Shown: positions 1 to 35,310 of the stretch, piece after piece
Position numbering within the stretch: position 1 is the stretch's first letter
How the letters are laid out: the number at the start of each line of letters is the position of its first letter
IMG/VR virus record: IMGVR_UViG_3300025093_000061
Coordinates: 1 to 35,310 of that record
Source of the DNA: a virus
Length of the DNA: 35,310 nucleotides
Reading direction: 5' to 3' (one strand)
The notes under the pieces: generated by a model
What the model was told of the DNA's origin: nothing
Databases searched by the model: none
The model's input: the letters and a program-made list of their open reading frames with translations, nothing else
Made by a program: the position numbers and the translations under genes

Positions 1-7
1 GACCACC

Positions 8-406
8 ATGCAAAACGCTGAAGCCGCTGACCTTTACCTCTCAGAAGTCAAGGCGGCTCACTTCGCAGCCGAAGGTTGGGCACACAAGGTTTACTGCCCC
101 GAGGCCGACAAGATGATCACCATTGAGGGTGACAAGGCCGAGCCTAAGATCGCCACGGCCTACTCGGAAGCCAAGCGCGCCGTTAAAGCTGGCTATAGCT
201 TCGGCCAGTTTGAAACGTGGGAAGCTCTTCGCAAGGCAATCAAGCCCGAAGATGTCCATGCCAAGGTCAAAGAGACCTTCAAAGAGACCATGAAGCTTCT
301 GAAAAAGCTTGAAGCTTCCTCTGGTGACTGGGATAGCCAAGCACTTGGCGAACTGAACAAGCTGAACGCCACTTTGGAAGCTGGCTTGCCCAAAGAAACC
401 AAGTAA
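8..406 (+). CDS. Hypothetical protein, possibly 5'-truncated
   Basis: Unrecognised soluble, charged 132-residue protein. The N-terminal half is alanine-rich and contains a short hydrophilic beta-like stretch (HKVYCPEADKMITIEGDK); the C-terminal half is lysine/glutamate-rich and predicted helical. Only seven bases precede the ATG and the frame stays open to the window edge, so the true start could lie upstream. Codons are more G/C-ending than in the small genes that follow. A strong hairpin follows the stop codon, which suggests a separately terminated transcription unit. No membrane segment or catalytic motif is visible. No function is assigned. Confidence 0.7.
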   Translation: MQNAEAADLYLSEVKAAHFAAEGWAHKVYCPEADKMITIEGDKAEPKIATAYSEAKRAVKAGYSFGQFETWEALRKAIKPEDVHAKVKETFKETMKLLKKLEASSGDWDSQALGELNKLNATLEAGLPKETK

Positions 407-430
407 ACCCCACCCCACCCGCAAGACAGA

Positions 431-459
431 GGACTGCGCTGGAAACAGCGCAGCCCTTT
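431..459 (+). terminator. Rho-independent-type terminator hairpin
   Basis: Perfect 8-bp stem CTGCGCTG (434-441) / CAGCGCAG (446-453) with a GAAA tetraloop, extendable past an A.C mismatch by two G-C pairs, then CCCTTTG with a short T run. It lies 27 bases after the first gene. The T tract is weak, so termination may be partial. Confidence 0.75.
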
Positions 460-490
460 GTCGTGCCTGCCCGGCATCGATGGCGGTGCC

Positions 491-507
491 ACTTAGTGTC
501 ACTAAAT
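491..507. repeat. Palindrome copy 1 (ACTTAGTGTCACTAAAT)
   Basis: First of four copies of a palindrome with core TTAGTGNCACTAA centred on one variable base (T at 499). It has one mismatched arm position (AAAT instead of AAGT). It is intergenic, between the terminator at 431-459 and the first of the small genes, immediately before that gene's Shine-Dalgarno. This is the natural place for an operator or a leader hairpin. Confidence 0.85.
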
Positions 508-520
508 GGAGCGTTTGAGC

Positions 521-808
521 ATGAGTTTGAAGTTGGTCCGCGACGGTAAGTATAACCATAAAGTGTTGTTTGACTGTGAGTTGATCGGTCATATCCGCCG
601 GCTTAGTGACACTAAGTACGTGGTTGAGATATTGGTAGGTCATACGGCGGGAGAGTATCAACATAAGACCTTTGCCGCTTGTCTTGCTGACCTGACCATG
701 CGTAATTGGCGCTCAGTTGTAGGGATGTCTGCGCTTCGCACCCTGCCGCCTCGTAAGTATGAGCCTAAGCGTCCCCGTGTAACCAAGAAGCGTTGGAGTT
801 ATGCATGA
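521..808 (+). CDS. Small hypothetical early protein
   Basis: Unrecognised 95-residue basic protein whose C-terminus is strongly positive (RTLPPRKYEPKRPRVTKKRW), suggesting nucleic-acid contact. ATG 521 is preferred over ATG 506 because TGGAG at 507-511 sits 9 bases upstream. It is first in a chain of ten overlapping small genes, and its stop overlaps the next start (805). It contains palindrome copy 2, translated as LSDTK. Predicted early gene; function unknown. Confidence 0.7.
   Translation: MSLKLVRDGKYNHKVLFDCELIGHIRRLSDTKYVVEILVGHTAGEYQHKTFAACLADLTMRNWRSVVGMSALRTLPPRKYEPKRPRVTKKRWSYA
602..616. repeat. Palindrome copy 2 (CTTAGTGACACTAAG)
   Basis: Perfect 7-bp arms around A609, inside the coding region of the 521-808 gene. 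It is read in frame as LSDTK, the same peptide encoded by copy 4 in the rIIA-like gene. Confidence 0.85.
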
Positions 809-1005
809 TGTACCGTGTCCTTGAGTACCCGTATCCGCTGAAAGATAAGCGTGATGTCAGGGTTGTTTGTGTCAGTCCGTCAGCGGAGTATTGCCTTCGT
901 AAGATTGATGAGCGTCAGCATGAGTTGAACGCTTGGCAGTTGCGGTACCAGGCCACTGGTATCTTGTTCCATCATAAGATTGAGGAGGTACAGATCGATG
1001 AGTGA
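805..1005 (+). CDS. Small hypothetical early protein
   Basis: 66-residue soluble protein beginning MMYRVLEYPYPL and ending IEEVQIDE. Start at 805 (or the adjacent ATG 808) is set by GGAG at 795-798 and overlaps the preceding stop codon, implying coupled translation. Shape is strand, helix (SAEYCLRKIDERQHEL), strand, loosely like the neighbouring mini-proteins. No known family recognised. Confidence 0.7.
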   Translation: MMYRVLEYPYPLKDKRDVRVVCVSPSAEYCLRKIDERQHELNAWQLRYQATGILFHHKIEEVQIDE

Positions 1006-1180
1006 TACTGTTTACATTGTAATCTGTGAGTGGTACGCTGCCCCTTCACAAATCCTTGCGGTGTTCTACTCCAAGACCAGAGCGGAGAGGAAGGCAGCTG
1101 ATTGTCAGACTGCGGGTGCTGACGTCTATGTTGAGGAGCATGATGTGCCAGATGTGCCATGGGAGGATGTAGGTCAATGA
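998..1180 (+). CDS. Small hypothetical early protein (beta-alpha-beta type)
   Basis: 60-residue acidic protein. The start at 998 has a very good GAGGAGG at 982-988. The layout is hydrophobic strand (TVYIVICEW), strand (LAVFYSK), helix (TRAERKAADCQTA), strand (ADVYVEE). The 1614-1754 protein has the same order of elements with matching positions (FY/LY.K..A..., then G.DV.V), so the two may be paralogues. Overlaps both neighbours by a few bases. Function unknown. Confidence 0.72.
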   Translation: MSDTVYIVICEWYAAPSQILAVFYSKTRAERKAADCQTAGADVYVEEHDVPDVPWEDVGQ

Positions 1181-1260
1181 GTAACCGTGACCAGTTCCTT
1201 GACTTAGTGGCACTAAGTCTGTTGTTGTCGTCCCTCTTTTGTCTATGGGTGATACTATGA
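1177..1260 (+). CDS. 27-residue single-pass membrane mini-protein
   Basis: A frame of 27 codons starting MSNRDQF, followed by an uninterrupted hydrophobic stretch of about 19 residues ending CLWVIL. Its ATG overlaps the preceding TGA (1178-1180) and its own TGA overlaps the next ATG at 1257, both as ATGA. GGAGG at 1162-1166 is about 10 bases upstream. The double coupling supports translation. It would be a small inner-membrane peptide. The longest of the four palindromes lies inside it, so the frame could also be incidental to that element. Confidence 0.5.
   Translation: MSNRDQFLDLVALSLLLSSLFCLWVIL
1201..1219. repeat. Palindrome copy 3 (GACTTAGTGGCACTAAGTC)
   Basis: Perfect 9-bp arms around G1210, the longest copy. 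It lies within the 1177-1260 mini-gene, where it is read in frame as DLVALS rather than LSDTK. Conservation of the DNA despite a different reading frame argues that the DNA or RNA, not the peptide, is selected. Confidence 0.88.
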
Positions 1261-1469
1261 AACTTCAAAGTCCCGGCCATGCCTCGTCTATACGTGAGCT
1301 TGACTTAATCTTCACCGTCAACCCCGATGCCTTTGCGATTGGTGCTGAGTACGACCACGGCACCAGTCCTCGGGAGTTGATTACTGCCACCTGTGAGTGG
1401 GAGCGTCTTATGAAAGGTCGTACATTCGGAGTGAAGTCAAATGAACCCGTTCTATTGTATGCACCCTAA
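1257..1469 (+). CDS. Small hypothetical early protein
   Basis: 70-residue protein starting MKLQSPGHASSIRELDL. ATG 1257 overlaps the TGA of the mini-gene before it, so an upstream in-frame ATG/TTG is not needed. Mixed alpha/beta composition, no membrane segment or metal motif. Its 3' end overlaps the next gene by 29 bases in another frame. No family recognised. Confidence 0.65.
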   Translation: MKLQSPGHASSIRELDLIFTVNPDAFAIGAEYDHGTSPRELITATCEWERLMKGRTFGVKSNEPVLLYAP

Positions 1470-1617
1470 GTTATTCTCTGCTTGGATGCACATGTTCTTG
1501 GATCGGGTGGAGGTAGTATCGAACAAGCTGATCTACTTCCATTCCGAGACAGGTATCAAAGTGTGGCAGTACCATGAGTCAGTCCATGCTTTCTGTACAA
1601 TGGGAGTCCCGGCATGA
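1441..1617 (+). CDS. Small hypothetical early protein
   Basis: 58-residue protein starting MNPFYCMHPKLFSAW and ending FCTMGVPA. GGAG at 1428-1431 lies 9 bases before the ATG. Rich in aromatic residues, histidine and methionine (C6, H8, H17, H34, H45, H49, C52), so metal binding is conceivable but not demonstrated. It overlaps the previous gene by 29 bases and the next start by four. Function unknown. Confidence 0.62.
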   Translation: MNPFYCMHPKLFSAWMHMFLDRVEVVSNKLIYFHSETGIKVWQYHESVHAFCTMGVPA

Positions 1618-1754
1618 TGTATGCTCTCAAGACTGACAAGGCTGTGTCTGTCCTGTATCAGCGCAAGAGTGAGGCTGATAAGTGGGCAGAGTTCCTGAAA
1701 CTGAAAGGCCATGACGTCAAGGTTGTGGTCAAGACACCGGAGGAGTGGACATGA
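1614..1754 (+). CDS. 46-residue hypothetical early protein
   Basis: Starts MMYALKTDKAVSVLYQRKS and ends KTPEEWT. ATG 1614 overlaps the preceding TGA (1615-1617), with GGGAG upstream. A strand-helix-strand layout (VSVLYQRK, SEADKWAEFLKLKG, HDVKVVVK) resembles the 998-1180 protein. Its own TGA overlaps the next ATG at 1751. Probable early mini-protein, function unknown. Confidence 0.62.
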   Translation: MMYALKTDKAVSVLYQRKSEADKWAEFLKLKGHDVKVVVKTPEEWT

Positions 1755-1957
1755 ATAACTTCACAGCGAAAGGTCGTTTGTTTTGGATTCAAGAAGCGGC
1801 GGATGACCACGACGATGAGACTGCCCACCGTATGGAGCGTGGCCTCCATATGGATGTGCTTACTGCCATCCGTGACGGGGAGGCAGAAGACCCTAAAGAG
1901 CTTGCCCGGATTGCCTTGCAGTCCCGCAAGATTAAGTTTAACCGTTGGTTTGCATAG
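1751..1957 (+). CDS. Small hypothetical early protein
   Basis: 68-residue hydrophilic protein starting MNNFTAKGRLFWIQEAADD. ATG 1751 overlaps the preceding TGA and has GGAGGAG at about 1740-1746. The sequence is predicted almost wholly helical, acidic in the middle and basic at the C-terminus (RKIKFNRWFA). No family recognised. Confidence 0.7.
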   Translation: MNNFTAKGRLFWIQEAADDHDDETAHRMERGLHMDVLTAIRDGEAEDPKELARIALQSRKIKFNRWFA

Positions 1958-1965
1958 GAGTGAGT

Positions 1966-2190
1966 ATGTACCAGCATAGAACCAACTACACACCTGTCTA
2001 CAACGAGTATGGTTTTGAGGATGTTGACAAAACCTACCGGCGTATGGTATACAACGTTCGTGTCCTCATTGAGGAGTTCAATTACACAGTCAATGAGGCT
2101 GTGCATACTGTTGAAATCAAGATGTCCCTGACTCCGCAAGAGTCAATGCGTCTGTTGGAGAAAGCAAAGGAGAAGTACGAAGATGCGTGA
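1966..2190 (+). CDS. Small hypothetical early protein
   Basis: 74-residue protein starting MYQHRTNYTPVYNEYGFED, tyrosine-rich at the N-terminus and helical afterwards (EAVHTVEIKMSLTPQESMRL). AGGAG at 1956-1960 is 5 bases from the ATG, which overrides the upstream in-frame ATG 1945. The C-terminal SLTPQESMRLLEKAKEKYE looks like a short helical hairpin. Overlaps the next gene by 8 bases. Function unknown. Confidence 0.72.
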   Translation: MYQHRTNYTPVYNEYGFEDVDKTYRRMVYNVRVLIEEFNYTVNEAVHTVEIKMSLTPQESMRLLEKAKEKYEDA

Positions 2191-2395
2191 CGTAACCATG
2201 ATCAATGGCGAGCATCGCCTTCACATCCAGTGCAGTGCATTGGCATTGGGTATCATCGATGAGGACGAGGTTGTCTGTGACTACCCTGTCTGGCAGACTG
2301 TCCTCGTCACCAAGTCAGAGAAGTATGTGAACCATGCCAAGCGGTTCCATACCTATGCCGCAGAGTGGAAGGGGTATAAGAATGAAGACAGTTAA
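2183..2395 (+). CDS. Small hypothetical early protein
   Basis: 70-residue mixed alpha/beta protein starting MRDVTMINGEHRLHIQC. AAAGGAG around 2166-2172 provides a ribosome binding site. It ends in KGYKNEDS and overlaps the rIIA-like start at 2382 by 14 bases, placing the mini-gene array and the rII genes in one operon. No recognised domain. Confidence 0.72.
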   Translation: MRDVTMINGEHRLHIQCSALALGIIDEDEVVCDYPVWQTVLVTKSEKYVNHAKRFHTYAAEWKGYKNEDS

Positions 2396-4517
2396 TGATG
2401 AGCAGATCAATGACGTACTGTCAATGGGTCTGCATCAGGCCAGTGAGTTTGAGATCACTGACGCTGACAAGTTCATCAACCTCATCCTTGACAACAGTTA
2501 CAAGGACCCGTTAACTGCAACGTCAAGGGAGATTTGTCAGAACGCCAGTGAGGTGGACCCTGACTTCTATGTCCATCTACCTACTGAACTAGAACCTTGG
2601 TTCAGTTGCATAGACAATGGTCCTGGTTTGTCCAAGCCTGACCTGATCCGCTATGCCTCTGGTCTAGGTGCCAGCACCAAGGACAAAGACAACACCTCAG
2701 TCGGTGGGTTTGGTATTGGGATGAAAGTTCCCTTCACCATGGCTGATCAGTACAACATCATCTCCAGATACGATGGTATCAAGTACAACTTCACCGCGTA
2801 TAAGGATGAGTACGGCAAGGCTCAGTTTGTTGAGATGACTGCGCCGGTGGAGACTGATGAACCCAACGGACTGGAAGTGAAGGTGCCTGTTAGGTCCATT
2901 GATATCAGGGAGTTCATCAACAAATTCACCAATGCTCTCAGGTACTTCGACCCTAAACCTGAGACGAACGTTGAGGTGGAGTGGGGTGAACCTGAGTACA
3001 TCATGGAGGGTGTCGGCTGGGCTATTCGGAAGAAAGGTAAACGCTCGTATGGCGAGAAAAGCCGGGTCATCATGGGTAATCTATGGTACCCTATTGACTC
3101 GTCTGAAATCAGAGAAGATTACGGTGACATCTACGCCACTGCTCTTGATGCTCGTCTTGATATCACCCTTCCGATTGGGTCCATCGATCTTCCCCTTTCA
3201 AGGGAGGACATTCAGTACACACCACGTACCCTGAAAGTCATACGTGAGAAGGTGGACGAGATCGTGGAAGAGATCAGAACCACAGCACAAGATGTTGTCA
3301 ACCAATGTCCTGATGTATGGACTGCGATGAGATTCAATCAAGAGAATGACATCATCCGAAGGTTGAAGTTGACACTGAGGTACGACAACACTGAGTTGCA
3401 AAGCCATGTTGAACGATACCTACCCGCTACCACTGGAGACTTATACACCGTAGACCCTTATCGGTTTATCAGATATAAGACATTAAGTCTGACTGATAAC
3501 CGTGTCTTACGGCGTATCCAAGATAAGGTGAAGGTCCCTTATCAGGACAACGTCCAATGGTTCTTGGTAAGTGACAACGCCAAGCGTAAGCCATCTCGTC
3601 TGTTGTCCTATATGAAGGATACTTACGGTGACAACAGGGATGACATGCCTTATGCCTACCTCGTTTTCTACCCTGAAGGTGGGAAGGCAAAGGCTTTGAC
3701 ATGGATCAATGGCATTCATAAAGCTGCCAAGGTGACTGACTTTGATGCTGAAGTCCCTGACCTTGCACCCCTGATGAGGGCCACAGTACCCAAGGCACAG
3801 CGTAAGAAACTGGCAAGGGTGAAGATCATGGTCAAGGGGTATGGTTGGAGTACCCCTGATGCTCAATACTGGAGGGATGGGCCGGATGACTTTGATGTGG
3901 ATGAGAACACCGGTATCTGGGTGGCAACCAAAGCTAACCGAGTTGAGTTTGACACCTACCCATTCTCATGTTATGGGAATGACAGAGTGTGGGAGTTGGT
4001 CCGACGTATGAAACAGTTCGGCATGATACCAGAGGATACACCTATCTATGGGTGTCCTGCCAACGTCAAGAACAAGTTAAAGGATCACCCCAACTACCTC
4101 AGTTTGGAAGAGGCTTTAACCCTAAGTAAGGAGATTGTTCGGTCCTCTGTGAATCCATCCCTACAATCCAAGCTCATCACTGCACGTCGAGTAGTTAACT
4201 TCCTAAAGGAGGAAGATGTTCCTCTTGACATCGATGTCAAAGAAGGTTACTATAAACAGTGTAGTGATTACATTGATCTGCTGAACAGGAACAAGGAGAA
4301 TATGAATCTTGTTGATTATCTACTTAGTGACACTAAGTCTACTAAGATGGAACAACGAGTTGAGAAGATAGATACGATCATCAAGGAGAACTTCAAAGCA
4401 GACTACCCCTTGTTGCTTCGTCCTACTTCTTACCACAGAGCAGAAGACTTCGCCACTGACATTGCGGAGTACATCAAGATGAAAGCCCATATCATAGAGC
4501 AAGGAGTAAAACTATGA
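2382..4517 (+). CDS. rIIA: RIIA-like GHKL-family ATPase
   Basis: 711-residue protein resembling T4 RIIA, which with RIIB protects an infection against certain resident-prophage exclusion systems; its biochemical role is unresolved. The N-terminus carries a Bergerat (GHKL) ATP-binding fold: N-box TSREICQNAS (E50, N54), G1 loop DNGPGLS (D78) and G2 loop GGFGIGMKVPF (108-118). The rest is a long alpha/beta region without recognised motifs. ATG 2382 is chosen because GGAAGGGG at 2368-2374 is 7 bases upstream and no conserved sequence precedes it. The stop overlaps the rIIB-like start as ATGA. Palindrome copy 4 lies near the 3' end and encodes LSDTK. Confidence 0.85.
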   Translation: MKTVNDEQINDVLSMGLHQASEFEITDADKFINLILDNSYKDPLTATSREICQNASEVDPDFYVHLPTELEPWFSCIDNGPGLSKPDLIRYASGLGASTKDKDNTSVGGFGIGMKVPFTMADQYNIISRYDGIKYNFTAYKDEYGKAQFVEMTAPVETDEPNGLEVKVPVRSIDIREFINKFTNALRYFDPKPETNVEVEWGEPEYIMEGVGWAIRKKGKRSYGEKSRVIMGNLWYPIDSSEIREDYGDIYATALDARLDITLPIGSIDLPLSREDIQYTPRTLKVIREKVDEIVEEIRTTAQDVVNQCPDVWTAMRFNQENDIIRRLKLTLRYDNTELQSHVERYLPATTGDLYTVDPYRFIRYKTLSLTDNRVLRRIQDKVKVPYQDNVQWFLVSDNAKRKPSRLLSYMKDTYGDNRDDMPYAYLVFYPEGGKAKALTWINGIHKAAKVTDFDAEVPDLAPLMRATVPKAQRKKLARVKIMVKGYGWSTPDAQYWRDGPDDFDVDENTGIWVATKANRVEFDTYPFSCYGNDRVWELVRRMKQFGMIPEDTPIYGCPANVKNKLKDHPNYLSLEEALTLSKEIVRSSVNPSLQSKLITARRVVNFLKEEDVPLDIDVKEGYYKQCSDYIDLLNRNKENMNLVDYLLSDTKSTKMEQRVEKIDTIIKENFKADYPLLLRPTSYHRAEDFATDIAEYIKMKAHIIEQGVKL
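4322..4338. repeat. Palindrome copy 4 (ACTTAGTGACACTAAGT)
   Basis: Perfect 8-bp arms around A4330, about 190 bases before the end of the rIIA-like gene. It is in the same frame as copy 2 (LSDTK). It is the only copy outside the first 1.3 kb, and could regulate the rIIB/primase part of the operon. Confidence 0.85.
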
Positions 4518-5404
4518 TTAACAATTACCTCGTCACTTCAAGTCAAGTCACCATCATCACCGATGGTCAGACCCTCGTCGTACCTCAAGACCATGTCAGT
4601 TACCAACGGGTAATTGATTACCTCAAAGCCGGTGACTATGCAGAGGCGGTGAAGATTGCCGACGCTGCCCAAGCCATCAACACCTTTGGTCAAGGCCAGG
4701 TCTACGTTCAGGATGGTGTCGTCTATCATAACGGCAAACAACTGGACAACTCGTTGACCCGGCGCATCATGTCCATGGTACGTGATGGTTTCGATGTCAA
4801 CCCCATGGTCAAGTTCCTTGAGAACCTGATGATGAACCCGTCCAGCCGGGCAGTCAGTGAACTGTATCGGTTCCTTGAATGTAACAGTCTGCCTATCACC
4901 ACTGATGGATACTTCCTGGCGTACAAGAACGTCAACCAAGATTACAAAGACAAGTGGTCTGGCACGTTCGACAACAGCATCGGCGCTGTGTGTGAGATGC
5001 CCAGGAATGAGGTGATGGATGATCCTAACCAGACTTGCTCTGCTGGTCTGCACTTCTGTTCCATCGAGTATCTGAATGGGATGTGGGGTCACTCTGGTCA
5101 CACCATGGTAATCAAGATCAACCCTGCTGATGTGGTCAGTATCCCTGTCGATTACAATAACTCGAAGGGACGTTGCTGTCGGTACGAGGTTATCGCTGAA
5201 CACATGGACGGGAACAAGGACACCTTGTCTGAGTCTAGTGTGTACGATTATCGTGGTCTTTGTGAGAAAGCTTTTGACGAAGGGTATCATGCACATCTGA
5301 ATGGTGCAGACCCTTACGCCGATAACCCGTATGAATATGGGGATGAAGCTGAGGCATGGGAAGAAGGTTGGTTTGATGCTGAACATGAACTCGAAAGGTA
5401 CTAA
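4514..5404 (+). CDS. rIIB: RIIB-like protein
   Basis: 296-residue protein with the arrangement of phage RIIB-like proteins: a helical N-terminal half, then a C-terminal region around residues 125-230 with TTDGYFLAYKNVN and CSAGLHFCSIEYL. These match my recollection of RIIB-family C-termini; no search was run. AAGGAG lies about 7 bases before ATG 4514, which overlaps the rIIA-like stop. The last 40 residues are very acidic. RIIA and RIIB act together in T4, and the coupled order is kept here. RII pairs in T7-like phages are less usual than in T4-like ones. Confidence 0.8.
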   Translation: MINNYLVTSSQVTIITDGQTLVVPQDHVSYQRVIDYLKAGDYAEAVKIADAAQAINTFGQGQVYVQDGVVYHNGKQLDNSLTRRIMSMVRDGFDVNPMVKFLENLMMNPSSRAVSELYRFLECNSLPITTDGYFLAYKNVNQDYKDKWSGTFDNSIGAVCEMPRNEVMDDPNQTCSAGLHFCSIEYLNGMWGHSGHTMVIKINPADVVSIPVDYNNSKGRCCRYEVIAEHMDGNKDTLSESSVYDYRGLCEKAFDEGYHAHLNGADPYADNPYEYGDEAEAWEEGWFDAEHELERY

Positions 5405-5405
5405 G

Positions 5406-5591
5406 ATGCGTTGCTATATCTGTGACGTAGTCCTTCACCCAACAGAGATCAACTACAATGACACCCATCATAAGTTTGATCCCTGTTCACGGTGTAAGGA
5501 AGCTACCAAGCTCGTTGACTTTGATGTTGACACACACGCAACCGAAGAGTATAAGGTATTGATTGATGACATACCAGAGGACGACGTCTAG
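5406..5591 (+). CDS. Small zinc-ribbon protein
   Basis: 61-residue protein with two CxxC knuckles (C3/C6 and C27/C30) spaced as in a zinc ribbon, followed by an acidic tail (DVDTHATEEYKVLIDD). ATG 5406 is one base after the rIIB-like stop. The 3' end overlaps the primase-helicase gene by 26 bases in another frame. Zinc binding is predicted. Its position just before the primase suggests a nucleic-acid or replication-associated role, but this is inference. Confidence 0.75.
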   Translation: MRCYICDVVLHPTEINYNDTHHKFDPCSRCKEATKLVDFDVDTHATEEYKVLIDDIPEDDV

Positions 5592-7191
5592 GTTCATCAA
5601 ACATATCCCTTGTGATACTTGCGGGAGTAGTGATGCGAACTCTTTGTGGTCTGATGATCACACGTATTGCTACTCCTGTGAGCGTTACGTCCACGGGGAT
5701 CATGTTGAGTACACATCAGAACATGAAGGAGTTAACATGAGTAATGACCTACCTGACATTAGTGATAGCACTGTTGTTGGTCCCTTGCTTGATCGTGGTA
5801 TTACAGCTGATAGCTGCCGCCAGTATGGGATCAGAGTCACGCTCGAACAAGGACAAGTGACTGAACATTGGTATCCGTACCATGACAAGGACGGTGACCT
5901 GACATCGTACAAGATACGCAAGGTCAAGACTAAGGAGTTCCCCCAGAAAGGTGACACCAAAGCTGGGGTGCTGTTTGGTCAGAAACATTTCAGTCAGGGT
6001 GGTAAGTACATTACCCTGTGTGAAGGAGAGATCGACACTGTGTCTGCGTACCAGATGACTGGTTCAAAGTTCCCATGTGTCGGTGTCAAGTCTAGTTCAG
6101 AGGCATACAAGAATTGTAAGAAGTCTTTTGAATACCTGAATAGCTTCGACACCATTGTCCTTGCATTTGATAACGATGAGGCAGGACAGAAGGCGGCACA
6201 CCAAGTTGCTGGTCTGTTCCCTAAGAAGGCCAAGATCGTCAAGCTTAAGGATGGCAAGGATGTGAACTGGTACCTCCAAGAAGGGAAGGAGTCAGAGTAC
6301 ACATCTGCATGGTGGTCGGCTGAGAAGTACAAGCCTGATGATATCCTGTCTGGTTTCGATACCATGTGGGAGATTGCAAAGCAACCACGAAGGGAGGCCA
6401 TGTTCCAGTACCCCTGGGATGGGCTGAACAAGTTGACCTATGGTCTCAGACCAAGTGAGATGGTTGTCTTGACAGCAGGATCAGGCATGGGTAAGACACA
6501 GTTCCTTCGTGAGATCACACACTTTGCCCTCCATACCACTGACCATAACATCGGCACCATCTACCTCGAAGAGACAGCATGGGAAACTGCCATGGGTATT
6601 GCCAGTGTCGAGGGTAATAAACCATTCCATCTGCCTGACACACACTATACCGAAGATGAACTACGTCAGGCATACCAGAATACATGGGGAACAGAACGTA
6701 TCCATACTCTGAATGACAAGTGGAGGGCGAACGATGTCACCTACATCAGTGACAAGATCACCTACCTTGCCAAGGGGATGGACTGTAAGATGGTTATCCT
6801 TGACCATATCAGCTTCATGGTGTCTGATCAGAACGGTGACGAAAGGAAGATGCTTGATGAGATTGCACACAAGCTTAAAGCAATCGCAGTGGAGCTTGAT
6901 ATATGCCTACTCGCAGTATGCCACTCCAAGCGACAGTCCACGAAACCTCATGAAGAAGGTGGCACCACTAGCCTGTCTGATCTACGAGGAACAGCAGGGA
7001 TTGGACAGCTATCAAACATCGTCCTTGGATTGGAACGTAACGGGCAAGCAGACGATCCGACTGAACGGAACACAACTCTCATCCGTGTGTTGAAGAACAG
7101 GTTCAGTGGTAAGACTGGTCCGACAAGCCGTGTCTTGTATGATGAGTTCACCGGTCGCCTCAATGAATTGATTGGAGATGATGATGAGTAA
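5566..7191 (+). CDS. DNA primase-helicase, T7 gp4-like
   Basis: 541-residue bifunctional enzyme that makes RNA primers and unwinds DNA at the fork. In order: zinc-binding domain (C16, C19, C35, C38) in the T7-like context CGSSDANSLWSDDHTYC; TOPRIM primase (LCEGEIDTVSAY, AFDNDEAGQKAA); RecA-like helicase with Walker A GSGMGKTQF, Walker B MVILDHISF, the histidine after it (AVCHSKRQ) and RGTAGIGQLSN. The acidic C-terminus (LIGDDDE) recalls the T7 tail that contacts polymerase and SSB. ATG 5566 is preferred to TTG 5563. A second in-frame ATG at 5737 with strong AAGGAG would give a zinc-less form starting at Met58, like T7 gp4B. The 3' end overlaps the next gene. Confidence 0.95.
   Translation: MTYQRTTSRFIKHIPCDTCGSSDANSLWSDDHTYCYSCERYVHGDHVEYTSEHEGVNMSNDLPDISDSTVVGPLLDRGITADSCRQYGIRVTLEQGQVTEHWYPYHDKDGDLTSYKIRKVKTKEFPQKGDTKAGVLFGQKHFSQGGKYITLCEGEIDTVSAYQMTGSKFPCVGVKSSSEAYKNCKKSFEYLNSFDTIVLAFDNDEAGQKAAHQVAGLFPKKAKIVKLKDGKDVNWYLQEGKESEYTSAWWSAEKYKPDDILSGFDTMWEIAKQPRREAMFQYPWDGLNKLTYGLRPSEMVVLTAGSGMGKTQFLREITHFALHTTDHNIGTIYLEETAWETAMGIASVEGNKPFHLPDTHYTEDELRQAYQNTWGTERIHTLNDKWRANDVTYISDKITYLAKGMDCKMVILDHISFMVSDQNGDERKMLDEIAHKLKAIAVELDICLLAVCHSKRQSTKPHEEGGTTSLSDLRGTAGIGQLSNIVLGLERNGQADDPTERNTTLIRVLKNRFSGKTGPTSRVLYDEFTGRLNELIGDDDE
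5726..5739 (+). promoter_or_regulatory. Internal ribosome binding site and start for a gp4B-like helicase
   Basis: AAGGAG (5726-5731), five spacer bases, then ATG (5737-5739) in frame with the primase-helicase. Initiation here gives a 484-residue product starting MSNDLPDISD without the zinc domain. T7 gene 4 makes its short form from an internal start at codon 64; this one is at codon 58. Confidence 0.8.
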
Positions 7192-7786
7192 ATCACCTGT
7201 ACATATCAGCACCATGTCTGGTAAACTTGAAGGGTTCAAGAGTATCAACACCAACACGCTGACCAACCCCTTCTGTCAGAAGATGAACCAATCTGACACC
7301 ATCTGTGGTGAGTGCTACTCCATGCACATGCTCAGTACCTACCGAAAGAATACAACCCCAGTCTTGCAACGTAATTCTGATCTGTTCAGTACCAGAGTTA
7401 TTAAGAAGGACGAGGTACCCCGTATCAACGATGAGTACTTCCGGTTCAGCAGTCATGGTGAGTTGATCAACGCCAAACATCTGCGTAACTATTGCAAGAT
7501 CGCAGAGAATAATCCCGGCACCACGTTTGCCCTGTGGACTAAGCGTAAGGACTTGGTCAGTCAACATTTCAAACGGTGGCCTCAACCTGACAACCTGATC
7601 CTTGTCTATTCCAACCCCAAGATCGACAAGGTCATGGACAGACCACCCCGCTTCTTTGACAGGGTATTCAATAACGTCACTGACAAGTACACAGGAGAGG
7701 CTAACTGCACCGGACAGAAGTGTAAGGACTGTTTACTCTGTTATAAATGGCACACAACAGATGTGATAGTGGAACATGTAAAATGA
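7184..7786 (+). CDS. GP88-like cysteine-rich phage protein
   Basis: 200-residue protein that looks like the phage GP88 family (mycobacteriophage gene-88 type), whose biochemical function is not established as far as I know. Visible features: an N-terminal cluster (NPFCQKM...ICGECYSM), a central FRFSSHGEL strand-turn, TFALWTKRKD, and a C-terminal CTGQKCKDCLLCYKW cluster of four cysteines typical of metal or iron-sulphur binding. Three ATGs are possible (7178, 7181, 7184); 7184 has the best distance (6 bases) from GGAG at 7174-7177. Overlaps the primase stop and, by ATGA, the polymerase start, so it is embedded in the replication operon. Confidence 0.65.
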   Translation: MSKSPVHISTMSGKLEGFKSINTNTLTNPFCQKMNQSDTICGECYSMHMLSTYRKNTTPVLQRNSDLFSTRVIKKDEVPRINDEYFRFSSHGELINAKHLRNYCKIAENNPGTTFALWTKRKDLVSQHFKRWPQPDNLILVYSNPKIDKVMDRPPRFFDRVFNNVTDKYTGEANCTGQKCKDCLLCYKWHTTDVIVEHVK

Positions 7787-9648
7787 GAACAGTTGTATGT
7801 GACATTGAGGCTGATGCCCTTCTTGCCCATGTCACCCGTATCTGGTGTATCGTTGCCAAGGATTGGGAGACAGGTGAGAACTTCATCTTCACCTCTGATC
7901 CTGATGACGAACACCCTGACATAGGTGACTTCGCTGAGTTCGCCAAGGATGTACACCAGTGGATAGGTCATAACTTCCTCGGCTATGACATGAGGGTGTT
8001 GAAGAAGATACTCAACATCAAGATCAAAGGGAACAGGGTGACTGACACCTTGGTTGTGTCCCGTCTTCAGGCAGCAACGCGCCAAGGTGGACACTCCCTT
8101 GACAACTGGGGTACCATGCTCAACCACCCCAAGTTACCGTTCAAAGACTTCTCTGAGTACACACCAGAGATGCTTGAGTATTGCATCAACGATGTGGAGT
8201 TGAACTACAAGGTAGCCTGTTACCTAAAGTCAGAGGGCGGAAAGTACGGCAATCCAAAAGCGGAAGTGATTGAACACGCATCACAGTACCTGGTTGATGA
8301 GATGTGTGAACGAGGCTTTGCTTTGGATGTCAGGAAAGCACACCAGCTTTTCGCCATGTTCGGGAATCGTGCAGCCACGTTGAAGAACGAGATCACACCG
8401 CAGATGCCAGCCATACCCAAGGCAGATGACGTACGTGAACCCAAGTATAAGAAGGATGGGTCCATGTCGGTGGTGGGGTTGAAGTTCTTTGGTGATAAGT
8501 GGACTGATGTGGCCGGTCCTTTCACCAAGATTGATTGGCAAGAGTTCGACATTAACTCTACCAAGCAGAAGGTGGAGCGTTTGATCCCATGGTGGAACCC
8601 CACTGTCAGGACCAAGGGGTATCGTAAGTGTGCTGATCAGTTACGGGATGGTGAGATTACACAGGAACAGTACGATGAACGTGAACCGTACCTGTGGAAA
8701 CTATGCGAAGAGAACTTTGAAACAATCAGGGACGATGCGCCTGAAGGGTTACGTAAGCTTGGTGAGTACGCCATGTACACAGCCCGGCATAAGGAAGTGG
8801 AAGGATGGTTAGATGCTCTTGGTGACGATGGACGAGTACATGGCAGAGTGTTTTCTATTGGTGCTATCACTCATCGCATGTCTCATAGTGCGCCTAATAT
8901 GGCTAACATTCCGGGAAGCGACTCTCCCTATGGAACGGAGTGCCGTTCTTGCTTTACTGTTGCCGACACTGATACTCGTTGTCTTCTGGGCGTCGATGCT
9001 AGTGGTATTCAACTACGTGTACTCGCCCACTACATGAACGATCCGGACTACACAAAGGAAGTAGTTGACGGTGACATACATACAAAGAACCTTGAAGCCA
9101 TGGGAATTGACAAAGGAGAATGGGATGAAGAACATGGACAATGGTCAAGACGAGGAGTTGCAAAGACTTTTATCTACGCTTGGCTCCTTGGTGCAGGTGA
9201 CGAGAAAGTCGGTCTTATCTGTGGAGGTGATCCTGCATTTGGAAGACGGGTCAAAGCCCAGTTTCTTGCAGCACTTCCATCCCTTGCCCGACTCAAAGAA
9301 GAAGCAACCAAAACAGCTAGAACTGGAAGACTGGCTGGCATCGACGGACGACAGATAGAAATCAAGTCCGCACACTATGCACTCAGCTGCTACCTACAAG
9401 GGGCTGAGTCAGTTATCATGAAGAAGGCCATGATCGATTGGCATCTTGAGGTTCAGAAGAGAAACCTAGATGCAAAGATGGTGGCTGTTGTTCATGATGA
9501 GTTTCAGATTGATGTCCTCAAAGAACAGGCTGATGAAGTAGGAGAGATTGTCGTCAACTCCATCATCAAGGCTGGTGAATACTTCAATCTGAATTGTCCA
9601 ATGGACGGTGAGTATCGCATCGGTACCAATTGGGCAGAAACACACTAA
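7783..9648 (+). CDS. Family A DNA polymerase, T7 gp5-like, with proofreading domain
   Basis: 621-residue replicative polymerase. The N-terminal 3'-5' exonuclease has intact motifs: Exo I VCDIEAD (D7, E9), Exo II GHNFLGYD (D69), Exo III YCINDVELNY. The polymerase domain has motif A GVDASGIQLR (D405), motif B RGVAKTFIYAWLLGAG (R457, K461, Y465) and motif C VVHDE (H571, D572). Y465 is at the E. coli F762 / T7 Y526 position, a tyrosine often linked with virulent phages. L469 replaces the tyrosine usual at T7 Y530 / E. coli Y766. Start 7783 gives the same MxxxDIEA beginning as T7 gp5 and overlaps the previous stop. Shorter than T7 gp5 (704), so the thioredoxin-binding loop may be reduced or absent. 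Confidence 0.95.
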   Translation: MRTVVCDIEADALLAHVTRIWCIVAKDWETGENFIFTSDPDDEHPDIGDFAEFAKDVHQWIGHNFLGYDMRVLKKILNIKIKGNRVTDTLVVSRLQAATRQGGHSLDNWGTMLNHPKLPFKDFSEYTPEMLEYCINDVELNYKVACYLKSEGGKYGNPKAEVIEHASQYLVDEMCERGFALDVRKAHQLFAMFGNRAATLKNEITPQMPAIPKADDVREPKYKKDGSMSVVGLKFFGDKWTDVAGPFTKIDWQEFDINSTKQKVERLIPWWNPTVRTKGYRKCADQLRDGEITQEQYDEREPYLWKLCEENFETIRDDAPEGLRKLGEYAMYTARHKEVEGWLDALGDDGRVHGRVFSIGAITHRMSHSAPNMANIPGSDSPYGTECRSCFTVADTDTRCLLGVDASGIQLRVLAHYMNDPDYTKEVVDGDIHTKNLEAMGIDKGEWDEEHGQWSRRGVAKTFIYAWLLGAGDEKVGLICGGDPAFGRRVKAQFLAALPSLARLKEEATKTARTGRLAGIDGRQIEIKSAHYALSCYLQGAESVIMKKAMIDWHLEVQKRNLDAKMVAVVHDEFQIDVLKEQADEVGEIVVNSIIKAGEYFNLNCPMDGEYRIGTNWAETH

Positions 9649-9656
9649 GAAAGTTG

Positions 9657-9685
9657 TTGACAGCCTGATCTAGGCTTGATACAAT
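9657..9685 (+). promoter_or_regulatory. Strong sigma-70 promoter upstream of SSB gene
   Basis: TTGACA (9657-9662, perfect -35), exactly 17 bases, then TACAAT (9680-9685, 5/6 match to the -10). A start near 9692 would leave a leader of about 38 bases with TAGGAG before ATG 9730. It sits in the 81-base gap between polymerase and SSB, one of the few real gaps on this strand. Confidence 0.85.
9662..9676. promoter_or_regulatory. Inverted repeat within promoter spacer (possible operator)
   Basis: AGCCT (9662-9666), five bases, AGGCT (9672-9676): perfect 5-bp arms lying between the -35 and -10 hexamers. Its position would let a bound protein block RNA polymerase. The arms are short, so chance is possible. 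Confidence 0.4.
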
Positions 9686-9729
9686 ATACGTACACTGCAA
9701 CTCATGACCACATAGGAGTTAGATATATC

Positions 9730-10227
9730 ATGAGCAACCAAAACGAAGACGTCATCATCGAAGCTACCCTGTTCTGGCCGAACCTGAACCGTGTCAACGA
9801 CATGTCTGGCAAGTATCAGGTTGACCTTGGTGAACTGGACAAGGACTCCGTCAAGGCTGTGCAGAAGCTTGGCCTCACTGTCCGTACCGACGAACCCAAG
9901 GACGAGGATAAGCCGGATCGTGGCCAGTTCATCACCGCCAAGTCCAAGTACCCGTTCAAGGTGCTGTTCAAGAACGGTGTTGAGGTGGTGTCCTTGGATC
10001 GTGTCGGCAACGGCACCAAGGCCCGTGTCAAAGTCAACTCGTACGACTGGCAGTTCAAGGGTAAGAGTGGTTCTTCCCTCTCTGCCAAGGTGATCCAGAT
10101 CACTGACCTTGCAGAGTACGTGGCTGACGTTGACCCTGACTTCGCTGACTCCACCCCTGCGCCGGGTTCTGCTGCCCAAGGGGATGCCCTCAGTGATGAC
10201 ATCTCTGACCTGTACGCTGACGAATAA
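9730..10227 (+). CDS. Single-stranded DNA-binding protein, T7 gp2.5-like
   Basis: 165-residue protein with a beta-rich body (residues about 1-130) followed by a flexible, acidic C-terminal tail (DVDPDFAD, then Ala/Pro/Gly linker, then SDDISDLYADE). That layout is typical of phage SSBs, whose acidic tails contact polymerase and helicase. ATG 9730 is selected by GGAG at 9715-9718; upstream in-frame codons run into the promoter. Its own consensus promoter suggests high expression, fitting a stoichiometric DNA-coating protein. Sequence identity to T7 gp2.5 is not obvious by eye, so the call rests on architecture and position between polymerase and exonuclease. Confidence 0.75.
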   Translation: MSNQNEDVIIEATLFWPNLNRVNDMSGKYQVDLGELDKDSVKAVQKLGLTVRTDEPKDEDKPDRGQFITAKSKYPFKVLFKNGVEVVSLDRVGNGTKARVKVNSYDWQFKGKSGSSLSAKVIQITDLAEYVADVDPDFADSTPAPGSAAQGDALSDDISDLYADE

Positions 10228-10240
10228 GAAAGGATAGACC

Positions 10241-11083
10241 ATGACCTCGATTGATACCCTCGTACCTGACATCATGAAGATGGTTGATGAAGGCGTTGAC
10301 CAAGTAGATGACGCTGCCATCCACCAACTTCTGGCTGACATTGAATACGGTGTCCGTCGCCAACTGACCAAGTCTGAACGACAGCGCAGTGGCACACTCC
10401 GTATGTCCAATGTCGGGAAGCCTGACTGTCAGCTGTGGAATGAGTGCAACGACACTCCCTCAGAAGAACTGCGTCCGGATACTCGGATCAAGTTCTTGTA
10501 CGGGGATATCGTCGAGGCTCTGGTTCTATTCCTTGCCACTGCGGCAGGGCATGAGGTGAAGCACGAACAGAAGGAAGTGGAACTGAATGGCGTCAAAGGA
10601 CACATCGATGCTGAGATTGATGGTGTGTTGGTTGATGTCAAGTCCGCATCCAAGTTTGGCTTCAAGAAGTTCAAGGATGGTACGCTCCCTGAAGACGATC
10701 TCTTCGGCTACATGGGGCAGCTGTCCTCGTACAAACAGGCAGGAGGGTGGGACCGTGCCGCCTTCCTTGCCTTCAACAAAGAGAGTGGGGCCATGTGTCT
10801 CTATGAACCTGATGAGATTGACATTGATCACAATGCTGATCAGCGTGTTGACTTCGTCAAGGACATGGTCACTGGGCCTCAACCTGAACGGTCCTTCGAC
10901 GCCATCCCTGATGGTAAGAGTGGGAACATGAAGCTGGGTACACGGTGTTCATACTGTGCATTCAAGGACGAGTGTTGGAAAGACAGCAACGATGGGCAGG
11001 GATTGCGCACGTTCATCTATTCCAATGGTCCTCGTTACCTGACCCATGTTGAAAGGGAGCCTGACGTACATGAGCTTCCCTGA
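10241..11083 (+). CDS. PD-(D/E)XK exonuclease, Cas4/RecB-like with likely Fe-S cluster
   Basis: 280-residue nuclease. The catalytic core has GHIDAEIDG (D123/D127) followed by VDVKSASK (D132, K134), the D...DxK signature of the RecB/Cas4/lambda-exonuclease fold, then a QLSSYKQAGG helix. Four cysteines are placed as in Cas4/AddB iron-sulphur nucleases: one near the N-terminus (C63 in KPDCQLWNEC) and three near the C-terminus (C236, C239, C245 in CSYCAFKDEC). It presumably replaces T7 gp6 exonuclease in degrading host DNA, removing primers and recombination. AAAGGA precedes ATG 10241 and it follows the SSB gene by 13 bases in the same transcript. Confidence 0.88.
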   Translation: MTSIDTLVPDIMKMVDEGVDQVDDAAIHQLLADIEYGVRRQLTKSERQRSGTLRMSNVGKPDCQLWNECNDTPSEELRPDTRIKFLYGDIVEALVLFLATAAGHEVKHEQKEVELNGVKGHIDAEIDGVLVDVKSASKFGFKKFKDGTLPEDDLFGYMGQLSSYKQAGGWDRAAFLAFNKESGAMCLYEPDEIDIDHNADQRVDFVKDMVTGPQPERSFDAIPDGKSGNMKLGTRCSYCAFKDECWKDSNDGQGLRTFIYSNGPRYLTHVEREPDVHELP

Positions 11084-11309
11084 CAGCATCACTGAAAAGG
11101 TACCACCCCCTTCCATCTGTTTCGAGACACGTTACAACTTAACAGAAGGTAGAGTGGAGGCTATCACTTCATTGAACTACAACAACCAAAGTATAGCCTC
11201 TGCTGTTTACTATCCGAATGAAGGTGTACACGTAGACGCTTTGGTTGTTATGTTGAAGTCTTTAATCAAACATATTGAGGACTTAGACGATGTCCCGGAA
11301 GCAACCTGA
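11070..11309 (+). CDS. Small hypothetical protein
   Basis: 79-residue protein beginning MSFPDSITEKVPPPSICFET and ending DLDDVPEAT. ATG 11070 follows GGGAG at 11054-11058; in-frame ATG 11046 is an alternative. It overlaps the exonuclease stop and the nuclease start at 11290. A beta-hairpin-like middle (TRYNLTEGRVEAITSLNYN) precedes a C-terminal helix. No family recognised. Confidence 0.65.
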   Translation: MSFPDSITEKVPPPSICFETRYNLTEGRVEAITSLNYNNQSIASAVYYPNEGVHVDALVVMLKSLIKHIEDLDDVPEAT

Positions 11310-11685
11310 ACACCACTGGGTTGGTCGTAAGCCTGACCCTAAGAAGTACTTCGGGTTTGTGTACGAGATCACATGCTTGGTTAACGGAAGGAAGTACATT
11401 GGTAAGAAACAATACCACCGTTGGAGCCGACGCAAGATTGCTGGCCCATCGAAGTGGGAGTTCTACCAGTCTTCCTCCAAGCATGTGGCTGAGGACATCA
11501 AGAAGTACGGGCCTGACAAGTTTGAGTTCCGTATCCTGAAGAACTACAAGACACGAGGCGGCTTGGTGTACGGGGAAGCAAACCTCCAACACAAACGAGA
11601 CGTCTTAACCAAACGAGAAGGAGATGAACGTGTCTACTACAATGCACAAATCGCTGGAATCAGGTGGATTCCAAAGGAATGGTGA
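11290..11685 (+). CDS. GIY-YIG-type endonuclease
   Basis: 131-residue basic protein with a GIY-YIG nuclease N-terminus: YFGFVYEIT (20-28, the GIY strand) and RKYIGKK (34-40, the YIG strand), then RRK arginines and a later conserved-type glutamate in GEANLQ near residue 97. It could be a Holliday-junction/branch nuclease replacing T7 gp3, or a stand-alone homing-type enzyme. Its place among replication genes and lack of flanking intron or inserted-DNA signs favour the first. ATG 11290 overlaps the previous stop. Confidence 0.75.
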   Translation: MSRKQPEHHWVGRKPDPKKYFGFVYEITCLVNGRKYIGKKQYHRWSRRKIAGPSKWEFYQSSSKHVAEDIKKYGPDKFEFRILKNYKTRGGLVYGEANLQHKRDVLTKREGDERVYYNAQIAGIRWIPKEW

Positions 11686-11866
11686 CTTCGAAGATTACAT
11701 CGAAGACCCTAACACTTTGATCTTTACTGTTGAAGCTTTAGGGGATTTCATTCAGTCAACCTTTGAAATGGAAGACTTACTAGAACTCGATACAGGTACC
11801 GAATTAGTTTGTATCAACTTCCATGATATGAAAGAACATCTTAGAAAGGTGGTGATCCGTGACTGA
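11624..11866 (+). CDS. Small acidic hypothetical protein
   Basis: 80 residues from ATG 11624 (AAGGAG directly abuts it) or 74 from ATG 11642, where the spacing of 18 is long; the start is unsettled. The body is acidic (DFEDYIEDP, EMEDLLELDTGTE), possibly a DNA-mimic-like composition, though that is speculation. It overlaps the nuclease gene by 62 bases and the next GTG start by 8. Function unknown. Confidence 0.6.
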   Translation: MNVSTTMHKSLESGGFQRNGDFEDYIEDPNTLIFTVEALGDFIQSTFEMEDLLELDTGTELVCINFHDMKEHLRKVVIRD

Positions 11867-12629
11867 TCATCTTGTCATCTTCGATATGCAGGTGAAGCCC
11901 GGCTCTGACCTATCTCATCTGCCAGCCATAGGGAACTACATCGTTGAACACCAGCCTGATAAGATCATCGTCATTGGTGACTGGTGGGACATGCACTCCC
12001 TGTCTTCGTACGACAGAGGTACCAAGAACGCAGAGGGTGCACGGTATCAGGAAGACATCAACGCCGGTGTCAAAGCCATGGCCAAGATGTTACGTCCTGT
12101 CCACTTCCTCAACGAACACCAACGTCTGATGAAGAAGAGACGGTACCAGCCTGAGATGCACTTCACCATCGGCAACCATGAAGAAAGGATCATGCGTCAT
12201 GTCAATGCCAACCCGATCTTGGAAGGTACTCTTGGGTATCATAATCTTCGTCTCACTGAGTTTGGGTTCACTACTCACGATTTCCTCACTCCTGTCATTC
12301 TTGATGGGGTAGAGTACGTACACTACGTACAGAACAGGAACTCCAAGTACCCCAAGGCCAGTTCCAAAGCCGCCATCGAACAGACTAAGGTGTCGGTTAC
12401 ACAGGGACACCGGCCTTGTCTTGACATCCATACAACATGGGGTGACAAGCAAGGGATGATGTGGTCTATCACCTGTGGTTCCTCTTACCTTGACCTTGAA
12501 GAGTTCAAGAAGGCACAGGGTAATCAACATTGGCGTGGTATTGTACACAAGCGCAACGTCAAGGACGGTGACTTTGACCCCACGTTCCTACGTCTGTCTA
12601 CCCTGATGGAGGAGTATGGTGAGTCATGA
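11859..12629 (+). CDS. Calcineurin-like metallophosphoesterase
   Basis: 256-residue enzyme with the dinuclear-metal phosphoesterase motifs in order: IFDMQ (D9, with glutamine where DxH is usual), GDWWDMHS (D41, D44), GNHEERI (the GNHE box), then late histidines in TQGHRP and WRGIVHK. The substrate is unknown; phage members may act on nucleic acids, nucleotides or cyclic signals. The start is GTG 11859, supported by an almost ideal Shine-Dalgarno (AAGGTGGTGAT, 11846-11856). The stop overlaps the next ATG. The phage carries a second, unrelated metallophosphoesterase on the minus strand (18216-19394). Confidence 0.85.
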   Translation: MTDHLVIFDMQVKPGSDLSHLPAIGNYIVEHQPDKIIVIGDWWDMHSLSSYDRGTKNAEGARYQEDINAGVKAMAKMLRPVHFLNEHQRLMKKRRYQPEMHFTIGNHEERIMRHVNANPILEGTLGYHNLRLTEFGFTTHDFLTPVILDGVEYVHYVQNRNSKYPKASSKAAIEQTKVSVTQGHRPCLDIHTTWGDKQGMMWSITCGSSYLDLEEFKKAQGNQHWRGIVHKRNVKDGDFDPTFLRLSTLMEEYGES

Positions 12630-12814
12630 TAGACTGGGTAGACTTCAAGCAACAGGTGTGTGACAGGTACACCGGGCCAGAGATTGTGGAGACTTTGGGC
12701 TTGACATCTGAAGAGGTTTATGAGATACTAGCTGTACAGATAACTGAACAGTATTTCTCATTTGACCTTGTAATGAATGGATACGACAATGGCGAAGAAG
12801 AAGAGGACACCTAA
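12626..12814 (+). CDS. Small acidic hypothetical protein
   Basis: 62-residue protein starting MIDWVDFKQQVCDRY and ending in an acidic run. ATG 12626 overlaps the phosphoesterase stop as ATGA. Residues about 17-36 (GPEIVETLGLTSEEVYEILA) look like a small helix-turn-helix-type helical pair, but no confident domain. Function unknown. Confidence 0.68.
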   Translation: MIDWVDFKQQVCDRYTGPEIVETLGLTSEEVYEILAVQITEQYFSFDLVMNGYDNGEEEEDT

Positions 12815-12827
12815 GAAGAGGAACATC

Positions 12828-12944
12828 ATGGCTCATGAACTTGAGTCACCCCTCTACCGTCCTCGTGTCGTCCCCAACAAGAAGAGGAAACAACATGAGC
12901 TTACTAAAGCTTCTCGGAAGCGACTCGGAAGAGAAGGAGGATGA
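12828..12944 (+). CDS. Small very basic phage protein
   Basis: 38-residue protein starting MAHELESPLYRPRVV and rich in lysine/arginine. The LYRPRVVPNKKRK segment resembles a common tiny phage protein type (pattern LFRQRVV.DK.KY.RK) seen in many tailed phages; function unknown. ATG 12828 has AGAGG at 12817-12821; ATG 12789 is an in-frame alternative giving 51 residues. Nucleic-acid binding is plausible from charge alone. Overlaps the next gene. Confidence 0.65.
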   Translation: MAHELESPLYRPRVVPNKKRKQHELTKASRKRLGREGG

Positions 12945-13125
12945 GTTGTTCTACAACCCTGACCCCTTGTGTAACAGGCTGTTGATGATGGAGCAATTGC
13001 TTGATCGTCTTGACAACTATGAGAACTCAGCATTCACCGAACAGGCGATACAACGAGCCGTCTCCCTTATATTCTACTCACTTGAACCGGAGGGTCTGGA
13101 TAATTCACATGAAGTATTTCACTAG
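12895..13125 (+). CDS. Small acidic hypothetical protein
   Basis: 76-residue, mainly helical protein starting MSLLKLLGSDSEEKEDEL. GAGGAAA precedes ATG 12895. The N-terminus is acidic and the middle has leucine-rich amphipathic helices (NRLLMMEQLLDRLDNY). It overlaps the basic mini-protein upstream and the MazG-like gene downstream. No family recognised. Confidence 0.65.
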   Translation: MSLLKLLGSDSEEKEDELFYNPDPLCNRLLMMEQLLDRLDNYENSAFTEQAIQRAVSLIFYSLEPEGLDNSHEVFH

Positions 13126-13528
13126 AGAGCAGAAGGTTGCGGAGTTCCATGAAGCCATGGGACTGCCGGTCAACACCACATCCACCGTAACCCAGCTGAA
13201 GCTACGTGCACGGTTGATTACGGAAGAGGCAATGGAAGTGATCAATGCCATGGAGGTGTTGGAGATGGAGCATGAACGTTCCAAACCCGGCACCACCAAG
13301 GAATGGGCGCATCTGATAAAGGAACTTGCTGACCTACAGTACGTACTCAGCGGTACCATTGTCACGTTCAGAGAACTCTCTGCCGACTTTGATGCAGTCT
13401 TTAACAGGGTACATGAAAGTAATATGTCAAAGCTAGATGATGATGGTAACCCCATCTATGATAACGAAGGGAAGGTTATGAAAGGACCTAACTATGTTGA
13501 AGCTGAACTGGAGGACTTGTTCAAATGA
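13109..13528 (+). CDS. MazG-like NTP pyrophosphohydrolase
   Basis: 139-residue all-alpha protein with the MazG metal-binding pattern: EEAMEV (E39, E40, E43) followed by KELADLQYV (E72, D75), i.e. EExxE...ExxD. Such enzymes hydrolyse NTPs or dNTPs to monophosphates; phage versions are proposed to tune nucleotide pools or (p)ppGpp. It lies directly before ribonucleotide reductase and overlaps its ATG (ATGATG), consistent with joint control of dNTP supply. The C-terminus (DDDGNPIYDNEGKVMKGPNY) is an extension also common in phage members. ATG 13109 has only a distant GGAGGG, so the start is slightly uncertain. Confidence 0.85.
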   Translation: MKYFTREQKVAEFHEAMGLPVNTTSTVTQLKLRARLITEEAMEVINAMEVLEMEHERSKPGTTKEWAHLIKELADLQYVLSGTIVTFRELSADFDAVFNRVHESNMSKLDDDGNPIYDNEGKVMKGPNYVEAELEDLFK

Positions 13529-15216
13529 TGGGACCACAAGTAAAGGAGTGTGCGGACCTACATGCTACGAAGTACAGGCTGCCCAATGAATCGTTTGAAG
13601 AAGGGATCGCCCGTAACGCAGCAGCACTTTCCGACAACGAAGCACACCGACAGAAGCTTAGAAGCATTCTTGGAGAGCAACGATTTATGCCAGCCGGGCG
13701 AGTGCAATCCGCAATGGGTTCCCCTAGAGATGTTACCGCCTACAACTGTTTCGTTTCAGGAACGATTGAAGACTCGATGGAGAGCCTATACAAACGTACT
13801 GCGGAGGCGGCTGAGACAATGCGGCGAGGGGGTGGCATTGGCTATGACTTCTCTCGTATACGTCCTCGTGGTGATCGGATTGTCAGTCTCGACTCTTCCG
13901 CTTCTGGTCCTGTTAGCTTCATGCGAGTCTTTGATGCGTGGTGTGCAACGATTGTTTCAGCAGGTCACCGACGAGGGGCAATGATGGGTGTCCTCCGTGT
14001 CGATCATCCTGACATTGAGGAGTTCATCCGTGCCAAACGAAATGAGACTGACCTTCGTAACTTCAACATCTCCATCGGCGTTACTGATGAGTTCATGCGG
14101 TGTGTTGAGAAAGGAATTACCTTTGATCTGGTATTCGAAGGACGGGTTTACCGTACCATTGATGCTGGTGCGCTTTGGGATGAGATCATGCGAAGCACCT
14201 GGGACTGGGCCGAGCCTGGGGTACTGTTCATCGACAGGATCAATCAAGACAATCCCCTGTTCTATACGGAACGTATTGAAGCAACTAACCCGTGTGGAGA
14301 ACAGCCCCTCCCTCCTTATGGTGCCTGTCTTCTCGGTTCCTTTAACCTAGTTAAGTATGTCAATCCTGAAGGGAGGTTTAACTTTGACCTGTTTAAGAAC
14401 GATATCCCTCATGTTGTACGTGCGATGGACAACGTGGTGGATAGAACAAACTACCCTCTTGAGGAGCAACGTGAAGAGGCTCAGAAGAAACGTAGGATGG
14501 GTCTGGGTATCACTGGGACTGCCAATGCTATTCTCTTATGCGGTCATTCTTACGGTGATGACAGTTCACTTCGTCTTGTTCGTAAGATCATGAAGACCCT
14601 GTGCCTCACCGCATACGAGGCGTCGTCTGACTTGGCCACTGAGAAGGGTACGTTCCCGTTGTTCAGTGAAGAGTACCTTGACAATGAGTTCATGCAGAAG
14701 TTCCCTGATGATCTCAAAGCCAAGATCAAACAACAGGGTATGCGTAACAGTCACCTGATCAGCATTGCACCCACTGGCACCATCTCCTTCACCGCTGACA
14801 ACATCAGCAGTGGTATCGAGCCGGTGTTTGCGTACGAGGTACACCGTACTGTGGAGACAGAACTAGGTAAGGTGATCGTACCGCTGAAGGACTACGTCTG
14901 GAACTACCACGGCCTCAAGGATAAGACTGCGGATCAGTTAACTGTTGACGACCACCTCAACATGCAGATTGCAGTGCAGCCTTGGGTGGACTCAGCCGTG
15001 TCAAAGACCCTGAACGTGGGTGATGATGTCACCTTCGAAGAGTTCAAGGATACCTACCTCAAAGCATGGAAGGGTAAGCTGAAAGGAGTCACCACCTTCC
15101 GTCCCAGTGGTAAACGTTACGGTATTCTGAATAAGGTGGAGCCTGAAGATGATGTGTATGAGGACGGTGCCGCCTGTTTCATTGACCCGGAGACTGGACA
15201 GAAGGAGTGCGGGTAG
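13525..15216 (+). CDS. nrdJ: Class II (adenosylcobalamin-dependent) ribonucleotide reductase
   Basis: 563-residue reductase making deoxyribonucleotides. NPCGEQ (N255, C257, E259) is the radical-site motif, with C75 (AYNCFVSG) and C268 (GACLLGSFNL, 11 residues after C257) as the redox pair. The C-terminal C551 and C562 probably relay electrons from thioredoxin. No NrdB radical subunit or ATP-cone is visible, fitting B12-dependent class II enzymes as in SIO1/cobavirus-type phages. GGAGG at 13510-13514 precedes ATG 13525, which overlaps the MazG-like stop. The last codons are part of an 18-base direct repeat also found at the end of the next mini-gene. Host cobalamin supply would be needed. Confidence 0.92.
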   Translation: MMGPQVKECADLHATKYRLPNESFEEGIARNAAALSDNEAHRQKLRSILGEQRFMPAGRVQSAMGSPRDVTAYNCFVSGTIEDSMESLYKRTAEAAETMRRGGGIGYDFSRIRPRGDRIVSLDSSASGPVSFMRVFDAWCATIVSAGHRRGAMMGVLRVDHPDIEEFIRAKRNETDLRNFNISIGVTDEFMRCVEKGITFDLVFEGRVYRTIDAGALWDEIMRSTWDWAEPGVLFIDRINQDNPLFYTERIEATNPCGEQPLPPYGACLLGSFNLVKYVNPEGRFNFDLFKNDIPHVVRAMDNVVDRTNYPLEEQREEAQKKRRMGLGITGTANAILLCGHSYGDDSSLRLVRKIMKTLCLTAYEASSDLATEKGTFPLFSEEYLDNEFMQKFPDDLKAKIKQQGMRNSHLISIAPTGTISFTADNISSGIEPVFAYEVHRTVETELGKVIVPLKDYVWNYHGLKDKTADQLTVDDHLNMQIAVQPWVDSAVSKTLNVGDDVTFEEFKDTYLKAWKGKLKGVTTFRPSGKRYGILNKVEPEDDVYEDGAACFIDPETGQKECG

Positions 15217-15367
15217 TGCAGTTATCTGAAGCTATCAGAACTATCTACAAAGTTGAGCGTGACCGCAACTACTGGAAACAACGTTGTAAGTTGACAGAGA
15301 AGCAACTAAAAGATACTGAACAACTTCTGAGGTGGTACCAAAGAACTCATGGACAGAAGGAGTGCGG
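15195..15367 (+). repeat. 155-bp cassette bounded by 18-bp direct repeats
   Basis: TGGACAGAAGGAGTGCGG occurs at 15195-15212 and 15350-15367. Each copy encodes a GQKECG C-terminus and supplies GAAGGAG eight bases before the next start (GTG 15216 or ATG 15371). Removing the DNA between copies would leave RNR ending in the same residues, with a TGA, joined directly to the 15371 gene. Confidence 0.9.
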
Positions 15368-15371
15368 CTGA
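15216..15371 (+). CDS. 51-residue mini-protein with RNR-like C-terminal hexapeptide
   Basis: Helical, basic protein starting at GTG 15216 (M/V-QLSEAIRTIYKVERDR) and ending THGQKECG. GAAGGAG at 15201-15207 is 8 bases upstream. Its last six residues are identical to those of the reductase before it because both lie in the direct repeat. Two cysteines (24 and 50). It may be a recently inserted or duplicated cassette; whether its RNR-like tail has a redox role is speculative. Confidence 0.6.
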   Translation: MQLSEAIRTIYKVERDRNYWKQRCKLTEKQLKDTEQLLRWYQRTHGQKECG

Positions 15372-15523
15372 TGTCTGATATTGAAAGAGAGTTCGCGTAC
15401 CAGCAAGAGCAGCAGAAGAAAACAACCCAAGCCTACCGAGACAACTGGAACCACATATTCAAACCCAAGACCGAAAAGGAAGATGAAGATGTACGGCAAG
15501 GAAGCAATGGAAGCGATGAGTGA
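15371..15523 (+). CDS. 50-residue hydrophilic hypothetical protein
   Basis: Starts MSDIEREFAYQQEQQKKTT and is highly charged and glutamine-rich, likely helical or disordered. ATG 15371 overlaps the preceding TGA and uses GAAGGAG (15356-15362) of the second direct repeat. It overlaps the next gene by 35 bases. No family recognised. Confidence 0.6.
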   Translation: MSDIEREFAYQQEQQKKTTQAYRDNWNHIFKPKTEKEDEDVRQGSNGSDE

Positions 15524-15812
15524 ACACCTGATTGAGGATGCGTTCCACTACCCACAAGATATCCCTGTGTCACCTGAAGAGGATGAGGTATGGGCTTCGT
15601 ATGATCAAGGGCCTAAAGAGCCTGACCCTATAGTCAACACAGTGGTCAAACGTTTGCATGATCGTAGTGCAGAGGGTATGGAGAAGTACGGTGAGACTGT
15701 ACTTGAATGTCAGAAGACTACCACCGGCTGGATCGATGACGCCATCGAAGAACTACTTGACGCAGCCATCTACCTTGAACGTCTGAAACATAACCTGATA
15801 GAAGGAGAGTAA
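15489..15812 (+). CDS. Helical hypothetical protein, perhaps NTP-pyrophosphohydrolase-like
   Basis: 107-residue acidic, mostly helical protein. RSAEGMEKYGETV followed by WIDDAIEELLDAAIYLERLK resembles a common type of small phage protein with MazG-like helical hairpins (KYG...EEL.DA..Y). Metal ligands could be D/E in DDAIEELLDA, but the full MazG pattern is not present. ATG 15489 is 8 bases after AAGGA (15476-15480); ATG 15483 is possible. The location just after RNR is consistent with nucleotide metabolism. Confidence 0.65.
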   Translation: MYGKEAMEAMSEHLIEDAFHYPQDIPVSPEEDEVWASYDQGPKEPDPIVNTVVKRLHDRSAEGMEKYGETVLECQKTTTGWIDDAIEELLDAAIYLERLKHNLIEGE

Positions 15813-15813
15813 C

Positions 15814-16023
15814 ATGAACCCGCACCTTGAAGAAGTCCTTGAGAAGTTCCTTGACAAAGACGCCATCACTGTCTACACCCTGCAAGAGTTGGCTTATGAC
15901 ATTTACTCTGACGTTGACACCTTCTCAGAGTTCACTGGTGTTGACGGGGAAGAGATGCTTGATGCCCTTTGTCTGTTGATCAGTTGGTACGGAATACCTG
16001 GTGAGGACTGGGAGAATGATTAG
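15814..16023 (+). CDS. Small acidic hypothetical protein
   Basis: 69-residue very acidic protein starting MNPHLEEVLEKFLDKD and ending GEDWEND. GGAGAG just upstream sets ATG 15814, one base after the previous stop. Helical with aromatic residues in the C-terminal third. Function unknown. Confidence 0.7.
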   Translation: MNPHLEEVLEKFLDKDAITVYTLQELAYDIYSDVDTFSEFTGVDGEEMLDALCLLISWYGIPGEDWEND

Positions 16024-16027
16024 AAGC

Positions 16028-16192
16028 ATGACCAAGGAAGAACGCACCCAACAAACCAACGACATCGTTGACCACCTGATGCAAGTCTATCAAGAGATCA
16101 TCTCCGAACAACGAGAAACCATTGAACGACTACGCCATCAGGTGGCGCGAGATCAGAAAACGATTGATCGATTGGAGATGAAAGATGACTGA
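16028..16192 (+). CDS. 54-residue coiled-coil hypothetical protein
   Basis: Starts MTKEERTQQTNDIVDHL and continues as a heptad-like coiled coil (RETIERLRHQVARDQKTIDRLE), ending EMKDD. ATG 16028 or 16016 could be used; neither has an ideal Shine-Dalgarno. The last codons lie in a 21-bp repeat that also forms the start region of the following gene. Confidence 0.55.
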   Translation: MTKEERTQQTNDIVDHLMQVYQEIISEQRETIERLRHQVARDQKTIDRLEMKDD

Positions 16193-16507
16193 CAGTTTAG
16201 TTGAACGGTTACGTGAAGCATCCGAGCATAAATACCACCCCTCATACCCCAAAGCAAAGCTGACCCTTGAAAATCAAGCCGCTGACCGCATTGAGGAACT
16301 TGAGGCGGCGCTTGAGGAGGCGGCGAAAGGATTGGATTACTATGAAGAATGCATGGCGCTGCGCAAGGAGAACGATAAGTTATTATTCTGCCAGCAGTGG
16401 ATTGCGGAACAAGCAAGAGAGATTGAGGCTTTGAAGGATAAGATAGATCGGTGTGGTGTGAAGCACGTGCAAGCACTCAAAGCAACGGAGATGAAAGATG
16501 ACTGACA
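16174..16507 (+). repeat. 313-bp unit bounded by 21-bp direct repeats
   Basis: The same 21 bases (GGAGATGAAAGATGACTGAC plus A) occur at 16174-16194 and 16487-16507. Each copy encodes EMKDD and a stop for the upstream gene, the GGAG for the next, and its ATG-ACT-GAC (MTD) start. The enclosed gene and the following gene are paralogous in their first half, so tandem duplication is likely. Confidence 0.9.
16185..16505 (+). CDS. Coiled-coil hypothetical protein, paralogue of next gene
   Basis: 106-residue protein starting MTDSLVERLREASEHK with a long coiled coil (AADRIEELEAALEEAAKG) and ending ALKATEMKDD. It resembles Ead/Ea22-like small proteins common near variable regions of phages infecting proteobacteria; function unknown. 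GGAG (16174-16177) is 7 bases upstream. The AADRIEELEAAL and ALKATE segments recur in the next protein, and the gene is flanked by 21-bp repeats. Confidence 0.7.
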   Translation: MTDSLVERLREASEHKYHPSYPKAKLTLENQAADRIEELEAALEEAAKGLDYYEECMALRKENDKLLFCQQWIAEQAREIEALKDKIDRCGVKHVQALKATEMKDD

Positions 16508-17313
16508 AGATACAGAACAAGTTGCGGAAAGCCGCTGTTGGTATGGGAACGCGCAAGCTAGAGGACTATTTCTTCCAGATCACATGTGCCGAAGCTATTG
16601 AGGCCGCTCACCGCATTGAAGAACTGGAGGCAGCACTTAGTTCTATACGTGAAAAGGCATGGAACGAGCCATGCTCATATAATCTTGCAGATAAAGCCCT
16701 CAAAGCAACGGAAGCGGAAACACCAAACTGTCCGGTGTGTAATGATGATCCGCTTAAATGTGCCGATCACCTTGGATTTTGTCTTAGCGAGCCTATAAAA
16801 GAGGAAGCGGAAACACCAGAGCACCAAAAGACAGACGACCACATTGTTCGCTTGTCAGACGAAACGGCCATTGATTACGTTCTTCCAAACGACTACCTAG
16901 AACATAAACAAGACACGGAACAAAGCCTGAAATGGCAAGAAGAACGGCAGAATGAATTGGCGCACCTAGTAGGTAAGTGCCGACGCCGCATAGAAGCATG
17001 GGAAGAGCGTATGTTAGAAGCATTCCCGAGTGCTTCTTACCGCTACTCAAACTGGTGTGAGGAAGAAAGTGATCCCACCCCGGCATCCCACGGATCAGAA
17101 GATAAAACACTAGACCTGATATCAATAGAGTGGCAAATGTGTCTGGCTGGAGCGCCAGTGGATAAATTGCCCACAGAGCGGCGATCAGGCACAGAACGGC
17201 GGGTGTCGATGTCTGAAGAAAGCCCAGATGGAACAGGCTTTTGGATCGGAACTGGCTTTTATCCGAGCCGTCGTAAAAGCGCCAGACGGAAGTCAGACCG
17301 GCGAGAAGAATAG
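16498..17313 (+). CDS. Ead/Ea22-like hypothetical protein with Cys/His-rich middle
   Basis: 271-residue ORF. Residues 1-75 match the preceding gene (MTD start, AAHRIEELEAAL, ALKATE). A possible zinc-binding stretch follows (CPVCNDDPLKCADHLGFC, about 77-95), then an EAETP repeat, a helical acidic region, and a basic Arg/Ser C-terminus with ERRSGTERR and RRKSDRREE. GGAG (16487-16490) is 7 bases before ATG 16498. From 16793 onward it is fully antisense to a plausible membrane-protein gene, so the N-terminal part is more secure than the C-terminal two-thirds. Last gene of the plus-strand unit; no terminator follows it. Confidence 0.6.
   Translation: MTDKIQNKLRKAAVGMGTRKLEDYFFQITCAEAIEAAHRIEELEAALSSIREKAWNEPCSYNLADKALKATEAETPNCPVCNDDPLKCADHLGFCLSEPIKEEAETPEHQKTDDHIVRLSDETAIDYVLPNDYLEHKQDTEQSLKWQEERQNELAHLVGKCRRRIEAWEERMLEAFPSASYRYSNWCEEESDPTPASHGSEDKTLDLISIEWQMCLAGAPVDKLPTERRSGTERRVSMSEESPDGTGFWIGTGFYPSRRKSARRKSDRREE
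16710..16818 (+). repeat. In-frame 16-bp direct repeat, 93-bp period
   Basis: GGAAGCGGAAACACCA at 16710-16725 and again at 16803-16818, both read as (E)AETP in the 16498-17313 ORF and offset by exactly 31 codons. In addition CTCAAAGCAACGGA occurs at 16476-16489 and 16699-16712. These suggest modular growth of this gene by short duplications. Confidence 0.8.
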
Positions 17314-17332
17314 CAACAGCTAGGTCAAGCAT
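16793..17332 (-). CDS. Multi-pass membrane protein, lysis-region
   Basis: 179-residue strongly hydrophobic protein starting MLDLAVAILLAGLTSVW with four or five predicted membrane segments: AVAILLAGL, VLCLIAALWAIYPLAL, FATLLISGLVFYLLI, LLTYALPMLLCGVGTYLLG, HSAVLLAISGFVPCLVYVLG. It recalls a phage membrane-protein type with an early LxGG/L...R region and a late (E..GRL.FGAL) motif, often found near endolysin genes. ATG 17332 overlaps the stop of the previous minus-strand gene (TGATG), good evidence for translation. It is entirely antisense to the 3' part of the plus-strand 16498-17313 ORF. A holin-like or other envelope role is inferred. Confidence 0.65.
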   Translation of the reverse strand: MLDLAVAILLAGLTSVWRFYDGSDKSQFRSKSLFHLGFLQTSTPAVLCLIAALWAIYPLALQPDTFATLLISGLVFYLLIRGMPGWDHFLPHTSLSSGKKHSGMLLTYALPMLLCGVGTYLLGAPIHSAVLLAISGFVPCLVYVLGSRLEERNQWPFRLTSEQCGRLSFGALVFPLPLL

Positions 17333-17418
17333 CAGTCTCGCCCCATCATCCACAAACAAAAAGCAATAGCCCCGCAGATCATAGTGGCAAAGAACAGCCA
17401 GTATTCCATGAAGGTCAT
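17332..17418 (-). CDS. 28-residue single-pass membrane mini-protein
   Basis: MTFMEYW followed by a hydrophobic helix (FFATMICGAIAFCLWMM) and GRD. ATG 17418 is one base after the holin-like stop, with GGGGAAG upstream, and its TGA overlaps the next ATG. Size and place in the lysis cluster suggest a pinholin/antiholin-type or other small envelope peptide; this is inference. Confidence 0.6.
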   Translation of the reverse strand: MTFMEYWLFFATMICGAIAFCLWMMGRD

Positions 17419-17419
17419 T

Positions 17420-17803
17420 TTACTTCCCCTTTCCGAACCACTTGACCAAGCCCTTCACGCCGAAGCTCGCTGCATAGCAGATCAACAGAAGCTGCCAATA
17501 GAGCGGTGGGACATTTGCCGTCAAGACATTGAAGGCATTTGCCATGCGGGTAACCACACCATCCGCACCAATCGCCGCTGCGGTGAACATCACAATGAAC
17601 GGCGCAGTCGTTACAATCGTTAGGTACTCGTCTTTCCAGCTTTCCCCGCTGTTCTGGGCCTGGATCGTGTCCCAATCTTGGTCGCCTTTAATCTGCTGAA
17701 CTTCACGTTCATGTTTTGCCTGGGCCTTCTCGGCCTTGTTGGAGAGGTACTGCTTCCCGACGCCAAAGATGCCGGAAATTATGGGGCCTATAAGCGGGAT
17801 CAT
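17420..17803 (-). CDS. Holin-like membrane protein
   Basis: 127-residue protein. N-terminal hydrophobic segment (MIPLIGPIISGIFGVG), a charged coiled-coil stretch (KAEKAQAKHEREVQQIKGDQD), SWKDEYL, then two hydrophobic segments (IVTTAPFIVMFTAAAIGA and YWQLLLICYAASFGVKGLV) and a short basic tail. The SWKDEYL-TM-TM layout is typical of holins with two or three membrane segments from phages and gene-transfer agents. It would permeabilise the inner membrane to release the amidase. ATG 17803 overlaps the amidase stop (ATGA), confirming a lysis cassette. Confidence 0.7.
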   Translation of the reverse strand: MIPLIGPIISGIFGVGKQYLSNKAEKAQAKHEREVQQIKGDQDWDTIQAQNSGESWKDEYLTIVTTAPFIVMFTAAAIGADGVVTRMANAFNVLTANVPPLYWQLLLICYAASFGVKGLVKWFGKGK

Positions 17804-18219
17804 GCCGTGTCATCCAAGAACTTCTGGACATCAAAATTCGGACAGGTCTTGCCTGAATTCGGCACGTCATAGTGTCCCAGGATGTCAGGGTCATCATGCT
17901 GCCAGCAGAGGTCGCCAAGCAACCCGGCCAGTGCGTGGAACTGATCCTGCGTGAAGTTGTTTTCGTTGCCGCCGTCCTCGCCGCGACCACCAATGAGGCA
18001 CACGCCAAGGGAGTTCTTGTTCATCCCCTTCGCATGGGCGCCGACAACGCTTTCATCACGTCCTGCCTCAATCTCACCATTGCGCCGGATCACATAATGA
18101 TAGCCGATGTCAGACCAGCCATTGTCATTGACGTGCCAGTCCGTTATCTCAGCCACGCCAATATCCATCGACGGCATCGTGTACGAACAGTGAATAATTA
18201 TTGATGTGATTTTTCTCAT
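17800..18219 (-). CDS. N-acetylmuramoyl-L-alanine amidase, T7 lysozyme-like endolysin
   Basis: 139-residue zinc amidase clearly like T7 gp3.5. Shared segments: IIIHCS, ITDWHVNDNGWSDIGYHY, EAGRDESVVGAHAKGMNKNS, GVCLIGGRG, FTQDQFHAL. Zinc ligands H10, H116 and C126, with catalytic Y40 and K124, are all present. ATG 18219 overlaps the upstream stop and removes an unconserved leader. The protein begins right at the first beta strand, so it lacks the T7 N-terminal residues that contact T7 RNA polymerase; this fits the absence of a phage RNA polymerase in the window. It probably serves only in lysis. Confidence 0.93.
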   Translation of the reverse strand: MRKITSIIIHCSYTMPSMDIGVAEITDWHVNDNGWSDIGYHYVIRRNGEIEAGRDESVVGAHAKGMNKNSLGVCLIGGRGEDGGNENNFTQDQFHALAGLLGDLCWQHDDPDILGHYDVPNSGKTCPNFDVQKFLDDTA

Positions 18220-19394
18220 TCTGCCATCTCCGGTGTGACGTGATTGGATGCCACAATACCATATTTTTTGTGGTATGTAAGGCATTCCGCTTTCCGTTCT
18301 GCAAAGTATCCACCCCTCGCCGCGTAACTATCTTTCGCGCTCAAGGTCCGGTGCTGCTGGACCGTGCAACCCATGTCTTCCTTCACGTCAATCTTGATTT
18401 GGTGGTGGTAGTGTCCGGTATGGGCATATCGATACTTGCACTCACCCCAGATCGACGGGAACTGGGCAGCGAAGACCCCAGGCATTTGCGGCAGCTTGCG
18501 CTGGTGTCCGTGATGGAAGAACAATGCTGTCGCACCATGTTTAAAAGCGTAGTAAGGCAGGGGGCTTTGATCGACGGTGATACGCGGTTCGTTTTCATAA
18601 AGTGCTGCAAACATAGACCGCAACCAGATTGACCCGACAAGATCGTGGTTTCCTTCCGCCATCAGAATGTGAACTCTATCGTGCTTCGACAGCGCCATGT
18701 CCACGATCTGGCGCAATACCTTGATGGCTGTTTCAATGACCTTCTCTGCCCGCCCGTCTACGTCCAGGGGATGACCACTCATAGATGTTTCAGCCGTCAG
18801 CGCCGGGAAGTCAGAATGCAGGAAGTCGCCAAGCTGACATATCAATCCGGTGTCGGCGTCCGGCGACATTGCCATCATGTTGCCGAACGAAGACACGAGC
18901 GTATGCTGCGCGATGTCCAAGTCCCAGTTGTCCTGGCCCGTTTCCCGCGCCCAGGCTCTCATGCCGTGGTGATAGTCGGTAATGACGTACAGGTTAAGAA
19001 GGTCCTCATGCACCATCTGCGGCGGTTTGATTGGCTTGACCCTTGGGATTTCCGCCGACATGGCCTCAATGGCCTCCCGCATTGCCCTTTCCTGGGCCTC
19101 TTTGTCCGCCGTCGTCTTGACCCATTGTATCTTCTTCTCGCCCGTCTGGGCGTCATATAGGGTGCTAGTACCCCTCACCTTAAAGCCCGGTGCGGAGGGG
19201 TGAATCATGTCGTGATCGGGAGAATAGCCGTACTGCGCCGCCTTCACCTTGACCGCGTTGACGGACTGCCAGACAGAGTTGTAATTGACCCCTAAGTCTC
19301 GTGCGGCCTTACGCATAGACCCGGCAGCTTCGACAGCTTCAAGCACACGCCACTGGTTGTCCGTGCAATACGGACGGAGGTTTTCATCAGGCAT
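18216..19394 (-). CDS. HTH-metallophosphoesterase fusion protein
   Basis: 392-residue protein with two modules. Residues about 12-50 look like a helix-turn-helix (WRVLEAVEAAGSMRKAARDLG, then VNYNSVWQSVNAVK), of the kind seen in terminase small subunits and transcription factors. Residues about 133-370 are a calcineurin-like phosphoesterase: TDYHHG (D140, H142), QLGDFLHSD (D190), EGNHD (248-251), FFHHGH, HTGHYHH. The metal ligands appear complete. Such proteins occur in marine phages among lysis/structural genes with unknown substrate. DNA-targeted phosphodiester or phosphate removal is a reasonable guess. It overlaps the amidase start, so it is co-expressed late. Confidence 0.82.
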   Translation of the reverse strand: MPDENLRPYCTDNQWRVLEAVEAAGSMRKAARDLGVNYNSVWQSVNAVKVKAAQYGYSPDHDMIHPSAPGFKVRGTSTLYDAQTGEKKIQWVKTTADKEAQERAMREAIEAMSAEIPRVKPIKPPQMVHEDLLNLYVITDYHHGMRAWARETGQDNWDLDIAQHTLVSSFGNMMAMSPDADTGLICQLGDFLHSDFPALTAETSMSGHPLDVDGRAEKVIETAIKVLRQIVDMALSKHDRVHILMAEGNHDLVGSIWLRSMFAALYENEPRITVDQSPLPYYAFKHGATALFFHHGHQRKLPQMPGVFAAQFPSIWGECKYRYAHTGHYHHQIKIDVKEDMGCTVQQHRTLSAKDSYAARGGYFAERKAECLTYHKKYGIVASNHVTPEMAE

Positions 19395-19411
19395 CCCAGA
19401 AACCCTTGATT

Positions 19412-19852
19412 TTAGACTTGAGGCCGTTCGCCTTTGACCTTTTTGGCTAGGTGCGCCCAGACCAGAAGGTAGGCTTTCTTACCCGGCACCCGTGGCGAGA
19501 TCATTTCAAGGATTTGGGTGGGCTTGCCGCCCCAGTCCTTGTATGTGCCAATCACGCGAGAGATTACGAAATCCTGGCGCGGGATGTTCAGGCATAAACC
19601 AGAACCGCGCAGCACTTGATAAGCCGCCTCGCCATGCTCTTGACTAGCCGCGTCTGCCCGAGCGAACGCCATAATGGCCTGCTCGTTCACGCAAATCATT
19701 GTGATGTAGGGGATGCGCTGTCCCTTCTTAAAGCCGCCGTCGTGTTCGATCATCACAACTTCTGGCAGCTTGGGGGGCTGGACTGCTTCAGGCTGGGTGG
19801 TTTGGCAACCCGCCAAGACGATAATGAGAAGGAAGGCGATTAACGTAGGCAT
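19412..19852 (-). CDS. Lipoprotein, possible outer-membrane spanin subunit
   Basis: 146-residue protein with a type II signal peptide: MPTLIAFLLIIVLAGC, lipobox LAGC with Cys16 as the lipid-attachment site, then a short Gln/Pro-rich linker. The mature part is mixed alpha/beta without a recognised domain and longer than typical Rz1 proteins. Its ATG abuts the stop of a gene encoding an N-terminally anchored coiled-coil protein, the usual i-spanin/o-spanin order. Spanin function is therefore plausible but unproven; a superinfection-exclusion lipoprotein is an alternative. Confidence 0.7.
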   Translation of the reverse strand: MPTLIAFLLIIVLAGCQTTQPEAVQPPKLPEVVMIEHDGGFKKGQRIPYITMICVNEQAIMAFARADAASQEHGEAAYQVLRGSGLCLNIPRQDFVISRVIGTYKDWGGKPTQILEMISPRVPGKKAYLLVWAHLAKKVKGERPQV

Positions 19853-20185
19853 TTAGATCGCTCCTGATTTCCTCGCGGCGTCAATAAGCCTCTGCACCCT
19901 TTCCTCGGTGCGGGCCTGGAAATCAGCGGACTTGGTGTAATGCTCTGCCAATTTGTCAGGCTTTAAGAGATCGCTATGGACGCTTATCTTTGATTGCATT
20001 ACCGGGATAGTTTCGTTGATTGCGTCTATTTTGTCAAACGCTGCGCCGCTTGCTTTACGCAATTCTCGGATGAGTTCGCTGTTCTGTTTCGATAGACTTT
20101 CAAGCCTCACAAGCCAGACAACCAGTGTGATGATGGCGATAACCAGATACCAAATAGACTTTAGCTCTGACGCCATCTCCATCAT
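19853..20185 (-). CDS. N-anchored coiled-coil membrane protein, possible i-spanin
   Basis: 110-residue protein with one N-terminal membrane segment (IWYLVIAIITLVVWLVRL, about residues 11-28) followed by a long charged helical region (LSKQNSELIRELRKAS...). That is the topology of Rz-like inner-membrane spanins. ATG 20185 overlaps the previous stop (ATGA); ATG 20176 is an in-frame alternative. It directly precedes the lipoprotein gene. No sequence motif proves the role. Confidence 0.65.
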   Translation of the reverse strand: MMEMASELKSIWYLVIAIITLVVWLVRLESLSKQNSELIRELRKASGAAFDKIDAINETIPVMQSKISVHSDLLKPDKLAEHYTKSADFQARTEERVQRLIDAARKSGAI

Positions 20186-20529
20186 TGCAGCACCATAGGC
20201 AAGACGGTCGCCACCAGTGAAGCCACCAGACCAGCAATCCCCACCATCACACCCCAGACCACTGTCTGCTTGGTCTTAAGCTCAGAGAGTTCCGCAACAT
20301 ACTGCGCCCGTGTGTTTTGACGTTCTGCGTAGTCCTCATCTATACGTGCGTGGATACGCTGCACACCGTTATCGAACTTCTCTGTAAGGTTAGCGACAGC
20401 GGTCTTCATCTCAAGTTCTGCCTGTTCAGCCTTGCGACCTCTTTCCTCGCAGAAGCGTTCATGTGCCTCCACAATATTGAGGGCCTTTTCTGCAAGCCGT
20501 CGAGCCTCATGGTCAATTACCTCAGTCAC
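20182..20529 (-). CDS. Coiled-coil protein with C-terminal membrane anchor (XhlA-like)
   Basis: 115-residue protein: charged coiled coil (residues about 8-90) then one C-terminal membrane segment (VVWGVMVGIAGLVASLVATVLPMV). This resembles haemolysin-XhlA-type proteins associated with phage holins. The start is GTG 20529, directly abutting the preceding TAA. Together with the two following genes it forms a membrane/envelope set between tail genes and endolysin. Function inferred from topology only. Confidence 0.65.
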   Translation of the reverse strand: MTEVIDHEARRLAEKALNIVEAHERFCEERGRKAEQAELEMKTAVANLTEKFDNGVQRIHARIDEDYAERQNTRAQYVAELSELKTKQTVVWGVMVGIAGLVASLVATVLPMVLQ

Positions 20530-22983
20530 TTACCGCGCCCTCGCCTGTGTTTGGAATGGCATCTCGGCAAAGGCGAGGTAGATGTAGGTGCCACCGCTGG
20601 CAGAAGTGTCGTTGCCCCCATCTCTACATTTGAACCCATTAGCAAGCATATCTATAATACCTGATCCGGTTCCTTCAGCGTTTGACCCGTTGGGAAAGAA
20701 GGTTGTGTCTGCTGGGTTGTATGAGTTGATTTTACCATCAAACAAACGCCACCCTTGACTTAAATCTACTCGCTTGATGATCACCATAGCCGGTCTAAAC
20801 CCTGACCCTCCGTCATCCACGACAATCACTGGACCATCTGTCGAGCCGTTTCCGGTATAGCTGCCGATCCCGATGAGGCCCGGTGTTTTGGCGAAGCAAG
20901 CGAAGTGGTGACTGTCCCCACTCGTCAGCCACGCACCGTTGTCCTGAGTGGAAAATACAGAAGTGGTCGGGGCGGTGTTATCCCAGACAGCAGTAGACGC
21001 TGCGGATGCCGCAGTACCTTGCAGCACAACGTAGTTACCTGCTCCTACTGCATCATGATAAGTCCACCATTGGGCCACTGCATCTCGACTTTTAACCCAA
21101 AGCATTGATGGGGCTCTGGACAGTCCATGTCCGACTGTTACTGAGCCTGTAGACCCCGCAGTGAATGTGCCGACACTAAAACCCCCGTGATCTGCTACAC
21201 TCACCGAACTGGTGATGGAACCGTCAGTATTGGAAGATGCGGAACCACCGGCTTTGAAACACCAAGCTACATAGTTCTCCGTATTGGTGTTAACGGCGAC
21301 ATTACTGCCGACAGTAAATCCATCGCTGTCAAACGTGGACAGACCTTCAGTATCAGTTGCTTCTGCGCTCGTGCTGTCGCTGTTTAGGTCTTTCGTCGCA
21401 CCGCGAACTACGTCATAGAGCATATGTTCGTCAGCCGCATCACGGTTTTTGATCCAGACAAAATCAGGCTGGAAGCCAGCACCAGTGATAGCGTTACCCG
21501 CGCTACCAATAGCTGTCCCGTTCCCCGTGTACAAAAGACTGGCGAAATAAGCACTCGGGTCCGTCACCGTGGGCGTGGGGAGGTTGGCTGTATTGAGTGC
21601 CTTAAAGTCTGTTGGCACACTTCCTGAGAACGCAGACGCGCCGAAGTTAACGGTGCTGTCACTGGATGACGAAAAAGCCCCATACGCGGGGATATACCCA
21701 CCACTATCTAGGGTGAATGTTGCATTCGTGCCAGCAGAGGGATCACCCGTCCACCCCGTCGTGCTATCAGCCCACTCCGTCACCCCTGCGCTGTCATCGT
21801 ACCGACCCAGCCAGAGCTTATCGTTGTCGGCATCCAGAGCAACAAGCACCTTATCGCTCGTGGTGGCAACAGGCGACATGGTGTGCGACGTATAGGAGCC
21901 GTTATGGTATGTGCGGAAGTCAGACGTACTGTCCATCTGAGCGCCCCAGCTATCGTCATCAGCGCCGGGGTAATTACTGTTTGCACTGGTGTAGTCGACG
22001 TTACCTATGCCGACACGCCAGTTACCTGCGTTTGATGCGATGTCAACTTCCCAATACCACTTGCCCGAATTAACTCGGAAAGTGCCGAGCACAAGATCAC
22101 CACCTGATGCTCCCCCACTTGTTGACAGGTTCCCGTTCGATAGTGTGATGGAGCTATCTTTATCCAGAGGGTTCCATGTGCAAAAGTTCCCCTCATCGTC
22201 AGCCGCCGTGTTGGTGGGGACATCTGTTACTTGCTGCGCCGCTGTTAGCGAGGTTTCGGTGAAGTGATTACCGTTCCCAGATACGTCAGTGCCAGCACCG
22301 TTGCTTGTTCCAGGGGCCACGGCGAAATCAAGCCAGAACCCATTGGTGCCGAAGGTCAAGCCAGAAGGATCAATCGGCACCCACTCGCCTGTGTCAGCGT
22401 CGGCTTCACCGAATGAGGTGGCGTCGAGTTGAGTGCCGTCAATGTAGATGTACTCAGCTAAATATACCTCGGCGTAACTATCAGGTACGTGAGTGGCCCC
22501 GATGTAATGCGCTGCGGCATCCATGATTGTGCTGTCAGCGTTTAGTGACGGGTTTACATCAGCACTGAAATCCGTAACCTCTGAACCATTGACATACATA
22601 CGCATTCGGTTTCCAGCGGTGCCGTTTGTCGTATCAAAGTTGACAACTACGTGCATCCAAGCCGTGAGATCACGAAACACTTGAGTTGACGTTAATTGGC
22701 CAACTTGCGCCCCTGCCGTATCCTCCAAGCGCCAATAGAGGACATTGGAACTGTTCATACTCAACTGGCTTGACCCGGAGGATGAGCGAGCATGGAACAG
22801 TTGATGAGTTGCCCCTGTCTCATTGCGCTTTATCCAGAAAGACAGTGTGCCGGTTTTATTATCCCCCGCGCCACTCGGCGTCCAAGTCAGATAATCCGCG
22901 CTGCCGTCCAGATAGATAGAACTGTTGACCCGGTATCCCCCTGCTGCGAAAGGGATACCCGCTGGCATTACTTGAAGAACCAT
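20530..22983 (-). CDS. Tail-spike-like receptor-binding protein with LamG and SPRY-type domains
   Basis: 817-residue beta-rich, Gly/Ser/Thr/Asp-rich protein. Residues about 15-200 look like a LamG/concanavalin-type lectin domain (YLDGSADYL, GTLSFWIKRNE, VVVNFDTT). About 290-440 look like a SPRY-type domain (SGKWYWEVDIAS...WRVGIGN). The C-terminal part has two similar segments (FQPDFVWIKNRDAADEH...NYVAWCFKAGG and RAPSMLWVKSRDAVAQW...HHFACFAKTPG), then a third related stretch (FRPAMVIIKRVD). It follows the gp17-like fibre and probably attaches to or decorates it, binding cell-surface glycan. No enzymatic motif is visible. Confidence 0.8.
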   Translation of the reverse strand: MVLQVMPAGIPFAAGGYRVNSSIYLDGSADYLTWTPSGAGDNKTGTLSFWIKRNETGATHQLFHARSSSGSSQLSMNSSNVLYWRLEDTAGAQVGQLTSTQVFRDLTAWMHVVVNFDTTNGTAGNRMRMYVNGSEVTDFSADVNPSLNADSTIMDAAAHYIGATHVPDSYAEVYLAEYIYIDGTQLDATSFGEADADTGEWVPIDPSGLTFGTNGFWLDFAVAPGTSNGAGTDVSGNGNHFTETSLTAAQQVTDVPTNTAADDEGNFCTWNPLDKDSSITLSNGNLSTSGGASGGDLVLGTFRVNSGKWYWEVDIASNAGNWRVGIGNVDYTSANSNYPGADDDSWGAQMDSTSDFRTYHNGSYTSHTMSPVATTSDKVLVALDADNDKLWLGRYDDSAGVTEWADSTTGWTGDPSAGTNATFTLDSGGYIPAYGAFSSSSDSTVNFGASAFSGSVPTDFKALNTANLPTPTVTDPSAYFASLLYTGNGTAIGSAGNAITGAGFQPDFVWIKNRDAADEHMLYDVVRGATKDLNSDSTSAEATDTEGLSTFDSDGFTVGSNVAVNTNTENYVAWCFKAGGSASSNTDGSITSSVSVADHGGFSVGTFTAGSTGSVTVGHGLSRAPSMLWVKSRDAVAQWWTYHDAVGAGNYVVLQGTAASAASTAVWDNTAPTTSVFSTQDNGAWLTSGDSHHFACFAKTPGLIGIGSYTGNGSTDGPVIVVDDGGSGFRPAMVIIKRVDLSQGWRLFDGKINSYNPADTTFFPNGSNAEGTGSGIIDMLANGFKCRDGGNDTSASGGTYIYLAFAEMPFQTQARAR

Positions 22984-22984
22984 A

Positions 22985-24475
22985 TTACGCCACCGCTGCG
23001 TGGTTGCCGGTCATTAACCAAGTATCTGTTGCCACCTTCACGATGGACACGGCCCCGTATTGTGCGGAGATTGCACCACCACCGGCAGACACACCATTCA
23101 ACGTCACACCCGTGTCACCCGTCACCGTGGTAGCACCGGCACCCTTCATCCAGATGTCGATACGATCACCAGTGGAGAACGCCACCGAACTGTTAGCAGG
23201 GATGGTTAGGGTGTTAGCCGAAGCGTTGTCCATAGTCACCGTCTTGAAGGCGTCGGTGAGAACCAGGGTGTAGGTGGTGCCGGTTTGGGCGTTCACAGAG
23301 CCGGTTACTGCCGCCGGCCCAACAATGTCAGACATACCCGCCAAGGTTTCCGGTGTGACCGCCCGTGACGTATCTGTACCAGCGTCAACTTCTGCCTGAG
23401 TCGCTAGTTCGATGATGCCTTCTGAGGTCGTGGTTGCCGACGTGTAGACTGCCGACATCTGCGCCCAGGTGATAGCCGTGGTCTCAAGAGTGCCGCCGGC
23501 ATCTACCGTGCAGATCCACGCACTGTCCGAGTTCGCGGTCCCCTCGCTGACGATAACCGCTGCACCCACATGCTCATCCCAGGTATCCAGAGGGGTGGCA
23601 CGGGACCATGCGCCGGCAGCAGTTACATACACCCCGTTCTCTTCCTGGGCAGTCTGATCCTTGACCAAGATACGGGAGGTGGAGGTGAGTACCCCATCAA
23701 TCGTCTGCTCGCCCGAGAGAGTGATGTTTGCCGTCGTGGCGTTGACCACTGGTTCTTTCCAGTAGATCCCCGCAGCACTAGCCGCAGCGGCAGCAGCAGA
23801 AGCGGCGGCGTTGGTTTCGCTGGTCCCGGCATTGGTCTCGCTAGTGGAGGCATTAGACGCGCTGGTCGCGGCATTCGTTTCCGACGTGGCAGCGTTCGTT
23901 TCCGAGGTTGCGGCATTGGTTTCAGAGGTCGCAGCGGCCGCGGCGGAAGCAGCAGCAGCAGCAGCAGCAGCATCCGGGTCAGTGTCGGAGTTCTCCAGCG
24001 CATCGCCAGCATCGTTCCATTTCAATGCCTTGCCGGCCGATGGTTCAGGAACTGCGGTAGACGCCCCACCCGTATACGTGACCGGGAATTGGAACGTGCG
24101 GCCGAGATCCGATTCCTGCTCCTGCGCCACCATCGTTAGACGGTCCAGGGCGTCCTCGTGGGTCTCCGCGGGGAAGGCATCATTCTCTACATAATCCGTG
24201 CCTTGGGTCTGCGTGGTCGCCCGCCGGATATGCCATTCAACAGTATTGGCCGGCGCAGAAACCGCGGTCACCGTCCCCGTGGCATTGTTCCCGCCCGAGA
24301 CCGTGTAGTCGGTGACGTTAACCTTTGTGACCTCTGCACCCGTAGCGATAGTCCGCTCAATCACCTCAATTTCTGCGGTGGTTGTCGTCCCAAAGAACGC
24401 AAAAGTTACGGGGAATGCAACCGTTGCGCCGTCACCAGTGTAGGAGACTTCAGTCGTTGTGCTGGATATCGTCAT
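22985..24475 (-). CDS. Tail fibre protein, T7 gp17-like N-terminus
   Basis: 496-residue fibre. Residues 1-130 match the T7-tail-fibre N-terminal domain (YTGDGATVAFPVTFAFFG, DYTVSGG, GTVTAVSAPANTVEWHIRR, EDALDRLTMVAQE), which docks on the tail. Residues about 165-235 are an alanine-rich stalk with a GCT run and repeated (T)SETNAA heptads, likely a trimeric coiled coil. The C-terminal 260 residues are beta-rich domains (LTSTSRILVKDQTAQEENGVYVTAAG; LTDAFKTVTMDNASANTLTIP). GAGGT lies upstream of ATG 24475. The next gene supplies a larger receptor-binding protein, so this may be the tail-proximal half of a two-part fibre. Confidence 0.9.
   Translation of the reverse strand: MTISSTTTEVSYTGDGATVAFPVTFAFFGTTTTAEIEVIERTIATGAEVTKVNVTDYTVSGGNNATGTVTAVSAPANTVEWHIRRATTQTQGTDYVENDAFPAETHEDALDRLTMVAQEQESDLGRTFQFPVTYTGGASTAVPEPSAGKALKWNDAGDALENSDTDPDAAAAAAAASAAAAATSETNAATSETNAATSETNAATSASNASTSETNAGTSETNAAASAAAAAASAAGIYWKEPVVNATTANITLSGEQTIDGVLTSTSRILVKDQTAQEENGVYVTAAGAWSRATPLDTWDEHVGAAVIVSEGTANSDSAWICTVDAGGTLETTAITWAQMSAVYTSATTTSEGIIELATQAEVDAGTDTSRAVTPETLAGMSDIVGPAAVTGSVNAQTGTTYTLVLTDAFKTVTMDNASANTLTIPANSSVAFSTGDRIDIWMKGAGATTVTGDTGVTLNGVSAGGGAISAQYGAVSIVKVATDTWLMTGNHAAVA
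23949..23972 (-). repeat. (GCA)8 trinucleotide run in fibre stalk
   Basis: Eight uninterrupted triplets, read on the minus strand as eight consecutive alanine codons (GCT). Nearby codons encode six SETNAA-type heptads. Slippage or recombination here would alter stalk length in frame. Confidence 0.85.
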
Positions 24476-24518
24476 GTCGTTTACCTCACCAGGAACATAT
24501 CATAAACATCTGCCCGCA

Positions 24519-27500
24519 TCAATCTGCGGTAGCCTCCATAAGCATACGCAAATAGAACAAGTTGGAGTACGGCAACAGCCTTTGCATGGCCTCGATTTGC
24601 TTATCGTTGGGCGTTTCGCCGCCATAGACGTAATCGGCGCCATAGCCAATTGTCTCAATCAACTGCTGGACTGTGCCGAATGACGGACCAAGGGCCGCGC
24701 CGAGTTCGTTTCTGGACCGATACCTGGACAACTGCTGCCCGGTAACCATAGGACCAATGCCGATATGCCCGTTGGAAGCCTTCTCCAGGAAGTTGTTTGG
24801 CTCCATCAACCAACCCATAATACCGCTGCGGTCAATGCCCTCTGCGACTAGACGCTCTGGCGTGATGTCTGGGTCTCGGCCGGCAAGCTTCTCCTTGGCG
24901 ATATATGACAGAGACCCAAACCCAACAGCAGTCATAACACCAAGGTAGAAGTTGATGTCGTTCTGCTGCAGCCCCGCGAGCAACATCTTTTCCGTAGCCG
25001 CTATCTGGAATGACTTGAACTGGAATATCAGCTTCCCAAGGGGGGTGGACGCCATCAACGGCATCTCCTGGCCAGGGGTGACAATCGTCCGGTCAATCTC
25101 TCTACTCATCGCAGCGCGGAACCTGTTCGCCGGCACCATGTCCCACTTGTCGATATTAGCTAACCAGAACCCATCCTTGTGTTTGCTGCCGTGCTTGTTT
25201 AACTGCTTCCAGATATCCTGTGCCGTGCCGGCGTCGATGAAGTTATCCTTGAGGAAGGCGATCTCTTTCTTGGTGGGCTTCGCCGCTTTCGGGTTCTCCA
25301 TGTGCTTGACCCACTTCTCAATCACGTCCGTGAACTGGTCATGAGAGACTAGGCCTGCATAGGTCTTTAACATGTCGTTCCACTTGGCGATACCCGACAC
25401 ATAACCGAACGTGTCAGACATAGTTCCTATCCCAGATTCCAGGAAGTTCCTCCGGGGAGAGGGGTCCGCGATGTCGGCAATTCTCTGTGCGCGGCTATTG
25501 TCCACCATATCCGTGATGTTGTTGAAGCGGTGCAAGTCCCGAGACCGAAGCTTCAGCGTCTTCGCATCTGTTAGCATAGGGATGAAAACACTGCGAAATG
25601 CCTTCAAAATGCCGTGCGTCATCATGGGACGGGCAACGTCAGGGATGGAGGATACCACCACTCCACCCATCATGCGGATGAAGTTGGTCTGGCGCAGGCC
25701 CATTGAGATCCGGTTCAGTGCAGCGTTGGGGTTCTCGGGAACCTTGTAGGTGCCTTTCAGTCGCTCAAACACACCCTCCAGGTCCTTGATGGACCGCTCC
25801 ATCTCTTTGTGGAATTCAGCGAACTTCTTCCCGCGGGACTTACGGTCCTCCCAGTATTTCTCAAGGCCCTTGATGACCCCGTCACTGGTGTCAAACTGAA
25901 GGGCCTCTTCTTCTTTCATTAGTCCGCGCTGCACACCAATCGACTTCCAGTCATCCACCAATTGGGTGAAGACCTCCGTGTCCTGGAAGTTGTCAGACCC
26001 GAAAGCCCGGCGAAGCTCAAGCCGCGGGGCAGTGGTTTCAATCAGCTTGGTGATCAACTCGTCAGGATCACTCACCAGGAAGTCCGCGTAGTCCTCATCC
26101 CGCACAATCAAGGACCGGCGGCGGAATGCCCCAGGCAGCCCAGCCTTGCCCGTCCCCGTCCCAACATCCAGGTCGTGCGGTGCGCGGATGCCACCCGTGC
26201 CGAGAATGCGGTACATCACAGTTTGAACATAGTCGTCGGCCAATTGATTCTCTGGGTCCATCGTATGGACAAGGTGGATGTCTCGGCCATGCTGCTTTGC
26301 ACGGTCAGACATGGCGTCCATAGCCTTCATGATCTCTTCATCGATATCCTTGGTCGCCTCACGCAGGGCCTCCCTTGAGGATTTCTTAACAACCTCACGC
26401 GCCTCTTTCTTGGCCTGGGTGAGGAGCTTCTTGCGGCCGGCGGCTTCCCTCGCCAGCGGGTCATTGACTAACTCCTCAATCCGCTTGTCGAACGCCTTCA
26501 TGGAACGCTCAACAGCATTATTAGCCGCAAGCGCCGCCTCTTGTTCTGCCGCCTTGTAGACCGCCGGGTCCATCAATTGGTCAAGCGTAGCACCCTTGCC
26601 GGCATCTGCTAGGGGTTCTGCAATCTCCTCACGCAGCGTAGCGAGGATAGCCGCCTCTTCCACGTCCGCTGCCTTGGCGACAAAGTTCTCAATGACCTCT
26701 TCAGCAAGACCTTCAATCTCATCTCCGACAGCTTCCTGGACGGCCTCGGTTAACTCTTTTCGGAGTACACGGGTGAATGCCCTCTGCGCTGCCTTCTCTG
26801 CTGCCGTAGCCTTGTCTGCTGCTGACGGGAGGTCAACAGTGACATCCACCTTCTCAAGGGCTTCCTCTGTAATCTCTTGGGCGGATTCATTGACCTGCTT
26901 TTCAAAACCCTCACGGACGGCAGTCTCAATGTCTTTACGCTTGGCCCGCAGAGCCTTCACTGCACGTTGCAGGGCGGCCTTCTCATCTGCGTATTGGCCC
27001 ATCCTAGCCGCCGCATGTGCTGCCTGCTTCTCAAAGTCCCCCTTCAGGCGCTCCACAAAAACATCCGCGTCTTTCTCTATCTTGCGGATGTCCCAAATAC
27101 GGTTCAGGTATGACTGCGCCGTTTCCGGGTTGACGGCGATATCCTCGGGCAAATACCCAACCTCAATAGCGAGGTCCTTGATGGGGTCATACACCTCTTT
27201 GCGGAGCTTCTTCGCCAGCTTATCTACGGCAGGGATCGCGTGGGTATCCCCGTTCCGCATTGCCGCGGTGACCTCTACGTTGAACTCCTTCACCGTCATC
27301 AGGCCCGCCGCCATGCGCTCATCTTGTGTCATGTTGCGGCCGGCAACCCTAGCTTTAACCCCCTCAATTGCAGACGCACCCACCCCAGGCATCTCACCCT
27401 TACCTGTGCGGTACTCGTAATATGCGTCACGGATATCCATGCGGGCGCGGTATTTCTTGCCCTCCCAGAGCTTGATCATGGACTCCACCGGCACGTCAAC

Positions 27501-28529
27501 AGTGCCTTCCATAAACTCAGATCCAGCCCTCTGCATTCCAGTTTCCATCAACTGGCCGGCAATCTCTCTACCCACCCCAGATGCCTGCATGAAGGATCGT
27601 AACGTTGGGGTCATGTACTTAATCGGAGGCGCAACCTTGAGCAGGACGTTCAGGGGGATGGTCTCTTTGAACCCGGCAAGCTTCTTGTATGCGTCATTCA
27701 CTAATCGCATGGTTTCGTGGGCTGCCTGATCCTCCGTAATCTTTCCAGCCTCAACGTCGGCTTCAAGCTTGGCGTTGATTTGGTCGATTTCCGCTTTGAT
27801 TTCGGACGGGAGTTCCTTCGCCTGCTTGGCGCCAACAGACGTGCCAAATGCAGCAGGACGATCTCCAGTGGCAACATTAAGCTCCTCCGTCACGTCTTCC
27901 AGAATCTTGTCGTAACTGCGGCGACCTGCCTCCTGGACGCCACTTTTTACTGCGCCCAAACCACCACCCAGCACACCACCCAAGAAGGTGCCGGCAGCGA
28001 TATTCAGTGCGCTTTCCTCCGCGGTGCGGGTCAATTGTGTAGCCTGGAGAATGGCCTCCGTTGCGGCCGTGCCGGCAAGCCCAGCTTCAGCACCAACGAC
28101 AAGACCTTTAAGGATATTGCCGCCCTTGTATATCTTGTGCGCCACACCGCCGAACGGGAGGAGGTTAATCGGGTCTAAGATGCCCGCGGCCATATACGCC
28201 ATCGTGCCATAACCACCGTCCTGGTCTAGGCGCTGCTTTGCACCCAGTTCTTCCTGGATGCGGTTCCAGCGATTATTGAAGTCGTCCAGGTTCTTGGCTC
28301 TGGCGAGGGTGGGGCCGTACTCCCGGTTCTCGTCGGTCAGGTGATCCATCACGTTGAACTCAGGGTCATACTCCCCCGTGTCGTCCATAGCGTGATACAG
28401 GGAGACCAGGGAACTCTCCAAGCGGAAGGCATCGCTGAGAGTCTCCCCCAGTGGACGGTCCACCGGAGGTGCATCAAACGGTATAGACGTGGGGACCTCA
28501 AGTCCCGTTGATCTGGTTATGAACTTCAA
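24519..28529 (-). CDS. Large internal virion (ejection) protein, gp16-like
   Basis: 1336-residue protein in the T7 gp16 position, after gp14/gp15-like genes and before the fibre. T7 gp16 is part of the ejectosome that spans the envelope during DNA entry. The N-terminal region has hydrophobic/glycine segments (MAYMAAGILDPINLLPFGG, NIAAGTFLGGVLGGGLGAV) that could enter membranes; residues about 500-800 are a very long charged coiled coil; the C-terminal 400 residues are globular. I see no lytic transglycosylase motif like that at the N-terminus of T7 gp16. The start is TTG 28529, overlapping the gp15-like TGA; no nearby ATG exists before residue 48. Confidence 0.82.
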   Translation of the reverse strand: MKFITRSTGLEVPTSIPFDAPPVDRPLGETLSDAFRLESSLVSLYHAMDDTGEYDPEFNVMDHLTDENREYGPTLARAKNLDDFNNRWNRIQEELGAKQRLDQDGGYGTMAYMAAGILDPINLLPFGGVAHKIYKGGNILKGLVVGAEAGLAGTAATEAILQATQLTRTAEESALNIAAGTFLGGVLGGGLGAVKSGVQEAGRRSYDKILEDVTEELNVATGDRPAAFGTSVGAKQAKELPSEIKAEIDQINAKLEADVEAGKITEDQAAHETMRLVNDAYKKLAGFKETIPLNVLLKVAPPIKYMTPTLRSFMQASGVGREIAGQLMETGMQRAGSEFMEGTVDVPVESMIKLWEGKKYRARMDIRDAYYEYRTGKGEMPGVGASAIEGVKARVAGRNMTQDERMAAGLMTVKEFNVEVTAAMRNGDTHAIPAVDKLAKKLRKEVYDPIKDLAIEVGYLPEDIAVNPETAQSYLNRIWDIRKIEKDADVFVERLKGDFEKQAAHAAARMGQYADEKAALQRAVKALRAKRKDIETAVREGFEKQVNESAQEITEEALEKVDVTVDLPSAADKATAAEKAAQRAFTRVLRKELTEAVQEAVGDEIEGLAEEVIENFVAKAADVEEAAILATLREEIAEPLADAGKGATLDQLMDPAVYKAAEQEAALAANNAVERSMKAFDKRIEELVNDPLAREAAGRKKLLTQAKKEAREVVKKSSREALREATKDIDEEIMKAMDAMSDRAKQHGRDIHLVHTMDPENQLADDYVQTVMYRILGTGGIRAPHDLDVGTGTGKAGLPGAFRRRSLIVRDEDYADFLVSDPDELITKLIETTAPRLELRRAFGSDNFQDTEVFTQLVDDWKSIGVQRGLMKEEEALQFDTSDGVIKGLEKYWEDRKSRGKKFAEFHKEMERSIKDLEGVFERLKGTYKVPENPNAALNRISMGLRQTNFIRMMGGVVVSSIPDVARPMMTHGILKAFRSVFIPMLTDAKTLKLRSRDLHRFNNITDMVDNSRAQRIADIADPSPRRNFLESGIGTMSDTFGYVSGIAKWNDMLKTYAGLVSHDQFTDVIEKWVKHMENPKAAKPTKKEIAFLKDNFIDAGTAQDIWKQLNKHGSKHKDGFWLANIDKWDMVPANRFRAAMSREIDRTIVTPGQEMPLMASTPLGKLIFQFKSFQIAATEKMLLAGLQQNDINFYLGVMTAVGFGSLSYIAKEKLAGRDPDITPERLVAEGIDRSGIMGWLMEPNNFLEKASNGHIGIGPMVTGQQLSRYRSRNELGAALGPSFGTVQQLIETIGYGADYVYGGETPNDKQIEAMQRLLPYSNLFYLRMLMEATAD

Positions 28530-31381
28530 GACCCAGTCTCATCAATCAGTGGTGCGCCCGTGAACCCCGGCAGTTTCGGCATCTTGATGGATTGGCGGCG
28601 AGTCTCAAACGGGTCAACAACCCCTCGCCCGCCGCCGGGGGTTTGCAACCGTTCTGACCTCTCTGCGTCTTCCTTGGTCTCAGCGGCCTGTGCTTTTGTC
28701 TCAGCCTCTAGATCCGCGGCTTTTTTCTCAGCCACTGCCTTAGCGACTATCTTCTCGTTCCTGACATACCCGCTAGCGTTCTCATCAGGGACCGCACCGC
28801 GCATCACTACGCTGCCGCGATATAGCGCCATGTAGGTAGGGCGCCCGCCGTTCTTAATAGACGGGTCCAGCAGGACGGTGATCGCTTCGATGGGGACCTT
28901 GGCCCCAACCCGCTTGGAAACCTGTTCCGCAAACTGGTCGCCCATCCACTTGGCATTACGCGCCCCACTCAGCCCAAGAACTGCATACTCAGCGTCAGGG
29001 GCAAGCCGCATAAGCCGCTCCTCGCCACCGATTTTGGTTGGGTGCCACGTCTGACGCATCTTTCCAAGGGCGAACCTACGCGCACTCTCTATGTCGCCAT
29101 ACGCCAAGAAATGCTCTTTAGCCAGCCCATTGAATATGGAGGCGGTAGTCATGTCGTCATCAAGAAGGTCCAGGAAGTCCTGGTCTCCCTCAACGCCCTC
29201 TCTCGGAGAGGTGTTCTTAATGTGATGATTGGGGTCGCGGCGTGATCCTGAAGGCTTGCTATGGGCATCCCAATCCTTGCGCCTCCCGTCTTTTTCCACC
29301 GGACTCGCGTCCCGCGCTGCCGTGACGAGGTCATACGCCTCCTCACCAGACAACCCATTGTCCATTTGCACGTCCATAGCCTTAGCGAAGGCGTATTCAT
29401 CGCCCTTAAACTTGTTTGCGAATTGGGGGTGCAAAGCCTCCCACTGCCGCATTTCATGGACGCCCTCAATGATAACGCCTCGGTCTGAACTATTAATCTT
29501 AGCTTGGACGCCATGAACGTACTGTTCAGGGATGTTATTAATACCAAGGGATAATTGCTTGCGGAACCCAAGGACCTCGGTAGGCGTCGGGTCTGCGCCC
29601 TCAGACTCCCGCATCTCCTGCTTGAATCCCTCCTCGGCCTCACGCAAGGCTTGACCCAGATGGGCTTCCTTCACCTCCTTGAGGTCCATGTAGAACCCGG
29701 CGCCGCCCTGAGCATAACTCGACATACCTGAGCTGAAGGCCGCGGTTATCCTCGCCACCGCAAGGTCGTCCACTTTGTACTGCATGGCCGTTCGACGTAG
29801 GGCGTTCGCCACATCAAGCCCTCCAGGCACATCCCTCCACCTGTCAGCGAAGTCCTCTACAGCCTCGCCAAGTTCCTTCGTGTCATCATACGCGCCCGTC
29901 AAAAGACCCTCGACAATAAGGCCCTTCTCTTGTTGCATCACCCGCTTCTGTTCTCTGGCCTTGTCTTTGGCGTCAGACTTCAACCAAGTCCGGTGCGCCG
30001 CCTTGCCCTTAGACTGATTTATGGGGGACAGGCCGGCAATCGCCTCATCAACCTTGTCGGGTGGGGTAATGCCATAGCGGATGTCGTGGAGAGTGTTCGC
30101 GTCTTTAATCCTGACCTGCTCCTTCATAAGGCGCTTCTCTTCTCGGGCAAGCTCCTTCGTCCACTTCTGGAGTTCCTTCGCGTTACCGGCGTCCTGGGCT
30201 TCCATCTTGTTCTGATAAGCCGTCATATATCTTATGGCGGTCTTGTACCCAGCCATACTAAGCTTCCCGGCCGCGAGAAGTTCATCCAGTTCTTGTTTAT
30301 TGGCGCCACCCTTCATCGCGTCCAGGCCAACCTGAATATCCGCGTAATCCTGCGCCGATGCACGGTCATATTTAATTTCCCGCATTCTTGCCTTAATTGC
30401 ACTGGCGCGAGCAGAGGACGCACTGGAAAGGCCTTCCCGGCCGATACCGAACTTCCGGTAAATTGCCTCATACTTACTCGTCCAGTGGCCACTACTCAGG
30501 CGCTGCTGCGCTGCTGGGTCATCTGCCGCGGCGCGGTCTGCCTGGAACCCAATGTCCACGTTCTTCATTGCAGCCCTGCCGGCCTCTAGTCGCTGATTAT
30601 GGGCGTCTTTCTTAATGTCGTCCCGGCGCTGCTCAATAAGCTTGAACGCCGTCGCAACCCCTTTAGGACTCATGCCCTCAGACAGCATGCCACCCTTCTG
30701 GTCGAGATCCTCTTTGATGGCGTCAAGTTCCTGGTCTGACCCAGCCTTGGAGATCAGGGAGGTGCTGTAAGTATCCCACGCACGGGTGCGCTCTGCGTCC
30801 ATTGCCTCGGCAACGGCTTTTGGGTCATGCCCTGCGGCCAACAGGCTTGCCTGCGTCTTGTCGAAGTCCTGCATCGCAACCGGCATCCCCGTTTTGGGGT
30901 CTTGAATAATCGCCTCAAGGTTGCTGTCCGTGACACTCTTGATATCATGCGCCATCTTCGCCCCGGATTGGGCTGCCTGGAACCGCATAGCAGATGATAC
31001 TGTGGATGCGTGAACATCCGCGAAGTTGGCCTCCACTTCTGCGGAAAACCGATCCCCATACTTGGCCTTCAGTCGTTCAAGACTCTGGCCGACAAGGGCC
31101 TCCGACGCCTCAACGTGGCCGGGCGCACCCAACTCAGCGGACCGCTCCATCTGCGCCACTTGCTTGGCGATCTCAATGCGTTCCTTGGCGATGGCGCTAC
31201 GCATGTCCAGGCGGGTTTTTGCATCCTCCTGCTTCTGGACATTAAGCATCGTCTGGCCGATCTGCTTCACGCCCTCAATCGAAGGGAAGTCTGCTGCCGA
31301 GAATGTTGGTTGGACTAAGCCCGTTCGCGCCCGTGCGGTGGGAACTCCAGTCCGCGCCTGATATACTCTGATCTTGCCCAT
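28526..31381 (-). CDS. Internal virion protein, gp15-like
   Basis: 951-residue, mostly helical, charged protein in the T7 gp15 position. It has long coiled-coil stretches (KERIEIAKQVAQMERSAEL, KELQKWTKELAREEKRLMKE) and a C-terminal alanine/glutamate-rich tail. Expected to be an inner-core/ejectosome component that extends the tail channel across the periplasm. ATG 31381 overlaps the preceding stop as TAATG and gives MGKIRVYQARTG; the GTG three codons upstream is less likely. The assignment rests on size, composition and gene order more than on sequence motifs. Confidence 0.8.
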   Translation of the reverse strand: MGKIRVYQARTGVPTARARTGLVQPTFSAADFPSIEGVKQIGQTMLNVQKQEDAKTRLDMRSAIAKERIEIAKQVAQMERSAELGAPGHVEASEALVGQSLERLKAKYGDRFSAEVEANFADVHASTVSSAMRFQAAQSGAKMAHDIKSVTDSNLEAIIQDPKTGMPVAMQDFDKTQASLLAAGHDPKAVAEAMDAERTRAWDTYSTSLISKAGSDQELDAIKEDLDQKGGMLSEGMSPKGVATAFKLIEQRRDDIKKDAHNQRLEAGRAAMKNVDIGFQADRAAADDPAAQQRLSSGHWTSKYEAIYRKFGIGREGLSSASSARASAIKARMREIKYDRASAQDYADIQVGLDAMKGGANKQELDELLAAGKLSMAGYKTAIRYMTAYQNKMEAQDAGNAKELQKWTKELAREEKRLMKEQVRIKDANTLHDIRYGITPPDKVDEAIAGLSPINQSKGKAAHRTWLKSDAKDKAREQKRVMQQEKGLIVEGLLTGAYDDTKELGEAVEDFADRWRDVPGGLDVANALRRTAMQYKVDDLAVARITAAFSSGMSSYAQGGAGFYMDLKEVKEAHLGQALREAEEGFKQEMRESEGADPTPTEVLGFRKQLSLGINNIPEQYVHGVQAKINSSDRGVIIEGVHEMRQWEALHPQFANKFKGDEYAFAKAMDVQMDNGLSGEEAYDLVTAARDASPVEKDGRRKDWDAHSKPSGSRRDPNHHIKNTSPREGVEGDQDFLDLLDDDMTTASIFNGLAKEHFLAYGDIESARRFALGKMRQTWHPTKIGGEERLMRLAPDAEYAVLGLSGARNAKWMGDQFAEQVSKRVGAKVPIEAITVLLDPSIKNGGRPTYMALYRGSVVMRGAVPDENASGYVRNEKIVAKAVAEKKAADLEAETKAQAAETKEDAERSERLQTPGGGRGVVDPFETRRQSIKMPKLPGFTGAPLIDETGS

Positions 31382-31965
31382 TACTGCCACCCCATCAGGC
31401 TACTTCCTGTCCCGCCAAACTCACCGCCCCATCTAGACCCGTATGATGTCCCAGGAGCCGCCACGTAAGATGACGATGAGGATGCCCCAGCCCCGCCAAA
31501 GGACCCATATGCCGCGCCAGCGAGGGAAATCCCGGCACTTATAAACGCCGCCCGCTTCTGTTGCTTGCCCCTCCAGGCAGCCATCGCACCCATGTATTCT
31601 TGATTGGCCGCTTCTGTCTGGGCCTCCCACCCCTTGAGCTTGCCTTCATACTTGGTCATCTGGGCATCCCACTCCATGATCCCAGCCTGTTCGCCCAAGA
31701 CCTCTACCGGGGAACCCGCCATCTCCACGCCACTTTTGTACACCGTGGTCGCGTTCTTAGCGAGGAGGCGCTTGTTCTTGTCTCGCTCCATGTCTGCCTG
31801 CTTCGCGGCCGCGGAGACCATCTCATTCGCCCGCATACGCAAAATGGAAGCATTATGGTTATGGATCGCCTGATTGGCCGCGCCTGCCTTTGCCGCACCC
31901 ATGCCGCCAACGACACTACTCGCCGCGGCGGTTATCGCCATAATCGTAAATGGGTCTGCGCTCAT
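31381..31965 (-). CDS. Internal virion protein, gp14-like
   Basis: 194-residue protein. Near the N-terminus is an alanine/glycine-rich hydrophobic segment (FTIMAITAAASSVVGGMGAAKAGAA), followed by a helical charged middle (NKRLLAKNATTVYKSG) and a second hydrophobic stretch (FISAGISLAGAAYGSFGGAG) before a glycine/serine-rich tail. This matches T7 gp14-type proteins, which form the outer-membrane pore of the ejectosome. ATG 31965 (MSADPF) lies 4 bases after the nozzle stop. It sits first in the gp14-gp15-gp16 series. Confidence 0.8.
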   Translation of the reverse strand: MSADPFTIMAITAAASSVVGGMGAAKAGAANQAIHNHNASILRMRANEMVSAAAKQADMERDKNKRLLAKNATTVYKSGVEMAGSPVEVLGEQAGIMEWDAQMTKYEGKLKGWEAQTEAANQEYMGAMAAWRGKQQKRAAFISAGISLAGAAYGSFGGAGASSSSSYVAAPGTSYGSRWGGEFGGTGSSLMGWQ

Positions 31966-31969
31966 ATCA

Positions 31970-34408
31970 TTACCCGTTCGTCTTGAGGTGCGCGAACACA
32001 CCCAGCACTGTTAATGGCAACGGTTGTTGCTGCCTGAAGTATACCGTACCTTTGCGGTCAAAGCCCTCAGAAAAGTCCACTCTCAGGTCCCCAGAGAACA
32101 ATGCCGGTGCGGAGTCCATAGCGTCCGCACTGTCTCGGAACGGGATGACATCCACCTCTCCGTCCCGACGCCCCACCTCGATTCCAAGGGATCGATACAT
32201 CCTCAAAATAACTTCGTGTATGCGCTTAATCTTACCCTGCGCTACCCCGTCAGCAGATCCACCCTCTATGCGCTGGGTTTCAAGCTGGGAGGTGTACCCA
32301 AGGCCGGCATGAACAATGGACGCCCTGGTATCAAGAGTGATGGACCCGCTGGAGACAGTCTTCGACGCCTGGACCGCACCGTTTGCAAGAATGTCCACAC
32401 TCTCACCCTCAAGGTGAGACAGGCCGCTGATTGTCGTCACCGCTTCCCTGACAGTCCCGCCGGAGATGTATGCCGTGTATCCGGTGCCATCGATGTCGGT
32501 GCTGGTTTTGTCCTGAAGCTCAAACGTGGTGGACGTGACATTCGCCACAATGTAGCGGTTTCCGTTCAGTTCCGTCATGCCGGCAACGCCGCGAATATCT
32601 ACATACTCTCCGTTGGATAATCCGTGCGCGGAAGACGTAGTCACCACCACAGGGTCAGCTTGCGTGGCGCCCGTAATATCAAATGACGTATCCAAGGTCA
32701 GGCCGCTATCAACAAAAAACGCCGTTTCACTGCTGGCGGCATCATCCAGCCCGGTTTTCAGTCGCTCAATGTAGCGCACCGTCCCGCCATTCACGTACCG
32801 CTGGACGGCAACCCAGACCTCGTCTTCCTCGGAACCAGGGATGACGGCAACGCTCTCAACTACACTTGCAGTTCCCGCAGCATCAGAAGTCCCGCCCAGG
32901 ACATGCTTGTGCCACCCGATAACCTTCTGCTCCCGTTGGTAGGTCAACGCCGCCAAGGACCCGTCAGTCAAGACGCACCACACGATGCTATCCGGTTCCT
33001 GTTGGTATTCGATCTCAATAATGCCGGTGCGGGAGATATGCTCGGCCAACAACGTCAGGTCAGGGGAAACGAAACCGTCAGTCTCAAACTGGTACACAAA
33101 CTCGCGGATCTTCCTGCCGGCCCTCTGCGTGTACAGTACCACTTCCCCCACACGCTGGGGCAGGATGTTGGCAGACCCATAAGAAGTCTCTCGGACAACC
33201 CGAACATTGGTGGGCGTCAGCGCCTCTTCATTGGTGGAGGCCGAAACCTTGAACTCGCCGCCGGCCGTGCCAACTGCCAGGACCTTGCCAGGGGAAAGCC
33301 ACCGAATGGCGTTAACCTGATCTGTCGCAATGGTATACGTCACCCCATCATCATCAAGAGACCCCGGCGTGAAGTTGGTGTAGTCGCCACTCTTAGACCC
33401 CCACAAGGTTTGAGGGTTGTCGGTGGACCCGGCGAAGAATAGGCGCTGTTCGTAGAACGCCACAGACCCAGGATAGCTTCCACCGTACCATGCCCCCAGG
33501 CGCCAAGAAGTCTCTGCCGAGGTCCCGCCGAAGTCCTTCTGGACAGTCGCATCTACAAGCGTAGTTGAGGTGATCGCAGTGATCTCCGCATACCCCCAAC
33601 GGACGCCGCCGTCCTCTATGAACTTCCAGGTGACCCCGTTGTCAACGATGGAGTCGCCCTCACCGTCCGGCCCCCCAGACCCAGCCGACGTGCCAGCCCG
33701 AATACACTCGTAAATATTGTCATTATTGCGAACGACATCACCAACACTATAAGAAGTAGAGGCAGCCCAAGCAGATGCCACATGACCGATACGCACAATT
33801 CGGCCGACATCCGTGCTTTGAAAACCGTCGCCGCCGTTGATGCCCGTCGTTGCAGACGCCGTGATAGTGATGGTCCCAGTTGTGGCGCTAGGCGTAAGCG
33901 TAGTATTCTCAATGTTCTCGTCCAGATATGGACCGTCCTCAAACGCAACATCCGACAGCGAGAAGGTCGTGGCTGCCGTCCTGGTCAGTTGGGCGGGTTC
34001 GTGATTGGGGTGCGTGATATATAAGATGTCCGCTGACTGCGCGAACTGAAGGTCGAACAACTCACTCTCGGCGTAGGTCGTGACAACCTCTACCGCGGCA
34101 GACGGAGACCCTGAGACCACCTGGGCCTGATTGGCGTAGAACCGGATGTAGTTCTCACCGAACTCCAGGACGTATGCCTGCGAGATGGAAAACTCAAACG
34201 GGACCAAGCGTACCTTTTTGGAGTTGGTCTTAACGCCGGCAATGTATTCTGTCCCGCCGCGACGGTATACCCCACCCTGGGGATGCAGCAGGAAGTTGCT
34301 GACCGTCCTACAACCATTGGCGTACTGGGCTAGATCAACCCTAGCCTCCAGAAGGGGACTTAACTCGCCGGCAGTGAAGTTGGTTAAGGGGACTGCGGCT
34401 GTAGGCAT
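31970..34408 (-). CDS. Tail nozzle protein, gp12-like (tail tubular protein B)
   Basis: 812-residue beta-rich protein in the T7 gp12 position. The N-terminus (TNFTAGELSPLLEARVDLAQYANGC; then LLHPQGGVYRRGGTEYIAG) is the characteristic opening of podovirus nozzle/tubular proteins. GSVAFYEQRLFFAGSTDNPQTLW and TIATDQVNAIRWLSPGKVLAVGTAGGE are also typical of the beta-propeller-like body. The C-terminal 250 residues contain Ig-like or beta-sandwich stretches. It would form the end of the tail tube and hold the fibres. ATG 34408 overlaps the gp11-like stop (TAATG). Confidence 0.92.
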   Translation of the reverse strand: MPTAAVPLTNFTAGELSPLLEARVDLAQYANGCRTVSNFLLHPQGGVYRRGGTEYIAGVKTNSKKVRLVPFEFSISQAYVLEFGENYIRFYANQAQVVSGSPSAAVEVVTTYAESELFDLQFAQSADILYITHPNHEPAQLTRTAATTFSLSDVAFEDGPYLDENIENTTLTPSATTGTITITASATTGINGGDGFQSTDVGRIVRIGHVASAWAASTSYSVGDVVRNNDNIYECIRAGTSAGSGGPDGEGDSIVDNGVTWKFIEDGGVRWGYAEITAITSTTLVDATVQKDFGGTSAETSWRLGAWYGGSYPGSVAFYEQRLFFAGSTDNPQTLWGSKSGDYTNFTPGSLDDDGVTYTIATDQVNAIRWLSPGKVLAVGTAGGEFKVSASTNEEALTPTNVRVVRETSYGSANILPQRVGEVVLYTQRAGRKIREFVYQFETDGFVSPDLTLLAEHISRTGIIEIEYQQEPDSIVWCVLTDGSLAALTYQREQKVIGWHKHVLGGTSDAAGTASVVESVAVIPGSEEDEVWVAVQRYVNGGTVRYIERLKTGLDDAASSETAFFVDSGLTLDTSFDITGATQADPVVVTTSSAHGLSNGEYVDIRGVAGMTELNGNRYIVANVTSTTFELQDKTSTDIDGTGYTAYISGGTVREAVTTISGLSHLEGESVDILANGAVQASKTVSSGSITLDTRASIVHAGLGYTSQLETQRIEGGSADGVAQGKIKRIHEVILRMYRSLGIEVGRRDGEVDVIPFRDSADAMDSAPALFSGDLRVDFSEGFDRKGTVYFRQQQPLPLTVLGVFAHLKTNG

Positions 34409-34989
34409 TAGTCAACCGGATTGACGTAAAGCAGTCGAGAGTTCAGCCAAGTGTCGGAAATGATGTCATCTGGGCTGCCTTCTTGTGCGTCTGCCGTCCG
34501 GGCCTCCATGATCTTCGTTGAGTATAGGTTAAACAGATCCACCGACAGGACGCGATTGTCCGTCAGGGCGATAGCCAACTCAGCCGCCATACGCGCAGCG
34601 AGGGCCTCGATGAACAGCCAATCGAATTGGTTGGGGTCCTCCACCCGCTTGACGTAACGGACACTGACCGTGTCGGAGTTCGCGAGGACAAACAACCCCT
34701 CCACCTTGAAGGTCTCCGTGTCCAAGAGGTTCGTGTCGATCAGTCGGAGGAAGTCAGTCGGCAGGGCAAACTTCGCGCTGTACTCATAAGCTGGCGTGTC
34801 TGTGCTTTTAGCAAGTGCCACCCGCTCCACGGCGAAGTTCCAGAAATGCGCCCGCAGTACAGAATCACGAAGCGGCTCATACACTAGATTGCAGAGCCGG
34901 GCAGCTTTCTTATTCTCAGTCAGAGAGGTGATTTGCTCGTCGCCAACCTTGGATAAGGCAAGGTTGCATATCTGGACTTCTGATGCCAT
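34408..34989 (-). CDS. Tail adaptor protein, gp11-like (tail tubular protein A)
   Basis: 193-residue helical protein with the signature start of gp11-type adaptors: VQICNLALSKVGDEQITSL, then CNLVYEPLRDSVLRAHFWNFA and FALPTDFLRLI, DWLFIEALAARMAAELA. It forms the dodecameric ring between portal and nozzle. TGGAGG lies about 6 bases before ATG 34989. The gene directly follows the terminator hairpin after the capsid-position gene, so it may be transcribed by read-through. Confidence 0.93.
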   Translation of the reverse strand: MASEVQICNLALSKVGDEQITSLTENKKAARLCNLVYEPLRDSVLRAHFWNFAVERVALAKSTDTPAYEYSAKFALPTDFLRLIDTNLLDTETFKVEGLFVLANSDTVSVRYVKRVEDPNQFDWLFIEALAARMAAELAIALTDNRVLSVDLFNLYSTKIMEARTADAQEGSPDDIISDTWLNSRLLYVNPVD

Positions 34990-35002
34990 TCACGCCTCCA
35001 GG

Positions 35003-35032
35003 AAAGATGGGGGGAGGGCCGAAACCCTCCCC
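35003..35032 (-). terminator. Hairpin terminator after capsid-position gene
   Basis: GGGGAGGG (35011-35018) pairs perfectly with CCCTCCCC (35025-35032) around a six-base loop; on the minus strand the stem is followed by CCATCTTT. It lies 8 bases after the stop of the partial gene and before the gp11-like gene. T7 has its late terminator Tphi at the equivalent place, between genes 10 and 11. Confidence 0.7.
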
Positions 35033-35039
35033 GCAATCC

Positions 35040-35310
35040 TTAGTTGACCACGTACTCAATCTTGTACGAGAGAGTACCGGCAGCCGCAGTCGCCGCGGCG
35101 GCAGAGGCCGTCAGGGCAACGTAGACGATCTCACCGGAGTCCGCAGACAAGCCGCCATCTTCCCAGACCATCTGGCCCGTGGTGTTGATGTCAGCGACTT
35201 CCCAGCGATACTCGGTGAAGGCCGTGGCCGCCTGACCGGCCGTAATGGCCGTGGCGTAGCAGTCTTCATCGATGACCACCTCGTCCTTGTCGTACAGGCC
35301 GATGTTCCAA
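35040..35310 (-). CDS. C-terminal part of a virion protein (capsid or head-decoration position)
   Basis: The frame is open from the window edge (WNIGLYDKDEVV...) to a TAA at 35042-35040; only 89 C-terminal residues are seen, and the start is outside. The visible part is beta-rich (TEYRWEVADINTTGQMVWED, DSGEIVYVALTAS) with an alanine-rich turn and ends TLSYKIEYVVN. Being immediately before a terminator and the gp11-like adaptor, it holds the place of T7 gene 10, so major capsid or a head-decoration protein is inferred. The fragment alone is not diagnostic. Confidence 0.55.
   Translation of the reverse strand, partial: WNIGLYDKDEVVIDEDCYATAITAGQAATAFTEYRWEVADINTTGQMVWEDGGLSADSGEIVYVALTASAAAATAAAGTLSYKIEYVVN

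Follow-up and report, generated by a model that had tools for sequence, protein, structure and literature searches.

Two genes on opposite strands, Q and M, overlap where the early and late units of a tailed phage converge, and comparison with relatives makes it probable that Q, an early gene, was extended by overprinting across M, an older lysis gene, and that both are translated. The overlap lies in the window, i.e., the whole stretch of DNA analysed, which is a 35310-base virus record, probably a fragment. Long antisense gene pairs are often written off as annotation noise. In the case of Q and M, relatives of M that do not have the overlap make the cost of the second gene readable from the composition of M, and the pair offers a clean test case for new proteins arising on the back strand of old phage genes, as well as for mutual regulation of convergent early and late units.

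Terminal genes of the converging units

Plus-strand genes lie on the left side of the window and include those for an RIIA-like protein and ribonucleotide reductase, and minus-strand genes on the right side include those for virion proteins, an exonuclease-like protein, an amidase, and a holin. The two units converge, and their terminal genes are Q (plus strand, early) and M (minus strand, late/lysis) (Table 1).

Table 1. Features around the point of convergence.
Feature	Position	Strand	Basis or remark
Gene upstream of Q; same leader, similar N-terminal IEELEAAL module; stop overlaps Q start	16185..16505	+	ORF, sequence comparison
Q leader, GGAGATGAAAGATGACTGAC	16487..16506	+	Identical to 20 nt at 16174-16193
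Q, 271-aa acidic soluble protein, last gene of early unit	16498..17313	+	ORF, L003 homologue, Shine-Dalgarno GGAG, common leader
16-nt direct repeat GGAAGCGGAAACACCA, copy 1	16710..16725	+	Sequence comparison
16-nt direct repeat, copy 2, just inside overlap	16803..16818	+	Sequence comparison
Two-strand coding overlap, 521 nt	16793..17313	both	Q1 faces M1, Q3 faces M2, Q2 faces M3
M, 179-aa polytopic membrane protein, last gene of late (lysis) unit	16793..17332	-	ORF, relatives, hydropathy
28-aa ORF, one hydrophobic helix; stop overlaps M start (TGATG)	17332..17418	-	ORF, hydropathy
Holin-like protein	17420..17803	-	phrog_2524; weak phrog_3427 holin
N-acetylmuramoyl-L-alanine amidase endolysin	17800..18285	-	phrog_822, Amidase_2

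The Q frame begins with ATG at 16498 and closes with TAG at 17313, which confirms the extent that the sequence-only reading had given it, and its product has a GRAVY of -0.90. Residues 1-98 precede the overlap and have a homologous, fast-changing counterpart in L003 (contig 3300006790_000853), which is the nearest and the sole close relative of the window and ends inside the Q/M pair; the C-terminal 172 codons are antisense to M. The leader of the L003 homologue is GGAGGTGAAAGATGACTGA, with a Shine-Dalgarno GGAGG. Searches of Q against Pfam, PHROGs, NCBIfam, and phage genomes gave no match above noise, and a weak NCBIfam match to HLGFF (E 0.038) was taken as noise. The AlphaFold model of Q is poor (pLDDT 46), and with this low confidence the C-terminus is probably a soluble acidic extension, either helical or disordered. 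The tandem early genes at the end of the unit have identical 20-nt leaders (16174-16193 and 16487-16506) and a common IEELEAAL module, which suggests a gene duplication. The two copies of the direct repeat flank a 93-nt stretch that is absent from L003 and holds the stop codon of M, and the repeat at the overlap border is plausibly the trace of a rearrangement at the junction.

M starts with ATG at 17332 and stops with TAG at 16795-16793, has a GRAVY of +0.70, and contains about five hydrophobic segments according to hydropathy. Its ATG has one base in common with the TGA of the 28-aa ORF, and that ORF begins 2 nt past the end of the holin ORF, so that the earlier description of a multi-pass membrane protein coupled by TGATG to the lysis cluster holds. 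The 28-aa ORF itself has a good codon score and is a candidate small lysis protein. Relatives of M were found on seven other viral contigs, with identities of 76% in L003 (over 136 residues), 40% in L015, 36% in L020, and 27-29% in L022-L025, and the family motifs WR..DGSD (or DGGD), RGMPGW, and LT.E..GRLS are held in whole or part. At least three of these relatives adjoin holin genes, in phages unrelated to one another: M directly follows lysozyme and holin (phrog_3427) in L015, a holin-like gene and lysozyme in L020, and a holin-like gene in L023. This position suggests that M could assist or time lysis. Phages with close relatives of the window's holin have no M, and their lysis unit stops at the holin or continues into another gene. 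M gave no match above noise to Pfam, NCBIfam, or PHROG profiles, including known holin or spanin families, and none of the scanned bacterial and archaeal genomes contained a relative; its AlphaFold model is also poor (pLDDT 55). For the family, often found right behind holin genes, the sole profile trace is a short, weak phrog_28834 match to L023.

The antisense overlap reported by the sequence-only reading is thus borne out by both ORFs, each with a plausible start and each open for more than 170 codons (all of M on one strand, 172 Q codons opposite M on the other). Its length was overstated, since the 540 bp given is the whole of M. In L003, the one close relative, both frames are also open as far as the contig end.

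Stop codons and the age of the Q frame

With the M protein held fixed and the codons of M shuffled, the Q phase of the window's M should contain 5.4-6.2 stops, and none occurs (P 0.0003-0.0006). The Q phase of L003, as far as the contig end, has no stops against 5 expected (P 1e-3). The other two antisense phases of the window's M show no stop depletion. Stops in one frame of relatives, which had been named as a sign of a spurious frame, were found in part: the six distant M relatives have 4-17 stops in the same antisense phase (4 in L015, 8-17 in L020 and L022-L025), none of them significantly depleted against the expectation from its own protein, and L003 is open.

Among the M relatives compared, M is therefore present on seven other contigs and the Q phase is open through M in the window and L003 only, a distribution by which the overlapping part of Q is younger than M. 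M is a real gene and the older member of the pair by the same comparison, because motif-bearing relatives exist in phages with numerous stops in the Q phase. Of 96 gene-by-phase tests covering the window, that of Q/M was the most extreme for the longest open run, and after correction for these tests the signal is borderline alone (about 0.03-0.06), which is why the relatives matter. Long antisense ORFs in L022, L024, and L025 were considered as counterparts of Q and rejected; they lie in another phase and match the expectation from the M protein.

Composition and substitutions in the overlap

Codon use was scored as log-odds trained on the other genes of the window, with 41 gene segments and their Q-phase antisense strands as controls. 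Control genes have a mean of 0.178 and a minimum of 0.052 (n=41), and the same-phase antisense strands a mean of -0.189 (sd 0.055, max -0.068; n=41). In the overlap, Q scores 0.000, above all 41 antisense controls, and M scores -0.058, below every control gene. Judged by this score, each strand of the overlap is a compromise between two readings.

The first codon position of M shows the same reshaping. Its purine content is 42% in both the window and L003, compared with 59-65% for four relatives of M and 66% for the holin and the genes of the window (Fisher P 2e-5). Since this position faces the first position of Q, the latter reaches 57% purine, closer to the usual 66%. The share of M residues with C/T-start codons is 48-51% in the window lineage vs 33-36% in relatives. 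Composition and stop depletion partly go together, since a lower number of A-start codons in M lowers the number of stops in Q; the shuffle test is an added signal, because it holds the M protein fixed.

The facing of the codon positions leaves almost no change silent in both genes, and any wobble change in M alters position 2 of a Q codon. Differences between the window and L003 number 46 at the M wobble position, 26 at M1, and 21 at M2, and this concentration at the wobble position makes M the dominant constraint; position 3 is the most conserved position of Q. Given the L003 M protein, the similarity of Q lies just weakly above chance (BLOSUM P 0.086, no-stop P 0.085), in a comparison with one relative and a pattern dominated by M. 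The window and L003 agree at every base, with zero silent changes, over two blocks of 92 and 72 nt (run-length P 0.001), which could reflect double constraint or, alternatively, recombination.

In L015, an ORF at 3427-3741 (-) of 104 aa runs 86 codons antisense into M in the Q phase. It has the operon's repeated leader GAAGGAGAAAGAATGATG, the motif of which occurs again at 4371 and 4670. As a homologue of Q it was rejected, its similarity being no more than M forces (P 0.13), and M of L015 has no first-position shift. It is apparently an early stage of the same process, one that does not carry signs of selection.

These data bear on the explanation that function is confined to M and the N-terminal module of Q, the C-terminal part of Q being a translated, useless run-on that is stop-free by chance. 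The substitutions, which track M rather than Q, are as such a run-on would have them, and L015 provides a parallel. Stop depletion, the codon score, and the first-position shift in both the window and L003 speak against it, and a useless run-on is not expected to bend the composition of M. This explanation is considered unlikely, though still a serious alternative in view of L015.

Origin of the overlap and known antisense pairs

In the proposed overprinting, M would be an old membrane-protein gene of the lysis cassette, which Q, with its duplicated N-terminal module, would have entered from the 3' side of M. The Q frame would then have lengthened through the whole of M, while selection purged antisense stops and shifted the codons and amino acids of M toward C/T starts, leaving Q codons able to begin with G or A. 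The Q product would most likely be synthesized in the early phase, from plus-strand transcripts, and M in the late phase alongside the holin and endolysin. The extension of Q may be beneficial, not just tolerated, and the C-terminal half of Q may have a function. A broader statement is rated somewhat less probable, though more likely than not: that a new protein half, some 170 residues long, arose antisense to a lysis-cassette gene via extension of an early frame, that M made room for it through a shift of about 13 percentage points in its amino-acid make-up, and that antisense transcripts from the pair might in addition link lysis timing to early expression.

A regulatory device could operate in the same region and is compatible with overprinting. 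Early Q transcripts, antisense to the mRNA of M, holin, and endolysin, would delay lysis, and late transcripts would silence Q. The units converge with the lysis genes directly past M, and, as the sequence-only reading had noted, a consensus terminator between them was not seen on either strand (0 matches in 16000-17900); over 15000-20500 the scan gave 4 matches vs 5.5 by chance, and it is a simple scan that many terminators escape. RNA families were searched for and none was found. A predicted terminator is equally absent from the equivalent site in the two relatives checked, L015 and L004, the latter with no M gene at all, and the layout is therefore not specific to the Q/M overlap. This explanation is given a small chance, below that of the useless run-on. 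That M is spurious and Q the sole gene is scarcely credible: the codon statistics of M are poor for the phage and M has no known family, but M homologues with conserved motifs occur in phages that have many stops in the Q phase, and this homology refutes the reading. As between a spurious frame and a genuine overlap, the two alternatives of the sequence-only reading, the comparative evidence supports the latter, with M ancestral and the overlapping half of Q overprinted.

Antisense overlaps are already known, and Q/M appears to stand out by its length, clear order of origin, visible reshaping of M, and unusually good sequence documentation. At least one antisense overlap of 50 nt or more was found in 490 dsDNA virus genomes, and such overlaps reach 2,351 nt over all viruses (PMC7017920); the antisense share of overlaps is 6.6% (PMC8903798). 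Q/M, an antisense overlap in a tailed phage, resembles these annotated cases, most of which are annotation only, whereas tests of Q/M covered which frame came first and how the two constrain each other.

A few bacterial and phage antisense pairs have experimental support (PMC9927249, PMC5810103, PMC5960689, PMC9936078). They include the antisense overlapping genes olg1 and olg2 in Pseudomonas aeruginosa (Kreitmeier et al. 2022, as cited in PMC9936078), and olg1-olg2 opposite gene 10 in the lysogeny control region of phage Fc02 (PMC9936078). Like Q/M, these pairs use both strands of a single stretch to encode protein, and that of Fc02 also belongs to a phage. Transcription or function of the olg pairs was tested, whereas Q/M is known from comparative sequence, and the Fc02 pair lies in a lysogeny control region, whereas Q/M lies at an early-late convergence behind lysis genes. 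In E. coli O157:H7, overprinted antisense genes include laoB, ano, and the oloz genes (PMC5810103, PMC5960689, PMC9927249). They resemble Q in being young antisense frames on older genes with a narrow distribution. The O157:H7 genes are short and stand-alone (177 nt for oloz0137 and 186 nt for ano), unlike the much longer overlap of Q, which extends, at the C-terminal end, a gene that also has a non-overlapping N-terminus.

Two longer antisense ORFs occur elsewhere in the window. The one at 4538-5386 (-), of 282 aa, lies over 4514-5404 (+) and has a longest-run P of 0.04; the other, at 9670-10410 (-), lies over 9676-10227 (+). In both, the number of stops is close to the expectation from the sense protein and its codon use.
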